A model generated the notes under the pieces. That model saw nothing but the letters and a program-made list of their open reading frames with translations. It did no database searches and was not told where the DNA came from. Positions 1 through 64,000 of a stretch of DNA of 64,000 nt are shown here, in pieces. This DNA comes from Thermoguttaceae bacterium. Lineage in GTDB: Bacteria; Planctomycetota; Planctomycetia; Pirellulales; Thermoguttaceae. Both the position numbers and the translations under genes were made by a program. Every line of letters begins with the position of its first letter. Positions within the stretch are counted from its first letter, which is position 1. The DNA is taken from the NCBI GenBank assembly GCA_025060325.1, contig JANXBW010000008.1, forward strand, positions 52,961-116,960. The letters run 5' to 3'.

Positions 1-543
1 TTGGGCCGGAGTCGCACTGCCAGTGAGAGAGCCTTTCTCATCGACCGGCAGTTGGAAGGGGTTCGAGCTACCATCTTCCGGCAAACAATGTTCGCGGAAT
101 TCGAAAAGAAAATCCACGAAATTGCGGAAACCGGCGGGGCCCTTTCCTTGGAGGTTTTCCGGTCCGTTTACCGGCAGCTCCTGGATGACTATCTCGCCCC
201 GGAAGTGGTGATCGACGACGTGCTTTCGCTTGAGTGTTTTCGAATTCCGCATTTCTATCACGCCTTTTACGTATACAAATACGCAACGGGGATGTCGGCA
301 GCGATGGCTTTGGCTCAAAAGGTGCTTAATGAAGGCGAGCCGGCACGACGGCGCTACATTGATTTTTTGGCGGCTGGCTCCTCCAAAGACCCGCTTGAGC
401 TGGTGCGCGACGCCGGCGTTGACATGACGACGCCCGGCCCCATCGAGGCTGCCCTCGGCCAATTTGAAAAAATGGTCGAGGAGCTTGAGGATCTTTTGGC
501 GAAAAGGCCGCCCGCGCGTGCCAAGACCCGCGCGGCAGGTTAG
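1..543 (+). CDS. Oligoendopeptidase F-like M3 peptidase, C-terminal part
   Basis: This is the last ~180 residues of an M3-family zinc metallopeptidase, cut by the left window edge. The reading frame is open to base 1, so the TTG there is probably not the real start. The segment holding VIDDVLSLECFRIPHFYHAFYV style sequence (in shorter pieces: CFRIPHFYHAF, YKYATGMSAAMALA) and the later DPLELVRDAGVDM match the conserved C-terminal helical region of PepF-type enzymes, which are about 600 residues long. The HExxH zinc site would lie upstream, outside the window, so catalysis cannot be judged here. The family cleaves short peptides in the cytoplasm. The tail is Lys/Arg/Pro/Ala-rich. purH follows 221 bases downstream in the same direction, with no clear terminator between them. 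Confidence 0.8.
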   Translation: MGRSRTASERAFLIDRQLEGVRATIFRQTMFAEFEKKIHEIAETGGALSLEVFRSVYRQLLDDYLAPEVVIDDVLSLECFRIPHFYHAFYVYKYATGMSAAMALAQKVLNEGEPARRRYIDFLAAGSSKDPLELVRDAGVDMTTPGPIEAALGQFEKMVEELEDLLAKRPPARAKTRAAG

Positions 544-763
544 GGAGGGACACGAGCCAGTGGTCCTGCTAAGGTGTGCCGGAAAGTCTGCAGGGAAAGG
601 CCGTCTCATAAACTAAGAAGTCTGATGCCCGGCAGTTGGTATACCCGGTAAGGGGCCTCAAAGAGCGTTTACATTACCGGGACCCGCGACAAGTGGCCAA
701 TATTCATTGTCAATCTTTAACAAGCGGAGATCCTTATTACATCCACAACCGGCGGAGGAAGCC

Positions 764-2332
764 ATGGAATCCCCCAAAGTCGAACGAGCACTTATCAGCG
801 TCAGTGACAAGACGGGCGTGGCCGAGTTTGCCCGCGAGCTTGTGTCGCTAGGAATCCAGATCCTTAGCACCGGCGGCACCCGGGCCCATCTCGAATCTCA
901 GGGCATTCCTGTAACGGATATCTCCCAGTACACCGGCTTTCCGGAGGTCATGGGCGGTCGCGTCAAGACCCTTCACCCGAAGGTTTTTGGGGCGATCCTA
1001 TGTCGCCGCAATGAGCCGGCCGATCTTCAGGTCGTTGCCGAGCACGGCATGTGGACAATCGAGCTTGTCGTAGTGAATCTCTATCCGTTCGAGGCGACGG
1101 TGACTCGGCCCAAGTGTACTTGGGAGGAAGCTATTGAGAATATCGACATCGGAGGGCCCAGTCTCATTCGGGCGGCGGCGAAGAACCACGCCTTTGTCAC
1201 CGTGGCTACTCGGCCGGATCATTACCCCCTCATTCTCGATCAACTTCGGGCCACGGGGCGGACCACCCCGGAACTTCGTCGTCAACTTGCGGCCGAGGCC
1301 TTTCGGCACACTGCCTACTACGATTCGGTGATTGCCGCCTACTTCTGCCGCTACGTCCGCGACGAAGAGCTGCCCGCCGAGCTTGCCCTCGGCTATCGTC
1401 GCCTCTCTGCTTTGCGCTACGGCGAAAATCCGCATCAGAAGGCGGCTGTTTACATCGAACCTTTGGCGCCCCAATCGGCAGCGATCCGGGCAGTGCAGCT
1501 TCACGGAAAGGAACTTTCGTTTAACAACTTGCTTGATTTGGAAAGTGCCTTGGAAGTGGCCCGAAGTTTTGCCGAACCTGCCGCCGCGGTCATCAAACAC
1601 AATAATCCTTGCGGGGCGGCCGTGGCCCCCACGCTGGCCGAGGCTTTGCGTAAGGCCTTGGCGGGTGATCCAGTGAGTGCCTTCGGCTCGGTACTCGGGT
1701 TAAATCGCCCTGTGGACAAGGCCACCGCCGAGGTGTTGACCGATCCCGGTCTTTTCATCGAGGCAATTATCGCTCCCGATTTCACCGCAGAGGCTTTGGA
1801 GATTCTTACCACAAAACCAAAGTGGCGCGCTAACGTGCGGTTGATGAAGTCAGGTCCGCTGGAAGGCCTTCGCGCCCGATGGGCTTATCGGTTCCTTGAA
1901 GGCGGCGTCCTTGTTCAAGAAGCTGATATCTTGCCCGATCCAGAAGACGAGTGGCGGGTGGTGACGACCGCCAGGCCAACCGAGGAGCAGTTGGCCGAGC
2001 TTCGTTTCGCCTGGACGGTCGTCCGACATGTCAAGTCGAATGCGATTGTAGTGACGAAAGACCACATGCTTCTTGGCGCCGGCGCCGGACAAATGAGCCG
2101 CGTTGACTCGGTGGAAATTGCCATAAAGAAAGCCGGGGACCGCGTAAAGGGGGCAGTGCTTGCTTCGGACGCCTTCTTCCCGTTTGCGGATTCAATCGAA
2201 CTGGCAGCCAAGGCCGGCATCGCGGCGATCATTCAGCCAGGCGGTTCCGTCCGCGATCAGGAGGTGATCGAAGCGTGCAATCGGTACGGCTTGCCGATGA
2301 TTTTCACCGGCCGCCGGCATTTTAAGCACTAG
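764..2332 (+). CDS. purH: Bifunctional AICAR formyltransferase / IMP cyclohydrolase
   Basis: PurH catalyses the last two steps of IMP synthesis in the cytoplasm: formylation of AICAR and ring closure of FAICAR. The 522-residue length is normal for the family. The N-terminal ~150 residues are the MGS-like cyclohydrolase domain (ALISVSDKTG near the start, then GGRVKTLHPKVFGAIL). The rest is the transformylase domain with the KHNNPCG motif; its Lys-His pair is K278-H279. I chose the ATG at 764 because a GGAGGA ribosome site lies at 754-759 and homologues begin near ESPKVERALISVSDK. The frame stays open to 707, but that would add 19 unconserved residues. The C-terminus ends in the typical GLPMIFTGRRHFKH. 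No other purine gene is adjacent. Confidence 0.97.
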   Translation: MESPKVERALISVSDKTGVAEFARELVSLGIQILSTGGTRAHLESQGIPVTDISQYTGFPEVMGGRVKTLHPKVFGAILCRRNEPADLQVVAEHGMWTIELVVVNLYPFEATVTRPKCTWEEAIENIDIGGPSLIRAAAKNHAFVTVATRPDHYPLILDQLRATGRTTPELRRQLAAEAFRHTAYYDSVIAAYFCRYVRDEELPAELALGYRRLSALRYGENPHQKAAVYIEPLAPQSAAIRAVQLHGKELSFNNLLDLESALEVARSFAEPAAAVIKHNNPCGAAVAPTLAEALRKALAGDPVSAFGSVLGLNRPVDKATAEVLTDPGLFIEAIIAPDFTAEALEILTTKPKWRANVRLMKSGPLEGLRARWAYRFLEGGVLVQEADILPDPEDEWRVVTTARPTEEQLAELRFAWTVVRHVKSNAIVVTKDHMLLGAGAGQMSRVDSVEIAIKKAGDRVKGAVLASDAFFPFADSIELAAKAGIAAIIQPGGSVRDQEVIEACNRYGLPMIFTGRRHFKH

Positions 2333-2519
2333 GGGGCGGTCCTTGACGCCGAAACAGCGGTTTTTATATTAGGGCGTACCCGGTGCGCGGCTCCCCGCGG
2401 GCGTTGGGTGCGGATTTTCTCGTGCACAGAGAACAGAGAGTAGTCTTCACCGAATCTCTTTTGGGAATTGCGTTAGTATTTCTCCGACACTTGAGAAGGA
2501 TTTCTCGAGGAGTTGTCTT

Positions 2520-4907
2520 ATGAGCGGGATCTTGCAACTTACGGCTGGCAAAAATCTCTTTGCCCGGTGCGGGGCGGTCAGGTTTTGGGCGTTTTTCGTG
2601 GCCACAATGTTCGTCATTTTGTCCGCCGAGACGAGCTTTTCGCAGAACCTGATTCCTAATCCTTCTTTTGAGGGTCCTGGGGAGAAAGCCCCCCGCGGTT
2701 GGCGGACGTACACATGGGGCGGCAAAGCGACCTTCGAATACGCCACCCAAGGCCGGACGGGCAACCGGTGCGTGGCAATTAGTTCCACCGACGGGGCCGA
2801 TGCAAGTTGGTATTGCATCGTCCCGGTTGAACCTTATGCCCGGTATCGGTTAAGTGGCTGGATCAAGACGGAAAATGTCGTCCAGAAAGGCGGCCGCGGT
2901 GCGCTCTTTAATCTCCACAACATTCAGCCCTTGGCCACCCGGGCTATTGATGGCACAACGGACTGGACCAAAGTGGAGCTTGAGTTTGAGACCGAGGATC
3001 AAGACTCGGTATGGATCAACTGCCTATTTGGGGGCTGGGGTCTGGCCACGGGGAAGGCCTATTTTGACGATCTGGAACTTGTGCTTTTGGAGAAGCGCCC
3101 GCCCGCTGAACCAAAGATCGTTGTCAACGGCCGGCAACGCCTCGAGCCTATCCCCGTTTACATCTACGGCCAATTCATCGAACACCTGGGCCGATGCATA
3201 TACGGCGGCATTTGGGCGGAGATGATCGAAGACCGAAAGTTCTTTTACCCCGTTGGCCAGAAGGAATCGCCCTGGAAGGCCATCGGCGAGGCCAAAGTGC
3301 AGATGGATCGTCAGGACCCGTTTGTGGGCGAGCATACTCCGGTGATCGAGGCCGGCAGCGGCATCCGGCAGGAAGGGCTAGGAGTGATAGAAGGCAAGTT
3401 GTACGTGGGGCGGATTTGGCTGCGATCAAGCGAGGGCACCGGCAAAGTCCGGATAACGCTACGTTGGGGAGCTGGCGAGGGCGACCAAGCCGCTGTCCTT
3501 ATCGAAGGAATTGAGAGCACGTATCGGAAATACCCCATCGAATTTCGTGCCGGGGCAACCACCGAGAAGGCGATCCTGGACATCGAGGTGCTCGCTGGCC
3601 GGTGCTATCTGGGCACATTGTCTTTGATGCCGGAGGACAATGTCCACGGAATGCGGGCAGATACGCTTGAGCTTCTTCGGCAACTGAATGCCCCCATTTA
3701 TCGATGGCCCGGTGGGAACTTTGTGAGCGGGTATGACTGGCGGAAGGCGATCGGCGATCCAGATCGGCGGCCTCCGATGAAAAACCCTGCCTGGCAGGGA
3801 CTGGAGCATCACGACTTTGGGATTGACGAATTCCTCACCTTCTGCCGTGTGCTTGGCACCGAGCCGCTGGTGGTTGTAAACAGTGGCCTTGGCGACCTGG
3901 AGATGGCCGTTCAGGAGGTGGAGTATTGCAACGGAAGCGTGGACACGCCGATGGGCCAGTTGCGGGCCAAGAATGGCCATCCGGAACCTTACAATGTGAT
4001 TTGGTGGGGCATCGGCAACGAAATGTACGGCTCCTGGCAGTTGGGCCACATGCCCTTGGCCGACTATATCAAGAAGCATAACCTCTTTGCCGAAGGTATG
4101 CGAAAAGTCGACCCCCGGATCAAGCTGATTGCCGTGGGGAATGTCGGCCCATGGAGTGAGGGCATGATGCAGTACTGCGCGGAGCATATGGATCTAATCA
4201 GCGAGCATTTCTATGTGGGCGAACGGCCAAGCCTTTTAGGCCACGTGCGACAAACCTCGCGGGAAATCGCCCGGATTGCCCAAGCCCATCGGGAGTATCG
4301 TAAACGGTTTGCCTCCTTGCAGGGCAAGGACATTCGCATTGCTTTGGACGAGTGGAACTATTGGTATGGCCCACACGTTTACGGCGAGCTGGGAACTCAG
4401 TACTTCCTGAAGGATGCCCTGGGTGTGGCTGCCGCTTTGCATGAATATGCTCGCAATACGGATATGTATGCCATGGCATGCTACGCCCAGACCGTAAACG
4501 TCATCGGGGCGATTAAGACAAGTAAGATTGCCGCGGTTATGGATACAACCGGAGTGATCCTGGCATTGTATCGCCACAAGTTCGGGTCGATCCCCCTCGC
4601 CACCGAATTCACGGGAGCGATCGATGCTCAAGCCGCTTTTGATCCGCAGGAGGGCGCCCTAACTTTGGGTATAGTCAACGCAACAATCGACCGGCTTGAA
4701 ATCCCGCTTGAGCTCGAGGGCGTGAAATTGGGGCAGCCGGTCAAAGTGTACGAAGTGACCGGCAAGGATCCCAAAGCGGCTAACCGCCCGGGCCAGCCGA
4801 TGGAGGTCAAGGTGGAAGAAAAGGAGTGGCCCACCTTGCAAGCCCGGGTCCCCGTGGCGCCCTGTAGCGTGACGCTCCTGCGGGTACCTGCTCAGCTTGT
4901 GGACTAA
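2520..4907 (+). CDS. Secreted GH51 alpha-L-arabinofuranosidase with N-terminal carbohydrate-binding-like domain
   Basis: This is probably an exported exo-enzyme removing arabinofuranosyl side chains from plant or algal polysaccharides. An N-terminal hydrophobic signal segment lies at about residues 20-40 and ends near ETSFSQ. Residues ~42-190 resemble a CBM4/9-like beta-sandwich (NLIPNPSFEGPGEKAPRGW). From ~200 the sequence follows GH51: YRWPGGNFVSGYDW, then GIGNEMYGSW with the likely acid/base E501, and ALDEWNYWYG with the likely nucleophile E611. Both catalytic glutamates are present, so the enzyme looks intact. The C-terminal ~150 residues form the usual beta domain. The gene appears to be transcribed alone. 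The neighbouring hemL is 154 bases downstream, past an inverted repeat. Confidence 0.92.
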   Translation: MSGILQLTAGKNLFARCGAVRFWAFFVATMFVILSAETSFSQNLIPNPSFEGPGEKAPRGWRTYTWGGKATFEYATQGRTGNRCVAISSTDGADASWYCIVPVEPYARYRLSGWIKTENVVQKGGRGALFNLHNIQPLATRAIDGTTDWTKVELEFETEDQDSVWINCLFGGWGLATGKAYFDDLELVLLEKRPPAEPKIVVNGRQRLEPIPVYIYGQFIEHLGRCIYGGIWAEMIEDRKFFYPVGQKESPWKAIGEAKVQMDRQDPFVGEHTPVIEAGSGIRQEGLGVIEGKLYVGRIWLRSSEGTGKVRITLRWGAGEGDQAAVLIEGIESTYRKYPIEFRAGATTEKAILDIEVLAGRCYLGTLSLMPEDNVHGMRADTLELLRQLNAPIYRWPGGNFVSGYDWRKAIGDPDRRPPMKNPAWQGLEHHDFGIDEFLTFCRVLGTEPLVVVNSGLGDLEMAVQEVEYCNGSVDTPMGQLRAKNGHPEPYNVIWWGIGNEMYGSWQLGHMPLADYIKKHNLFAEGMRKVDPRIKLIAVGNVGPWSEGMMQYCAEHMDLISEHFYVGERPSLLGHVRQTSREIARIAQAHREYRKRFASLQGKDIRIALDEWNYWYGPHVYGELGTQYFLKDALGVAAALHEYARNTDMYAMACYAQTVNVIGAIKTSKIAAVMDTTGVILALYRHKFGSIPLATEFTGAIDAQAAFDPQEGALTLGIVNATIDRLEIPLELEGVKLGQPVKVYEVTGKDPKAANRPGQPMEVKVEEKEWPTLQARVPVAPCSVTLLRVPAQLVD

Positions 4908-4990
4908 GCTGAAAAGTCTTCCACAAGGCGAAATCGGCGAGCCGCCGGTAAAGAAATTCAAACTCGTTACACAAAGATGGCACATTTCGA

Positions 4991-5043
4991 GGGCAGTCTG
5001 ACCAGTCGAAAGACAGGTGCCAGACTGCCCTCCTGTGGTTTTT
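4991..5043 (+). terminator. Inverted repeat with T-run, possible terminator after the GH51 gene
   Basis: A perfect 10-base inverted repeat (GGGCAGTCTG at 4991-5000 and CAGACTGCCC at 5021-5030) encloses a 20-base loop. Eight bases later comes TTTTT at 5039-5043. The loop is longer than in a classic intrinsic terminator, and hemL starts only 19 bases after the T-run, so it could equally be a leader structure for hemL. Confidence 0.45.
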
Positions 5044-5061
5044 GGTTGTTAGGTGTCAACA

Positions 5062-6348
5062 ATGTCCGCATGGCCCCGAAGCCAAGAGCTTTTCCGCCGT
5101 GCTCAGCGGGTGACTCCTGGAGGGGTCAATAGTCCCGCCCGAGCGTTTGGCGCCGTCGGAGGTCATCCCCTTTTTATTGCCCGAGGGGAAGGCCCTTTCC
5201 TGTACGACGTGGATGGTCATCGCTATTTGGACTACGTGCTTTCGTGGGGGCCGATGATCCTCGGCCACGCCCACCCGGAAGTGCTTGAAGCCATTCGGGA
5301 AGCCGCTTCGCGCGGCACAAGCTATGGGGCACCCACAGAGGCCGAGATCACCTTAGCCGAACTTATCATCGAGGCATTTCCCTCTATTGAAAAGGTCCGC
5401 CTCGTTAACTCTGGCACCGAGGCCACCTTAAGCGCCTTGCGCTTGGCCCGGGGATACACCGGCCGAGACAAAATCGTCAAATTTGCTGGCAACTATCACG
5501 GGCATGTCGACAGCTTGCTGGTGGCCGCGGGGAGTTCGGCCGCCACGTTAGGAGTGCCCACTTCCCCCGGTGTTACTGCTGGCACAGCGCAGGATACGAT
5601 CGTTTTACCTTACAACGATACCGCTGCTGTGGAGGAAGTTTTCCGTACGCAGGGGGAAGAAATCGCGGCCGTTATTGTCGAACCAATAGCTGGCAACATG
5701 GGATGTGTTCCCGGCTCGGCCGAGTTCCTCCGTACCCTCCGGGAAAAAACCCGGGAGTATGGAGCCCTGCTTATCTTCGACGAAGTGATGACTGGCTTCC
5801 GGGTGGCATATGGGGGAGCGCAGGAGCTTTTGGGTATTCGGCCTGATTTGACTACGCTGGGCAAGATCATCGGCGGAGGCTTGCCGGTGGGAGCCTACGG
5901 CGGTCCGGCGGCAATCATGGACCATATTCTCCCGGTGGGCAAAGTCTTCCAGGCGGGTACACTTAGTGGTAACCCTTTGGCCACTGCGGCTGGTATTACC
6001 ACCTTGCGGATCCTTCGCGAGACTAATCCCTACCCCCAACTGGCAGCAAGAACCCAACAGTTGGCCGAAGGCCTTTTGCAGGCAGCCGCTTCCGCCTGTG
6101 TTCCATGCCAGGTGGCTTTCGTCCCGGGGATGTTGACGATCTTTTTCAGTGAAAGACCCGTTACGGATTGGGAGACGGCAGCGGCCTGCGATACGAAGCG
6201 ATTTGCCCAATTCTTTTGGCGGATGATGGAACGGGGGATCTATCTTCCCTGCAGTCAGTACGAGGCCATGTTTCTCTCGGTCCTTCACAGCGAGGAGCTA
6301 ATCGAGCAGACCATCGCAGCCGCTCGGCTCGCGCTGGCTGGCTTGTAA
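5062..6348 (+). CDS. hemL: Glutamate-1-semialdehyde 2,1-aminomutase
   Basis: HemL converts glutamate-1-semialdehyde to 5-aminolevulinate in the C5 route of tetrapyrrole synthesis, using pyridoxal phosphate. The 428-residue length is normal. Diagnostic stretches are TPGGVNSPARAF at the N-terminus, RLVNSGTEATLSALRLARG, IIFDEVMTGFR-type (here LLIFDEVMTGFRVA), and TLGKIIGGGLPVGAYGG, with the cofactor lysine at K268. I use the ATG at 5062, with a weak AGGTG ribosome site just upstream. A GTG at 5053 in the same frame would add only three residues. No other heme gene is adjacent. Confidence 0.96.
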   Translation: MSAWPRSQELFRRAQRVTPGGVNSPARAFGAVGGHPLFIARGEGPFLYDVDGHRYLDYVLSWGPMILGHAHPEVLEAIREAASRGTSYGAPTEAEITLAELIIEAFPSIEKVRLVNSGTEATLSALRLARGYTGRDKIVKFAGNYHGHVDSLLVAAGSSAATLGVPTSPGVTAGTAQDTIVLPYNDTAAVEEVFRTQGEEIAAVIVEPIAGNMGCVPGSAEFLRTLREKTREYGALLIFDEVMTGFRVAYGGAQELLGIRPDLTTLGKIIGGGLPVGAYGGPAAIMDHILPVGKVFQAGTLSGNPLATAAGITTLRILRETNPYPQLAARTQQLAEGLLQAAASACVPCQVAFVPGMLTIFFSERPVTDWETAAACDTKRFAQFFWRMMERGIYLPCSQYEAMFLSVLHSEELIEQTIAAARLALAGL

Positions 6349-6681
6349 GCAAATGGCGGTCCTTTCCATTCCGAACTCGTTCCAACCCTTCCAAAAGGCC
6401 TTCTTGTTGATAAAATACGGGCAGTGACGAAGTCTTTCCGACCGAGCGGGCGGCCGCGGCTATTCTGGGAGGACGGAGCTTGCGACAAGACCGCGCATCA
6501 AAACGGGGGCAGGTAGCCACACCTGCCCCCGCGCCAAGAGTATTGACTTCCTAAAGGTCCACGGCCTCCGGCCCAGCCGGTTTTGCGTGACCTGGCATCC
6601 ACAAGGGGGTGCCGGGACTGATCGGGCCGGAATTTGTTTACCTCATGTTGGCCGACTTCCCACAATTAGCGATGCTGAGCT
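6349..6681. other. Intergenic region between convergent genes
   Basis: These ~330 bases lie between hemL (plus) and the phosphodiesterase-like gene (minus). Apart from the minus-strand terminator hairpin at 6500-6530 I see no feature. Open frames here have no ribosome site and no recognisable protein. Confidence 0.6.
6500..6530 (-). terminator. Rho-independent terminator of the phosphodiesterase-like gene
   Basis: A perfect 10-base stem (GGGGGCAGGT / ACCTGCCCCC) with a 6-base loop spans 6505-6530. On the minus strand it is followed by CGTTTTG. It lies about 150 bases after the stop codon of the minus-strand gene ending at 6682. There is no T-run on the plus side. Confidence 0.7.
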
Positions 6682-7971
6682 TTAAGGCTTGGCTCCGGCC
6701 GCAGCAGCCTCCCGCTTCTTGGCAGCAGCCCGTTGCCTTTCCTGCTGCTGTTGAACAGGTTGGGCCGGTGCCGGACGAGTCTCCGGAGCCTTGAGCACCG
6801 GCTTAGTCGCGGGTTTAGTCAGCGGCTCGCCATCAAGAGGTGGCTCGAGCTTGCTAAGATCGACGCCAAAACGATCAAGAATCGTCGGCGCAATATCTTG
6901 CCGCATGCCGGCCCGCTTCACAAGCGGATCATTGGTGGCCAGGAAAATATACGGGGCATAGCTGTGGGATGTCCGGTCTTCGTCGAAACCGTGGTCACTT
7001 GTCACATAGATCAGAGTCTTATCATATAGACCCAGCTCTTTTAACTTGGCAACAATTCGGCCGGTCCAAGTGTCGGCCGAGATCATCGCTTCGTCATACT
7101 CCTTGGAATTCTCGCCGAAGCGGTGGCCCTGATGGTCAACCTCCGCGAAATGGACGAAGAAGAAGAACGGCCGATCCTTGTATTTCTCGAGGAGTTCGAC
7201 GGCCAACGAGCCAACCTTGTCGTCCTCCATCAGGCCGTATTCCCACACATCGCACGCTTTATGCATGGTGTAATAGGGTGAACCTTCGAACACTAAGTAC
7301 TTTTTCCCACCCTCTTCCACAACACGTCCGATAATTTGGGTGCCTGCACCGGGCTGGGGTTTAGGCTTTTGTTGCTTGGGCTTCTGAGTGGGCTCCTTGG
7401 GTTGAGCCGGCTGAGCCCCCGCCTCAGCCGCCTTTTGTGCCGCCGCTTGGGCCTTCTTGGCAGCTGCTTTCTTCTTTTCTTGGAGGCGTTTTTGCTCCTC
7501 TAGGATCCGCTGCGCTTCTTCCTCGGTGAGTTCCTTTTTGAATGGCTCGCGAATCTCTCCGCAGTGTTCACGCTTACCGATCACGGCCACGCAGACAAAA
7601 TCCTGACCGAAATGCTTTTTTAGCCGTTCGAAAACACTCAGGCCGGCCGGGACGTCCCGATATCGCCCGTTGCTGTAAACACCGGTAACCTCCGGATGAT
7701 AACCGGTCAAAATCTGGGTCCAGCCAGCTTTAGTATCGGTGGCGCCTGTGATAACGTCGATATCAACAAGCGCCCCCTCCTCGATGAGGGCTTTCAAAGC
7801 CGGCAGTTGACCCCGATCAAGCATTTCCCGCAAGTGGGCCCGCTGCGCTCCGTCCCAGCCAATGAGGATCACGTTTCGGGGCGGAGCTTCCCGGCCGGCT
7901 TGACCAAATGCCGTCCCGAACAGCACAGTTACCACCACAAGGGGCGCAAGCCATCTAAGTACACCTCTCAT
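6682..7971 (-). CDS. Secreted alkaline-phosphatase-superfamily hydrolase (type I phosphodiesterase-like), paralogue 1
   Basis: A signal peptide covers residues ~1-24 (LAPLVVVTVLFGTAFGQ). The mature protein begins with NVILIGWDGAQRAH, where D40 would bind metal. GATDTKAGWTQILTG aligns with the nucleophile region of nucleotide-pyrophosphatase-type enzymes and makes T80 the likely nucleophile. Further metal-site motifs are HFAEVDHQGH, YVTSDHGFDED and SHSYAPYIF. A Lys/Ala/Gln/Glu-rich stretch (~residues 150-220) interrupts the domain and probably forms an exposed helix. The C-terminal ~50 residues are again Ala/Pro/Lys-rich. The ATG at 7971 is supported by GGAGGTG six bases upstream. Substrate is unknown; phosphodiester, phosphate or even phosphonate esters are possible. 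A close paralogue lies directly upstream. Confidence 0.8.
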   Translation of the reverse strand: MRGVLRWLAPLVVVTVLFGTAFGQAGREAPPRNVILIGWDGAQRAHLREMLDRGQLPALKALIEEGALVDIDVITGATDTKAGWTQILTGYHPEVTGVYSNGRYRDVPAGLSVFERLKKHFGQDFVCVAVIGKREHCGEIREPFKKELTEEEAQRILEEQKRLQEKKKAAAKKAQAAAQKAAEAGAQPAQPKEPTQKPKQQKPKPQPGAGTQIIGRVVEEGGKKYLVFEGSPYYTMHKACDVWEYGLMEDDKVGSLAVELLEKYKDRPFFFFVHFAEVDHQGHRFGENSKEYDEAMISADTWTGRIVAKLKELGLYDKTLIYVTSDHGFDEDRTSHSYAPYIFLATNDPLVKRAGMRQDIAPTILDRFGVDLSKLEPPLDGEPLTKPATKPVLKAPETRPAPAQPVQQQQERQRAAAKKREAAAAGAKP

Positions 7972-8038
7972 CGCACACACCTCCCACTACCTAGGCACAC
8001 AACGCTACCTTGTGACTAAAACCACAACCGACCCGCAA

Positions 8039-8065
8039 GCGCCCAGCCCCTCAAGTGCTGGGCGC
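8039..8065. repeat. Inverted repeat between the two phosphodiesterase-like genes
   Basis: A perfect 9-base stem (GCGCCCAGC / GCTGGGCGC) surrounds a 9-base loop, 58 bases beyond the stop codon of the upstream minus-strand gene. No T-run follows on either strand, so it may be a transcript-stabilising or Rho-assisted structure rather than an intrinsic terminator. Confidence 0.5.
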
Positions 8066-8122
8066 CAAACCCCTTTATCTTAGAGAAGTTTTCCGACTTC
8101 CAACCAGCCGGACCACCCTTGC

Positions 8123-9439
8123 TCAAGCAGGCGCAGGGGCAAACCGCTTTTTGCGTGGGGCAGGGTCTTTCTGGGGGGATGCTTTGGCCTTAAACGCCGC
8201 TTTAGGAGCGGGCGGTTTTTCCGGAGCCTTAAGGACGGGTTTAGTGGCCGGCTTAGTCAACGGCTCGCCGTCAAGGGGTGGTTCGATCTTGCTGAGATTT
8301 ACCCCCATTCGGTCCAAGATCGTGGGCGCAATATCTTGCCGCATCCCTGCCCGTTTGACTGCCGGATCATTTGTGGCCAGGAAAATGAACGGGGCATAAC
8401 TGTGGCCACGCTCGCCCTCGTTAAACCCGTGATCAGCTGTCACATAGATCAACGTCCGGTCGTAGAGGCCAAGTTCCTTTAGCTTGGCGATAATCTTTCC
8501 TGTCCACAAATCGTTGGAAATCAAGGCATCGTTATATTCCTTGGAATTTTCGCCGTAACGGTGCCCGTTTGCGTCAACGGAGGCAAAGTGGACGAAGAAA
8601 AAGAAGGGCCGATCTTTATACTTTTCCAAAAGTTCGATGGTTCGGCTGCCTACTTTTGCGTCCTCCACCAGTCCATATTCCCACACGTCACAGACCTTGT
8701 GCATCGTGTAATAAGGCGAGCCACCGAAGACAAGGTATTTCTTCCCCGCCTCTTCGACAATTTGACCGCGGATGGCCTGCCGGCGGGCCGTCTCGCGCTC
8801 TGCTTTATCTGCGGGCAGCTGAAGCGCTCGGCGAAGCGCCCTCTGCTGCTGGCGTGCCTGCCGATCGATCTGGGCGGCGGGTTGTTCCTCCTGGACACCT
8901 GAGGAGGCTGCCTGGGCTTTAGCCGCCTTGCGAGCCTTTTCCCGCTGCCGAGCCTCCTGTTGAAGTTTCAGAATAAGCGCTGCTTCCTCCTCTGATAGTT
9001 CGCGCTTAGTGGGCGGAAGAACCTCGCCCACGTTACCTCGTTTGCCGATGACGGCAACGCACACAAAGTCTGGTCCAAACTGCTTCTTGAGCCGCTCGAA
9101 GATGCTCAGCCCGGCCGGCACGTCGCGGTAGCGACCATTGCTGTAAACACCGGTCACTTCCGGATGATAACCAGTGAGGATCTGCGTCCAGCCGGCTTTT
9201 GTATCCGTGGCGCCAGTGATTACATCTATGTCGACGAATGCCCCCTCCTCAACTAAAGCCTTTAACGCGGGCAATTCTCCGCGCTCCATGCATTCGCGGA
9301 CATGTGCCCGCTGAGCACCGTCCCATCCAATCAGGATTACATTCTTACCAGGTGGGCGAGAGAGCTCCTGGGCTGGCAGGTTACAAGCGAACGAGGCCAA
9401 GAAAAGCAAGCATAACAAAGTCGGCAAAGCACGGCGCAT
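8123..9439 (-). CDS. Secreted alkaline-phosphatase-superfamily hydrolase, paralogue 2
   Basis: This gene is a tandem duplicate of the one at 6682-7971, with the same layout. It has a signal peptide (TLLCLLFLASFACNLPAQ), NVILIGWDGAQRAH with D40, GATDTKAGWTQILTG with T80 as likely nucleophile, HFASVDANGH, YVTADHGFNEGERGH and SYAPFIF. Where paralogue 1 has DHQGH this copy has DANGH, so one candidate metal-site neighbour differs. The central charged insertion is Arg/Gln-rich rather than Lys/Ala-rich (~residues 150-220). The C-terminal tail is Lys/Pro/Ala-rich. I take the ATG at 9439, preceded by GGGAGGG; the frame is open further upstream to 9559 but without signal-peptide character. Order of transcription is paralogue 2 then paralogue 1, with a hairpin between them. 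Substrate unknown. Confidence 0.8.
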   Translation of the reverse strand: MRRALPTLLCLLFLASFACNLPAQELSRPPGKNVILIGWDGAQRAHVRECMERGELPALKALVEEGAFVDIDVITGATDTKAGWTQILTGYHPEVTGVYSNGRYRDVPAGLSIFERLKKQFGPDFVCVAVIGKRGNVGEVLPPTKRELSEEEAALILKLQQEARQREKARKAAKAQAASSGVQEEQPAAQIDRQARQQQRALRRALQLPADKAERETARRQAIRGQIVEEAGKKYLVFGGSPYYTMHKVCDVWEYGLVEDAKVGSRTIELLEKYKDRPFFFFVHFASVDANGHRYGENSKEYNDALISNDLWTGKIIAKLKELGLYDRTLIYVTADHGFNEGERGHSYAPFIFLATNDPAVKRAGMRQDIAPTILDRMGVNLSKIEPPLDGEPLTKPATKPVLKAPEKPPAPKAAFKAKASPQKDPAPRKKRFAPAPA

Positions 9440-10155
9440 CACCACCCTCCCGAAGCTTTTGGGAACCGAAATCACCACGTCCACGGACACACGATACCTA
9501 CAGAGAACCTTGCCCCCTTTTGCGGACTGATGACTTCGAACCCGAGCCCAACCCCGCAACCAAAATATGCAGGCGATTCACCTTGGTCAAGTCACTAGGC
9601 TTTTGAACCTTGAACCTCGTTCGATCGCTCTTTTTTGTGCCTTCCGGCCACGGGCGCCTCATGCGCCCCAGCGCAGAGACACTGAGCCCCCTTGCCGGTG
9701 GGGAACGAGCTGCCCTCAAATGAGACCGCCCTCAGTCGCGGATACGGTCAAACCGAAAGCCGTTCGCAGGAAGCGAAAATTTTCACCAAAAAAGGACCTC
9801 AAAAGCGCCATAGGAAGCGTTTTGCGTTGGTGTGTTCAATCTTACTAGCAATAACACAAATGGTTATCGAACGCGACGGAAGCATTAGCATTTCGAATAA
9901 GGACACGCGTCTGGCGGAATCTTGTCAACTAGCGCTTACACATATCCGGCTGGGGAGCGAACTCCGCGGCTATTCCGTAGATGAGTTTATGCGGCGTGAG
10001 TGTAAACAAGTTACCTTCTGTCCACCGCGTAAAAATCAGAGTCTCCGACTGTTTACAGTAATGGCCGAGAGTGCGTACTTGAAAGAGTTATATCTCTCTT
10101 ACGGGATGGGTCCCATGGCTGAGGGTAGGGTTTCAAATTGGGGGAGCCAATAGCC
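9440..10155. other. Gene-poor divergent intergenic region
   Basis: About 715 bases separate the minus-strand hydrolase from the plus-strand DUF1559 gene. The stretch from ~9770 to 10100 is richer in A/T than the genes around it. An open frame at 9692-10153 lacks a ribosome site and resembles nothing known to me. The region should hold promoters for both flanking genes, but I could not pick out a convincing -35/-10 pair. Confidence 0.5.
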
Positions 10156-11235
10156 ATGAAGCGATCTAGATGTCATTTCCGCATCGGTTTCACTTTGGTA
10201 GAGCTTTTGGTAGTAATCGCGATTATCGGCATTCTTGTGGCACTCCTTTTGCCAGCGGTTAACAGTGCCCGGGAAGCAGCCCGGCGTTCTCAATGCACGA
10301 ACAACCTGAAACAACTCGGGCTTGCCCTACACCTCTACCATGATGTGTATCAGGTTTTCCCGGCCAGGTCGGCTGGTACACAATCAGGTCCTGTAAACAA
10401 CGGAGGGCTCCTCTCGGGGCTTGTGGCACTTCTGCCGTACCTCGAACAGAAACCCCTTTACGATCGGATTGCCGCTGGTGACCCCGCTCAGGGGATACCA
10501 CCTTGGGGGCCGGGCACGGAAAGTTCGTGGTCGGTGTGGGACGTATCGCCGGCGATTGTGCGATGCCCATCGGACGACGGGAAACGCGACGGCGGTGAAA
10601 CCAGGATTCACAACTATTGTTTCTCCGTGGGAGATAGTTATCAGGACCTCAACGATTCCAGTCGGGATGCTATTCGTGGGCTCTTTGGCCATCTCGTTTG
10701 GTATAGCGCAGCTCATGTCACCGATGGGCTCAGTAACACAACGGCCATGAGCGAGCACCTTCGCCAAGGACATGGCTCATTTACGGCGGCGGCCAGGAGT
10801 ATTGACCACAGGCGGGGTACGGCAATCGTCCAAGGGCTTTCATCCGGAAACCTGCCGCCAAACGTGGCATTCACCGTCACCGACGGGAAGTACTTTCTCG
10901 CGGGAGTGACGGGCAATTACCGGTTCGGCTCGCGATGGGTACGGGGTGCCCCAATGCAGGCGGCTTTTAACACAATCCTGCCGCCCAATGGTCCCTGCGT
11001 GTTTGAAGTAGATCCAACCGGGGGATGGGACTACTGTCTATTGCCGCCAAGCAGTAATCATCCAGGTGGGGCGAATGTGCTTTTCGCAGACGGAAGTGTA
11101 CGTTTCATCAGTGACACAATCGATACGGGGAACTTGGGCGTGGTGCAGGGGAAAGGCTATAAAGGCCCAAGCAACTATGGAGTTTGGGGAGCCCTTGGTT
11201 CCAGAGGCGGCGGGGAAGGTGTGAGCGCCCCATAA
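10156..11235 (+). CDS. DUF1559 family protein with pilin-like N-terminus (copy 1)
   Basis: This belongs to the planctomycete DUF1559 family, whose members carry a type IV pilin-like start and are thought to be surface or periplasmic; function is not established. Visible features are a short basic leader, the cleavage-type motif GFTLVELLVVIAIIGILVA, a hydrophobic helix, and then AARRSQCTNNLKQLGLALH. Near the C-terminus is HPGGANVLFADGSVRF, the H-x9-DG signature. The ATG at 10156 follows a GGGGGAG ribosome site; the frame opens earlier at 10138 but without support. A small predicted lipoprotein gene follows 168 bases downstream, the same pairing seen twice more in this window. Confidence 0.92.
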   Translation: MKRSRCHFRIGFTLVELLVVIAIIGILVALLLPAVNSAREAARRSQCTNNLKQLGLALHLYHDVYQVFPARSAGTQSGPVNNGGLLSGLVALLPYLEQKPLYDRIAAGDPAQGIPPWGPGTESSWSVWDVSPAIVRCPSDDGKRDGGETRIHNYCFSVGDSYQDLNDSSRDAIRGLFGHLVWYSAAHVTDGLSNTTAMSEHLRQGHGSFTAAARSIDHRRGTAIVQGLSSGNLPPNVAFTVTDGKYFLAGVTGNYRFGSRWVRGAPMQAAFNTILPPNGPCVFEVDPTGGWDYCLLPPSSNHPGGANVLFADGSVRFISDTIDTGNLGVVQGKGYKGPSNYGVWGALGSRGGGEGVSAP

Positions 11236-11403
11236 TCCCGATCGCATTCCCGTAAGGTAAATCCCCCTACCTTCGCCCACCAAAAGTTAAACAACTCCCG
11301 GTGGCGGGCGAAACGCGTAACCATCTGCGGCAAAGGGTTGACAGTTGTCTTGTGCCCTCGCTCGGCGTTTTATCAGTAGCCAAGCTCCAGGGAGGATGAG
11401 AGC

Positions 11404-11889
11404 ATGCGGAGAAGAGGTTCGCAAAACTTGTCCGAGGGCAGGGTCGACACAGCGTTGGTCGAGCTGATGGCTCGCGTTTTTCTCGGGCTAATAGTCGTGG
11501 GTGCTCTTGGGTGTTCACGAGGAGGGCAAAGCCGCCCTGCACCCGTGAAAACTTATCCGGTACGCGGGACGGTCACTTTTCAAGGAAAGCCGTTGCCTGA
11601 CGCTACCGTTTTGTTTCGATCGAAGGACGGCAAATGGACGGCTTCCGGCAGAACCGATAGCAATGGCACATTTACGTTGACTACTTTTAATCCAGGAGAT
11701 GGAGCACCAGCGGGCGAGTACATGGTGGCTGTGATGGCTTTCGAAGCCCCGGCGACAAGTGAAAGCGAAGAGAAGCCCGGGCCCCCGCCGAAGATGCTCA
11801 TACCAAAGAAGTATGCCACTCCAGAAACTTCCGGCCTCACCGCCACTGTGGGAGAAAAGGAAAACGAGGTCAAGCTGACGCTCGAGTAA
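11404..11889 (+). CDS. Small putative lipoprotein with transthyretin-like beta-sandwich
   Basis: The 161-residue product has a hydrophobic segment ending in GALGC at residues ~33-37, a somewhat imperfect lipobox. It is followed by a single domain typical of carboxypeptidase-regulatory/transthyretin-like folds: YPVRGTVTFQGKPLPDATVLF, then TASGRTDSNGTFTLTTF and PAGEYMVAVM. Such proteins are very common next to DUF1559 genes in planctomycetes; the role is unknown and probably structural in the cell envelope. The ATG at 11404 has GGAGG eight bases upstream. An internal ATG at 11467 would leave a shorter, cleaner signal peptide and cannot be excluded. Confidence 0.75.
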   Translation: MRRRGSQNLSEGRVDTALVELMARVFLGLIVVGALGCSRGGQSRPAPVKTYPVRGTVTFQGKPLPDATVLFRSKDGKWTASGRTDSNGTFTLTTFNPGDGAPAGEYMVAVMAFEAPATSESEEKPGPPPKMLIPKKYATPETSGLTATVGEKENEVKLTLE

Positions 11890-11960
11890 CTCCCGTTTTA
11901 GGAGAAGAGATCCGCGCGAAGAAACTATTGTTTGGCGGTGAGCAGCGGACTGGCCAATCT

Positions 11961-12030
11961 AGTCCCCCCAGCCTGCACCTGCTGGCCCTTTGTCGACGAG
12001 TTGGAATCAGGGCCACAGAACCGGGGGACT
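11961..12030. repeat. Nested inverted repeats downstream of flgL
   Basis: An outer pair AGTCCCCC (11961-11968) / GGGGGACT (12023-12030) encloses an inner pair TGGCCCT (11983-11989) / AGGGCCA (12009-12015). A further GGGGACT copy lies at 12053-12059, right before the flgL stop codon. No T-run follows on the minus strand. It may protect or end the flagellar transcript. Confidence 0.5.
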
Positions 12031-12063
12031 GAGCGAAAGCCGCTTTGCGAGCGGGGACTCAGC

Positions 12064-14742
12064 TTATAAGAACGCAAGCAAGGTCAGCCGGTAGACCTCA
12101 GCGGTTGCCTTAAGTGCCGCTTCCAGCGCCACTTGCCGGGATACTAGGTCGGAAACCACCTGAGCCAAGTCAACTTCGTATTCCTGGGCAAGCACTGCGC
12201 GAAGATCGATCATTTCCGTCTCCAGCCGATCTTTCAGGACTTCCAGGGACTGCTGTCTAGCCCCTAGTTCCGCGCGAACGTAGTTGAGGCGAAGGGAATA
12301 ACGGTCCAGGAGGCCTACAGCCCGCTCAATTTCGGGCAAATTGTCGTTGACTAGGGCCGTCTTTAAACGCAAAAGCGCGGTAAACAGCCCCTCGGCTTCA
12401 AGGGGGGCAACTTCTCGCCCAGTGAGGACTTGTTCACCATTCTGCTGGATGATCGCGCTAGCTTCGCTCGTTCCTGGGGGGAGTAATCCGAGGTGAACGG
12501 CGGCCAATTGCCCGGGGCTTGCCACCACGCGAAGCTTCCCAAGTCCCCCGGCTGTGTCAACAAGTTCGATACCGTTCCCGTACTTGGCCAGCCGCGCCAC
12601 CACGGCCGAACCATTGGCGACGTTTATCGGATGATTGTTGATCCGGTCAAGCACGTCGCCGATTGTCTTGCAGCCGGTGATGTCCACCTCGAACATTACC
12701 CCGTCCGAGCCGATGATGCGGAATTCGCATCCCGGAGCAAATCCGCCGCTTGTCACTTCCTCCCCGAGCTCGACTTTCCCTGAGCCTTCGACCGCCTGGT
12801 CACCGCCGGCCAGTTCGGCAACAAAATAATCGCGGATCTCTGGCGTGATGTCGAAGAGTCGAACAATATCGCGGGCTCGGGTCACGCCGGGGACGATTCG
12901 CACCTCAATGAGCCGGGCATTGGGATCGAAATGGATTGATTCGCTTCCCGGCCCACCGGAAGAATCCACAAATCTAACCCGAAAGTCGTTCCATTGGGCG
13001 CCTGGACTTCGGGCACGGATGGTCAGATCGTTGTCGGCGCCTACCGAGCGAATCGTGGCCGCCGCGTAATTGCCCCGACCGTCGTAGTCCACCACTCCCA
13101 AGCCGTAATTGAGGGCGGCCAAACGGGTCGCCGGCGAAAAGCTGCGGATCCCTAAATGGGTGGCTGTCAAACCTCCGTTTTCCCCAATGGCAAAGTCGGC
13201 GCCGCTGCGACGGGTCCTCACTACCAGGCGTTTGCCGTCCGCATGAATTTCGGCCAAGAGGCCGTATTGACGGCGATTAAGTATGTTGAGAAGATCCTCG
13301 ACGGTCCGTGCCTCGGAGATGTCAACCGTGTATGTCTCCTCACCGTTGCGAATTTGAAGGCCGGCGCTTTGGTCCCAGCGGATGCCTGCCCCCCAGGCGG
13401 TCACACCTGCCCAGCTCCCGGAGGGAGTGCTCGGCACAAGGCCCAAGCCCCCCTGTTTGTCATCCAGTGGATCAAGCCGTGCACGAAAAGGAAGGCCATC
13501 CCCCTGATGCGCGCGATTGATGGCCTCCACCACATGCCGGGCCTGTGTCTCGTAAGGAGCAATCCGGACTTCGATCGTCTTTTGATCTGGGTCGAAAAGG
13601 ACCCGTTCGTTGCCGACGGAGACTAACGGATCAGCCACGAACCGAATGCGGTAGTTGTTCCACTCCGGGCCTGCCTGCGAGGCCTCGACTATAATGTCGT
13701 TGTCTTGTCCGGGAAGCCAGAGGTGGGCCACCGCCCGAGCACCCAAGATGTTTTCAAGCTTGGTGTACGGCCGGACAGCAGGATCGAGATCGTCCCCCAC
13801 CAGGAGATCCGTACCAACCCCCAATGGCCGATAGATACCTAGCTCGCGTGCCGTCGTTCCTTCTCCTACTTCGGAGATGATCAAATTTCCTCCGGAACTG
13901 GGATCAAGCCGAAGCACAAGGCCCCGGGGCGTTAGGCCAACATGAAGAACGCGGCCGGACGGTGAGTTTTCGCGAATGATTCGCGCCACATCGCCCAGCG
14001 TCTCAGCGGAAGACAGATCGACAACAACCGTGCCTTCCGGCGATCCGTCGGAAATCGTGATGCTTCCCGGGCGGATCCCCCGACCACCGCGAAGGTCCGC
14101 CAGCCGAGTATCCCACGTCACCACGGGATCAAGATCAACCTGGCCCACTACTTCTTCCGATAGGGCCCCGAACACCTCGTGGCCATGAACATTGCTGGAG
14201 GCTAGCAAGTCGACGTCAACAAAGCTGGACAGGTGAACCAGATTGCCGCGGTATTCGATATAGCCTTCTGGCGTTTCCAAGAACGGTCGGATCTGGGGAT
14301 CACCCCCCGCAAATAAATACCGGCCACGAAAGTTTTGATTACCAGCATCAATGAGTTGACGGATGATCTCCTCAATTTGCAGGGCGGCTGCCTGACGCTG
14401 TTCCCGCGTTACCAGGGTGCCGGTGACGCTCAAGGCAAGCGAGCGAGCCTCGACCATCAGGTCGGCAATGCGGCTAAGGGCCACGTCGGTTGACCCTAGG
14501 TAAGTCTGGGTGGTGGCCAAATTGCTCTGCGCCTGTGTTTTTTGTTCGATCAGCCGCTGAAGCCGAATGACTCGGGAGGCCGCTATCGGGGCCTCGCCCG
14601 GCACTTGAAATCGATAACCCGTGCTCAGCTGAGTCTGCGTCTCAAAAAGCCGGCGTTGATTATAGGCAATCTGCTGGAGCAATCGCTCGCGAACAAATGC
14701 CTCGCTTACCCGAGTGGTGGAAACGCCAACAACACTGGTCAT
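12064..14742 (-). CDS. flgL: Flagellar hook-associated protein 3 (hook-filament junction), greatly enlarged
   Basis: FlgL joins the hook to the flagellin filament outside the cell. The N-terminal ~150 residues carry the flagellin-type D0/D1 helices (YNQRRLFETQTQLSTGYR, then FRGRYLFAGG). The C-terminal ~110 residues form the matching helices, ending in AEVYRLTLLAFL. At 892 residues the protein is nearly three times the usual ~300. The extra ~600 residues contain two alternating repeat types. Three copies resemble flagellin hook IN motifs (~222-306, 452-536, 667-757). Two copies of another ~65-residue unit lie between them (~346-412, 568-632), each with DND...WN..R.RFV and a downstream IEVRI. 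This is the last gene of the minus-strand cluster, 100 bases after flgK. The ribosome site is weak. Confidence 0.9.
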   Translation of the reverse strand: MTSVVGVSTTRVSEAFVRERLLQQIAYNQRRLFETQTQLSTGYRFQVPGEAPIAASRVIRLQRLIEQKTQAQSNLATTQTYLGSTDVALSRIADLMVEARSLALSVTGTLVTREQRQAAALQIEEIIRQLIDAGNQNFRGRYLFAGGDPQIRPFLETPEGYIEYRGNLVHLSSFVDVDLLASSNVHGHEVFGALSEEVVGQVDLDPVVTWDTRLADLRGGRGIRPGSITISDGSPEGTVVVDLSSAETLGDVARIIRENSPSGRVLHVGLTPRGLVLRLDPSSGGNLIISEVGEGTTARELGIYRPLGVGTDLLVGDDLDPAVRPYTKLENILGARAVAHLWLPGQDNDIIVEASQAGPEWNNYRIRFVADPLVSVGNERVLFDPDQKTIEVRIAPYETQARHVVEAINRAHQGDGLPFRARLDPLDDKQGGLGLVPSTPSGSWAGVTAWGAGIRWDQSAGLQIRNGEETYTVDISEARTVEDLLNILNRRQYGLLAEIHADGKRLVVRTRRSGADFAIGENGGLTATHLGIRSFSPATRLAALNYGLGVVDYDGRGNYAAATIRSVGADNDLTIRARSPGAQWNDFRVRFVDSSGGPGSESIHFDPNARLIEVRIVPGVTRARDIVRLFDITPEIRDYFVAELAGGDQAVEGSGKVELGEEVTSGGFAPGCEFRIIGSDGVMFEVDITGCKTIGDVLDRINNHPINVANGSAVVARLAKYGNGIELVDTAGGLGKLRVVASPGQLAAVHLGLLPPGTSEASAIIQQNGEQVLTGREVAPLEAEGLFTALLRLKTALVNDNLPEIERAVGLLDRYSLRLNYVRAELGARQQSLEVLKDRLETEMIDLRAVLAQEYEVDLAQVVSDLVSRQVALEAALKATAEVYRLTLLAFL

Positions 14743-14841
14743 CGTTCTTTTAATCCGTTCGGCTTACGCCATCGGGAAACTCCCATATGCCGCCGGCTTG
14801 CGGCCGGCATACTCGTGGCGTTGACGTCTACGGCGTCGCCA

Positions 14842-16539
14842 CTACAAATTGGCCAGGATTTCCAGTAACTCAGTGAGCGCGGCGATGTAACGGGCCGAGG
14901 CTTGGAAGGATCGCTGGAAGGCAATAAGCCGCACCGCTTCTTCATCGAGGTTGACCCCGCTAATCGCCAGCTTCTGGCTTCGAAGCGTTTGTTCGAAAAC
15001 ACGCGCACTGTCGGCCAAGGCACGACTGACGGAAGAGTTTTCTGCGACTTGGCTGACCAGCCGGTCGTAAAGTACGGCCAAGCTTGCGCCGCCGTGGCTT
15101 TCTAGCGGTGTTTCAAAAAACCCCGCCAATTTGGCGGCAAGCTCCGTGTCGCGACCAATGCCGCTCAGGCTGGATGCAAACGTGGCCGGCACTGCGCGGA
15201 CAACCGGATTGACTTCCACGTCAAAAGCGGAGGTACCCTGGAAAAACGTGTTAAGCCCCAAGGCAGCCAGGATACCACTTGTATCTTCTGCGAACGCAAG
15301 GGCTTGGTCTGGCGAATCGGCGCGGATCTCCAGCCGACCATCAAGTCCCACCGAAGCAGAGACCCCATCCACAGCGTTAAGGGCCTCGGCCAACGTGCGC
15401 AGTGTGGTATCCTGCGGGCCGCCCAAGAGTTTAACGGGAATAACTGTGGTTTGCGTTTGGCCGGTCTCCGCGTTGTAAACGATTAGCCGAAAGCTTCCGT
15501 TGCGAACCGGGTAAGGCAGGCCCGCCTGATCTAGAGGGACTTCCGTTTTTCGAGCCCCGTAGCTTGAAACAAGCCGACTATACCCCTGGAGGCCCTGACC
15601 TTGAGAATAAAGACGATTAAACTCGTAGATGAGAGCCTGCGTAAATTCGTTGAGCTGCCGCAGGAAGCCACCGAGAATCTCATCTCGGGCGCGAATAAGC
15701 CCCGCCAGTTGTCCGCTCGTCGTCTCAAGGGGGGAGTCAGTCTCGGCTAGGTGAATGAAAGCAAGGGCCGAGCCTCCGTCGGATTGGAAGCGGACTTCTA
15801 CCGGCCGGCGGACTCCTTCGCTGACAAGATAGAGCCCACCGCAGTAGACAGCCACGCCGCCGCTTTGCTGCTCCTCAACCCGGATGTCGATGATTTGTGC
15901 CAGCTCTTCCAACGCAGCCAGACGCTGGTCGCGAAGTCCCACCGCATCGCTGGAGGAGGCATCCCCGCCTTCCATCTCGGCGATACGGATATTCAGTGTG
16001 CGGATCTGGTCCGTCAGGCGGTTAATATCATCGGCCAGCGAGCGGACTCGCTCATTCAGATGATCCCGCAGTTCCTGCACCCGTGCCGCTAGGCGCCGGA
16101 TCTGCAGGCAGAGCGTCTGCCCCTGGAGTACCGCCAAATTGCGGACGGAAATACTCTCGGGTTGATTAAGGATCTCGCTAATACTGGCAAAGAAATTGGT
16201 TAAAGCCGTGCTTAAATCTGTGTCGCCAAGCTCATTTAGTAACCCTTCCAATTGAACCAAGGCATATTCCTGAACTTCCCCGCCGGCCCGATCGCTGACC
16301 GCTGCCCGCAACCGATGTTCGAGGAAATGGTCGATTCGCTGGATGACCCCCTTAACTTGCACCCCCAGACCCAGAAGTAGCCCGCCGTACCTCTGAGTGG
16401 GAGCCGGTGAAAGAAGAAGCTCCTCCCGGACATAGCCGGGCGTCTGGGCATTGGCGATGTTTTGGCCAATAACTTGAAGGGCTATCTGGGTTGCCCTCAA
16501 GCTATTGGCCGCCAGTCGAATCGAACCATACAGAGACAT
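14842..16539 (-). CDS. flgK: Flagellar hook-associated protein 1
   Basis: FlgK is the first hook-filament junction protein, exported by the flagellar type III system. The N-terminus has the rod/hook family motif (ALQVIGQNIANAQTPGYVRE). The coiled helical part runs to about residue 200. The C-terminus ends with SGVNLDEEAVRLIAFQRSFQ and a final hydrophobic helix, as expected. The 565-residue length is within the usual range. It sits between the flgN-like gene and flgL, the standard order. The GAG-type ribosome site is weak. Confidence 0.95.
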   Translation of the reverse strand: MSLYGSIRLAANSLRATQIALQVIGQNIANAQTPGYVREELLLSPAPTQRYGGLLLGLGVQVKGVIQRIDHFLEHRLRAAVSDRAGGEVQEYALVQLEGLLNELGDTDLSTALTNFFASISEILNQPESISVRNLAVLQGQTLCLQIRRLAARVQELRDHLNERVRSLADDINRLTDQIRTLNIRIAEMEGGDASSSDAVGLRDQRLAALEELAQIIDIRVEEQQSGGVAVYCGGLYLVSEGVRRPVEVRFQSDGGSALAFIHLAETDSPLETTSGQLAGLIRARDEILGGFLRQLNEFTQALIYEFNRLYSQGQGLQGYSRLVSSYGARKTEVPLDQAGLPYPVRNGSFRLIVYNAETGQTQTTVIPVKLLGGPQDTTLRTLAEALNAVDGVSASVGLDGRLEIRADSPDQALAFAEDTSGILAALGLNTFFQGTSAFDVEVNPVVRAVPATFASSLSGIGRDTELAAKLAGFFETPLESHGGASLAVLYDRLVSQVAENSSVSRALADSARVFEQTLRSQKLAISGVNLDEEAVRLIAFQRSFQASARYIAALTELLEILANL

Positions 16540-16645
16540 CGTTTATGAGCTCGTTGATAAAAGGCAGAGCCGACTCATGGGGGAACTCTTCTTAGTCCAC
16601 GGATTTTCGCCGGCCAATGAGTTTTCCGCAAAACCCGCTTGTTAC

Positions 16646-17215
16646 CTAAACTCGCTGGTCAACCAGGTTGCCGCCTGAGGCCGAGTCGGCAAGGGAATCG
16701 CCCCGCGGCCCAATACAGTATGTCGGCACAGGCTGGCCACCGGTCGCGATAATCTCAAGAAGCTGAGACAAATGCAGGAGGGTCCGCTGGAGGAGGAGCC
16801 AGTTTGCTAGCGCCTGATGCTCCAGTAGCCGCCAATGCCAGGCGCTTTGCTGAACCCGAAGTTCAAGTTGCCGACGCCTGGCAAGCTCAAGCTGGCTTGC
16901 TGGCAGTTCTTGAAGTAGTTGGCGAAGCGACTGGACCGAGTATCCCGCCGCCCGAGCTTCGGCAAGCAGTTCCTCGCGGTGCCGCTGACATTGCTCAAGC
17001 TGCTGTGTGAGGGCTAGGGTCTGGGCCTGGAGCTCGGTAAGTTTCTCCATTTCAAGCCGGGCAATAGCCGCCTGCTTTTCCTTGAGCACCGCAAGGCATT
17101 TCTCCTGAAGCTCCGAGACTTCCGCCAGGAACTGACCGATTCGGTGCTCCCAGCGCAGCGGCTCAGGTTCCCTGCCGTTTTGGCCGGAAGCGGTATCCGT
17201 TGATAAAGGATCCAT
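16646..17215 (-). CDS. FlgN-like flagellar export chaperone
   Basis: The ~190-residue product is almost entirely helical and charged, with heptad-like stretches (EKQAAIARLEMEKLTELQAQ onward). It lies immediately before flgK and flgL, exactly where flgN, the chaperone for those two proteins, is normally found. Sequence identity to characterised FlgN is too low for me to confirm by eye, so the call rests on position, size and coiled-coil character. Start is uncertain: the ATG at 17215 gives a normal FlgN length, while the frame is open to 17326 with another ATG at 17308. The long gap upstream may hold its own promoter. Confidence 0.65.
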   Translation of the reverse strand: MDPLSTDTASGQNGREPEPLRWEHRIGQFLAEVSELQEKCLAVLKEKQAAIARLEMEKLTELQAQTLALTQQLEQCQRHREELLAEARAAGYSVQSLRQLLQELPASQLELARRRQLELRVQQSAWHWRLLEHQALANWLLLQRTLLHLSQLLEIIATGGQPVPTYCIGPRGDSLADSASGGNLVDQRV

Positions 17216-17831
17216 AGCCGCCTGAACCTTACCGTTTACTAGACCTATCCCCACCTGGTCTAAAACGCCGCAACCATCCACGGCAGTTGCCACAAAGCTC
17301 TCCGACATGAGCGCAACAAGAACCATCGCCCGTGCCTTTTTCTTGAAGCAAAGAGCGGTTGAAGAGCTGACCTATCTAGCACAAGATAAAAGACCCCGTC
17401 AAAAGAAATAGATGCCGGCTGTTTTTTTCTAACTGTCGAGGGTGTCGGGCGTTTACAATAAGTGCTTATTTCGTCAAAACGCGGAAGTTTTAACTGGGCA
17501 GCTGGGGCAGGGGGCCCCTTAAACCCCCACCGTGCAGGCCTTTGTTGTCGACCGGGCCAGCGGAAATTTCCATGGTAGAAGCGCAACCTCACCATCGGAA
17601 CCGAAGCGTTAGGGGGCATCTGCGGCAAGCCTGTCGCTTTTCGGAAAGTCCACGGCAGGGGGCCCTAGCCGACGGCTCATTGTTTCAGACCACCGTGACC
17701 GCTGGGGCAAAATTTCGGTAAAGTCCGCACTCCGAAGATGATCACGAATGGTTCCACCTCGGCGAAGGTTAGGCGTAGACTAAGTCCAGGCTTTGTTTAT
17801 CAAGTCTGCCAATTTCGCGCTACCAGCAAGT
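17216..17831. other. 616-base gap inside the flagellar cluster
   Basis: This gap separates flgJ from the flgN-like gene, whereas neighbouring flagellar genes are otherwise mostly 80-190 bases apart. I see no coding sequence. It contains a 14-base palindrome-like AATAAGTGCTTATT at 17457-17470, a T-run, and a candidate minus-strand promoter at 17374-17402. Confidence 0.55.
17374..17402 (-). promoter_or_regulatory. Candidate promoter for flgN-flgK-flgL
   Basis: On the minus strand TTGACG (17402-17397) is followed after 17 bases by CTAGAT (17379-17374). The -35 matches five of six consensus bases; the -10 is poor. It lies ~160 bases upstream of the chosen flgN start, inside the large gap, which suggests a second transcription unit for the hook-junction genes. 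Confidence 0.3.
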
Positions 17832-18191
17832 TTACCGCAATTGCAGGGTAAAAAGTTCGTACATAGCCTCGGCCCAGGTGTCGCCACTTTTCCGCGCCGC
17901 CTTTTCCGCGATGAGTCGGTCGAGCTCGGCCTGGAAAACTTCCTCGAACTTTCCCCCATGAAAGTAAGCCGGCTTACCCAATGTTCGCCGCATGCTGCGG
18001 AGCATCTGACTAAAGATCGTCTGCCCCACGAAGTCGCGGAAAACCTCCCGCAGGTGTGGATCGTCTTTGCTTCCGGAGGCGTTGCTGCTGTCAAATGCGG
18101 CCGAGTTTAACGCGGCATCCACCCGCGCTGGATATGTGCGAGCTAAAATGGCACGTGTGGCAAAGTCGCCGGAGGGTGGAGAGATTTCCAT
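17832..18191 (-). CDS. flgJ: Flagellar rod-binding protein, FlgJ N-terminal domain only
   Basis: The 119-residue product matches the N-terminal rod-binding domain of FlgJ: LREVFRDFVGQTIFSQMLRSMR, followed by PAYFHGGKFEEVFQAELD. There is no C-terminal muramidase domain, so another enzyme must open the peptidoglycan for the rod. Single-domain FlgJ proteins are known in several phyla. The start at 18191 has AAAGGA upstream. It follows flgI by 175 bases in the same direction. Confidence 0.88.
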   Translation of the reverse strand: MEISPPSGDFATRAILARTYPARVDAALNSAAFDSSNASGSKDDPHLREVFRDFVGQTIFSQMLRSMRRTLGKPAYFHGGKFEEVFQAELDRLIAEKAARKSGDTWAEAMYELFTLQLR

Positions 18192-18366
18192 GACCTAGTC
18201 CTTTCTTCTGCCGGCTTTCGTGGCTGCCTTTTCTGGGTAGGGGCAAGAAAGCTCAAAACCACCAAGATTCGTTCCGGGCAGCCCGTGGCACGGTTTTTCG
18301 TTGACAAAGAGGACACAAATCTGTCCCCGCCCAGAAACAGGCCGCTCCACCAGAAGTTTTCCGCAA

Positions 18367-19479
18367 TCATTCAATGATTAAGCGACCGTAGAGCTTGCCC
18401 TGGCGGTCGATCGCCTTGATGATGTCAACAATGTCCTCAGGCGGAACGCGAATGGCATTGAGTGCTTCCACCAAGCCCTTGAGTTTTGGATTCTGTGGCT
18501 GCCGCGGGTCGACGGCCGTAAAAGTGGGGGGACCAGCTCCGAGGCCAGTTTCGATCACCATGTTTTTGTGAGTCACTACGACCGGGCCGATTTCTACCTC
18601 CCCACCCAAAACAATGGTTCCGGAACGCTCGTGAATAACAACGGCCGGGCCAAGTTGCGGCTCAAGAATCTCAATTTCCAGCACCTGCGCCAAAAAGTTG
18701 ACCACATCGTCTCGGTAAGCCGGCGGTATGATCACCTCCACCGCGGCCTGGTCCAAGGCCCGGGCTAACGGCTGGTTGTTGTTTTGAATAGCAAGCTCGG
18801 TGTTGATAGCACTTGCCACTTCGTAAGCAACGTGAAAACCCGCGTAATTAGCATGAAGAAGAAGGACGACCCGGCCGTCAGCGGCAAAGGGCATGACGAT
18901 ATCTTGGACAAACCGGCAGCCTTCGAATACCCGCCCGGAGGTAGGATTGTCCACGCTGTCCAGCGTAATTGGCCCCTCGGCGACGGCGTAAACCGGGGGA
19001 TTTCGCGAAGGAAATGGCCCGGTCAGTGGCGTAAGAAAAAGTCTCCCGCCGGCCAAGCTCTTGGCAGACATGGCTGTGACATAACAAGTGACCCGGTCCC
19101 CTCGCCGAGCACCGGAGGCGGGCACCCGGGCTGTGACCATCACCAAAGCCACATTTTTAGCGTCGCGAAGCTCAGCACTTAGATTGGTGCTGACCGGGTT
19201 ACCCAGAAGCTCCATGGCAGTGGCAAGAGCGCGGATAGTGGGAAGGGCACTGGCCCCGTCTCCTGTACCTTTTAACCCCGTGACAAGTCCCAGACCTTGC
19301 AAGGTGACATCTTCCTGGCCTGCCACCCGGCAAATGTTACGAAGCTTAACCGCCGCCAAGCCCTGTTGACAAATAATTTGAGGAAGATAAATCGCACCTA
19401 GAAGCGCAACTAACCAAGCTCGGCAGGAGCAAGCAAGCCGCCTATGCCAGCGCGGTGAACCTGTCCCTGGAGACTTCAT
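18367..19479 (-). CDS. flgI: Flagellar P-ring protein
   Basis: FlgI forms the periplasmic P ring around the rod. A signal peptide is visible at residues ~12-40 (CRAWLVALLGAIYLPQIICQ). The mature part begins with VKLRNICRVAGQEDVTLQGLGLVTGLKGTGDG, shown here as the pieces RVAGQEDVTLQGLGLV and GLKGTGDG, which is the family hallmark. It ends with IVDIIKAIDRQGKLYGRLI. The 370-residue length is normal. I chose the ATG at 19479 because AGGGA lies just upstream and it starts the signal peptide; the frame opens earlier at 19698 but the extra 73 residues look non-coding. It lies between flgH and flgJ. Confidence 0.95.
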   Translation of the reverse strand: MKSPGTGSPRWHRRLACSCRAWLVALLGAIYLPQIICQQGLAAVKLRNICRVAGQEDVTLQGLGLVTGLKGTGDGASALPTIRALATAMELLGNPVSTNLSAELRDAKNVALVMVTARVPASGARRGDRVTCYVTAMSAKSLAGGRLFLTPLTGPFPSRNPPVYAVAEGPITLDSVDNPTSGRVFEGCRFVQDIVMPFAADGRVVLLLHANYAGFHVAYEVASAINTELAIQNNNQPLARALDQAAVEVIIPPAYRDDVVNFLAQVLEIEILEPQLGPAVVIHERSGTIVLGGEVEIGPVVVTHKNMVIETGLGAGPPTFTAVDPRQPQNPKLKGLVEALNAIRVPPEDIVDIIKAIDRQGKLYGRLIIE

Positions 19480-19561
19480 TGTCGCTTCCCTGCCTTGGAG
19501 AAGCTCTGCAGTCCTTTGATCCTCGTCCCAGCAACCGGCCGGTCTAGCTAGGGTCTTCCAC

Positions 19562-20545
19562 TTAGAATGGTTGATAATCATCAAGCAGTCGGGTAAACCA
19601 TCCACGGCGATAACCATCGCGTACCTGACCGATTTCCCGCTTGTACACGCGAAGGTTGGCCACATTTTCGCTAAGCACTGTGTTGTTAGGAAGAACATCT
19701 TCCGGACGAATCGTGCCTAGGAGAAATATCTCCCAAACTTCGTCGTTGTTGCGGAGCCAACGGCGACCTTCGATCACCAGGGTCCCGTTGGGACGGATGT
19801 CTACAATCTCGCAGGCGATGCGAAATTTCATAGCACCTCGACTTTGGAAGTCGCCCTCGGCCCGAAAACGCTGCTCAACTTCGCCTGATATCTTAGGATC
19901 GCCCCGTGACTGGGGATCCGGGATAAGGCTTAGCCCTTTAAGGAGGATCCAATCTTTAAGCGTCCAAGCGGCGTTGGCGGTCTTCCGTCGATCAAGTTCC
20001 CCTTCGCTGATCACTTGGGTCTTTTCGTCCACAAGAACCACAACGATGTCATGAAGCCTTAAGACCCTTGGCGGGGAAGGCGGGCGGTACGTCCACGAGA
20101 CTTCCGACAAAAAGAGTGGGCGGGCGCCGGCCGAAGGCAATTCCGCTCCGCCTACCGGTGTCGCCGCAGGGGCGGAAGGCAATTCTCGCCCGCTTGGGCC
20201 AATAGGCACGCCGACTTCCGGCGGAATGCGATAAACACTAGGCGGATTAAGAAAGGCTTGATAGGGGGTGGCCGGGGACGCTTGGCCAGTCGGAGCGCCA
20301 AGGAACGATGCCCCGGATTGGCTTGAGGGAATTTGTCCCGCCGAGGGAGCACCCTGAGCTAGGGCGGGGCTAAGGGCCTGCGCATACGCCACAACTGCGG
20401 TCCCAAGGCTAGTTGAGACGGCAAGAGTCGCAAAAAGCGTTCCGATGACGAGAAGCTGCCAAGGAGCTCCGGCCGGGATCCGCTCGATCGGCCGGCAAAT
20501 AAGTGACTGGAGTATGTGTGTCGATCTTCTAGTCAACATACTCAT
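19562..20545 (-). CDS. flgH: Flagellar L-ring protein, without a lipobox
   Basis: FlgH builds the outer-membrane L ring. The C-terminal ~190 residues fit the family: LRLHDIVVVLVDEKTQVIS, then ACEIVDIRPNGTLVIEGRR, LGTIRPEDVLPNNTVLSENV, and the ending RGWFTRLLDDYQPF. The N-terminus has a hydrophobic segment (~29-55) but no cysteine near its end, so the lipid anchor usual for FlgH is missing. Residues ~55-140 are Pro/Ala/Gly/Ser-rich. The total of 327 residues is about 100 longer than usual. The start ATG overlaps the flgA stop as ATGA, pointing to translational coupling. Confidence 0.9.
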   Translation of the reverse strand: MSMLTRRSTHILQSLICRPIERIPAGAPWQLLVIGTLFATLAVSTSLGTAVVAYAQALSPALAQGAPSAGQIPSSQSGASFLGAPTGQASPATPYQAFLNPPSVYRIPPEVGVPIGPSGRELPSAPAATPVGGAELPSAGARPLFLSEVSWTYRPPSPPRVLRLHDIVVVLVDEKTQVISEGELDRRKTANAAWTLKDWILLKGLSLIPDPQSRGDPKISGEVEQRFRAEGDFQSRGAMKFRIACEIVDIRPNGTLVIEGRRWLRNNDEVWEIFLLGTIRPEDVLPNNTVLSENVANLRVYKREIGQVRDGYRRGWFTRLLDDYQPF

Positions 20546-21438
20546 CGTGTTGCTACCTGTAGTTGTGTCTCACCAGGTTGTCCTCCGCCAAGATAATGTG
20601 GACGGTTCTCTGCCGCCTCTTTTGCCCGGCCGCCGATTAGGTCAACAACAACTGTTTGTGGTCCGGAGACTCGTGCCCGGTAAGGCACTTTGGTTGGCAA
20701 GGCTTCTACCGTGATCTCATCCCCCAGTGCCCCATCCTCCCGGGCTTTTGCCACCGTCCGGATCGAAACATGTTCTCCGTAAACGAATACGTTGACAAGC
20801 TGGCCACGTTCCACAAGGGGAGACACGTGCCGCCCCGCTTTGGACGGACTTATAGCTCGCCCAGCATTGCCATAAGCCGAATGGGTGGAAGCTCCCTCAG
20901 TAGCTCCCGTTGTGGTTCCAGGCACCTTTCCAATGGGCCAAGTCACTGCCCGGCGGGGTTCCGCCACTGGTGGCTTGCCTTCCCCCAGTCGAGAACATGG
21001 CCCGGCGGCGGTTGCCTCTGGCCGAAGAGAATTTTCCGCGCGACGAACAAGCCACACCTCCCGTGCTCCATCCACAGAAAACTGACGGCGGTCGTAACCT
21101 CGAGCGGCGATCAGCTCCAAAAGTTGTTGGCGCGAGACCAGGATGCCGGAACCCTCTTGGGGCGCAGGGAAAAGTTCCTCGGCGCGAAGCCGGTCCGCGA
21201 GCTCCGGCATTGTTCCCGCGATTTCCGCAAGATCGCCAATAGTCACGACTGGGTTAGAACAGACAGCAGTCGAGCGAAAGATGAGCTTTATTTGTGGACA
21301 GTTTGCTTGATCGCCAGTTTGACCCCAAACCGTGCCAAGAAGGCTAAGAGCCAGAAGGAGCGCTGCCGGCTTGACCTTTTGGGCCCTTGACCAAATCCGG
21401 ATCCTGCAAACGCGGATGGGAAAAAGTCTAAGAAGCAT
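20542..21438 (-). CDS. flgA: Flagellar basal-body P-ring formation chaperone
   Basis: FlgA is a periplasmic chaperone that helps FlgI assemble. A signal peptide occupies roughly residues 1-40 (ALLLALSLLGTVWGQ). The C-terminal part contains the SAF-type segment VERGQLVNVFVYGEHVSIRT and then ALPTKVPYRARVSGPQTV. The middle (~140-205) is a Gly/Thr/Pro-rich linker of low complexity, which makes the protein ~298 residues rather than ~220. I use the ATG at 21438; an AGGGAGA lies 12 bases upstream, slightly far. A GTG at 21468 is the alternative. Its stop overlaps the flgH start. Confidence 0.85.
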   Translation of the reverse strand: MLLRLFPIRVCRIRIWSRAQKVKPAALLLALSLLGTVWGQTGDQANCPQIKLIFRSTAVCSNPVVTIGDLAEIAGTMPELADRLRAEELFPAPQEGSGILVSRQQLLELIAARGYDRRQFSVDGAREVWLVRRAENSLRPEATAAGPCSRLGEGKPPVAEPRRAVTWPIGKVPGTTTGATEGASTHSAYGNAGRAISPSKAGRHVSPLVERGQLVNVFVYGEHVSIRTVAKAREDGALGDEITVEALPTKVPYRARVSGPQTVVVDLIGGRAKEAAENRPHYLGGGQPGETQLQVATR

Positions 21439-21576
21439 CCCTGCTAGTGGTCTCCCTTGCGCCCGCACTTAAGGGCCGATCGAAACGGCCGAGAAGGGGG
21501 AGCGGACTTTTTAACAATCAAGCGCAACGGCCTGCATATCCGCTGGGTCATCAGGTACACTAACCAAGGCCTAGCT

Positions 21577-22380
21577 TTACAACCGCCGCAAATTGGCGAC
21601 AAGCTGCATGATCTCGTCGCCGGCCTTTACCGCCTGGCTGTTTAGCTCGAAAGCTCGCTGGGTGGTAATTAGTTCAATTAGCTCGCGGACCGGCTCCACG
21701 TTAGAGGCCTCAAGCATCCCCTGCCTGAGTATTCCCAAACCATCTTGCCCGGGTAATCCGTTGATAGCAGGTCCCGAGGCATCGGTTTCCGCATAGAGGT
21801 TTTCTCCCAGCTTGAGTAGCCCCTCCGGATTAATGAAGTTGGCAAGCTCAATTGTTCCCACCTGCGTCAGGGCAGTAGAACCAGGCTGCTGGACGAACAC
21901 GCGACCTTCGGGAGTGATGGAGATGGCTGTGGCGTCCTCCGGGATGGTGATGGGCGGTTCGAGCACCCGGCCGGTGCTGGCGGAGCCGATCACCAGTTGT
22001 CCGTTGGCGTTGACGGAAAAGGTTCCTGCCCTCGTGTACAAAATTTGCCCGGTGGCGTCAGTTACGCGAAAGAAGCCAGGGCCCTCGATGGCTACGTCGA
22101 GTTGCCTTCCTGTTTCTTCAAAAGCCCCTTGGTGGAACTCGGTCTGGATAGCAGCCACCCGGGTTCCAAGCCCAATAGAAATTCCCGTGGGTGTAAGGCC
22201 CCCGGCGGAATCCTCCGTGCCTGGCAGCTTTTCATGTCGGTAAAAAAGGTCCTCGAAGTTGACCCTGCCCCGTTTGAAGGCGGTGGTCTCGATGTTCGCC
22301 AAATTGTTGGCGATCACATCGAGCTTTGTTTCCATCGCCCGCATCCCCGTCGCAGCGGAGTAAAGCGCTTGGACACTCAT
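21577..22380 (-). CDS. flgG: Flagellar distal rod protein
   Basis: FlgG makes the distal rod. The N-terminus MSVQALYSAATGMRAMETKL followed by DVIANNLANIETTAFKRG is typical, and EGPGFFRVTDATGQILYTRAG lies mid-protein (given here in shorter parts: EGPGFFRV, LYTRAGTF). The C-terminus EPVRELIELITTQRAFELNS and SQAVKAGDEIMQLVANL is the conserved D0 helix. The 267-residue length is normal. An AGAGGAT ribosome site lies upstream. It follows flgF by about 170 bases. Confidence 0.97.
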   Translation of the reverse strand: MSVQALYSAATGMRAMETKLDVIANNLANIETTAFKRGRVNFEDLFYRHEKLPGTEDSAGGLTPTGISIGLGTRVAAIQTEFHQGAFEETGRQLDVAIEGPGFFRVTDATGQILYTRAGTFSVNANGQLVIGSASTGRVLEPPITIPEDATAISITPEGRVFVQQPGSTALTQVGTIELANFINPEGLLKLGENLYAETDASGPAINGLPGQDGLGILRQGMLEASNVEPVRELIELITTQRAFELNSQAVKAGDEIMQLVANLRRL

Positions 22381-22548
22381 CCTGGTATCCTCTCCGCTTG
22401 AGAAGGAAAACCAACAAGCCCGTTCCGTGTTGACTTAGCCGGAAAGGGTAGTTCACAGCCAGTCTCGTTTCCGGCCGACATCCTTAGCCAGTTTTGTTGT
22501 CGACGGACTATTCCAGAGCTCCTGGGTTTTCCCGCCATGGGACCAAAG

Positions 22549-23313
22549 TTACCCCACCCGAAGGAGCCGAGACACCAGCGCTGCCAAAGTCCCTTCCTGA
22601 AGCTGCATCATGTTCAGATTGGCTTCCACAGCCCGGGATGTCTCGATTAGGGCCAGCATTTCCATTGTTGGATTGACGGACGATTCCTCTAGGTAGCCAG
22701 CGCGGACGCTCCGCTGCGCCTCCGGGAGGGGTTCGATTTGCCCGCGGACGCGAAAAAGGTTTTCGCCGAGTGGTTCAAGATCTTCCCAACGAACGGGGCG
22801 AACAATCGCTAGCGCTTGGAGCATCCCACCTTGCCTCAAAGCGCCGTCGGCGGTGACCTCCCAAGGACCAAGCAGAGGGTCCACCACAACGGGCTGGCCT
22901 GCCTGGGAAAGAACGGGATACTCCCGGCCCCCGAGCTTCGCCACTAGCTGTCCGGTGGGCGAAATCGAAAAGTTCCCAGCCCGGGTGAGCACCGGTTCTC
23001 CGCCTTTATCCAGGACGAAAAAGCCCTCGCCCACTATCGCCAAATCGGTAGGCACCCCTGTATGACGAAGCTTGCCGGGTGCGGACTCCAAAGCGGTGTC
23101 CACTACCCTAATGCCGCCGGCCAAGTCCTGGATAGAACCGCTGCCAGGAGGTTCCAATCCGAGGGCGGTGGCTTCTGATGCTCGCGCCTCGAAGATGGCA
23201 AGCTGGCGGCGAAACCCCGGCGTATCCACGTTGGCCAGGTTGTGGGCCACCACCTCAAGCCGCTTGGCTTGGGCATGAGCACCTTCTGCCGAGAGATAAA
23301 TGCCGTAAAACAT
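22549..23313 (-). CDS. flgF: Flagellar proximal rod protein, FlgF-type
   Basis: This is the first gene of the flagellar cluster. It starts MFYGIYLSAEGAHAQAKRLE with VAHNLANVDTPGFRRQ, the rod/hook family signature. It continues with AIVGEGFFVLDKGGEPVLTR and ends with TMEMLALIETSRAVEANL plus a terminal helix. Size (254) and position before flgG favour FlgF over other rod proteins. There is no strong ribosome site close to the ATG; the nearest AGGA is ~17 bases away. Confidence 0.88.
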   Translation of the reverse strand: MFYGIYLSAEGAHAQAKRLEVVAHNLANVDTPGFRRQLAIFEARASEATALGLEPPGSGSIQDLAGGIRVVDTALESAPGKLRHTGVPTDLAIVGEGFFVLDKGGEPVLTRAGNFSISPTGQLVAKLGGREYPVLSQAGQPVVVDPLLGPWEVTADGALRQGGMLQALAIVRPVRWEDLEPLGENLFRVRGQIEPLPEAQRSVRAGYLEESSVNPTMEMLALIETSRAVEANLNMMQLQEGTLAALVSRLLRVG

Positions 23314-23886
23314 CGCGGTCTTCGAATGATGGTCCTGGTGGCAAATCTGCTTGTCGGCTTAGGACCAACTACGGGTCACCTTTCGGTGGCCTAGTAGGAG
23401 CCCCGGCGCTTCGGGCCGGGATGGCCCGATCAACCTTCATGCCAATGTCGGCCCAGATCTCCAGGGAATGTGCTGGAACAGCCACAAGTGTAGGAAACAA
23501 ATAGGGTTGCGATCGCTTGCCTTCGGAGGAGCTTGCTCTCGGGGTGTAAAGCTCAGGCGGGAGACTAGGCCGAGTTTGCCGGCGGTATCGGCAGTTTTTG
23601 CCGAACAAAAAGCCCCGCGGCGCTGAGGCATTCGCGGGGCTAAGTGTCACTCGAGAGGTCTGGAAATCCGATTCTTAGCTGGAAAATAGCTCTGGCGTTC
23701 TAAGCCAAGAAACGATCCGGAGAGCACCCGCGCCTGGTAATGTGCCTCCTTTCTGACGGCGGGGAAACACGTCATTCGTGCACCACAGCGACTTAAAGCC
23801 GGAGTGCTCTCCCGCCAACCGAATTTGCGGCAAGGAGAGTACTTCCTTAAAGCTGCACTTTAGCAATGCCGCGAGTTGCGCTTAGC
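23314..23886. other. Intergenic region upstream of the flagellar cluster
   Basis: This ~570-base stretch should hold the promoter for flgF and contains the terminator of the methyltransferase gene. Upstream of flgF on the minus strand is GCCGACAA (around 23357-23350), one base from the sigma-28 -10 element, but no TAAA lies at the right distance. A plus-strand hairpin GGTCACC-TTTC-GGTGGCC occupies 23374-23391. Two 9-base inverted copies of GGAGAGCAC / GTGCTCTCC lie at 23719-23727 and 23814-23822. Confidence 0.5.
23606..23641 (-). terminator. Rho-independent terminator after the methyltransferase gene
   Basis: A 9-base GC-rich stem (AGCCCCGCG / CGCGGGGCT, 23611-23619 and 23633-23641) with a 13-base loop is followed on the minus strand by TTTTTG. 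It separates the methyltransferase from the flagellar genes downstream. Confidence 0.75.
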
Positions 23887-24642
23887 TCACCTTCGGAATG
23901 TCGGCAGGATAGGCCGGTAAAGCAGGCAGGACCACCCGAGGTAGCCCTCCCGGTGGAACAGGCTTTCGAAGCGGAACGGCCTCATTTCCACGAATTCGAA
24001 TAGCCGGCCCAGTTCGAACCGCAGCTCCTCCTCCGTCACTCCTGGCGGTGCTCCCTCGGCGGTTTCCGCCGCATGCCCGGCTAGGACTAAACAGTATGAG
24101 CCTGGCCGACTGGCCCGCCAGAGAAAGTCGAGGTAGGCGCTCAGGGCATGCGCCCGCACGTAATGGTAAAATCCCGCGTCCAATAAGAAGTCAAACGGTG
24201 CCGGACAGGAGCGAATGAACTGAAAGACATCGTCCACCACAAAATGAATATTGACTCCGGCAAAGGCGGCCCGCGTCCGAGCTCGTTCGATCGCCGTCGG
24301 CGAGATATCCACCGCGGTTACTTCAAACCCCTCCTGAGCCAAATAGACGGCATTGGCCCCCGTGCCACAGCCAATGTCAATCGCCGTTCCCTTGGGGATC
24401 TTTCCCTGTTGGACAAGTCGGACTAGCTCGGCAGCCGGCCGGCCAGTCTCCCAGGGCGGCGTTCCCTCCCGATAAGCGAGGTCCCACTCCAGCGGCGAGG
24501 GATGAACTTCGCTAGCCGATCGAAATCCGTCCCTCAGGCGGGGCTCGTCATCCCAACTGAAATCAAGAAAGCTTTCGTTCAAGTCCCAATTCTCCGGGTT
24601 CTTCCGCACGGCTACCTTGGCTGATCGTTTACCGCCTCTCAT
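23887..24642 (-). CDS. Class I SAM-dependent methyltransferase
   Basis: A Rossmann-type methyltransferase of about 251 residues. Motif I is visible as AIDIGCGTGANAVYLA at ~87-102, and the acidic end of strand 2 as VTAVDIS. The preceding WDLAYREGTPPWETGRP is typical of the TehB/thiopurine-methyltransferase-like group, which acts on small molecules. The substrate cannot be read from sequence. The ATG at 24642 is likely; the frame extends to a TTG at 24678. An AAGGGG lies 11 bases upstream of the ATG. It is divergent from the LarA-like gene and ends in its own terminator. Confidence 0.82.
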   Translation of the reverse strand: MRGGKRSAKVAVRKNPENWDLNESFLDFSWDDEPRLRDGFRSASEVHPSPLEWDLAYREGTPPWETGRPAAELVRLVQQGKIPKGTAIDIGCGTGANAVYLAQEGFEVTAVDISPTAIERARTRAAFAGVNIHFVVDDVFQFIRSCPAPFDFLLDAGFYHYVRAHALSAYLDFLWRASRPGSYCLVLAGHAAETAEGAPPGVTEEELRFELGRLFEFVEMRPFRFESLFHREGYLGWSCLLYRPILPTFRR

Positions 24643-25073
24643 CCGCGTTCCAACCCCTTGCCAAAACGAAGGCTGCAACCTATCTTGCGGCGCGCTTATC
24701 GCAGGGATGCACCTCTTTTAACGGGCCAACGCGAAAAGAGTTGCATCTTTAATTATTACCCCCGAGGCAAGTAGAAGGTTCCCGGTAGCGATCCCTTTCC
24801 CGTGCCACTCCCCGTGCCAAGTTGCGGCATCAAGGGATGCTCCCTTAAGATTTAACCAAGCCCTGTTTTCCCAGCGGCAAACCGCTCTTTGCAAACCTGT
24901 GGAAGGTCCTCCCCCGCCGTTGGCTCCGTAGAGCACGCTCTCCCCTTCTAGGGCGGATTGAGTTGGGCGTTCCGGGAGGGACCGCTGCCTTCCACCGGAC
25001 GGGACCTCGGTGACAAACGATTTTTCGCTCCCAGCTGCCAACCCGAATCTTCGCCAAGCGAGAGGGGAAAACG
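24643..25073. other. Divergent intergenic region
   Basis: About 430 bases between the methyltransferase (minus) and the LarA-like gene (plus). It should carry both promoters. I see no convincing promoter boxes, hairpin or small gene. Confidence 0.5.
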
Positions 25074-26354
25074 ATGATCTTGGCTGGCAAAGGATTAACG
25101 CACGGGTACCTCGACGAGGCCGAAGTCTACGGCCTTCTCAAGAGCGCTTTCGATCAGCTTGACCTGGCCGCCAAGAAAGTCCTCGTGCTCATCCCGGACA
25201 AGACCCGGACATGCCCCCTGCCGATGCTTTTTCGGGCTATGGTGGATCTTCTGCTTTATCGAGTCCGTCGACTCGATTTTCTGATCGCCTTGGGCACTCA
25301 CCAGCCTATGCCTCAGGCGGAGATTTATGAGATGCTCGGCATCTGCAACGGGGAGCGCAACTCGATTTTCCAAAAGGTGGGCATCTTCAATCACATGTGG
25401 TCGGAGCCGGGCACCTTTGCGATGCTGGGCGAAATCCCGGCCAAGCGAATCCGCGAAGTGACCGGCGGCCGGATGGACCAAACCGTCCCCATCGGGGTCA
25501 ACCGGATGATCTTCGACTACGACCAGCTGATGATCTTGGGTCCGACTTTTCCCCACGAAGTTGTTGGGTTCTCTGGCGGCCTGAAGTATATCTTCCCCGG
25601 CATTAGCCAATGGGATTTCATAAACTTTTTCCACTGGTTTAGCGCCGTAATAACCTGCATCAAGATTATTGGCACAAAAGACACTCCGGTGCGAGCGCTC
25701 ATCAACGAGGCTGCCCAACTCATCAAATTGCCAATTGTCAATATCAACCTGGTGGTGCATCACCATCAACTGGCGGGGTGTTTTATCGGTGATCCGCACG
25801 AGGCTTGGTCGCACGCCGCGGATCTATCGGAAAAGCTCCACATCGTCTACAAGGAGGAACCATACAAGCTAGTGATCGGTATTGCCCCAAAGATGTACGA
25901 CGACATCTGGGTGGCCGGAAAGGTAATGTACAAGCTAGAGCCAATCGTGGCCGACGGCGGCGAGCTGATCATTTATGCACCGCATGTGAAAGAGATTTCG
26001 TTTACCCATGGTAAGTACTTGGAAGAGATCGGTTACCATGTTCGGGATTACTTCTTAAAACAGTGGGAGAAATTCCGGCACATCCCTGGCGGTGTGCTGG
26101 CTCATTCCACGCATGTCCGGGGCATCGGGACTTTTGAAAACGGGGTGGAAAAACCGCGCATCACGGTCACGTTGGCCACGGGGATCCCCAGGGAACGTGT
26201 TGAGAAGGTCTGTTTAAAATACCTCGACCCGAATTCGCTTGATGTGGATAGCTTCCGGGGGCGGGAAAAAGAAGGCATCCTCGTCGTCGACCATGCAGGT
26301 GAAACGCTTTATCGCCTGAGAAACCCGGAAGGAAAAATCACCATTTACGAGTAA
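25074..26354 (+). CDS. LarA-family (DUF2088) protein, probably nickel-pincer-dependent racemase or epimerase
   Basis: The 426-residue protein matches lactate racemase LarA in length and in key motifs. DKTR is at 42-45 and GTHQPM has H76. FPHEVVGFSGGLKYIFPGI has H161 and K171, and H187 follows. In Lactobacillus plantarum LarA, H174, K184 and H200 hold the nickel-pincer cofactor; the spacings H161-K171 (10) and K171-H187 (16) are identical here. I infer an active cofactor-dependent isomerase acting on a 2-hydroxy acid or sugar acid; the actual substrate is unknown. The larB, larC and larE cofactor genes are not in the window. The ATG at 25074 has AGAGGGG upstream. There are no operon partners. 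Confidence 0.85.
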   Translation: MILAGKGLTHGYLDEAEVYGLLKSAFDQLDLAAKKVLVLIPDKTRTCPLPMLFRAMVDLLLYRVRRLDFLIALGTHQPMPQAEIYEMLGICNGERNSIFQKVGIFNHMWSEPGTFAMLGEIPAKRIREVTGGRMDQTVPIGVNRMIFDYDQLMILGPTFPHEVVGFSGGLKYIFPGISQWDFINFFHWFSAVITCIKIIGTKDTPVRALINEAAQLIKLPIVNINLVVHHHQLAGCFIGDPHEAWSHAADLSEKLHIVYKEEPYKLVIGIAPKMYDDIWVAGKVMYKLEPIVADGGELIIYAPHVKEISFTHGKYLEEIGYHVRDYFLKQWEKFRHIPGGVLAHSTHVRGIGTFENGVEKPRITVTLATGIPRERVEKVCLKYLDPNSLDVDSFRGREKEGILVVDHAGETLYRLRNPEGKITIYE

Positions 26355-27000
26355 AAAAACCTTGCCGCCCACAAAGCCTTCCGCAAGGCCCGACCAAACC
26401 CCCCGGTGGCTTTGGTCCTGTAGCCGCGGGCCAAAGTTTCCTGTCGAGCACCGGTTTTCTACCTATTGGGGGTGCAATCGGCCGGTGTCCTCCCAGCTAA
26501 GGACGCTGATCACCCGGCAAAAAAGGCCCCGAGGGACCAAACTGCCGGCTAGGGGATGGTTTAAAGAAGCTCGCGATCCCGGTATGCGCACACCGTTTGC
26601 GATGGCTTCTTGCAGCTACCCAGTGACCGGCCACCCAGCCGCGATCGTGCTTAGCCTCGGGAAGATAGGTTGGAGGGGGGCGAATTGGACTAGAGGAGAC
26701 TGCCTAACTAATCGCGCCGCGCTGTAACCTTCTCTTTTCCGGCCTAAAGCGTCAGTGCCCGTACCCCGCCCATTGCCGCAGCTCCAAAGTCATTTGCCAC
26801 GGCGGCAGAAATATGGCCCCATTTCCTGGCAATAATATGCGGGTTGATCACCCCGGCAGTTTTCGGGGCGAGGGTAATTGACAAAACAGTGTTCATCCTG
26901 TAAAGTGTGGTTAGCTTAACGGGGTAATTCTGCTCGGGTCAGGAACTCAAGCTTAGTTTCGAAGTTATCTTTTCCGAGGTTGCAATTTCGGAGGATAAGT
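26355..27000. other. Intergenic region with a promoter near its end
   Basis: About 645 bases follow the LarA-like gene. No gene is supported; the open frame at 26362-26727 has no ribosome site or recognisable domain. The only feature I can support is the promoter at 26878-26906. Confidence 0.5.
26878..26906 (+). promoter_or_regulatory. Sigma-70-type promoter for the lipoprotein/DUF1559 pair
   Basis: A perfect TTGACA at 26878-26883 is followed after 17 bases by TAAAGT at 26901-26906 (four of six -10 bases). Transcription would start about 85 bases upstream of the lipoprotein ATG at 27001. Confidence 0.5.
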
Positions 27001-27474
27001 ATGTCGCCAAGAAGATTTCCTGGCATGGTCCCGTGGTCTGGCGTCGTGTTCGTTTGCGCCGCGCTGGCCGTCTGCTTGGTGCTCGGCGGTTGCTCTCAGG
27101 GAGGACGAGCTAGTGCGCCCATGCAGGAGTCCACAATCAAGCCGTTAGGCCTCCTCTATGGCCAGTTCATGGGTCAACACCAAGGTCGGCCCCCGGCAAG
27201 CGAGGAGGAATTTAAACAATTCGTCCGCGAGCGGGGCATGGGCATGCTCAAGCAGTTCAACGTCCCGGATGTGGAGAGCCTCTTTGTCTCGCCTCGGGAC
27301 AAACAGCCGTATGTTGTCATTTATGGGGAGATTAAAGGTCCCCCTGCGCTAGCCGGACAACCAGTGATTGCGTATGAACGGCAGGGCGTAGGCGGAAAGC
27401 GCTTTGTGGCAAACTCGTTGGGCGCCGTCGAGGAAGTCGACGAAACAAAATTCCGCGAGCTTGTCCCTCAATAG
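27001..27474 (+). CDS. Small predicted lipoprotein of unknown function
   Basis: A hydrophobic signal segment (GVVFVCAALAVCLVLGGC) ends in a good lipobox LGGC at about residues 27-30, so the mature protein should be lipid-anchored. The remaining ~130 residues include ASEEEFKQFVRERG and SPRDKQPYVVIYG, a pattern I know from planctomycete proteins next to DUF1559 genes but cannot assign. The start at 27001 has GGAGG directly upstream; 26980 is an earlier in-frame option. The DUF1559 gene follows 198 bases downstream in the same direction, so the two may share the promoter at 26878. Confidence 0.75.
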   Translation: MSPRRFPGMVPWSGVVFVCAALAVCLVLGGCSQGGRASAPMQESTIKPLGLLYGQFMGQHQGRPPASEEEFKQFVRERGMGMLKQFNVPDVESLFVSPRDKQPYVVIYGEIKGPPALAGQPVIAYERQGVGGKRFVANSLGAVEEVDETKFRELVPQ

Positions 27475-27672
27475 CTCCCGTTGTGGGAAGCCGCCCTGCG
27501 AGGCGGTAATCTACGGAATCGTTGTTATGGCTGTCATTATGAGGCCAAAGAGGCCGGCGTTAGTGGTTTTAATTCGGCCCAGTGTCGGGGTTTCGCCTCA
27601 CAGACGCAGCGGCGGAGTGTCAGCAGATGTGGTCGGTTGGTAGGCATCATCAGCTGAAAGGAGGAACGTGCC

Positions 27673-28617
27673 ATGCGGAAGAGGATTCTCAGCTCCATTA
27701 GTAACCACTCACCAGGCGGATTCACGCTGGTTGAGCTGCTGGTGGTGATTGCGATCATTGGTATTTTGATTGCTTTACTTCTTCCAGCAGTTCAAGCCGC
27801 CAGAGAGGCCGCTCGGCGAAGCCAGTGCACTAACAACCTCAAACAGTTAGGTCTTGCCATGCACAACTTTGCCGATGTGTTTAAAGTTTTCCCCACCGGT
27901 GGCACCAAGCCTTGGCCTGTGTTGGAATACCATAGCGACAATGGTCGTCACTGGGGACCGGAAAAGCAGGGACTCGGGTGGATGTTCCAAATCCTCCCCT
28001 TTGTCGAACAGACGGCCGTGTATAGCTTGCGGACCCAAGCGGAATTGGAGACGAAGGTTATCCCGGCTTACTTCTGCCCGTCTCGTTCTGCCGTTCGTAA
28101 GCAGGGTGACCGGATCCTTAATGATTATGCCGGCGTGACCCCTGATGACTTTTGGCAAGGGGAGGTTTGGAATGTTCCTCAAAACAGACAGTGGTGGGGG
28201 ATAATCGTACGTACTAACTGGCGGTATATCGATGAGGCCCAAAAGCAGGGGAACCCGGCCGGGTCCACGCCACCCATCACTTTCGCCGACATTCGAGACG
28301 GCACCAGTAACGTCCTGATGATCGGCGAAAAGCGGTTGCGGATCCGTAACTACTACTCCGGTGACTGGCACGACGACCGGGGTTGGTCGGACGGGTGGGA
28401 CCCGGATATTATGCGGTCCACGGGAACCCAATACGGCTACGGTCCTGACACCGATACGGGGCCGGATGTTGGGTTTGACTTCGGCTCAGCCCATCCCGCT
28501 GGCGTCAACTTCTGCTTGGGCGACGGCTCCGTCCGATTAATCCCTTACATCATCGACCGGAACCTATTCAATCAACTGGGTCATCGCGCTGACGGAGCAA
28601 ACGTCCAGGTGCCATAG
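27673..28617 (+). CDS. DUF1559 family protein with pilin-like N-terminus (copy 2)
   Basis: The 314-residue protein starts with a short leader, then GFTLVELLVVIAIIGILIA, and AARRSQCTNNLKQLGLAMHN. Its C-terminal signature is AHPAGVNFCLGDGSVR. It is shorter than the copy at 10156 and the two share mainly the N-terminal third. The ATG is well supported by AAAGGAGG upstream. It lies just after the lipoprotein at 27001 and before a terminator at ~28803. Function unknown; the pilin-like start implies export and processing by a prepilin peptidase. Confidence 0.92.
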   Translation: MRKRILSSISNHSPGGFTLVELLVVIAIIGILIALLLPAVQAAREAARRSQCTNNLKQLGLAMHNFADVFKVFPTGGTKPWPVLEYHSDNGRHWGPEKQGLGWMFQILPFVEQTAVYSLRTQAELETKVIPAYFCPSRSAVRKQGDRILNDYAGVTPDDFWQGEVWNVPQNRQWWGIIVRTNWRYIDEAQKQGNPAGSTPPITFADIRDGTSNVLMIGEKRLRIRNYYSGDWHDDRGWSDGWDPDIMRSTGTQYGYGPDTDTGPDVGFDFGSAHPAGVNFCLGDGSVRLIPYIIDRNLFNQLGHRADGANVQVP

Positions 28618-28802
28618 TGACCTAGATATCTGGCCCCGAATTGGCCATCGAGTTCTAGGAGCATTCCGGCGCCTAAGACCGTGGCGGCCGGGGCATGCGC
28701 CTCAGGAGCCTTCTGCGGCCTCGGATACCTATGTGAACATCAGGAACCTCCTCGCGATGGGGGCAAGTCGTTTTGGGGTCCCAAGTCAGGATGAGTAACT
28801 CG

Positions 28803-28824
28803 CGGCGCTTACCGCGCCGTTTTT
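28803..28824 (+). terminator. Rho-independent terminator after DUF1559 copy 2
   Basis: CGGCGC and GCGCCG form a 6-base stem with a 5-base loop, followed directly by TTTTT. It lies about 185 bases after the stop codon at 28617. Confidence 0.65.
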
Positions 28825-28989
28825 GTTCCAAGTCGGCCCCCTACTAAGCGGGCGAGCGTCCTTAAAAATCTCTTACCATGCTGGTTGAAGAGGTTTTTGC
28901 AATCTGCGCTGCCAGCTTGGACTTTCGTAAGCCGGTGGTCTCGCTTTTTAAGTTTGTTTGTAAAAACCCAGTCGCGACAATGTGTGCCA

Positions 28990-29039
28990 ATTGACACATG
29001 TGATGGATGCGCCGTTTGACACATATCATGGATGCCGGG
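28990..29039. repeat. Two adjacent 25-base direct repeats
   Basis: The units at 28990-29014 and 29015-29039 share TTGACACAT, TGGATGC and most other bases. Each has the -35-like TTGACA. They abut exactly, which suggests a regulator binding site or a small tandem duplication. No gene begins close by. Confidence 0.6.
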
Positions 29040-29676
29040 CCCCACCTTGGCAGAGCTGGATTGGCCTACTAACGACAAAGCTCGGGTATAAAATCATCGG
29101 CAGCTGTGACCAAATGCGCCGTTTTCAGGCTCCTTGCCGGCGGTCCATAACGAAGTTTTTGGCTGCATCTGGCCCGGGAGACAAGCCGGATTCACTTTGC
29201 CCAATTGCGGCATCGGAGCCGTTGCTTATCTCCTCTGTGAAGCGATAGGATACCCTTCCCACCGACAAGCGGTCGAGTGTCGACGATCGGTCGGGGCAAC
29301 TGTTGACAATGAATCGGCAAAGTCGACAGGCTTCGCCGCTTCCTCATTCGAGATAAGAAAATCATCAAACCGAACTAACGTCTGGTATCGGATACCCATC
29401 GGGGGCTGACCACTCGAGCAGGCACCAAAAGGCCACACTGGGAAAGAAGGCGGCAAGCCTGGTTTAAGCCCTGAAGCAAGTCCTTAGCGGGCAATTCTCC
29501 CACGCGCGTCAACGGTCGCTTGCCCAATTGAAGTCAAACTCGTCAACCAGCTTTGCGTGCACTAAAGAAGTCCGTCGAGCAAGCACGGGCTAGACGCAGG
29601 TTGACCATCCGAGGAGAGACGAAAACAGCCCGGCCGAACCCCCGAACTCCCTGGTCTATCCCATGCAAGCCCGACC

Positions 29677-30996
29677 CTACGGTGTCGTGAGATCGGCCGG
29701 GTTCACTGGGATGCTTTCCCACCGAAGGGTATATTCTTCGCGAGCGATTGCCCCTGGAATTTCCCAGATAAGTTCTCCGCCGTTTTCCGCGGATATCGGG
29801 GGGAAGCGAAAAACCAGGGCCACTTCGTTTTCCCGCTGAATCTGAGGCTCAATAGCTGTGGGCGGAACAATCTTTCCTCCGGGCAGAGCAAGCCAGGGTC
29901 GAAATTGGTAAAACCACGCGCGGTGTGATTCGAAGGCCGTGTATGCTTGGCCGTAAACCACCCGTAGCGATATGGCAGTCTGAGTATTGGTCGCGTTTAT
30001 GTTTTGCAGGACCACCGTGGCATCACCGATCCTTTGAAGTTGTGGACAAAGTTGGGCCAGCGGAAAACGCACCGGAATCGCTTCACCAGCAACGACAGCG
30101 ACAACCCGGCCTTCCAGCCCACCGAGTCGCTCGACCTCATCGACCGCGGGAAGCTCAAGTCGCGCTAAGATCTCGATGCCGCACTGGGTGGCAAGGGCTG
30201 GCACTTCCCGTGTGCCTTCCCCGGCTGCTGCATGGAGCTCCCGGCCTCTGGCGTCCCGGCCCCGAAACATTCCCCCTACCCAGTAAAACACAATAGGGCG
30301 AATCCGCGGTTCCCACAGGAGCTGTAAACGAACCAGCAGGTCCTGGGGATCCCCAGGGGTGCTACCCCGGTCGGATTTGAGGCACTGGAGGACCCGGCAA
30401 CGAAGTGGCCCGGCGTAGCTGACATAGTTCCTGGACGCCCCGATTTTGTCCACGAAGGTGGGACTTGCCAACCTCAGGAGTACCGCACTTTCTTTCGGTG
30501 CAGAAGTTACCTCCAAACCACAGGCCTCAGCCAACCGGTCAAGTAAAGGCCAAAAATACTTGGGCAAAGCTGAGCCCGGAACAACGACCCGCTTGGCCAA
30601 TTGCTCAGCCTCAAGAGTTTCAAAGACAATGCGATTGGCCGTTTGATTTTCGATCTCTTTAACCGCCTGCCACACTGATACCCCTGCGGGAACGTTTACG
30701 CTTGCCCCCTCAATAGCCCGACTCGCAAGCCGGATTTCAAGCTGTCGGCGGACTCTTTCCAATCGCAGCCGAGCCTCTGGGGAGGACAACTCCTCGGATT
30801 CCCGCAAAACGTCTAGGGCTTGCGGACCTAGTTCGAGGAGTTGTCGCTCCGCCTCTTCGCGGTCCTCTAAGGCGGGGGCGCTAAGCCGGGCTACAAGTGC
30901 GGCGACCTTGGCCTTGAGGTCAGGCAACCGGATCTCCTGACCTGATTGTGCAGGCAGGAGGTAGATCGAACTAATAAGAATCAAGAAGCAGCTCAT
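29677..30996 (-). CDS. Secreted protein of unknown function
   Basis: I do not recognise a characterised family. From the ATG at 30996 the protein starts with a clear signal peptide (CFLILISSIYLLPAQ). Residues ~30-95 are helical and charged (EDREEAERQLLELGPQALDV), resembling one or two HEAT-like repeats found in planctomycete secreted proteins. The rest is rich in beta-strand patterns. A central part has DATVVLQNINATNTQ and a C-terminal half with ENEVALVFRFPP. The frame is open to 31074, but the extra residues look non-coding. It probably acts in the periplasm or outside the cell; there are no operon partners. Confidence 0.6.
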   Translation of the reverse strand: MSCFLILISSIYLLPAQSGQEIRLPDLKAKVAALVARLSAPALEDREEAERQLLELGPQALDVLRESEELSSPEARLRLERVRRQLEIRLASRAIEGASVNVPAGVSVWQAVKEIENQTANRIVFETLEAEQLAKRVVVPGSALPKYFWPLLDRLAEACGLEVTSAPKESAVLLRLASPTFVDKIGASRNYVSYAGPLRCRVLQCLKSDRGSTPGDPQDLLVRLQLLWEPRIRPIVFYWVGGMFRGRDARGRELHAAAGEGTREVPALATQCGIEILARLELPAVDEVERLGGLEGRVVAVVAGEAIPVRFPLAQLCPQLQRIGDATVVLQNINATNTQTAISLRVVYGQAYTAFESHRAWFYQFRPWLALPGGKIVPPTAIEPQIQRENEVALVFRFPPISAENGGELIWEIPGAIAREEYTLRWESIPVNPADLTTP

Positions 30997-31614
30997 CGGG
31001 CATCCCCACGGGACTACCGCAATGTTACTTGCCCAGTTGCTAATACCGGAGGGAACGAACCTGAGCATCGGCACCCGTCACACGCACGGGCCGTGCAATT
31101 CCCAGCCCCAGGTTTCTGGACGGACTCCGCATGGCAAAAGCTGGTCAACCCCGAGCCGCGCTGCCACGTCTCCAGCGTATCGTAAGTAAATGGAGAATGT
31201 TGCAGATGATTGTTGCCGGGCCTATCCGCTTCATTGTACCCAGAACAACGACTCGGCCGATTGGGTAATGAGCCGGGTCGCCGAAGCGGGTGGCGCAAGC
31301 CGGCTCAATGTGTCGGCGTCCTCACCGGCGGGATTTACGAGCGGCGAAAATAAACTGCCTATTTCTCCCAAAATACCGAATTTTTCCAAGCTAATGTATC
31401 GATAGGACCTGGCACCGGTCGGGATGGCGGGATAATGAGCGCTCGTATGCGGCGCCCCGGGGACTTTCAAGGGATCCTGCCCGCAAAGCTGGCGGCTACC
31501 GGCATGAAAAGACTCACAGTTTTGTCGAGTATCAGCTCCGCCACTACCAATCTCGATCAGCCGCGATGGGGGTCAGGTTAGGCCCTAATTTGAAATCTTC
31601 GGGAGGAGAGGCCC
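30997..31614. other. Divergent intergenic region upstream of fliG
   Basis: About 620 bases between the secreted protein (minus) and fliG (plus). I see no gene. No clear sigma-28 or sigma-54 flagellar promoter could be identified ahead of fliG. Confidence 0.5.
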
Positions 31615-32613
31615 ATGCCTTCCTCTGACCTACGCAAGGCGGCAATTGTTCTGACTTCGCTTCCGCAGGACTTAGCCGCCCAGCTTCTGGCGCGCCTCGA
31701 GCCTAAAGAGGTGGAGGCCGTCTCCATCGAAATTGCCAAACTGGGTTCGGTGTCTGCGGAAGAACAGGAGCAAGTGATCCGCGATTTTGTCAACGCCTCT
31801 CCAGCCGCCGGAGGGGGCAACGTAGGTGGCCTGGAAGTGGCTAAGGCACTTGTGGAGAAGGCGTTAGGCAAGGCAGCTGGGGCCACTTTGGAATCAGTCC
31901 GTCAAGCTATCGAGACCCTTCCCTTTGGGTTCCTGCAAAAGGTCGATACCCAGAACCTGGTCACTTTTCTTATGGATGAACATCCCCAAACAATAGCCTT
32001 GGTGCTTGCCCATCTCAATCCAAGTCAGGCCGCTACCATTCTTTCTGCCCTCCCACCGGACCGGCAGGTAGCCGTCATCCGCCGGATTGCCAATATGAAT
32101 CAAACAAGCCCGGAAATCATTAAGGACGTGGAAGATGCGCTGGCTGCCCGAGTGGCTAATCTGGTAAATCAACACTTCGAGAAGGCCGGCGGGGTGGACG
32201 CAGTGGCGGAGATCCTCAATGTTGTCGACCGAGCCACCGAGCGAACTATTCTCGAATACATCGGCCAAGATGACCCAGAGCTTGTTGAGCAGATCCGCCG
32301 CCGGATGTTTGTTTTCGAGGATATCGTCAAATTGTCCGATCGGGACATCCAAACGGTCCTCAAGCATGTGGAAAGCTCTCAGTGGGCCACGGCTTTAAAA
32401 GGTGCAAGTGAGGAATTGAAGCAGAAAATCCTCAACAATATGTCCAAGCGAGCGGCAGCGCTGCTTTTAGAAGAAATGGAATATCTTGGACCGGTGCGGG
32501 CCTCAGTGGTCGAGCAGGTACAACAACAAATTGTGGACACCATTCGCAAACTGGAAGAAGCAGGGGAAATAGCCATCCAGCGGCAACAAGAGGAAGAGCG
32601 TTACCTGGTCTGA
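31615..32613 (+). CDS. fliG: Flagellar motor switch protein
   Basis: FliG is the rotor protein that couples the stator to the MS ring and switches rotation. The 332-residue length is typical. Three domains are recognisable: the N-terminal helical part (KAAIVLTSLPQDLAAQLLAR), the middle domain with DEHPQTIALVLAHL, and the C-terminal motor domain. In the last, FVFEDIVKLSDRDIQTVLKH and RAAALLLEEMEYLGPVR contain the charged torque residues. A GGGAGGAGAGG ribosome site precedes the ATG. Unusually, it stands alone, without fliF, fliH or fliI next to it and 8 kb from the flg cluster. Confidence 0.97.
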   Translation: MPSSDLRKAAIVLTSLPQDLAAQLLARLEPKEVEAVSIEIAKLGSVSAEEQEQVIRDFVNASPAAGGGNVGGLEVAKALVEKALGKAAGATLESVRQAIETLPFGFLQKVDTQNLVTFLMDEHPQTIALVLAHLNPSQAATILSALPPDRQVAVIRRIANMNQTSPEIIKDVEDALAARVANLVNQHFEKAGGVDAVAEILNVVDRATERTILEYIGQDDPELVEQIRRRMFVFEDIVKLSDRDIQTVLKHVESSQWATALKGASEELKQKILNNMSKRAAALLLEEMEYLGPVRASVVEQVQQQIVDTIRKLEEAGEIAIQRQQEEERYLV

Positions 32614-32912
32614 CCGATTGCGCACCTTCGGTGAGGGCCGTGGTGAAAGGGTCTGTGCGCTACGAAAAGTTCGGCAAAACCAAAATCTCTTTGTCAACAA
32701 TTTTCGCGCAACTTCGCCGCAGAACAAAGAAATTTGCGTCCAAAGCCGGCACTGTCCTTCTTGCTTCAAGTGCGCGAGGCTCCTTAAGTGGACGCAAACA
32801 GCTCGGCCTCAGCGGTGGTTAACCACGACCTGGGTGCGTCGTCAATTCCAGCAATAACGCCGCACCTCTGATAGTGATCGTGGTCAACAAAGCGGCAAGT
32901 ATTCTCAGGAAA

Positions 32913-34262
32913 TTACTTTTGCCCCTCGGCCAAAGTGCCCTGACTTTCAAACAGGAACCGGAGGGCCACCAAGCAGTGGGTTTTTACCCCGATGGGCAAG
33001 GCTGCCTCATCCAGGCGGAATTGGGGCGTATGCACGGGGTAAATGGCCCCAATGGATTCGTTTCGGGCGCCAACATAAACATAAAGCCCGGGAACTTTTT
33101 GCGCATAATGCGCGAAGTCTTCGCCACCCATCACCGGCTGAAGCTCTACGAGGTTCTCTGCCCCAACTGCCTGAGCAAGGGCCGGCTTGAGGAATTCAAG
33201 CAACTTCGGATCGTTCCACACTGCCGGTCCGTAATCGTGCATCTCGATTTCTGCGGTGGCACCAAATGCCGCCGAAACCTCTGTGACAATCCGGCGAAAA
33301 GCCTCGTTAGCTGTCTTTCGTACTTGCGGATTATGGGTCCGAATGGTGCCTTCTAATTCGACTCGCTGGGGGATGATGTTCCATGCCTCGCCCCCGCGAA
33401 TAATGCCGAACGAGACCACAATCGGTTCGCGGGCATCAATAGTCCGGCTGGCGATCGTTTGCACAGCTGTAATGACATGAGAAGCCGTGACGATTGGATC
33501 GATACCAGCCCAGGGCATGGCCGCGTGGGACTGCTTGCCCACAATCGCCACACGGAAGCGATCCACGGCAGCCATTAAGCTTCCGGGCCGATAGCCGATC
33601 TTGCCCGTGGGCAAATCGACGTTGACGTGCATCCCGAAGATAGCATCGACTTTTGGGTTTTCCAGCACCCCCTGGGCGATCATCAATTTGGCCCCACCCT
33701 CTTCACCGGGAGGTGTGCCCTCCTCTGCCGGCTGAAAAATAAACTTGACCGCGCCGGGGAATTGATCGCGAAGACGCACCAAAACAGCCGCTGCTCCAAG
33801 AAGCATCGCCGTATGGGCATCATGACCACAGGCGTGCATTCGGCCAGGAATACGGGAGGCAAACGGCAATCCCGTTTCTTCCTGCACTGGGAGGGCGTCC
33901 ATATCTGCCCGAAGCGCAATGACCGGCCCGGGGCCTTTGCCGCGCACAAGCGCCACTACTCCATGGTGAGCCACACCGGTGCGAAGTTCGTCCACGCCAA
34001 GTTGACCGAGTGTTTGCGCAACAAACTGGCCCGTGCGCTCCTCGCGATTACCTAGCTCCGGATAAGCGTGGATCTCTCGCCGCCACTGGACAACATGCGG
34101 TGTTACCTCCTGGACCAATCGTTGCACTTCTTCCGCCAAGGGGGCCGGTTGCGTTTCTGCCGCAGTGGCGACCGATGGGGCAAGCAAATTATTCACGAGG
34201 ATACCTCCGCCAATGAGCCAAAGCAAAAAAGCCAATAGGTGCATCCACGTTTGTCTACGCAT
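32913..34262 (-). CDS. Exported M20D-family metal-dependent amidohydrolase
   Basis: The family hydrolyses N-acyl amino acids, hippurate or indole-acetyl amino acids. The protein begins with a signal peptide or anchor (LLAFLLWLIGGGILV) and a short linker, so it is periplasmic or extracellular. Metal-binding motifs are complete: RADMDALPVQEETGLPF, RMHACGHDAHTAMLLG and FQPAEEG, with GMHVNVDLPTG further on and GGEDFAHYAQKVPG near the C-terminus. The dimerisation domain lies around residues 235-345. Length (449) equals a cytosolic M20D enzyme plus the leader. An AAGGGGA lies upstream of the ATG. Precise substrate unknown. Confidence 0.88.
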   Translation of the reverse strand: MRRQTWMHLLAFLLWLIGGGILVNNLLAPSVATAAETQPAPLAEEVQRLVQEVTPHVVQWRREIHAYPELGNREERTGQFVAQTLGQLGVDELRTGVAHHGVVALVRGKGPGPVIALRADMDALPVQEETGLPFASRIPGRMHACGHDAHTAMLLGAAAVLVRLRDQFPGAVKFIFQPAEEGTPPGEEGGAKLMIAQGVLENPKVDAIFGMHVNVDLPTGKIGYRPGSLMAAVDRFRVAIVGKQSHAAMPWAGIDPIVTASHVITAVQTIASRTIDAREPIVVSFGIIRGGEAWNIIPQRVELEGTIRTHNPQVRKTANEAFRRIVTEVSAAFGATAEIEMHDYGPAVWNDPKLLEFLKPALAQAVGAENLVELQPVMGGEDFAHYAQKVPGLYVYVGARNESIGAIYPVHTPQFRLDEAALPIGVKTHCLVALRFLFESQGTLAEGQK

Positions 34263-34399
34263 AGGGAGTCCCCTTGTGGATGGGCTAAGATAGATAGGTT
34301 AGCTTATTCGGCCTAGCTTGCAGCAAGTGACGTGTGTTCCGTACTGGCACGAAGTCAACAAAGCCATGCTTTGGGCCGGGGATCCTTCTTCCGGACTGG

Positions 34400-37300
34400 C
34401 TAATCCCGCCCGCAACAACGTTTATACTTCTTGCCACTGCCGCACGGACAAGGGTCGTTGCGCCCGACCCGTTTTTCTTTTGCCCGGTATGGCTCAATAG
34501 GTCCGGCCGAGGTCCCCGCAGCGACCGAAGCGGCTGAGGCGGCCACCGGCTCTCGGGCCGCGCTGCTTGGTAGCGGAACGACCTCCGGCCGCGAAAGTTG
34601 TTGACGTGCCCAAATCCGCGAGGTAAACGCATCGGGATAGTATTCGACCCGGAAGATAAGCTCCGAGACTTTGGATTCCACCGATTCCCACATGGCCTCG
34701 AAGGCCCGCATCCCTTCCCGCTTGTATTCCACCTTGGGGTCAACCTGGGCATAGCCCCGAAGCCCCACGCTCGCCCGCAGGTGGTCCATCACCAACAGGT
34801 GATTCTTCCATGCCTCGTCCAAAATGCGAAGGAGGAGCGCCCGCTCCATCCGGCGCATTTCCGGCCGTACCCGCTCATCCAACGCGTTGAACAGTTTTTG
34901 CTCGATTTCGCGGCGTTGACGGGTGGCCACCTCTTCGGCCGTCAGCTCCACGCCGACATTTTCCTGGAGCCAGCGGTTGAAAGAATCAAGATGGCTATTG
35001 AGCTGGGCAAGCTGGAGGTGGTCCTCCGGCCCAGCTGTCGGACCATAAAGCTCTTGTAGACGAATGTGCAGTTGCTGGCCCAATTGCCGACCACGTTCCA
35101 GCTCTTGGCGGCTGGCCTCGGTTAGCCGGCTAAGCACTTCCTCCTGCGGCAGGCCCCGGAGCGACTGAGCAGTTAGTCCATAGCGGATCTCTGCCCATCC
35201 CAGGAAGCGATCCCAATCCACCCGTGGACGTTTGCCCGGCCCCATGACTGAACACTGCCGCAGGGCGGATAGGATTGGGAATTGCTCTTCGCGATGCTCA
35301 TAAAGTTGACCAATGGCTTCCAGGAGGAATGCCTCCACAGCCTCGGGATCACCCTCCTTAATGTCGGACGGCGAAATCTGCGCCCCAAACTTAGTAGCCA
35401 CCCAGTGGGTTAGCGCCTGAACTCCATAACCAGGTTGCAGGAAGACCGCACCTTCCTGAAGATCCACACCCTCCACGAATTGCCGAGCCTTTTCCACCAA
35501 AAGCTCGGAAAGCTCATCGCGGGAAAGTCGCTTGATGTCGCGGTCGCGGATCCCCGTGTTCCAGCGGCTGTTGACCGTATGAATGAACGCAGAAACGTTC
35601 CATTCGCTGGGATCTTCCTCCTCGGGCAGATGTTCTTCCATCAGTTCCAGCACCTGCCCTTCCACGCGGCGAGAAGCTATGTCCCGAGCGTAGTTCTCCG
35701 CCGTCTCGAAATCCATGCCGCGGAAGACTTTCGCTTCGAACTCTACCCCCAACCGCCTGGAGACAAAATCCGCAAAGCAAGCCGGGCCGTAGTCTTGACT
35801 GAGAAACTTGCGGACAGCCCGGCGCACTTCGTTACCAATCATCTCGAAAATCAGTTCGCGACAGTCTGCCCCCTCGAGGATCCGCTGGCGGTAGGAATAG
35901 ACGCGGCGGCGCTGTTGATCCATCACCTGGTCGTATTCGAGCAAATTTTTCCGAATCTCGAAGTTGCGTTCCTCTACCTTCTTTTGAGCGCCCTCGATGC
36001 GGCGCGTAAGCATCGGACTTTCCAGGGCTTGGCCTTCCTCGGCCCCCAGCCACTGCCAGACCTTGTTGATCCACTCGCCGCCGAAGATTCGCAGCAGGTC
36101 GTCCTCAAGAGATAAGAAGAATCGACTCGATCCGGGGTCGCCCTGACGTCCCGCTCGACCACGCAGTTGGAGGTCGATCCGCCGGGCCTCGTGCCGCTCC
36201 GTCCCAATGACGTAAAGTCCGCCCATCGCCGCGACCTCGCGGCCCTCCGCCTTCATTTGCTCGCGTTCTTCGATTTCGCGCACAAGGGCGTTCCACTCCT
36301 CCTGCGGCACATCGAGTCGGCTCGGATACTTATGTTGAAGAAGTGCCCACGCCATTGACTCCGGATTGCCGCCAAGGATGATATCCGTACCGCGACCCGC
36401 CATGTTGGTGGAAATAGTCACCGCACCCTTCCGGCCGGCTTGAGCGATGATTTCCGCCTCTCGCTCGTGGTGTTTGGCGTTGAGGACCTGGTGGGGAATG
36501 CCCCGGGCTTCGAGCATCCGGGAGAGAAGCTCGCTTTTTTCAATGGATGTGGTGCCGACCAAGATGGGCCGACCGCGGCGCTCGATTTGCTTTACTCTTT
36601 CCCGCGGAATGTTGACCGTGTCCCGTTCATCCCGCGGCCGGAAAACGACCGTGCTGTCGTCTTCCTTGACGATGTGGCCAATCCACATTTGGCCGGAGTC
36701 AAGCCACACCGTATCATAGCGATGGACGCGCTCGATTTCGTCAACAATTGCCTTATATTTCTCTTTGGCAGTGCGAAAAACAACGTCGGGGTGATTGATT
36801 CGCCGCAGGGGCTTATTAGTGGGAATCGCCACCACCTCCATCCCGTAGATCTTCCAAAACTCGTTGGCCTCGGTCATCGCCGTGCCGGTCATGCCGGCAA
36901 TCTTCTTATAGAGCTTGAAGAAGTTTTGGATGGTGATCGTGGCAAGTGTTTGCGTTTCCTCCTTAATGCGAACCCCTTCCTTGGCTTCGACAGCTTGATG
37001 TAAGCCGTCGCTCCACTGTCGACCGGGCATCAAGCGACCGGTAAACTCGTCAACAATAATAACCTCGTCGTCCTTAACCACATAGTGAACATCCCGCTTG
37101 TATAGGTGATGGGCTTTGAGGGCATTGTCGATAAGATGAGGCCAGTGCATATTCTGGCCGGTATAGAAGCTCTCGACGCCGACAAGCTCTTCCGCCTTAC
37201 GGACCCCTTCCTCGGTCAGATGGGTGGTCCGCTCTTTTTCGTTAACTTCGAAGTGCACGCCCCGTTTTAATTGCCGGGCGACCATGTCGGCGATCCGGTA

Positions 37301-38104
37301 TTCGTCGACATTATCCCGGGCCGGCCCCGAAATAATAAGCGGCGTCCGGGCTTCGTCGATTAAAATATTGTCCACTTCGTCAATAATCGCATAGTGCAGA
37401 CCGCGCTGCACCTGCTGTAACTCGGGCGGCCATTCCGGGTCGCCTCTCCGCGCCGGCCGCATGTTGTCCCGCAGATAGTCGAAGCCAAACTCGTTATTGG
37501 TCCCGTAGGTAATGTCGCAGTCGTACGCCTTCTGCCGGGCACGATGGTCCATATGCGCCTGAATCGCCCCGACCGTTAGGCCAAGGCCGAGGTAGATCGG
37601 CCCCATCCACTCCATGTCCCGGCGCGCCAAGTAGTCGTTGACAGTGACAATATGCACACCTTTGCCTTCCAGGGCATTGAGGTAAGCCGGCAAGGTGGCG
37701 ACCAGCGTTTTACCCTCGCCTGTAACCATTTCCGCAATGCCGCCCCGATGGAGCACAATGCCCCCCATCAGCTGCACGTCAAAGTGCCGCATTCCCACCC
37801 GACGGCGGGCCACCTCCCGGCAGACGGCAAAAGCGTCGATCAACAAGTCGTCCAATGTCTCCCCCGCGCGAAGCCGCATGCGGAATTTGTCGGTCATCTC
37901 CCGCAGCTCGGCGTCGGTCATTGCCTGATAGCGCGGTTCCCGGGCGTTGATGGCTTCAACAATCGGTTGAAGGCGCCGCAGGTACCGCTCATTAGCCGAG
38001 CCAAAGACCGCCGTCAGGCCTTTGACAATGCCGTCGCCAATTCGGGCCGATACGTCACTGACCACTTGAACTACGCGATCAAAAAAACCGATCTGCTGCC
38101 TCAT
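34400..38104 (-). CDS. secA: Preprotein translocase ATPase subunit
   Basis: SecA drives secretory proteins through SecYEG. Walker A GEGKT is at 129-133 and the DEVD box at 242-245 within IDEVDNILIDEARTPLI. RGTDIILGGNPES and RIDLQLRGRAGRQGDPGSS lie in the second nucleotide-binding domain. The protein ends in a zinc motif with C1219, C1221, C1230 and C1231. At 1234 residues it is over 300 longer than E. coli SecA. One insertion of ~50 residues (461-510, beta-rich, DSGQMWIGHIVKEDD) sits just before PILVGTTSIEKSELLS. A second, ~230 residues and mostly helical (~840-1070), interrupts the helical-wing/scaffold region. Planctomycete SecAs are known to be long. The ATG has no strong ribosome site. 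Confidence 0.97.
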   Translation of the reverse strand: MRQQIGFFDRVVQVVSDVSARIGDGIVKGLTAVFGSANERYLRRLQPIVEAINAREPRYQAMTDAELREMTDKFRMRLRAGETLDDLLIDAFAVCREVARRRVGMRHFDVQLMGGIVLHRGGIAEMVTGEGKTLVATLPAYLNALEGKGVHIVTVNDYLARRDMEWMGPIYLGLGLTVGAIQAHMDHRARQKAYDCDITYGTNNEFGFDYLRDNMRPARRGDPEWPPELQQVQRGLHYAIIDEVDNILIDEARTPLIISGPARDNVDEYRIADMVARQLKRGVHFEVNEKERTTHLTEEGVRKAEELVGVESFYTGQNMHWPHLIDNALKAHHLYKRDVHYVVKDDEVIIVDEFTGRLMPGRQWSDGLHQAVEAKEGVRIKEETQTLATITIQNFFKLYKKIAGMTGTAMTEANEFWKIYGMEVVAIPTNKPLRRINHPDVVFRTAKEKYKAIVDEIERVHRYDTVWLDSGQMWIGHIVKEDDSTVVFRPRDERDTVNIPRERVKQIERRGRPILVGTTSIEKSELLSRMLEARGIPHQVLNAKHHEREAEIIAQAGRKGAVTISTNMAGRGTDIILGGNPESMAWALLQHKYPSRLDVPQEEWNALVREIEEREQMKAEGREVAAMGGLYVIGTERHEARRIDLQLRGRAGRQGDPGSSRFFLSLEDDLLRIFGGEWINKVWQWLGAEEGQALESPMLTRRIEGAQKKVEERNFEIRKNLLEYDQVMDQQRRRVYSYRQRILEGADCRELIFEMIGNEVRRAVRKFLSQDYGPACFADFVSRRLGVEFEAKVFRGMDFETAENYARDIASRRVEGQVLELMEEHLPEEEDPSEWNVSAFIHTVNSRWNTGIRDRDIKRLSRDELSELLVEKARQFVEGVDLQEGAVFLQPGYGVQALTHWVATKFGAQISPSDIKEGDPEAVEAFLLEAIGQLYEHREEQFPILSALRQCSVMGPGKRPRVDWDRFLGWAEIRYGLTAQSLRGLPQEEVLSRLTEASRQELERGRQLGQQLHIRLQELYGPTAGPEDHLQLAQLNSHLDSFNRWLQENVGVELTAEEVATRQRREIEQKLFNALDERVRPEMRRMERALLLRILDEAWKNHLLVMDHLRASVGLRGYAQVDPKVEYKREGMRAFEAMWESVESKVSELIFRVEYYPDAFTSRIWARQQLSRPEVVPLPSSAAREPVAASAASVAAGTSAGPIEPYRAKEKRVGRNDPCPCGSGKKYKRCCGRD

Positions 38105-39034
38105 TGCAGGTCACTCACTCAAAACCAAAACGCCTCGTAGGCGAAGATTCGCTCCGCAAAGCATTTGCCCCACGCCAAAATCTCGCCACACACGATCGCA
38201 GGCCGCGGTAGCTCCGAAGAGCCGCCCAAGCCTAATCTCATTGGGGCGGTAAATGCGGACCCTCGCCGTATGCCCGGCACGTTAACCGGGCTTAACGGTC
38301 GCGTTTTCCCCGGCCTGCCGACCTGGATTGACATCCGGGAAAAACCAAGCATTGGGCTCGCCCGTTTGTCTTTGGAGCGCGACAAAGCCTGCCTTAGAGT
38401 AATTACGCCGAAAGCTAGTTCTCCGTCGAAATTCGCTCTTTTAAGACCTGAATTGGCCCGGGAATCTGGGCCGCCACATGTTCCGGCTCAAATACTCAAG
38501 CTGGATCCGTTCAATCGGCCACTCAGCCTTGCGCAAACTTCCATAATCATGATGCAAGTGGGTAGAATTTCGCACTCCTAATAATACCCCCCAGGCCCAC
38601 CCCGGCCCAAGTCTAACAACATTGGCGCAAGCTTCGGCGCCTTTTTGGCGGAAGTGTGAGATTTTGAAGGAATCAGGTAGTAGATTTGGCAAAAGGCGGC
38701 CAACCCGGATGCGCGGACAGGGGCCGGTGGAAACCGACGGCGTGGAGGGTGCCCCATTTTGGGGGATACGGGGGAATATAGTCAAACCCACCGTCCTGAC
38801 CCGAAATTGGGGGGGTGAGCGGAAGAAGCAAGGGCCCGGGCGCGGTGAGTAAGTTGGCCCTAGGACGAATGCCTTGGGAAAAGCTCTCGAGGCCCAAGCT
38901 CAGGCCCCCAATAAGCGCCGCGGGAGCCTTTAAGTCACCTGCGCACGTCGGGGTTGAGCCGATTCAAGCCTCGTGTGAGCCAAGAAACTCTTTTTCGTCG
39001 CGGAAGCAGCGTTGAACATTGCAAGCTAAGAGCG
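38105..39034. other. 930-base divergent region between secA and the UDPGP-family gene
   Basis: No gene is supported here. A short GC stem followed by TTTTT (GGCGC...GCGCCTTTTT near 38625-38646) could be a weak terminator, but no plus-strand gene precedes it. Both flanking genes must take their promoters from this stretch. Confidence 0.5.
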
Positions 39035-40489
39035 ATGACTGGGCAGCCGCAGGTGGTTTCGACACCGAGTGATCTTTCGTCCCCACCGCGGGAGCTGGTC
39101 AGTTGGCTTACCTCCCATGGTCAGGGTCACTTGCTGCGCTTCTGGGCGGAAATTCCTGAAGCGGGTCGAGTAAGGCTGCTTAATCAGATCCAGCTCATCA
39201 ATCTTGACTTGGTCGATGATCTTCGAGCAGGTAGAGGAGTAGCTCATCCGCCTGATGAGGGGCTGTTGGAAGCGGCTGAACTCCCGCAGGTCATCCCCTT
39301 TGGGAAAGGTACTGGTGAGTTTTCGCCATCACGGGCGAAGGAGGCGGGGTTGGAGAGCTTGCGGGCTGGCGAAGTAGGGGTCCTCCTCGTCGCGGGGGGC
39401 AAAGGCACCCGGCTTGGGTTCAGCTATCCCAAAGGCCTTTTCCCAATTGGCCCGGTGTCAGGTGTTAGCCTCTTTCAAATTCACGCCGAGAAGGTTTTGG
39501 CCCGCTCGCATCGGTTAGGGGTGCAAATACCGTTCTGCATTATGACCAGTTTGGCGACGGAAGTGTCGACGCGGGCCTATTTCGCCGCTTGCCGATACTT
39601 CGGTTTGCCGCGCAGCCAAGTGCGATTCTTCGTCCAGGGGGTAATGCCGGCCGTTGACGCCGAGACAGGCCAAATCCTTTTGGCCGCCAAAGACCGCATT
39701 GCCCTAAGCCCGGATGGTCATGGGGGAATGCTTGCCGCCCTCGCCAAGTCCGGTCTGCTTGAAGAGCTTAAGTCGGCCGGCATTAAGCGATTGTTTTATT
39801 TCCAGGTGGATAATCCCCTGGTCGATATTTGTTGCCCCGAATTCCTGGGTTACCACCTCCTTTCGCGGGCCGAGGTCACCACGCAGGTTGTACTCAAGAA
39901 GACTCCCCAGGATCGAGTAGGCAACGTGGTGCGGGTCAAAGACCGGCTGACGGTCGTGGAATATAGCGATCTGCCTCCGCACCTGGCCGAGCGAAAGGGT
40001 CCAGATGGCGGGCTTCTATTCCGGTGGGGAAGCATCGCTGTCCATATCTTCGAACTGAGCTTCCTAGAAAAAGCCCTGCGGTTGGCCGAGGCTCTCCCGT
40101 GGCATCTTGCACGGAAGAAAGTCCCGTACGTCAACTTGGAGGGCCAGCTTGTTCAGCCCAAATCGCCAAATGCCGTTCAGTTCGAGCGGTTCATTTTCGA
40201 CCTGCTCCCTTACGCTGATCGAGCCATTCTGGTAGCGGTACCTGAAGAGACGCATTTTGCCCCGCTTAAAAACGCATCTGGGGACCCCGGTGGCGACACC
40301 CCTGAGACGGTTCAGGCTGCGCTTTGTCGGCTTTGGCGGGAGTGGCTGCGCCAAGCTGGGATTGTTGTGTCTGACGATGTGCCGGTGGAAATTAGCCCCC
40401 TTTTCGCGGTCGAGCCGGCCGAGCTAGTCGGTAAACTCCGGGCCGGGACGAGCGTGGAAGAGCCCACTTATCTACGCGAAGCTACCTGA
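39035..40489 (+). CDS. UDPGP-family nucleotidyltransferase, similar to eukaryotic UDP-N-acetylglucosamine pyrophosphorylase
   Basis: The enzyme should form a UDP-sugar from UTP and a sugar-1-phosphate. Its motifs match the eukaryote-type UAP group and not bacterial GlmU or GalU. They are LLVAGGKGTRLGFSYPKGL (nucleotide loop), SPDGHGGMLAAL (uridine binding), VDNPLVDICCPEFLGY, VVEYSDLPP, and FERFIFDLLPYADR with FAPLKNA near the end. The choice between GlcNAc-1-P, GalNAc-1-P and Glc-1-P cannot be made by eye. Length from the ATG at 39035 is 484 residues, normal for UAP. The frame opens at a TTG at 38954. A GMP-transferase for mannose-1-phosphate lies 600 bases downstream, so the two may serve the same glycan pathways. 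Confidence 0.85.
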   Translation: MTGQPQVVSTPSDLSSPPRELVSWLTSHGQGHLLRFWAEIPEAGRVRLLNQIQLINLDLVDDLRAGRGVAHPPDEGLLEAAELPQVIPFGKGTGEFSPSRAKEAGLESLRAGEVGVLLVAGGKGTRLGFSYPKGLFPIGPVSGVSLFQIHAEKVLARSHRLGVQIPFCIMTSLATEVSTRAYFAACRYFGLPRSQVRFFVQGVMPAVDAETGQILLAAKDRIALSPDGHGGMLAALAKSGLLEELKSAGIKRLFYFQVDNPLVDICCPEFLGYHLLSRAEVTTQVVLKKTPQDRVGNVVRVKDRLTVVEYSDLPPHLAERKGPDGGLLFRWGSIAVHIFELSFLEKALRLAEALPWHLARKKVPYVNLEGQLVQPKSPNAVQFERFIFDLLPYADRAILVAVPEETHFAPLKNASGDPGGDTPETVQAALCRLWREWLRQAGIVVSDDVPVEISPLFAVEPAELVGKLRAGTSVEEPTYLREAT

Positions 40490-41088
40490 CAGGAAAGCTT
40501 TTGCTTTTTTATGAAAATTCCGCGGCACCGTAAGGTGATGCAACCTCACTGCTTTGAAGACACTAGAAGGGACCTAGCAAAATCTTAGCTCTCGGTACGA
40601 ATCATTGCTATCCATATCGATGATGTAAACTTTACGCGATCGAAGTTCAGCTGGTGTAACTCGTCAGACTGAGCTTTTTGAAATTTCTGACAACCAGGGG
40701 GGATTAAGTACGCCGTTAAGGGGATTGCGCGGGTTAAATAAGGTGTTTGGTCGGGACGGACTATTGGCCGCCCATCGCATCCGCCGTCACCGAACTTTGA
40801 TTGTGGAAGTGGCCTTGGTCGGAAGCGGCACGTATCGGGCATTCGGGGGAGGCAATGCCATCCGAAATAGCGATCCGCCCGGTTTATTGTCCTTGGCCGA
40901 GGATTTTGGGGCTAGGCTTAGGTGAAAGCTCCAGCGACAATGCTTGTCCGCATTTAGCAGGCTTTTGGGGGCGACTTTTTAGAGAAGCAGCCTTCCGAGC
41001 TTTGAAGTTCGAATAACCCATGCAGTGTGGCGTAGGAATTTCCTGTTTGGCGGAGAGCAGTGTTCGGCTCGAGAGAGGTGCTTGACGA
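40490..41088. other. 600-base intergenic region
   Basis: Immediately after the UDPGP-family gene is a weak hairpin with T-run (AAAGC-TTTT-GCTTT-TTT, 40494-40510), possibly its terminator. I see nothing else here apart from short open frames without ribosome sites. Confidence 0.45.
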
Positions 41089-42180
41089 ATGCTTTACGGT
41101 GTGATCATGGCAGGAGGGGTCGGAACGCGGTTTTGGCCGGAAAGCCGCGGTCATCGGCCAAAACAGCTCCTGCCTTTGGTGGACTCGAGGACGATGCTGG
41201 AAGGGGCCGTCGACCGGCTGCGGCCGTTGGTTCCCCCCGAGCGCTTACTGATTGCCACCACGGAACGCCTTGCACCACAAATCCGGCAAATTCTTCCACA
41301 GCTCGATCCCCAGGCCATCTTCATTGAGCCGGTTAAACGAGACACCGCCCCCTGTATAGGCCTGGCGGCGGTCTATCTGCTTCAATCGGATCCGGAAGCG
41401 GTCATGGTCGTTACCCCGTCGGACCACGTCATCGAGCCGGAGGAGGAATTTCTTCGCGCTATTCGGGTGGGGGTGCGGCTTGTGGAGGAAAATCCGGCAG
41501 CTTTGGTGACCTTCGGAATTAAACCCAGTTATCCGGCGCAGACATTTGGCTATATAGAGCGCGGAGAACCTCTCCATCGCGATTTTCTCGAGGGCTTGCT
41601 TTGCTATCACGCTCGGCAATTCTGTGAAAAGCCCCCGCGGGAAATGGCCGAGGCCTATCTCCAGGCCGGCACCTTTTACTGGAACTCCGGCATTTTCATC
41701 TGGCGGGCAGACACCATCCTCAAAGCGCTTGCCGAGTATGCCCCTGATGTTTACGAACCACTCCTTGCTATCAAAGAGGCCTTCGGCGAGCCGAACTTCG
41801 ACCACATCCTTCGTGAGCGATTTGCCGCGATCCGTCCTATTTCTATCGACTACGCGGTTATGCAGCATTATCCACACACGCTGGTGATCGAGGCTCCGTT
41901 CTGCTGGGACGACCTGGGCAATTGGCGAGCGCTGGAACGGGTGATCTCGCAAGATCCCTCTGGCAATACCCTTATGGCGGCCCGGCATCTTCTCATCGAT
42001 GCCCGCGGGAATATCGTCCGGTCAACCGACCCACACCATCTGATTGTCCTGGTCGGTGTAGATGATTTAGTGGTGGTTACTACGCCGGACGCTACGTTAG
42101 TGGCCCGAAAGGATGACGAAGAAAACCTCCGGCGCGTGGTGCCCCTTTTGGCAGACCTCGGGTGGACCGAGTACTTGTAG
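41089..42180 (+). CDS. Mannose-1-phosphate guanylyltransferase
   Basis: This enzyme makes GDP-mannose from mannose-1-phosphate and GTP. The N-terminal GVIMAGGVGTRFWPESR with RPKQLLPL is the pyrophosphorylase signature. Other family motifs are EPVKRDTAPCIGLAA, VTPSDHVI, FGYIERGE, and TFYWNSGIFIW. At 363 residues it holds the catalytic part and the short C-terminal beta region, without the fused phosphomannose isomerase cupin domain seen in the long type II enzymes. A GAGAGAGGTG lies upstream of the ATG. It is convergent with the DUF4340 gene. Confidence 0.92.
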   Translation: MLYGVIMAGGVGTRFWPESRGHRPKQLLPLVDSRTMLEGAVDRLRPLVPPERLLIATTERLAPQIRQILPQLDPQAIFIEPVKRDTAPCIGLAAVYLLQSDPEAVMVVTPSDHVIEPEEEFLRAIRVGVRLVEENPAALVTFGIKPSYPAQTFGYIERGEPLHRDFLEGLLCYHARQFCEKPPREMAEAYLQAGTFYWNSGIFIWRADTILKALAEYAPDVYEPLLAIKEAFGEPNFDHILRERFAAIRPISIDYAVMQHYPHTLVIEAPFCWDDLGNWRALERVISQDPSGNTLMAARHLLIDARGNIVRSTDPHHLIVLVGVDDLVVVTTPDATLVARKDDEENLRRVVPLLADLGWTEYL

Positions 42181-42357
42181 ACGTTCTGGGTCGGGCGAAA
42201 GAGATAATTCGTCCAGTGCCGCGGTAAGGAAGCCGAATGCGACCGGGCGGGGCCCACCCGTCGCATGCGTTGCCTCGCCAATCGAGAAGACGGAAAACTT
42301 TGTCAACAGATCCCCTGTAGACTAATTGGGCTAGCTTTGTAACAGCGACGCGAGGGT

Positions 42358-44334
42358 TTAGGGAGTGCTTTCCGGAGCGGATGTTCCGGCCCCTGACTCG
42401 GTGGCGTTGGGCTGGGAAGTTTCGCCACCTTGCTGGGGGGTATTATCCTTCGAAGGCTGGGCCGGCTCGGTCTGCGCCTTTTGTTCCACCTGCCCCGTCT
42501 GAACAGGCTGCGACGCCGATTGAGTTTCGCTGGGCGGCTTGGGCTGGCTCTCCGGTTGGGTTTGGGTCGCTCCGCCTGGTGAAGAGGTTGATTGCCCGGT
42601 GGTGGTTTGAGTCTTCTTGCGGACGACGTCTGGGCGGCCAAGCCGGATCTTGCGGTAGACCTCGTCCGAGATGACGTAGTACCACTCGGCAAAGCGCTCG
42701 TTTAGTTGCTGGACCCGCTCTTTGCCTTTTTTAATCTTTTCTTCGTATTCTTCCAGCTTGCGTTTGTTTTCCGCTTCGATGCGCTCCCGTTCCTTCTTAA
42801 TTTCTTCCGGGCTTTTTGCCTCGGTCTTTTGCGACTCTCCGGCGGGCTTGGTTTCACCAGCCTGGGTGGTGCTGGCCTGGGCGGATTCGGCGGGCTTACT
42901 TTCTTCGGACTTGGCTGGCGTGGATGTCTGAGCCGAAGACTCCGCCGAACTACCTTCGGCTGGTTTAGATCCAACCCCGGAGGCCGGCTCGTCTTGCGAG
43001 GACCCGTTGCCGGTCTTGGCTTCCTGTGGGGGCTGAGCCGACTGGCCTCCTTGCTCGGCCGGCTTTTGCTCTGCCGGCTTCTCCCCGCTTCCTGTGGACG
43101 TGGCTCCCGCCGCTTCTCCTGATAGCTCCGGAAGCGGAGTCAACTCGGGTTTTGGAATTCCCTCGGGGTTAAATTCGGCCATTACGAAGAGGTACCGATT
43201 AGCTCCTCCACTTGCGGAATCCTTCTTCTCGCTTGCGCTCTCGGAACCCTCTGACCCGGTGGTCCCTGCGGCAATGGCTCCAAACCGGAGCACATATTGA
43301 ACCCCGTCCTTCATTAGGACGGTCACTTCGCCTTCACTGGACAGTAGCTCATACCGGTTACCTATCCGAATAACGTAAAAGCCCCGTTGCGCGAGTGAAT
43401 TGAGCGCCTCCTGATCCAGCTTAATTTCCCCCAATTCCCGGAGATTTTGGCTAAGTCCTGCCGGCTTCCGCCGTACATCAACAATCTTTAGGTCATCAAG
43501 GGCCCACTTCATGTCGTTGAGCTTGGTGGTATCCAGCTCTTCATCCTCAGCCAACAATTTGTCGACCCATTGGCCCTCTTGAAACACGCGGCACTCCTTG
43601 AGGGTCCATTTGACCTCCTTGTCATCGTAATCCAAAACCATGTGGGTCCGCGGGATTTGCACACCCTGCACAATATCAATGGCATAGTCATCAATTGTCA
43701 CCCGACGAATATCCCAGGTATTAAGTTGTAAAAGGTCCCGCTCGATCCAGTCCTCAAAGCGCGTGCTCAATTTGTCGGTCTTGAGTCGAACGACATAGAC
43801 GGGATCTTGTTTGCCGCGGCGAACATACCGCAAATCTTCCTGACCCGGCACCTGCTTACCGATGATCAAGTTGACAAGTTCATTGCCATCCTTGTCCCGG
43901 AGCACAACCCTCATTCCCACACCCGTGGCCCCAGCTTCCAGATTTTTTGGGTCCGGGTCGACCACGCCAAAAATAGCGTGATCACCCGGTCGATCCGTGA
44001 CCACCTCGAGGATTTTCAGTCCTACCAGGCTGGCCGCGGCTTCGGCCAACTGATCTTTTGCGTCGGCTGGGTAGTTTTCGTGCGAGGGGATCGACCAGCG
44101 GTTGTTGACCAATGCCACCTTGAACGGCTGCAAAGTGGCTGTGGATTCGTCGTATTTGACGATCTCGAGACTAGCTGCCGCCAACGGATCCACAAATTCC
44201 GGATAAAGCTCCTGGCCCACCAAACTTTCGGAAGCTGGCCGTGGGATCCAAGGTCGAGTCAGCAACGCGATCGCCACTGCCAGTACGGCCGCCCCTGCAA
44301 AAGTCGCAGTGCGGATCATTTGCCCGTTGTTCAT
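42358..44334 (-). CDS. DUF4340 protein of a Gld-like ABC system
   Basis: One N-terminal transmembrane segment (ATFAGAAVLAVAIALLTRPW) anchors the 658-residue protein. Residues ~35-370 are DUF4340-like: LYPEFVDPLAAASLEIVKYD, GLKILEVVTDRPGDHAIFGV, and a repeat-like second half. DUF4340 proteins are usually encoded with GldA/GldF/GldG-type transporters, as here. The C-terminal ~260 residues are low complexity, rich in Ser, Glu, Ala, Gln, Thr, Lys and Pro. They are split by a helical, charged island (~505-570, EEIKKERERIEAENKRKLEE) that contains a tryptophan-tyrosine stretch (FAEWYYVISDEVYRKI). The ATG at 44334 has a GGAGAGGGG site. It lies 442 bases downstream of the fused GldFG gene. Confidence 0.8.
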   Translation of the reverse strand: MNNGQMIRTATFAGAAVLAVAIALLTRPWIPRPASESLVGQELYPEFVDPLAAASLEIVKYDESTATLQPFKVALVNNRWSIPSHENYPADAKDQLAEAAASLVGLKILEVVTDRPGDHAIFGVVDPDPKNLEAGATGVGMRVVLRDKDGNELVNLIIGKQVPGQEDLRYVRRGKQDPVYVVRLKTDKLSTRFEDWIERDLLQLNTWDIRRVTIDDYAIDIVQGVQIPRTHMVLDYDDKEVKWTLKECRVFQEGQWVDKLLAEDEELDTTKLNDMKWALDDLKIVDVRRKPAGLSQNLRELGEIKLDQEALNSLAQRGFYVIRIGNRYELLSSEGEVTVLMKDGVQYVLRFGAIAAGTTGSEGSESASEKKDSASGGANRYLFVMAEFNPEGIPKPELTPLPELSGEAAGATSTGSGEKPAEQKPAEQGGQSAQPPQEAKTGNGSSQDEPASGVGSKPAEGSSAESSAQTSTPAKSEESKPAESAQASTTQAGETKPAGESQKTEAKSPEEIKKERERIEAENKRKLEEYEEKIKKGKERVQQLNERFAEWYYVISDEVYRKIRLGRPDVVRKKTQTTTGQSTSSPGGATQTQPESQPKPPSETQSASQPVQTGQVEQKAQTEPAQPSKDNTPQQGGETSQPNATESGAGTSAPESTP

Positions 44335-44776
44335 CTTTGACCCCTCTCCTACAAAATCGACCGCAGGGTCGTTCTCTTTCGCCCGTTAAGCTCTCGCAGG
44401 AAAAAGTGAACAGCTATATTCGGTAGCGGATCTTTTCCGTTGACGATTCCCTCGATGCTGGGAGATTATCCAAGCGGCAAATGTTCGTTCCGTGCCAGTT
44501 TCTCTGGTTTCCTCCGGCTTACGCTTTGGTCCGCAGTCAGCATCGTGGCTATTGAAAGTGCCGATTTGCCCTAATATCTAAACTTGCTGAGGGCGCTACT
44601 CCCGGCTCCTCCCGGATGCCTCCGACTTCGTCGCCCACACTCCGCATCGCAGCCTAAGCTAAGATCATCAACCCAGTCGGAATCAACGAGGACAGCCCGC
44701 GCACAACCGCGAAAATTCACACCGAGCGGGAAAAACGAGTCTATTCGGGCGATTGTGCCCACAAATTAGCGAACCT
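44335..44776. other. 442-base gap within the Gld-like gene set
   Basis: The gap separates the GldFG fusion from the DUF4340 gene, both on the minus strand. I see no gene, no terminator and no clear promoter. Confidence 0.5.
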
Positions 44777-47776
44777 TTACCGGCGGAGCCGGCTTTGCTC
44801 GACGCCCTCGTATTCTCGGAAGCGGCGGTAGGCAAAAACAGCTAGGCCCACCACCAGCGGTGGGATTGGCGGCAGGGCCACGGCCCAACGTTTATAGGCG
44901 TTTTGCACCCGGCGGATGTACAAGTTCAACTCTGTCTCAATCCGGTTTATTTCCGCGTCACGCTGTTGACGAAGTTGTTCGATACGAGCATCTAATCGCC
45001 GCTGCCCCTCTTTTTGGGCCATTGCCACACGGATTAGCACATCCTGCAAAGGAATGTCACCCCGCTTCTTGAATTCTTCCTCCAGCTTCTTAACGCGTTC
45101 GTCGAGTTTCTTTTGTTCTTCCTCCTGGGCCTTTTCAAACTCAGCGATTAACTTCTCCCGAGCGGCAAGGCTTTCCCGGCGTGCCTTTTCGGTGACACGT
45201 TCGATGCGAACCAGGGTGCGATGCTTCGGCCGGCGCTTTCGTAGCTCCAGGAACCGTTCTTCGCCAGCCAATCGGTCGATGATATTGAGAACAAAGGTGA
45301 CGTTGTCGAAATCAAATCGGATGCCCGCCTCCGGTATATCGCCCTCCTCACGCAGCCGGAAGAACTCCCGATGGAGCATGTCCAAATCGGCGACCACGAT
45401 AACGTTGATTTCCGCTTCCTTTGGCTTTTGCTCGGCGGTCGGAGGCTCCGGCTTGGTTTGGGCGGTTTGACCGGCGGGGCCAGAATCGGCCTTTTGTTGA
45501 TCGGCCGATTTTTGGGAGGCATCTTCGCTCCCGCCGTTGCCGTTACTTTTTTCCCCAGCCGAAGCTTGCGCTGTGGCTGTCGTGCCTGTGCTGGCTGATT
45601 GGGAAGCTGTTGCCTCTTCTAACGGAATTCGCCCGCGGACGTGGGCCGCCAACACGTAAGAGACCTGAGTCGGATAATGGCGGCGATTTGGATTGAGCCG
45701 AGTCGGTGAGCCGAACAACGACATTTCCAACACGTCCCGAAACCGGACAAAACCGGTCCGATCGCCCGTGCGAACAAGTGGTTTGAACTCGAGCTTAGAC
45801 ACATTCAGTGGATGAATAGCTCCCGGGAACGGGAACAAGAGATGTTGCAAGCCAGATGTTACCGGATCCGCCGGGTCAAAAGGCTGACGTGCACCACAGG
45901 CTTCGTCGACAAACACAAACTCACGATCAAGCTGTGCTAGTTTTGGATAGGGGTTATAGTCCTGCCAGATGATTTGGTCAGGGACCATGTCAATCCCGAG
46001 GAGCTGCCACAGCTCCTTGATGTCGCCCTTCTCCATCGGTCCTGCAGCAAACATGGGGCTGCCAGGCATGCGTGGCGCGCTGGTCCCCGGAACGGAAGCA
46101 GCAAAAGCAGGGAACGGATCTTCGAAAATGGCGGTAGGCTGACCGCGCTTAACCGCATCAATGAAGTTTTTCATCTCCTGCGGCCCCAGGCTGGAGGGCT
46201 GGACCGCAAGGAGTACGTCGTACCGTTCCGTAATGGGCTGGGATGGGTCAACTTCCACCACCGTGTATTGCTTCTCCAATTCCTCAACAATCGGCCAATT
46301 GCCGGCGGAGGTCATGGTCCGGAAATCAAACTGACCGAAAAGACGCGCATCCGTGCGAAGGATTCCCACTCGTTTACGCTTTTGCTGGGTCACCGTCACC
46401 AGTGACCGGACAAGCTCATACTCAACGGGAATCCCCCGATCGATAAACGGTATTTCCACCCGTTCCAGTCCACAGCGAAAAGCCACGCCCATAAAGATGT
46501 GGCTCTCCACGTAAGCGCCGCGCTCCAAGGTGATTCGACGCTGCGGCGTGATTTTGTAGCGTTGCTCCGCTAAAGCTGCTTCCTCGCTAAACCGCTCTGT
46601 GTCCCAAATCCGTACCTGAACCTTGCCCCGAGCGCGGGCGTTAATTTCGCGGAGAGTGTTGATCAAATTAAGGCGTGTTTGCACATAGGCCTCGGGCACC
46701 TGGGGGCTGATAAACGCCTCGACCTGTACCGGGCGCTCGGGGTTTAGTTCCCGGAGGAGCGATAAAGTGTACCGCGAAAGCGAGTTGAGCCTTTCGCTTG
46801 TCATGTCCAACCGAATTGGCTGATTCGAGAAAATCACAACAAAAGACAGGCCGATGATAATCGTCGACACAACTCGCACCGCGTAATGAAGGTTCATAAT
46901 CCGTGACTGGCGCCCGATGATCCAGTGCCGACGGCCTATGAGGATCATGCTCAAATAGACCATCGCCACAATGATAGTGAGGAAATACAGGATGCCCGAC
47001 ACAGAGACGATGCCGCGGGTAAAATCTCGGAGCTGCTCCTCGTAGCTCCAGAAGCGAAACCACCGGGCAAGCTCTGCGCTTACCACCGTGTCGGCATGCC
47101 CCGCGAAAACAAGAGGCATATTGAATACCGCCCCCAAGATGTAGGCGATGGTCAAATTATCCGTCAGGAAGGAAGCGACCATTCCCACCGCCAACATGGC
47201 GATCCCTAAAAGCCAGTAGCCGAAGTAAGTCGACAAGAATAACCCCCCGTCCGGGTCGCCCAAAAAAGCAAGGACCCAGTAGCAGCACAAGCCGGAGAAG
47301 GCAAGCGACGCCGTGTAAATGGCCACTGCGGCCAGGTATTTCCCCAGCACCACATCCCAGTCGGTAGCCGGCAGCGTCAACAAAAGCTCGTCCGTCCCTT
47401 GCCGGCGCTCGTCGGCCCAGATGGCCATCGTGATTGCCGGCACGAAGACAAGAAGGATGAAAGCGAACCACTTATTCAGCTGATCTAAGTTTGCCAGATT
47501 GGCAACAAAGAACTCGTTCGGCCAGAAGGCCGCTATCGTCGTAAGGAGGACGAATACGCAAATAAACACGTAGCCCGTAGGGCTCGAGAAGTAACTGATG
47601 AAATTCCTTTTGAAGACAGCCCACAGTACTCGGCTGATGGTCCCACTTCTGGAACCTTCCTTTCGCCAGGCATTTGGCCAAATGTGCCCGAGCGAACGAA
47701 GGCCCGCCCACATTTTTGCAGCACCGGAGCGCAACCACGAGCTAGTCGACCGGATGGAGCCAAGCTTTTTCGTCAT
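44777..47776 (-). CDS. Fused ABC-2 permease (GldF-like) and GldG-like auxiliary protein
   Basis: Residues ~45-285 are an ABC-2 permease with about six membrane segments (VFICVFVLLTTIAAF, FAFILLVFVPAITMAIWA, and others to VAMVYLSMILIG). After another membrane helix near 300-317, a GldG-like domain follows: IRLDMTSERLNSLSRYTLSL, then VEAFISPQVPEAYVQTRLNL, KRKRVGILRTDA and a region with EVVDPSQPI-like layout (VVEVDPSQPITERYDVLL). Residues ~735-800 are a Ser/Ala/Gln/Lys-rich linker. The C-terminal ~200 residues are a long charged coiled coil ending in one more membrane helix (PPIPPLVVGLAVFAY). GldF and GldG are separate proteins in Bacteroidetes. The ATG at 47776 follows AGGTGGG. The ATPase gene ends 23 bases upstream. 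Confidence 0.85.
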   Translation of the reverse strand: MTKKLGSIRSTSSWLRSGAAKMWAGLRSLGHIWPNAWRKEGSRSGTISRVLWAVFKRNFISYFSSPTGYVFICVFVLLTTIAAFWPNEFFVANLANLDQLNKWFAFILLVFVPAITMAIWADERRQGTDELLLTLPATDWDVVLGKYLAAVAIYTASLAFSGLCCYWVLAFLGDPDGGLFLSTYFGYWLLGIAMLAVGMVASFLTDNLTIAYILGAVFNMPLVFAGHADTVVSAELARWFRFWSYEEQLRDFTRGIVSVSGILYFLTIIVAMVYLSMILIGRRHWIIGRQSRIMNLHYAVRVVSTIIIGLSFVVIFSNQPIRLDMTSERLNSLSRYTLSLLRELNPERPVQVEAFISPQVPEAYVQTRLNLINTLREINARARGKVQVRIWDTERFSEEAALAEQRYKITPQRRITLERGAYVESHIFMGVAFRCGLERVEIPFIDRGIPVEYELVRSLVTVTQQKRKRVGILRTDARLFGQFDFRTMTSAGNWPIVEELEKQYTVVEVDPSQPITERYDVLLAVQPSSLGPQEMKNFIDAVKRGQPTAIFEDPFPAFAASVPGTSAPRMPGSPMFAAGPMEKGDIKELWQLLGIDMVPDQIIWQDYNPYPKLAQLDREFVFVDEACGARQPFDPADPVTSGLQHLLFPFPGAIHPLNVSKLEFKPLVRTGDRTGFVRFRDVLEMSLFGSPTRLNPNRRHYPTQVSYVLAAHVRGRIPLEEATASQSASTGTTATAQASAGEKSNGNGGSEDASQKSADQQKADSGPAGQTAQTKPEPPTAEQKPKEAEINVIVVADLDMLHREFFRLREEGDIPEAGIRFDFDNVTFVLNIIDRLAGEERFLELRKRRPKHRTLVRIERVTEKARRESLAAREKLIAEFEKAQEEEQKKLDERVKKLEEEFKKRGDIPLQDVLIRVAMAQKEGQRRLDARIEQLRQQRDAEINRIETELNLYIRRVQNAYKRWAVALPPIPPLVVGLAVFAYRRFREYEGVEQSRLRR

Positions 47777-47798
47777 CCCTGCACCCACCTATTGCTTA

Positions 47799-48593
47799 TC
47801 ATTTCAATTGCGCGTTATCGGACTCACTTTCCTCTGATGAAAGCTTACCCGTGGATCCCGCGCCGGTCAGTGCACGGAAAGCGTCTTCTAGTCGTTTGTA
47901 AGAGCTGAGCAAGCTGGAAATCGGGCCATCGTAGACTAACCTCCCTGCATCAATGAAGATGGCCCGGCTGGCCATCGCCTCCACCTCTTGCAGGATGTGT
48001 GTGGACAAAAGCACCGTCCGGTCTTGTCCCAACCGACGGATCGTCTCTCGCACCTCCTGAATTTGATTTGGGTCCAAGCCGGCGGTGGGCTCGTCCATAA
48101 TCAGGACCTGTGGCTCATGGAGAAGGGCCTGCGCCATGCCCACCCGTTGTCGGTAACCCCGAGAGAGCTTGCCGATCGGTTTGTTGAGCACCCGCCCTAG
48201 ATCGCACAGTTCAATAACGGCCTGGATTCGCCGCTGCCTATATGGCGGCTTAAGTCCCCTGGCCTCAGCGAAAAAGTTCAGAAGTCCTCGGGGCGTCATG
48301 TCCAAGTAGAGGGGACCATTTTCGGGGAGATATCCCAGGACGGCTGCCCCGGCTAGCCGATCAGTCGCCATGTTGTGCCCAGCGATCCGGGCCTCGCCTG
48401 CGGAGGGAGCTAGATAGCCGGTCAGCAATTTCAGAGTGGTGCTTTTGCCGGCCCCGTTCGGCCCCAAAAGGGCCACGACCTCGCCCTTGTAAACGGTAAA
48501 GCTGACGTCGCGGACGGCTGCAAAGTCCCCGTAGTAGCGGGTTAGGCCAATCGCCTCAATCATTGGCACAGCATCTTGTGTGTCAGTCGCCAT
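47799..48593 (-). CDS. ABC transporter ATP-binding protein, GldA-like
   Basis: This cytoplasmic ATPase should energise the membrane protein encoded next door. Walker A is GPNGAGKST at 44-52, the signature is LSRGYRQRVG, and Walker B is VLIMDEPTAGLDP, followed by LLSTHILQEVEAM. It belongs to the ABC-2 exporter class, with YLPENGPLYLDMTPRGLL being typical of the GldA/CcmA/NatA group. The C-terminal ~25 residues are Ser/Glu-rich. I use the ATG at 48593 with GGAGGTGA eight bases upstream; the GTG at 48605 overlaps that site. It is the first gene of the minus-strand set. Confidence 0.92.
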   Translation of the reverse strand: MATDTQDAVPMIEAIGLTRYYGDFAAVRDVSFTVYKGEVVALLGPNGAGKSTTLKLLTGYLAPSAGEARIAGHNMATDRLAGAAVLGYLPENGPLYLDMTPRGLLNFFAEARGLKPPYRQRRIQAVIELCDLGRVLNKPIGKLSRGYRQRVGMAQALLHEPQVLIMDEPTAGLDPNQIQEVRETIRRLGQDRTVLLSTHILQEVEAMASRAIFIDAGRLVYDGPISSLLSSYKRLEDAFRALTGAGSTGKLSSEESESDNAQLK

Positions 48594-49781
48594 GCGTTCG
48601 CTCACCTCCCGCTTGCGATAAGCGCTTTCCGAGAAAACGGACTTCCTCTCGGTCCGTCTCCCCTCTTAAGTGGCAACCATGCCGCAGCACTAAGGGGAGC
48701 TTCGATTCGGAGGCAGGGGCCGTTGGTGGGCCGAAGTGGCATTCGCCTTCTTATACGTTGGCGGACGCCCCCGGTGTTTTTCCCCGGGAATTGCAAGATG
48801 CCTATTTTGGTGAAAAGGGGCGGGGCATGCCAAGTCCTAGGCAAATGCCGGATGTCGGGTTTGGAGGGACGGTTTAGCCGCTTGCACCAAGCATTCGCCA
48901 GCTCCGAGATCAACTGTTCTCAAAATCTAAGCTGCCGGCATGCCCATTTCCGGATCCTGCCAAGACCACGCAGTTTGCCCGAGCGAATCTAAACTGCCTC
49001 CCTCGCCCTACTTACCGTCCGTTGGCCTCGACGCCCGGGCAGGAGGTAAGAAAATTGCGGCAGGGGGCCGACCGATGGGATCCCTTTCGGATTTAACCTA
49101 TGAGTTTGCGGAACACTTTCTCAAAACTCGGTTTCCGCGTTACGGACCCTGCGCTAATGCCTGGAGGTAAGCTAAGCTCCAACGAGGGTCGGGGCGTTTT
49201 TACCTGTGGGTTTGTCGCGGCCTGAGGAATTCTGGCGGTCCAACCTTCAAGCCCCCCGGGATCCCAACGCAGATGCCGCTTGATTTCGATCATTGGTGTG
49301 ATAAATTTAGTGTCGGAATAAGATAGCAATTGAGTTTTAACCGTGGCCGGATCGGCTGGAGGTAGGCCTCCGTGTTCCTTATGCCCTCGTGGCCGCCCCG
49401 GCGAAAACGTCGCTGTAGCCCGACAGCACCAGGCATTGGAACCTAAGGTCCGTTTGGCATCTTGGATCCAGCTCGTCAGGGGGGACCACTCTCTCGGCAC
49501 AATTTGAGGCCGTGAGGAGTGCCCATATGATGCTCCAGATTCGGCAATTGAGGACGATAGTTTCGAGCGCTTTGCCTTCCGACGCGGGCAGGATATCAAA
49601 CCTTATGCCCCTCATTTTCGGGGATTGAACTGTGATCGGTTTTGGTGCCTGTGACGGTGCGCTCGAAGACTGCCGCCTTTCGATGTAGGGTTGTTCCATG
49701 GCAACGGGTTTCTTGCTGCTTTCCGATTGCGCTTTCACGCGACAACCTCGTTCCGTTAATGGCTTGGCAGGACGGAACTTT
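48594..49781. other. 1.19-kb region without a supported gene
   Basis: This divergent gap separates the ABC ATPase from the GH-A hydrolase. Minus-strand open frames at 49093-49599 and 49379-49819 overlap in different frames and neither has a ribosome site or a familiar motif. The GC content looks ordinary. Possibly a decayed gene. Confidence 0.45.
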
Positions 49782-51839
49782 ATGCCGGCCCTCATCGCCA
49801 CGATCGGTTGCATCGTCATAGCCCTATCGGGGGTTGAGGATCTTGCTGCAACAGCTGGTCAGGCAAGTGCTAGCGAGCGGGGCCAGGCCGGGCTCATTCC
49901 GATTTTCAACGGCGACTTTGAGACGGCCGGTAAAGGTAACCCGCCGCCAGGATGGGCCATGTGGGGCCCTAACAAAGACAAAGTCCCCGAGCACTTTGCT
50001 CAGGACACGCGCGAGGCCCGAAGCGGGAAAGCCTCGCTGCGGATCTTTCATCCAAAAAATTCGCGCGGCTATATCGTCACAGACCCCCAGCACGCCATTC
50101 AGCCGCAAGAGGGCCAGACTTTGCGGGTGAGCTTTTGGGCCAAAGCTGACCGACCGCGAAAGGCGCGATTCGGCATTACGGCTTATCAGTCCATCCGTCC
50201 TTTCGTTGATGCGCCGGCACCCGGCTTTCATGCCATCGACGTGACTCCAGAGTGGCGAAAGTACGAGTTTGCTTTCGACGAAGGGTTAGACTTTTTTGCC
50301 GATCAGTCGCGTTATCTTCTTCTAACTTTCATGGGAACAGACGCACCGGAGGAAGAAGGTACCCTCTGGGTGGATGATATCACGGTCACCGCCGAGCCGG
50401 GAAAACATCCACGACTCCTCAACCCGGCAACTATTCCCATCGAGCCTCTCCGGCACCACCTCGTGCCCGGGGACCACCTAGAAGTTACGGTCGAGGTCGG
50501 CCGGCCCGCGGGCAAAACCACCCTCCCGATTTCTGGGATTTCCTTTCATCGCGTAGCTGGGTGGACAGCTCAACCTTTTTCACGCAGTGGCGAATACAGA
50601 CTCTTACCGGTGCAGGAGGAGGCAATCCGGGAGCTGCGTCTGCCGATGACGCGGTTCTATGGAGTCGGTGACGAACCATTTTCGGTTGAAGAAGCCCTGG
50701 ATCGGATCGCTTTTATTTGCCGCCGGTTGGAGATTCCGGAAGAATGGACGGTTATTGAGCTTGAGGACCAATCGGCAGCGCGCAAAATCGCGCCGGAAGC
50801 TTGGGCCAAGGCCGTGGCTTATGCTCGCGGTAAAGGCTATCGCTTTCGGTTTTGGGAGGTTGCTAACGAACCTTACTCCGGCTTGTGGGGCCAAGGCGGG
50901 GCTTATGCTACGGCCGCCGATTACATCGCTCACTTTCGCCAGGTAAGCCAAGCAATCAAAGCTGTTGATAAGAGTGCTCAGGTGGGAATAGCCATCCACC
51001 CTCATAATGTGCGTTGGGGGAACTTGGTGTTAAAGGAGGCCGCCGGGCATTATGATTTTGTCGTCGGCCACTATTATGCCTTTCCCCGAATTTTCCAGAT
51101 GCCTTTCGAGGAGGTAGCTGTTACCGAAAATATGCGTGTGTTAGAGCATATCCTGCGGATGAACGCGCTCATCAAAGCTTACAATCCTGGTCGGGAGGTT
51201 TATCAACTAGATACCGAATGGGGACTTCACGCAAGTGGCCGGGACGGCGAGCGAGCTGATTACGTTGACCGAAACGCCAACATCTGGGGTGTAGTGCACC
51301 GCGCTATCCGCATGATCTACTATGCCCGGGAAGGCATGCTACGCGGTGCCAGTGGTTGGCAAATGTTATCAATGAGCCGGGGGCAAGGCTTCGGGATCCT
51401 GTTTACGGATGTTCCCGAGGCTCGGAGCATGTTGTATTGGCTGTACTTCTATTTCAACCGCCATTTGGGGCCAGACTTGCTTGCTATAGAGGGTCAAGGA
51501 CCATACTGGACGCCTCCTCGGCCGGCAGAAAAGTCGCTGGCCGCTCCGCTGACGCCTGTTCTTGCCACGCGCAGCGGTGATCGGTCCACCCTCTTTCTTG
51601 TAATTGTCAACGCTTCGTGGTCGCAGAGTTATCCGGCTCGGATTAACCTCCGAGGTGGGCAGGCACTGCGCGCGACCGGCGTTATTCTTAGTAGTGCCGA
51701 CGTAGACGCAAAACCACTTCTGCGGGAAAAAGGGGATTTTGTACAGGCCTTCCAGATGACGCTCCAGGGGGACAGTCTCCAGGGTAAGCTTCCGCCCCAC
51801 AGCGTAGCTTTTTTGACCGTGGACTTAGCTAAGCAATAA
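49782..51839 (+). CDS. Secreted clan GH-A glycoside hydrolase with N-terminal carbohydrate-binding-like domain
   Basis: The signal peptide follows the ATG at 49782 (IATIGCIVIALSGVEDL), which has AGGACGG upstream. An upstream ATG at 49698 also has a ribosome-site-like TAGGG and would add 28 residues. Residues ~40-205 look like a CBM4/9-type beta-sandwich (IFNGDFETAGKGNPPPGWAM). The C-terminal part is a TIM-barrel hydrolase: FWEVANEPYSGLWG gives the likely acid/base E363, and QLDTEWGLHASG the likely nucleophile E479. The arrangement resembles GH39 and related xylosidases, but I cannot assign a family. The final ~100 residues form a beta domain. It stands alone and probably degrades polysaccharides outside the cytoplasm. 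Confidence 0.8.
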   Translation: MPALIATIGCIVIALSGVEDLAATAGQASASERGQAGLIPIFNGDFETAGKGNPPPGWAMWGPNKDKVPEHFAQDTREARSGKASLRIFHPKNSRGYIVTDPQHAIQPQEGQTLRVSFWAKADRPRKARFGITAYQSIRPFVDAPAPGFHAIDVTPEWRKYEFAFDEGLDFFADQSRYLLLTFMGTDAPEEEGTLWVDDITVTAEPGKHPRLLNPATIPIEPLRHHLVPGDHLEVTVEVGRPAGKTTLPISGISFHRVAGWTAQPFSRSGEYRLLPVQEEAIRELRLPMTRFYGVGDEPFSVEEALDRIAFICRRLEIPEEWTVIELEDQSAARKIAPEAWAKAVAYARGKGYRFRFWEVANEPYSGLWGQGGAYATAADYIAHFRQVSQAIKAVDKSAQVGIAIHPHNVRWGNLVLKEAAGHYDFVVGHYYAFPRIFQMPFEEVAVTENMRVLEHILRMNALIKAYNPGREVYQLDTEWGLHASGRDGERADYVDRNANIWGVVHRAIRMIYYAREGMLRGASGWQMLSMSRGQGFGILFTDVPEARSMLYWLYFYFNRHLGPDLLAIEGQGPYWTPPRPAEKSLAAPLTPVLATRSGDRSTLFLVIVNASWSQSYPARINLRGGQALRATGVILSSADVDAKPLLREKGDFVQAFQMTLQGDSLQGKLPPHSVAFLTVDLAKQ

Positions 51840-51860
51840 CTCGTGCGCTTAGCTAAGCAA
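51824..51860. repeat. Repeated 10-base palindrome overlapping the end of the hydrolase gene
   Basis: CTTAGCTAAGCAA occurs at 51824-51836 and again at 51848-51860. Each copy contains the perfect palindrome CTTAGCTAAG, so the pair can form a hairpin with a 14-base loop. The first copy codes for the last residues of the hydrolase. No T-run follows. Confidence 0.6.
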
Positions 51861-51974
51861 GTTGGGGCGAATGAAGAGGGCCCAAAGGCTAAGCGCAGGT
51901 AGGTAGAGCTTGCAGGCTAATCACTCCGCTCTAGGGCGGCCACGCTGTTGATATTAGGGCTCACATTCGTGCCT

Positions 51975-52556
51975 CTATGCCTTCGCGGAGGGGGAAATAG
52001 CAGCCAAAGTGGCCGGATGAGATCTGTAAAGCAACAAGTGAAGCAGGGCCGCCAGCACCAAGCTGTGGGTAATTTCGCCACGAGAAACCATCTTGAGGAC
52101 CTCTTCTAGCGGAAAAAATCCAAGCTCGACTTCTTCCGTGGGGTCGAGATGTTGATCTCCCACGAGGGTACAACCAGTAGCCAAGAACACGTGACAAGTG
52201 TTCATCTGGTAGGCGGGGTTTGGGTGAATGATTCCGATCGGTTCGATCCGCTGCGGCAAATGGCCGGTCTCCTCACGGAGTTCCCGCAAAGCTCCGGCTT
52301 GCGGCGATTCTCCAGGTTCAAGAACGCCTCCGGGAATTTCCCAGGTTGCCTTGTCTAGGCCGTGACGGAATTGACGCACGAGGATCACTCGCTCGTCGCA
52401 AGTTAAAGCCACAATGTTGACCCAGTCGGGGCATTCCACGACTACAAATTCGTGGGTAAGTCCGTCGGAATGTCGCCGATACAGATCATGCCGCACGCGA
52501 AAGATCGTGTGATCTGCTACAACCCGCCCGTCGAGTTTTTCCCACCCACTGCGCAT
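51975..52556 (-). CDS. NUDIX hydrolase, ADP-ribose pyrophosphatase type
   Basis: The product probably cleaves ADP-ribose or a related nucleoside diphosphate derivative in the cytoplasm. The Nudix box is complete at ~77-99: [20 protein letters not shown] followed by TG. The preceding [17 protein letters not shown] is typical of the NudF/ADPRase group. The chosen ATG (52556, 193 residues) has AAGG eight bases upstream. The frame is open to 52610, with another ATG at 52574. No operon partner is obvious; csrA is 326 bases upstream on the same strand. Confidence 0.87.
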
Positions 52557-52882
52557 AGCCGTGACCTTGTGCATAAGCCTACTCGTTTGGTGACTGCGAT
52601 TTGCCGACAAAAACGCTTACCTCATGATTGTATCGGCCGGGCAAACTGGGCCGGATGTTCAGGCTAAACGGATCGCTCGGGAAGGGAACCCCTAGTTGCC
52701 GAGGAAGCGTGTGTCGGCTCATTTCATGGCGGGAAGGTCCCTAACCGCCAGCCTGTCAGGGACAGGTACCGAAGCATCGGGCGGCTCGGCTTGGGAAAAG
52801 CACGAAAGGGATCGCGTCGCTGGGAAAAAAGCGTTGTGAAACAGCAAATCGCGGGGGGGAGCGAAAGGTAAGCGACAGGGAA
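52557..52882. other. Intergenic region between csrA and the NUDIX gene
   Basis: About 326 bases on the minus-strand side downstream of csrA. I see no gene, hairpin or promoter I can support. Confidence 0.5.
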
Positions 52883-53113
52883 TTAAGCTTGGGAGGGGTT
52901 TTGGGCGGGCTCCTCGGCCGGTTTTTCAGCCGACTGCGCCTTCTTGGCCTCCGCCTGCCGCATCATCTCGTACACCTCGCGGCGATGAACGCTCACGTTT
53001 GGCGGGGCTTCAATTCCGATGCGAACGTGAGTGCCGCGGATGGCGACCACCGTGACAATGATGTCGTCCCCGATGATGATCTGCTCGTTAACTTTCCGTG
53101 ACAACACGAGCAT
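52883..53113 (-). CDS. csrA: Carbon storage regulator CsrA, RNA-binding translational regulator
   Basis: CsrA binds GGA-containing hairpins in mRNA leaders and in flagellated Gram-positives and others represses flagellin synthesis. The start [18 protein letters not shown] is nearly invariant in the family and fixes the ATG at 53113, although the frame is open further to 53194. It continues with [11 protein letters not shown] and VHRREVY, including the RNA-contact arginine. The length of 76 is normal, with an Ala/Glu/Gln/Pro-rich tail of ~20 residues. Two GGA motifs lie in its own leader. In many bacteria csrA sits next to fliW after flgL; here it is 40 kb away and fliW is not seen. Confidence 0.95.
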
Positions 53114-53127
53114 CGTCGCGGTCTCAC

Positions 53128-53148
53128 ATCTCCTGCGAATCGTCCTGT
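53128..53148 (-). promoter_or_regulatory. Two GGA motifs in the csrA leader, possible CsrA autoregulation site
   Basis: On the minus strand ACAGGA (53148-53143) and GCAGGAGAT (53136-53128) precede the csrA ATG at 53113. The GGAG is about 15 bases from the ATG, farther than a normal ribosome site. CsrA recognises ACAnGGAnGU-like sequences, so autoregulation is a plausible inference. Confidence 0.35.
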
Positions 53149-53854
53149 CCGCGTCCACCCGGGCGGCAAGTGCACAATTGCACCCCGGGCGCAAACACCC
53201 TCTCTAGTCAATTGTACATACCAGAAATGGGGGAAGCCAGAAAAAACGTGAAAATTCCGCGTGCGGCGCGGTCTTTCGGCCTCATAATTGCTATGCCCCG
53301 CATGGCCTTACACCCTGCCTATGCCGGGTCTAACTCGGAGTTGAGGTAGACTCGTCGGTCAGTGGCCTCCAACGGCGGCTCTCCGCGCTCCGAGCTGCTT
53401 AACAAACTTGCGGATTTCGCCGACCACAACTACCCGGCGAGCGGGTAAATTCACTAACCTTATCTCTTTTATCCAGTTTCTTGGGCTTTTTCGACTCTCG
53501 GCCGGTTTCTCTAAAGGGCTTTCTTCTGCCGCAGGTAGGGGCGAGTGGCTTGTTCTTCGGGTGCGGTCCTTTCTCTCAAAAGGCCCAGGGCTGGCCCGGT
53601 AGGAGAGAGGTAAACCCGCAGGTTCGATAACTCTTGGAGCGGAGAGGGGTTACGGCTTTGTGTGGGCTCTCCCCTGGGCTCGGCTACCTGAGCTTGAGCC
53701 ACGATGAGCACCGACACTGTCCGAGAGGCGCCGGCAGACGAGGTACGATCTCGAAGAAGCCGCCCTCTCTTTCTAGCGGGCCACCCGGCGAAGCCCAAGT
53801 GAAGACAAAACTGCTACCTAATTGCAAAGGATCAAAAGGCGGGTTATGCTATCG

Positions 53855-53882
53855 GTAGCCTACCACAAGTAGCCTGCCACTA
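53855..53882. repeat. Tandem 14-base repeat upstream of DUF1559 copy 3
   Basis: GTAGCCTACCACAA (53855-53868) is followed directly by GTAGCCTGCCACTA (53869-53882), 12 of 14 bases identical. It lies ~80 bases upstream of the ATG at 53963, a position suited to an operator or to promoter-proximal regulation. Confidence 0.6.
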
Positions 53883-53962
53883 GGGGGAATGCAGGGCTCG
53901 TTCGTCATCCGTCCGTATGCGTGTCCCACGACCTTCGTTTCAACCGTCGAAGGAGGAGTCCT

Positions 53963-54982
53963 ATGGAAACACGTCTGCGCCGTCCTGCGTTCACCCTAGT
54001 GGAATTGCTGGTGGTCATCGCGATCATCGGCATTCTTATCGCCCTTTTGCTTCCGGCCGTGCAAGCCGCCCGGGAAGCAGCTCGCCGAAGCTCCTGCACA
54101 AATAACCTTAAGCAGGTGGCTTTGGCCATGCATAACTACCATGATGTGTACAAATGCTTCCCAAGGTTTTCGTATCGCACGGTCGACCCGGCCAACCCCT
54201 CAGCCCTCAAGTCACACTGGCGGGGTTACAGCATCCACACGATGCTCCTTCCGTATATCGAACAGACAAACCTGTATATGATCGTTGACCAAGTCGGGGT
54301 AAAGGCGGCACGCGATTGGTACGACGGTGATGCCACTTTGACCGCAGCCCGACGCACCAAGATCGCTACCTTCCGATGCCCTTCGGATACTGACTTCCCT
54401 GGGAGTGCGGAGACAGGCAACTGCAACTATGTGTTTAGCTTCGGCTCGCACTTTGATTGGGGTAGCGGTGCGCAAAACGGATTTGTGATGCGTGACCGGG
54501 AAACCTCGTTCTCCGATATGCGCGACGGTGCCTCCAACACGATCATGGCTGCCGAGATGCGCATCGGCGACAACAACAATGGCGTTTATCGGCCGGGTGA
54601 CGTCGTCCGAGCTCAGCCTTTCAGCGGAAGCACTCGCTTGTTCCCCACCCAGGCCGATATGGACGCTTACGGGCAGAACTGTCTAAATGGTATCAACAAC
54701 CACCATAGCCACTCCGGGCGAGATTGGATTGCGCCGATGCCCACCCAAACAGTCTTCAACACGGTTGCCCCGCCTAACTGGCGCTTCCCGACCTGCCAAG
54801 AATGTAGCGGGTGCGGCTGGATGGATAGCAACGGTGCTTTCCCTGCCCGCAGCTGGCACCCTGGTGGTGTTCTCCATGCCCTGGGTGACGGCTCGGTCCG
54901 ATTTGTTTCGGAAACCATCAACTTCCAGACTTACCAGTACTTAGGCGGCCGTGACGAGGGCCAGGCAGCTCAGTTTGAGTAA
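53963..54982 (+). CDS. DUF1559 family protein with pilin-like N-terminus (copy 3)
   Basis: The protein has a short leader, FTLVELLVVIAIIGILIA, and AARRSSCTNNLKQVALAMHN, ending with HPGGVLHALGDGSVRF. The residue before the FTLVE cleavage site is Ala, not the Gly of the other two copies. The ATG at 53963 has AAGGAGGAG upstream, the best ribosome site of the three. A small lipoprotein follows at 55349. A cluster of cysteines (CQECSGCGW, residues ~280-290) is unusual among the three copies and may form disulfides or bind metal. Function unknown. Confidence 0.92.
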   Translation: METRLRRPAFTLVELLVVIAIIGILIALLLPAVQAAREAARRSSCTNNLKQVALAMHNYHDVYKCFPRFSYRTVDPANPSALKSHWRGYSIHTMLLPYIEQTNLYMIVDQVGVKAARDWYDGDATLTAARRTKIATFRCPSDTDFPGSAETGNCNYVFSFGSHFDWGSGAQNGFVMRDRETSFSDMRDGASNTIMAAEMRIGDNNNGVYRPGDVVRAQPFSGSTRLFPTQADMDAYGQNCLNGINNHHSHSGRDWIAPMPTQTVFNTVAPPNWRFPTCQECSGCGWMDSNGAFPARSWHPGGVLHALGDGSVRFVSETINFQTYQYLGGRDEGQAAQFE

Positions 54983-55348
54983 TCGCCTGGGCTAAAGCGG
55001 TTCGAGTCTCGCGCAGGGCGCGGTTTGTCTGATCCAGTAGGGGCATTTTCAATCGGTGAACGCTCCCCGGGGGCCCGTGTTCCTACTGGCCCCCTCGTAG
55101 TTGGAGGAGCGCCAGCCAGTTGGTGTGATCCGGCAGGAGTCGCCGATCGGCAATTGATCAACATCCGCTGGCCGGTTAGGGCCGGTGGGCAATCGGCCGA
55201 GACAGCCGCCGGGAAATTGCCAACGCTTCGGGTAAAACCGGCACAAGGTATCTGGCGGCTCGATGGCCGACGTAATTCAAAGTTCAAACGGCACGGCCTT
55301 TCGGGAGGTGGGTCAAAGGTCCCTGACGATTAAAAGAGGTAAAAAGGG
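54983..55348. other. Spacer between DUF1559 copy 3 and its lipoprotein
   Basis: About 366 bases. A GC-rich 7-base inverted repeat (GGGGGCC / GGCCCCC, 55069-55075 and 55088-55094) with a 12-base loop is present; no T-run follows. It could reduce read-through between the two genes. Confidence 0.5.
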
Positions 55349-55681
55349 ATGCAATCGATGTATCGCTTGCCATTGCTCCTCCTAGTTGCGGCGGCTATTG
55401 GTTTTGTGGGCGGGTGCGGCGGCTCAACGGGCCCCGGGGCGCAAAAAGTGCAGCCCGTCCAGGTTCAGCCGACGGATGCTATGCGGTCCGCCCTTGAGTC
55501 CATAGCTCAAAGTGGCCAGGTGGGAAGTGAAGGTCTCACCATCCAGGAGAATATCGAAAAGCTCCGGGCAAGCGACGCTTCCAAAGCTGACCAGCTGGCC
55601 AAGGACTATCAGGAGTTGCAGGCTACTACCGACCCGGCTAAGGTTAAGGCCAAGGCCGCGGAGATGCTGAAGAAGCTGTAA
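55349..55681 (+). CDS. Small predicted lipoprotein
   Basis: The 110-residue product has a signal peptide (LPLLLLVAAAIGFVGGC) ending in the lipobox VGGC, then a short Gly/Pro-rich linker. The mature part is helical and charged (IQENIEKLRASDASKADQLA and AKVKAKAAEMLKKL). No known domain. The ATG at 55349 has AGAGGT eight bases upstream. It is paired with DUF1559 copy 3, repeating the pattern seen at 10-12 kb and 27-28.6 kb, and ends before a strong terminator at 55877. Confidence 0.75.
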   Translation: MQSMYRLPLLLLVAAAIGFVGGCGGSTGPGAQKVQPVQVQPTDAMRSALESIAQSGQVGSEGLTIQENIEKLRASDASKADQLAKDYQELQATTDPAKVKAKAAEMLKKL

Positions 55682-56082
55682 AGAACAACACCTGCGGACC
55701 TGTGCTTGGGGCCAGCGCCGCCACGCGGCCCTCGTGATGGCGCAAGTGGCGATTGTCCTACCGCTGCCCAACTTCAACCGGCGGCGAAAGCCATGGCGAA
55801 GTCAACTCAGACTTCCCTTCGGCAACTTGGTAGTTTGATATTCCCGTCCTGTTGACACCTTAAGGTATGTCCCCGCGGGGTGCCCTTGCTGGCACCCCTT
55901 TTATTTTTTTCGCTTCCGTTGACGGGCATCTGAGAGTGGGGACGGCGTCTTATCGGTCTTCCGAGGAATCCCGACCGAGTAGGTTTTTACGAAAAAGGCC
56001 GGGGGATAGGGTCGCCGGATCGTACTGAGCCCGAGCAAGCGCAGGAGTTCCTGAGAACCTTAGGGTTTCCAACACCCCACAC
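55682..56082. other. Convergent intergenic region with terminator
   Basis: About 400 bases between the lipoprotein and the sulfatase. It holds a 10-base palindrome ACCTTAAGGT at 55857-55866 and the terminator at 55877-55910. No gene is seen. Confidence 0.55.
55877..55910 (+). terminator. Strong rho-independent terminator
   Basis: GGGGTGCC and GGCACCCC form a perfect 8-base stem with a 6-base loop, followed by TTTTATTTTTTT. It lies ~195 bases after the lipoprotein stop codon. The minus strand lacks a T-run, so it serves plus-strand transcription. Confidence 0.85.
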
Positions 56083-57549
56083 TCACTCACGCTCCCATTT
56101 TAGAATCCACGGATCGCCCGTTTTTTCCTGGAATTCCCGCAGCTTGGCTTTTAGCCGGGCCAACACATCAGCGTAAGCCGGATCGTCGGCTAAGTTGCGA
56201 GCTTCAAAGGGATCGGCTTCCAAATCATAAAGCTCGAATTGAGGCCTGTGGATGTATTGTCGCAAAGTGCGTCGGCCATAAGGAGTATCCAAACCCAAGG
56301 CCAAACGATCCTGGAAAGTTGCCGCCTCCCAGAGGTCGGAAGCAAACGGATAGGGCAATGGCCAGGCAATATTCCAAATCAGCTTAAAGCGTCTTTCCCG
56401 CACAACTCGCATTGGATAATACATCGTGACTTCGTGGAATGTATGCGAGGCGTACACTTCATCCCATCCGGGCGGGTTTTCCTCTTCTAAGATCCGGGCA
56501 AATGACCGCCCCTGCATTGTCGACGGAACCCGCAGCCCCGCCATGTCGAGAATGGTGGGTGCTATATCGACCCAGCTGATCATTGCTTGACTAACTACAC
56601 CTTTTCGCTGGGCCGCGGGGTGGCGAACAATGCACGGTAAACGGATCCCGGGTTCGTAAACGGTAGTTTTGGCTCCGGGGAACGGAGGCCCGTTATCAGA
56701 GATGTAAATAACAACTGTTCGCTCCCAGTGGCCCGTCTCACGCAAGATGTCCATCAGCCGGCCTATGCCTTGGTCCATTCGGGAGATGGACCGATAATAT
56801 TGCGCTAATTCAGCACGACATGTCGGAGTGTCGGGAAGCCAAGGTGGCACAATGACGTCGCGAGGATCATAAACGACTTCGTTGACACCGGGATAAGGCT
56901 TCTCACGATTGCCAAACCGGTCCGGCCGATACGGCGAGCCTTCCACCCGGCCACCACCCCGATGCGGATCTGTGGGACAAAAGTACAAGAAGAACGGCCG
57001 GTCAGACTGTTGCGAAAGCAGCTCCCGGCAACGTTCGGCCATCTCCACCGTGCTGCGAGGATTAACCCCCTGAACCACATGTTCAAAACGGTATACGGAC
57101 TCCGGAGCCACATGGAGCTTGCCGGCAAGGATGGTGCGATACCCTGCCTCCTGAAGATAAACAGGCAAACTCTTTATGTTGTCAAAGCTCTGGAAATGGT
57201 GATAGCTGTGCTGCAGCCCGTACGTCCCATTAGCATGACTATGCATGCCGGTGAGGATCACGGATCGGCTAGGACTGCAACTGGCCGTTGTACAGAAAGC
57301 AAACTCGAAGCGGGTGCCCTCGGCCGCCAGGCGATCAAGATTGGGCGTGCGGATGACCGGATTTCCGTAACAGCCAAGCTCACAGCCATGGTCGTCGGAC
57401 ACGATTAGAACGAAGTTCGGCCTAGCTGGCTGTTGGGCTTGTGCCGGCTGTGTAAGCAGGAGACAAGCGGCTGCCCCCAGAACTAAAACCACCCAAAAGC
57501 GCACACAAATATTGCGCCGGCGGCATCGCGCTTTCGTCCAGATGCCCAT
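56083..57549 (-). CDS. Secreted sulfatase, formylglycine type
   Basis: An arylsulfatase-like enzyme, likely removing sulfate esters from polysaccharides or glycans. A signal peptide lies at ~15-38 (WVVLVLGAAACLLLTQPAQA). The metal site begins NFVLIVSDDHG, and ASCSPSRSVILTG carries C91, which the formylglycine-generating enzyme would convert. Further motifs are ILAGKLHVAPE, FCPTDPHRGG and YISDNGPPFPGAK. The C-terminus with QFELYDLEADPFEARNLA is standard. Length is 488 residues from the ATG at 57549, which has AAAGGAG eight bases upstream. Substrate is unknown. The gene is convergent with the lipoprotein unit; a cupin gene on the same strand lies 246 bases upstream. Confidence 0.93.
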   Translation of the reverse strand: MGIWTKARCRRRNICVRFWVVLVLGAAACLLLTQPAQAQQPARPNFVLIVSDDHGCELGCYGNPVIRTPNLDRLAAEGTRFEFAFCTTASCSPSRSVILTGMHSHANGTYGLQHSYHHFQSFDNIKSLPVYLQEAGYRTILAGKLHVAPESVYRFEHVVQGVNPRSTVEMAERCRELLSQQSDRPFFLYFCPTDPHRGGGRVEGSPYRPDRFGNREKPYPGVNEVVYDPRDVIVPPWLPDTPTCRAELAQYYRSISRMDQGIGRLMDILRETGHWERTVVIYISDNGPPFPGAKTTVYEPGIRLPCIVRHPAAQRKGVVSQAMISWVDIAPTILDMAGLRVPSTMQGRSFARILEEENPPGWDEVYASHTFHEVTMYYPMRVVRERRFKLIWNIAWPLPYPFASDLWEAATFQDRLALGLDTPYGRRTLRQYIHRPQFELYDLEADPFEARNLADDPAYADVLARLKAKLREFQEKTGDPWILKWERE

Positions 57550-57795
57550 GATGACCACTCCTTTTTGCCTCCGAGCAAAAACCAACCTTTGTTTCCGAAG
57601 ACTTTCCTCCGCCGACCACCCTGCGAGCGGACGTATACACTTCGCGAAGGGGGGACGCACACCCTCTTGTGACTTCCCGGGCCTTTCTGTCTCAGAACGC
57701 TGGGAGACCGAGCCACATCTGGGGGAGCCCCCTCTTACCTAGCCAAGATATTACCAAGCCAGGATAACTGATTTCTCTGCGATTTTCGGCCTGGT

Positions 57796-58305
57796 TCACA
57801 ACTCGTCGGGGCGGTCATCCGGGCGAGGTGGCACAGGTACGCCTTTGCCCTGATAGCGAACAACTACGAATATCAACGGCTCGCTCCCCGTGTTGACTAA
57901 CCCGTGATAAACCCACGGTTCGGCGTAAAGAATATCCCCTCTCTTTGCCGGGAACTGTCTGTCGCCAATTTGCCAGGTGCCCTCGCCTGTAACAAGGATG
58001 AGGTATTCTTCCTCGGCGTGGCGATGGGCGCGGTGGACAGCCTTTCCCGGCAGGACGGTAGCTACTGCGACCAAGGCGGCGGTGGTTTGAGCCGTCTCAC
58101 CGCGGAAATAAAAACGCATCTGGCCCCAGTCGGCCTCCCTCAATTGGGCCTGATCCCAGGAGACCACCTGGGTCTTCAACGGCCCTGTCTGAAGTGCCGC
58201 GCCGGCAAGTGCTCCACCCAAGCCAAATTTAAGCCCAACTACCCCAATCGCCACCAAAGCCAAGAGCCAACCAGTCGACAAAACCCACGAGCGACGCTTG
58301 TTCAT
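57796..58305 (-). CDS. Membrane-anchored or exported cupin-domain protein
   Basis: The N-terminus has a hydrophobic segment (WLLALVAIGVVGLKFGLGG), then a linker and a single cupin barrel at about residues 65-155. The two cupin motifs are visible: HRAHRHAEEEYLILVTGEG, giving a His/His/Glu metal set, and WVYHGLVNTGSEPL with the last His. Such single-domain cupins may bind metals or small ligands; no activity can be assigned. The ATG at 58305 has GGGAGA seven bases upstream; the frame opens at 58338. It is divergent from the GT39-like gene. Confidence 0.8.
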   Translation of the reverse strand: MNKRRSWVLSTGWLLALVAIGVVGLKFGLGGALAGAALQTGPLKTQVVSWDQAQLREADWGQMRFYFRGETAQTTAALVAVATVLPGKAVHRAHRHAEEEYLILVTGEGTWQIGDRQFPAKRGDILYAEPWVYHGLVNTGSEPLIFVVVRYQGKGVPVPPRPDDRPDEL

Positions 58306-58562
58306 TGTCTGGTCTCCCAAGCAGGTCGGTTCTTCCATCCCGGGCGGAGTGTCCTCCTCGGTTCGGCGATCTACCGCGGTTTACCCGCGGAACGATCTTC
58401 GATGATAATGGGGACCTTGGTTACGATCAAAAGTAAACGGCAAGAACGAGCCGGAAAGTTTTTTCTCTTGTGGCATGGAAGGCCAAATGCCGTCGGCGGC
58501 TAAGAAATCGCAGTCTGTCTTGTTCTGGGTAAAACAATACCCGGCGGACGAGTAGTGTTCAT

Positions 58563-60182
58563 ATGAATACATTACACTGCCGAACAAATGGCGGCGGGAC
58601 GGGCCACCAAGAGCCAGGCGAAACAGCCCCCGGCAAAGCTTGCAACTGGGGAACTGCGCCCCTCCCATGGCTGGCCCCAGTGGTGGTGGGGCTGGTCATT
58701 CGCTTAGCGGCAGCCTGGGTGTGGGAGCAACAAGCTGGCGGGCGATTTGTCTTCGGGGACAGCGAGTCCTATTGGCTTCTTGCCCGAGCGATCGCTAACG
58801 GCGAGGAGTATCGTTACGGCAACGCCCGAATCTTCCGGATGCCGGGGTATCCGATGGTTCTTGCGCCGCTATTTTGGCTGGCATCACCGGAGCCACCTCA
58901 CTTGTGGGCCCGGTTTCTTGGGGCCGGTCTTGGCTCAGTCACGATCCTTGGCGTTTACTTTTTGGCCAAACAACTTTTCGGGCAAGGGGTGGGCCTATGG
59001 TCCGCATGGACTTGTGTCTTTTATCCAGGTGCAATTGCGCTAAGCATTTTCGTACTGAGCGAGGCTCTCTTTTGCCCGCTGGTCACTCTTGCCTTGGTTG
59101 CAGGCGTGAAAGCCGCAAAAAGTTGCCGAAGGGCTCCGTTTGTCATCTGGTCCGGCGTGGCGGGGGTCCTCCACGGTTTAGCGATTCTCACAAGGCCGAG
59201 CTGGCTATTTTTCCCGATGTTCGCCGGGGTAATAAGCATTGCCTTTGAAACGAGGCGACTCCGCCAGCTCGCCGGCTTCCTGGTGATGATCGCAGGGGCA
59301 TCGGCGGTCCTCGCCCCTTGGTGGGTCCGAAATTGGTGCCTAACTGGGCGATTTGTCCCAGCTACCCTGCAAACTGGGGCTAGCCTTTACGATGGCTTAC
59401 ACCCCGGTGCGACCGGCGCAAGCGACTTATCGATTGTCAACCGGCGAATGGGCGAGTTAGTAGTGGAGTTCAACCGGCTTTTCCCCGAACTGACGCAACC
59501 TCATCTGCCGGGCACAACAACTGGGCCGATGAGCTTCGAGGAGGGCTCCCGACTTGGAGGGCAAGCTCATGCTCCAAATGAGCAGAATGGCAATTATGGG
59601 AAAGATGAGGCATCTAGCGAGGATGGGATGTCTCCAGGAGCTGCGTCAGGGAGGCTGATTGAGGAAAAATACGAAGCTGGATCGATGATTGCGATCCCAC
59701 TAGTGTGCGGGAGTGTGCCCGCTGATATCCGGCGGCAGATCGCGCTTGAACTATTTCTTGATTCTCGGCTACGGCAGGAGGCGATTGCCTGGGCATTGGC
59801 CCACCCCAGGGAATTTCTGCGGCTGATGCTGCGAAAATTTGTCCGGCTGTGGAACATTTGGCCAAATGAGGCCGCTTTCCAAACCCCCGCAAGCCGAATC
59901 GTCGTAGCAAGCACATTTTTGCCGCTGATAATCTGCAGTGTCTTTGGGATAATTCGTCATTCCCGCCGAGGTTGGGCCTACGTACTTCCGGTTTTGCCCG
60001 CGGTCTACCTAACAGGTATCCACTGTGTTTTTGTAAGTTCGCTACGCTACCGAGAACCCGCGATGCTTGCGCTCATACCTCTGGCGGTAGCCGGGGCAAA
60101 GAGTTTCTGGGACCTTTACAGGGGAACCGCCGGCGAGAGAGCCGCCCCAATGGCCGCGTCGCATGCGAGGGCCAACCGGTGA
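58563..60182 (+). CDS. GT39/ArnT-like membrane glycosyltransferase
   Basis: The protein has around nine hydrophobic helices and a first extracytoplasmic loop GDSESYWLLA (D66 and E68), typical of polyprenyl-phosphate-dependent GT39/ArnT/PMT-fold transferases, followed by FRMPGYPMVLAP. It would move a sugar from a lipid carrier to a target on the outer face of the membrane. Between helices, at residues ~325-375, is a hydrophilic stretch rich in Gly, Glu, Asn and Ser that interrupts the common fold. The donor and acceptor are unknown. The start is the ATG at 58563; the ribosome site is weak. The GDP-mannose enzyme lies 16 kb away, so any functional link is speculation. Confidence 0.75.
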   Translation: MNTLHCRTNGGGTGHQEPGETAPGKACNWGTAPLPWLAPVVVGLVIRLAAAWVWEQQAGGRFVFGDSESYWLLARAIANGEEYRYGNARIFRMPGYPMVLAPLFWLASPEPPHLWARFLGAGLGSVTILGVYFLAKQLFGQGVGLWSAWTCVFYPGAIALSIFVLSEALFCPLVTLALVAGVKAAKSCRRAPFVIWSGVAGVLHGLAILTRPSWLFFPMFAGVISIAFETRRLRQLAGFLVMIAGASAVLAPWWVRNWCLTGRFVPATLQTGASLYDGLHPGATGASDLSIVNRRMGELVVEFNRLFPELTQPHLPGTTTGPMSFEEGSRLGGQAHAPNEQNGNYGKDEASSEDGMSPGAASGRLIEEKYEAGSMIAIPLVCGSVPADIRRQIALELFLDSRLRQEAIAWALAHPREFLRLMLRKFVRLWNIWPNEAAFQTPASRIVVASTFLPLIICSVFGIIRHSRRGWAYVLPVLPAVYLTGIHCVFVSSLRYREPAMLALIPLAVAGAKSFWDLYRGTAGERAAPMAASHARANR

Positions 60183-60519
60183 CAGCAGGGGCGGGGAGAG
60201 GAGTTTCCCCAAAAGGCCAGAACCATCGCCGCGTGTGGCCCGTGCTTTATGAACGTGCCTAATGAGAAGCTTTTTCGGCTGGACTATTAGGCGGCCCATT
60301 TCTGGGTAAGGATCGCGCCGGCGGCAGTTAGCACCGATCGCGTAAACAGCTTGCCTTGGCTGCCAACGGAACATTGCCTCCGAAACAAGCAATGAGCCTT
60401 CATAGGCCGGGCCGAGCTTTGGGCCAAAAACGCTCGACGAACTATTTGGCTAACAACGTCTCCAGGAGTAGTGGCAAAGATTAGCTCTTTGTCCTTAGGG
60501 GCACGGAGGACCCAGCTCG
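60183..60519. other. Intergenic region before the AsmA-like gene
   Basis: About 340 bases between the GT39-like gene and the AsmA-like gene. No terminator or promoter is clear. The last bases contain GGAGGA at 60505-60510, which I interpret as the ribosome site of the next gene. Confidence 0.5.
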
Positions 60520-63500
60520 ATCGGAAAGCTCCTCATCTGGCTGTGGCGAATTCTTGCACTGGTTGTGGGCTTAGCCGCCGTTTCGGTGGCCGTGGGGGGC
60601 GTGTTGCTTTACAGGCATTTTGCCGAGATCCTTTCCCACCAGGCGGAGCGACAGCTCCGGCTTCTTTTCCCGCAGCTTCAGATATCGGTGGGGGGAGTTC
60701 GTCTCTGGCCAGCTGATGAAATCGAGCTTCGCGCCATAAAGCTTGCTTGGCCAATGGCCGGGGACCAGCGGGGTGAAGTCGTCCCCCTTGCCGAGGTGGG
60801 ACGGGTCCGCCTTCAGCTCGCCAGGCCCATTTGGGAGTGTTTGCGGGAGGACATCCGGCTGAGGGCGGTGTTCGTGGAAGATCTTCAACTCCATGCGATC
60901 CGGGACAAAGCGGGCCGGTGGAATCTTGCCCAGCTTAAGCCTACCTCGCGACGCCCTGTGGCGTTGCCGCGCGTGCAGATTGTGGGCGGAACTTTACATG
61001 TCCTGGATCAGCTTCACTGGCCGGAGAGTCCGCTGGCCATCCGCGTGCTTGAGGCAACTCTTACCCCGCAGGTCTCACCGGCTAATTCGCAGGGGGCTAG
61101 TTCGGATGGTACCCCGGGCAGCGCCGCTTTGAGGTGGGACATTCGGGCAGTCTGCGAATTTCGCGAACTCGGCCGGGGGGTTATTGAGGCGCAGGTCGAT
61201 CCAAACGCGGGTAACTGGGGGTTGGTGTTCCAATTTGATCAAATCCGGCTAAGTCAGTCGCTGTGGACCTATGTCCCCGAGCCGGTTCGTAAACAGCTCC
61301 CTGAACTTCGCATTTTGGGGGGAGAAGTGCGGTTGGCCGGGCAGATGGCCGGCAGTAATCTGGGCGAGCTATCCTCGGATTTTACCCTCCACGGTTCCGC
61401 CGAAGGACTTCGCGTGGCGTTAGGGCCACTCACCACGCCGCTCAGCGATCTAGGAGGGTCCTTTGTCATCACGCCGTCGCAGATTTCTGTAAACGGCCTG
61501 AAGGCCACATGGGCTGGTGCGACCATAAACTTGGAAAGTTTACAGCTTCGTAAGGAATCGGCAACGGCGGGCGTGCTGCAAGGCCAGTTCGCCATCCGCA
61601 ACTTGGCCGTAAGCGACGAGCTCCTTCAGCTTCACCCGCAACTGGTGCGATGGTACGAGACGTACCGGCCTCAAGGGACGATGAATCTGGACGGCACCTT
61701 CCGATTCGACGGGCAGCGGTGGGATTGGAAAGTACGGGTGCTTCCCCAGCGGATGACTGTGGTGTACTCCCGGGTCCCCTATCCGGTGCGGGAAGTATCG
61801 GGTGTTCTTGAATGGACGGCTGATCACCTGTGGGGCAATCTTTACGGCAAGATCGGCAATCGGCCGGTGAATATTGAGGGGCGAACGCTGTGGTCAGACG
61901 GCGCTTACCGGTGGGTGGTGGCGGCGCCCTCGGTTGCTTTTGATCGAGAGATGATCGCAGCCCTTGGCCGACCGGCAGGCGAACGACTTGCCGAGCTGAA
62001 TCCTTCGGGGGATTTTGGCTTTCAATTTGTCAGCACGCGGAGAAATCGCCAAGAGGCAGTCGAAAGACAACTCGTGGTCGAATTGCAGGATGCTCAAGTG
62101 CAATATCAACGCTTCCCCTATCCGCTCCGAAATGTACGTGGCATCTTGCGGATGTGGGGCAATCCTTCAGGGGAGCTTTGGGAACTTTCCGAAACCGTCG
62201 CCCAAAATGGCCAAGCTCGCGTATTCCTCCGCGGTCGACTGGAAAGCTGGGAAAAACGCCACTTCCTCCAAATCCACTTCTGGGCTCGGGAGGTTCCCAT
62301 CGACGAGGAACTCCGCAATGCCATTCCCTCGGCTGCAGCCAGAGAGGTGTGGCTCAACCTAGACCCCCGTGGCACGCTGGCAGAGTTGTCCGGCCAGGTT
62401 CTTTTTGACTCGGCCACAGGTCGGGTCAACGTGCGTTTCTCCGCCGAACCTGCCCCGGGCCAGTGCTCCATTCAGCCCACTTGGTTTCCTTACCGGATCG
62501 ATAATCTCTCCGGGAGACTGGAGTATCGCGATGGGCATGCGGCGATTTCGCAAATGAGAGGCCAGCACGGATCGGCGCGTTTTTCCGCAACCGTGGAGTG
62601 CCGTCAAGATCCGGCCGGCAACTGGGCACTAGAGATCACCAATTTGTTTGCAGAGCAGATCCCTATCGACCAAGAATTGGTTCAAGCCGTCCCGCCGAAT
62701 CTCCAGCAAATCCTGCGAACTCTCAATCCAGTCGGCCGGGTGAACGTCCGCGGTCAGATGCGGTTTTCCGGTGGGGTTCCTCAGGATCGCCTCATCCATA
62801 GCTCATGGGATCTATCCGTTGACACGCACCATGCCCGCGTCGACTGTGGCCTTCGTTTTACCGGTGTCAGTGGAACCATCGATCTAACCGGCTCCTCGGA
62901 CGCCGAGCGGTTTGTCTGCCTGGCCCGTCTTGACTTAACTTCCGCTACCGCCATGGGCGTGCAGCTAACGGAAATCCGGGGGCCAGTGTGGGCAGGTGGC
63001 AATCAAATCCTCCTTGGGCGATTAGTTCCCAACCAACCCATTGGGCAGTTAGGAAACACCCAAAGTCAGGCACCCGCCGAAATTCGGCCATCAACAGCGG
63101 GAACTGGCCCCGAAGTGCCCGGCCCTACCGGGCCACTTACCGCCCGAATTGCAGGAGGCCTCCTGAGTTTGGACGGGGTCATTAATTTGCGAGGGGACTC
63201 GCCCCTTTTCCGCGTGGGCTTTTCACTTCACCGCGCCGACTTAGCCCAGCTTGCCCAGGAAATCCTCGGCCGTAGTGAGGATGTCAGCGGCACGCTATAT
63301 GCGCAGGGGGAGCTCCGTGGGCAACTTGGCCAGCCCGAATCCCTCGCCGGTCAAGGGGTCGTTCAGCTTCGCGAGGCCAACGTGTACCGAACGCCCCTGA
63401 TGCTCGCGCTTCTCCGGATGTTAACGATTCGGGAACCCCAGCGGACTGCCTTTAGTAGCGCCGACGTGGCTTTTGAGCTAGAAGGCCAGCGAATCCTCAT

Positions 63501-63837
63501 CCCTTACGTGATTTTCCAGGGCGACACCCTTGGCTTCGAGGGATCCGGAGAGCTGGACTGGCAGGGGCGGGTTCGCCTGGTCCTTCGGGCCAATCTCGTG
63601 CGTCCGGATAGTCCCTTCCCAATCATGCGGCAACTGGTCGGGGATGCTAGTCAGCAGCTAGTGATTCTCCACGTGACTGGGTTCTTGCACGATCCGGTCG
63701 TATCGAGCGAACCCTTGCCCGGTGTCAATCAGATGCTCCGCGAACTGCAACAGGAGATAAGTCCGGAGGCATCCGTTCGGCCACCGCGGATGGGGCCGTT
63801 AGGAAGGCTCCCGAGTCTTTTGCCCCGACCACGGTAG
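60520..63837 (+). CDS. Large AsmA-like membrane-anchored protein, probable ATC start
   Basis: The product (~1105 residues) starts with one membrane helix (LIWLWRILALVVGLAAVSVA) and continues as long beta-rich repeats, as in AsmA/YhdP/TamB-type proteins that bridge or regulate the envelope and move lipids. The C-terminal ~250 residues are AsmA-2-like: VSGTLYAQGELRGQLG, then VVQLREANVYRTPLMLALL and FEGSGELDWQGRVRL. No ATG, GTG or TTG precedes residue 16 in frame: the frame closes with TAG at 60496. The first standard codon, GTG at 60565, would cut off half of the membrane helix. GGAGGA at 60505-60510 is nine bases before ATC at 60520. Function is inferred from fold only. The gene ends 163 bases before the window end. 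Confidence 0.8.
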   Translation: MGKLLIWLWRILALVVGLAAVSVAVGGVLLYRHFAEILSHQAERQLRLLFPQLQISVGGVRLWPADEIELRAIKLAWPMAGDQRGEVVPLAEVGRVRLQLARPIWECLREDIRLRAVFVEDLQLHAIRDKAGRWNLAQLKPTSRRPVALPRVQIVGGTLHVLDQLHWPESPLAIRVLEATLTPQVSPANSQGASSDGTPGSAALRWDIRAVCEFRELGRGVIEAQVDPNAGNWGLVFQFDQIRLSQSLWTYVPEPVRKQLPELRILGGEVRLAGQMAGSNLGELSSDFTLHGSAEGLRVALGPLTTPLSDLGGSFVITPSQISVNGLKATWAGATINLESLQLRKESATAGVLQGQFAIRNLAVSDELLQLHPQLVRWYETYRPQGTMNLDGTFRFDGQRWDWKVRVLPQRMTVVYSRVPYPVREVSGVLEWTADHLWGNLYGKIGNRPVNIEGRTLWSDGAYRWVVAAPSVAFDREMIAALGRPAGERLAELNPSGDFGFQFVSTRRNRQEAVERQLVVELQDAQVQYQRFPYPLRNVRGILRMWGNPSGELWELSETVAQNGQARVFLRGRLESWEKRHFLQIHFWAREVPIDEELRNAIPSAAAREVWLNLDPRGTLAELSGQVLFDSATGRVNVRFSAEPAPGQCSIQPTWFPYRIDNLSGRLEYRDGHAAISQMRGQHGSARFSATVECRQDPAGNWALEITNLFAEQIPIDQELVQAVPPNLQQILRTLNPVGRVNVRGQMRFSGGVPQDRLIHSSWDLSVDTHHARVDCGLRFTGVSGTIDLTGSSDAERFVCLARLDLTSATAMGVQLTEIRGPVWAGGNQILLGRLVPNQPIGQLGNTQSQAPAEIRPSTAGTGPEVPGPTGPLTARIAGGLLSLDGVINLRGDSPLFRVGFSLHRADLAQLAQEILGRSEDVSGTLYAQGELRGQLGQPESLAGQGVVQLREANVYRTPLMLALLRMLTIREPQRTAFSSADVAFELEGQRILIPYVIFQGDTLGFEGSGELDWQGRVRLVLRANLVRPDSPFPIMRQLVGDASQQLVILHVTGFLHDPVVSSEPLPGVNQMLRELQQEISPEASVRPPRMGPLGRLPSLLPRPR

Positions 63838-64000
63838 CTCCCTGGACAACAAGCGGATGCCCCTGGCCGAAGCCTGTTTTCTTCCGCCGCTTGGATACTG
63901 TCTTTGAAACCGGGCAACCCGGGGGGATGCCCCCTTGTGAGCAGAGAGGCTGAAAGCCGGTTGGCTCCCTCCCTCGGAGAGGAAGCGGACAGCCCCGTCC
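63838..64000. other. Window end, no feature
   Basis: The last 163 bases follow the AsmA-like gene. I see no gene or clear hairpin with T-run. Confidence 0.5.

Follow-up and report, generated by a model that had tools for sequence, protein, structure and literature searches.

The window, by which we mean the whole stretch of 64,000 nucleotides from a Thermoguttaceae bacterium that was analyzed, encodes the hook-filament junction protein FlgL on its minus strand (flgL, 12064-14742, 892 aa). The gene for the first junction protein, flgK, lies directly upstream on the same strand (14842-16539; TIGR02492, 296.5 bits). Besides the adjoining flgK, the assignment of flgL is supported by TIGR02550, which the whole protein matched with 183.8 bits against a curated cut-off of 127.2, and by Flagellin_N in the Pfam search (E 2.2e-12; Flagellin_C reached merely 0.044). 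The Flagellin_N match covers residues 20-146 of the N-terminal helical core (residues 1-200; 14143-14742, minus strand), and positions 280-387 of TIGR02550 match in the C-terminal helical core (residues 778-892; 12067-12411, minus strand). Between these helical ends lies an insert of about 570 residues with five units in the order IN-R-IN-R-IN, all on the minus strand and all recognized by self-alignment and by profiles: IN1 (residues 219-304; 13831-14088), R1 (residues 334-419; 13486-13743), IN2 (residues 453-533; 13144-13386), R2 (residues 557-641; 12820-13074), for which an AlphaFold2 model was also made, and IN3 (residues 665-754; 12481-12750). We refer to the gap between IN1 and IN2, occupied by R1, as site a, to the gap between IN2 and IN3, occupied by R2, as site b, and to the position after IN3 as site c. 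The FlgL proteins of two congeners (Thermoguttaceae/Thermogutta metagenome assemblies) were 77% and 65% identical to the window FlgL, making the host a Thermogutta-like planctomycete. Identity to these two was 88% and 70% in the N-terminal core and 84% and 73% in the C-terminal core; within the genus the five IN and R units were 57-76% identical, compared to 70-88% for the helical core.

A preliminary description of this DNA had proposed two alternating types of unit in the FlgL insert and had named self-alignment as a check. Significant self-alignments were obtained, bearing out both the repeats and their alternation. R1 and R2, which are 41% identical as protein, aligned locally with a score of 146, compared to 51 for the best of 1000 shuffles, and their alignment contained all of the motifs that had been read as shared (DND, WN..R.RFV and IEVRI). 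The scores of IN1-IN2 (73) and IN2-IN3 (56) were not reached in any of 1000 shuffles, and IN1-IN3, the weakest IN pair, scored 48 (11 of 1000 shuffles as high). The six IN-R pairs of the window FlgL showed no similarity by the shuffle test, with 48 to 897 of 1000 shuffles scoring as high. The length of 65-67 residues given for R was too short, as profiles yielded about 86 residues for each. R1 and R2 were alignable as DNA too (score 23, where 300 shuffles did not exceed 17; identity at 101 of 162 bases), and the G+C content of both is like that of the remainder of flgL, giving no sign of recent import.

We searched the window's own genome with a two-unit R profile. At E<=10 it matched solely FlgL (2 units) and one flagellin (4 units), and no R unit was found in flgK. 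The flagellin (L001) is incomplete at the end of its locus; its four R units lie inside. Because a flagellin of the same cell also carries R, one kind of coat may run along junction and filament. The matches listed for relatives gave 42 distinct ORFs of main flagellins (44 rows, G040 and G032 being double), of which 35 carried R and none IN; when the count was restricted to uncut main flagellins, again among the matches listed, 25 of 29 distinct ORFs carried R. Twelve weaker flagellin-like ORFs with scores of 34-106, kept outside the main count, contained no R, and three of them contained IN. At least two FliD-like ORFs (FliD_N) carry IN together with R, and giant frames of 5000-10000 residues also bear R-like units. 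In some pieces of these giant ORFs a matrixin-like peptidase stood alongside a PPC domain, in others Planc_extracel matched below its cut-off, and still others had no Pfam match. A matching copy number of R in FlgL and flagellin was looked for and not seen, the two numbers showing no correlation (rho 0.28, p 0.19, 24 genomes).

The window genome and the surveyed close relatives belong to an order that we take to be Pirellulales. When 146 genomes of the order were searched, 90 proved to carry R at E<=1e-6. Across the phylum, with 13 of the candidates in each genome scored, 16 of 392 genomes carried R at E<=1e-4; eleven of these lie in the order of the window (its own genome included), three elsewhere in the class and two elsewhere in the phylum. 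In three of the five genomes outside the order, the frames with R are 2389 to 6358 residues long. Of the other two carriers, L091 counts as a flagellin on the strength of its C-terminal domain, and L092 was not confirmed by a second R profile. R is thus not specific to FlgL, being common to the junction, most of the main flagellins examined and some FliD-like and giant ORFs.

We compared an R profile, built from 53 of 78 near-complete R units, with a phage-side profile of six sequences that held no planctomycete row (three annotated as phage sheath, one as phage tail, one plasmid-borne sheath and one archaeal-virus protein). The two profiles aligned at 97.3%, in an alignment that takes in both halves and 78-79 of about 84 columns. 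Against seven phage-side domains the R profile scored 57.5, and the controls failed: the score did not exceed 18.2 in 60 column shuffles and was 12.3 for the reversed domain and 8.9-9.9 for two other (core) sheath domains. A tblastn search of 50,697 phage records with the R consensus returned two records at E<=1. The better match, at E 3e-5, was to the tail sheath of the Vibrio phage Valp1, with 40% identity over 92%; the other, at E 0.3, was to an unannotated protein encoded next to a tail gene in a Methanosarcinales virus. Two of 72,556 plasmid records were also found at E<=1, both phage tail sheath proteins (3e-4 and 9e-3). The R profile gave 30.1 bits on the Valp1 sheath, 52.7 bits on the Methanosarcinales virus protein and 11-19 bits on three more sheath or tail proteins, these having been found via Valp1. 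PHROG 279 ('tail sheath') was matched by 4 of the 53 R units, with a best value of 2.8e-6. In the reciprocal direction, 146 genomes of the order were searched with the phage-side profile, and 53 matched at E<=0.001. The two best matches (3e-17 and 1.4e-15) were flagellins with several R units, and FlgLs were also among the matches (e.g. G058 and G055).

The matching domain corresponds to residues 42-125 of the Valp1 sheath and is optional in sheath proteins. Of 389 phage records that the Valp1 sheath matched, just 12 cover at least 80% of it; most of the Valp1-sheath matches listed align only past residue 136, and the pyocin sheath aligns to that of Valp1 at residues 3-38 and from 158 on. Judged at the level of profiles, the R family appears to be related to this outer domain, which only some tail sheaths of contractile phages possess. 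The nearest known counterpart is the sheath domain II or insertion domain (PF17481; PHROG 279), and R aligns over nearly its full length with the optional domain of some sheath proteins; unlike tail sheath proteins, FlgL has no sheath core domain. PF04984 and PF17482, both present in the Valp1 sheath, were absent among the Pfam matches of FlgL.

Our best reading, to which we give a probability of roughly 75%, is that R faces outward and decorates tubular assemblies as a module common to them, sharing descent with the domain II-like insert of sheaths. The R module would be compact and rich in beta structure, with a single main helix, and would serve as a building block of the outer domain in most of the main flagellins examined as well, and also in FliD-like and giant ORFs; it would descend from the same source as the optional outer beta domain of some contractile-phage sheaths. 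FlgL is reported to be a ring of 11 subunits under the filament in the two species in which it has been counted (PMC12221982), and the helical ends of the window FlgL should form such a ring of 11 beneath the filament. The likeliest role of R would be to decorate the exterior of the tube, with R domains running from the junction into the filament, where they may make side contacts with neighboring subunits, meet the environment, or both. We infer the outward position in this species and the side contacts, and any adhesive role or direction of transfer would likewise be an inference. That the units would stick out from the junction, as had been suggested, appears right by analogy, since the D2 domain of Xanthomonas FlgL is described as exposed, variable and possibly reinforcing the junction (PMC6155364). 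The two proteins are alike in having a helical core with an inserted beta domain, placed outside the junction ring in the assembly model of those authors; Xanthomonas FlgL has one D2, unlike the window FlgL with its three IN and two R units over about 570 residues (PMC6155364). The extra domains of phage sheaths are likewise reported to sit away from the tube, where they may stabilize the sheath or aid adsorption (PMC9230969). A wider proposal, for which we see somewhat less than an even chance, is that one outer-coat module was passed between contractile phage tails and flagella and, in Pirellulales, spread to FlgL, flagellin and sometimes FliD, maybe as a single exchangeable coat.

It is possible but doubtful that the main task of the R units is adhesion to surfaces or polymers and not a structural one. 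The peptidase, PPC and sub-cut-off Planc_extracel matches in giant ORFs with R-like units would fit such a role, as would the lower conservation of the outer parts of FlgL relative to its core and the proposal that extra sheath domains aid adsorption (PMC9230969). However, no ligand or binding site is known for R, and FlgL, at 11 copies per flagellum where it has been counted, would be a poor location for an adhesin (PMC12221982).

The IN units resemble the flagellin hook IN motif (PF07196). The window FlgL matched this model with E 0.00096 at residues 227-254, within IN1, albeit over 28 of 55 positions and with 19.7 bits compared to a cut-off of 22.7. When 40 IN units of relatives, drawn from 100 near-complete units, were tested against PF07196, nine matched at E<=0.01 (best 1.4e-6). 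An unlikely reading is that R is an enlarged IN unit, which would place all five units in one family. R and IN both end in a strand-helix piece of the form 'T..dV...IN', a comparison of their profiles gave 82% or 53%, depending on which of two alignments was used, over 28-29 columns, and 3 of 53 R units matched PF07196 (best 3e-4). These similarities involve just about one third of the unit, however, and the shuffle test on the window FlgL gave no R-IN similarity; moreover, R matches the phage domain nearly end to end, which IN does not (9%). R and IN thus share at most a short strand-helix piece, as judged from the alignments, and we do not claim a single family.

The link to phage sheaths was seen via relatives, profiles and the consensus, as the window itself gave no direct match. 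The phage-side profile at E<=0.001 matched nothing in the window's genome or in those of the two congeners, R1 alone had no match in Pfam, PHROG or NCBIfam, and R2 alone had none in the PHROGs. Nine real R units searched singly in the PHROGs likewise failed to match family 279 (0 of 9). PF17481, the sheath domain II model, was matched at E<=0.01 by 2 of 53 R units, the best at 0.0083, without reaching the Pfam cut-off and no better than chance-like matches to unrelated families; the match of the Valp1 sheath itself to PF17481 was also below the cut-off (20.6 versus 31.4 bits). Matches of single R units to NCBIfam PDH (0.00049) and CheD (0.0025), and of the consensus to Pfam HMA (0.034), were taken as chance. 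We also looked for relatives of FlgL in viral contigs, where 216 stretches fit a pattern and none encodes a relative.

AlphaFold2 modeled residues 556-660, which include R2, from seven alignment rows with a pLDDT of 83.5 and a pTM of 0.76. The five best BFVD matches of this model were viral proteins (probability 1.00, E 9.6e-4 to 6.7e-3), none of them named as a sheath protein, and Foldseek found nothing in the PDB at E<=0.001. VIA-align 2, applied to the Foldseek list, returned three rows, with Z 3.3 for 4qhh (selecase), Z 2.0 for 3aih_A and Z 2.9 for a baseplate chain of phage phi812 (9euf_T; rmsd 3.6, 63 aligned), the last being the sole phage tail protein and ranking below the unrelated 4qhh. 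A model of full-length FlgL from three alignment rows was discarded, being too poor to place the units (pLDDT 52.9). Matches of the 53-unit R profile to the sequences of solved structures were weak, with a best value of 0.0062, and were mostly to OspA and also to copper-binding and antibody chains. Alignment A4 found nothing better than 0.038 (FliD 0.14, FlgK 0.45) and the phage-side profile yielded one match, at 0.84. We regard the matches of these profiles to solved structures as uninformative.

It is quite improbable that the resemblance between R and the sheath domain reflects convergence or composition only, such as that of Gly/Thr/Ala-rich beta structure. The weakness of single-unit matches to curated models, with unrelated families scoring as well, would be expected under this explanation, as would the failure of the phage-side profile in the window's genome and the lack of a significant PDB fold match for the R model. 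Against it, the alignment is co-linear over 78-79 of about 84 columns and was not reproduced by the shuffled, reversed or other-domain controls, the two best reciprocal matches of the phage-side profile are flagellins, and the four phage and plasmid records found by the consensus at E<=1 comprise three annotated as tail sheath and a fourth beside tail genes.

A survey of FlgL length and repeat number in other planctomycetes, as had been recommended, revealed a constant number of IN units and a varying number of R units. Across the phylum FlgL was found at E<=1e-25 in 187 of 392 genomes (four of the candidates in each genome scored), and the open frames in the matches listed ranged from 256 to 1632 residues, the short ones perhaps being cut. 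Closer to the window, the FlgL family model matched 40 of 60 genomes, its own included, and FlgL regions were taken from 37 of the other 39, G025 and G035 being excluded because their rows resemble flagellins. We mapped units by iterated profiles in a set of 37 distinct FlgLs, obtained from 40 ORFs by removing L035 and L036 (repeats of L033 and L034) and L072, in which the contig ends after IN1; L071 was kept even though it is cut after IN3, and 33 FlgL-like ORFs from truncated loci did not enter the counts. All 37 FlgLs, the window's included, span the insert with exactly three IN units, and R numbered 0 to 6, counts that include some partial matches. At least one R was present in 36 of 37, in every case including site a. 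R was found at site b in 13 and at site c in 22 of the 37. The order of the window, IN-R-IN-R-IN, occurred in four FlgLs and the commonest order, IN-R-IN-IN, in ten; one congener (L034) has an additional R after IN3. Nineteen FlgLs from outside the order, picked for spread of length and family, gave no R at E<=0.001 (nearest 0.0067). IN units at E<=0.001 numbered three in six of them, four, two and one in one each, and none in ten.

In a tree of 111 IN units, IN1, IN2 and IN3 each formed one clade (support 97, 76 and 97). The R tree was restricted to units matched over more than 60 model positions, which left 120 rows, 77 from FlgL; its flagellin group includes FliD rows. R units clustered loosely by site (20 changes; mean of the shuffles 61.8), with many forks unresolved. 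The window R1 grouped with other site-a units (support 82-89), and the window R2 grouped with the R2 of the congeners (97), inside site-b and site-c units of other genomes (83-90). A single clade of R1 and R2 for the genus was rejected (p-AU 0.003), a test weakened by the choice of this group after an earlier tree had been seen. That the order arose by duplication of a two-domain IN-R cassette inside this FlgL, as the preliminary description had proposed, is highly improbable despite the alternation of units and the identity of R1 to R2, since the IN clades are separate (IN2 merely at support 76), R1 and R2 lie apart, all 37 FlgLs have three IN units while R varies, L034 carries R after IN3 too, and FlgLs with IN-IN-IN and without R exist outside the order. 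The trees instead suggest that the triple IN array is older and that R was inserted. In this scenario the old three-IN array would be the outer domain of FlgL between its helical ends, and in Pirellulales R would have been inserted into and after it, at least once in the IN1/IN2 gap in nearly all members examined and, more variably, in the IN2/IN3 gap and after IN3. Within the order, R may still have been duplicated at an earlier time, with site b deriving from site c or vice versa.

The outer domains of flagellar proteins are highly variable and for the most part of unclear origin. A sequence link to the outer domain of phage sheaths provides a possible history for one of them, and the distribution of R shows that junction, filament and cap make use of one common module. 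The link also offers a test of whether flagellar outer domains are exchangeable coat parts. If a module did pass between them, two unrelated tubular machines, the phage tail and the flagellum, would bear the same kind of outer domain. What is already known is that FlgL outer domains vary (PMC6155364), that giant flagellins bear repeats (PMC6248924) and that phage XM1 offers a structural hint (PMC10457771). The giant flagellins with domain-extension repeats, among which the planctomycete Blastopirellula marina is listed, resemble the window FlgL in having repeated outer domains between conserved ends of a filament protein; unlike here, the repeat is described from Oceanospirillales-type flagellins, and the accessible text contains no FlgL repeat family or relation to tail sheaths (PMC6248924). 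The insertion domain (InD) of the Vibrio phage XM1 sheath resembles domain D3 of FliD by Dali, and an exchange with the host was suggested (PMC10457771). That likeness is structural and to FliD rather than to FlgL or flagellin; R is set beside XM1 by description only, and the present comparison adds evidence from sequence to the structural remark (PMC10457771). We found no report of a sequence link between planctomycete FlgL or flagellin repeats and tail sheaths in the open-access papers searched, a scope outside which most subscription papers fall. The possible 'sheath-like' properties that the preliminary description ascribed to the FlgL units turn out to be aptly named in another, unintended sense, in that R resembles the outer domain of a phage tail sheath.

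The two repeat-unit types of the FlgL outer insert, IN and R, were also found in FliD-type ORFs, which resemble the filament cap protein. In L065:13342-15000, one IN unit is followed by two R units, and L138:3312-4400 carries one IN unit and then one R unit. A flagellin from outside the order, L091:1-2793 of genome G063 (Flagellin_C, 4.4e-21), combines a clear IN match (1.9e-7) with an R-like unit (5.9e-12), whereas the main flagellins of the order are without IN. In four FlgLs from outside the order (L179, L181, L167 and L168), the stretches between IN units are long and lack R; therefore, the gaps between FlgL IN units look like general insertion sites.

R-like units are present in giant planctomycete frames, namely L089 and L104 (G410), L090 and L105 (G331), L093 (G356), L094 (G238) and a frame of 10,025 residues on G012:C8. 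One piece of these frames contains a matrixin-like peptidase along with a PPC domain, and another piece has a Planc_extracel match below the cut-off. An R-like module (52.7 bits) forms the start of L110:2444-3442, a Methanosarcinales (archaeal) virus protein of unknown function that adjoins the major tail protein.

A short FlgL in G036 (C150:1765-2988; 411 residues, 307 bits, full-length match) shares its assembly with a large FlgL located on a different contig, and may represent a second flagellar system or contamination. Among the matches listed, short flagellin/FlgL-like ORFs of 272-304 residues occur in G017, G042, G044, G050, G051 and G057, whose genomes contain large flagellins as well, perhaps as part of another flagellar system. 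The FlgL-like match G414:C53:21303-21809 contains one in-frame TAA.
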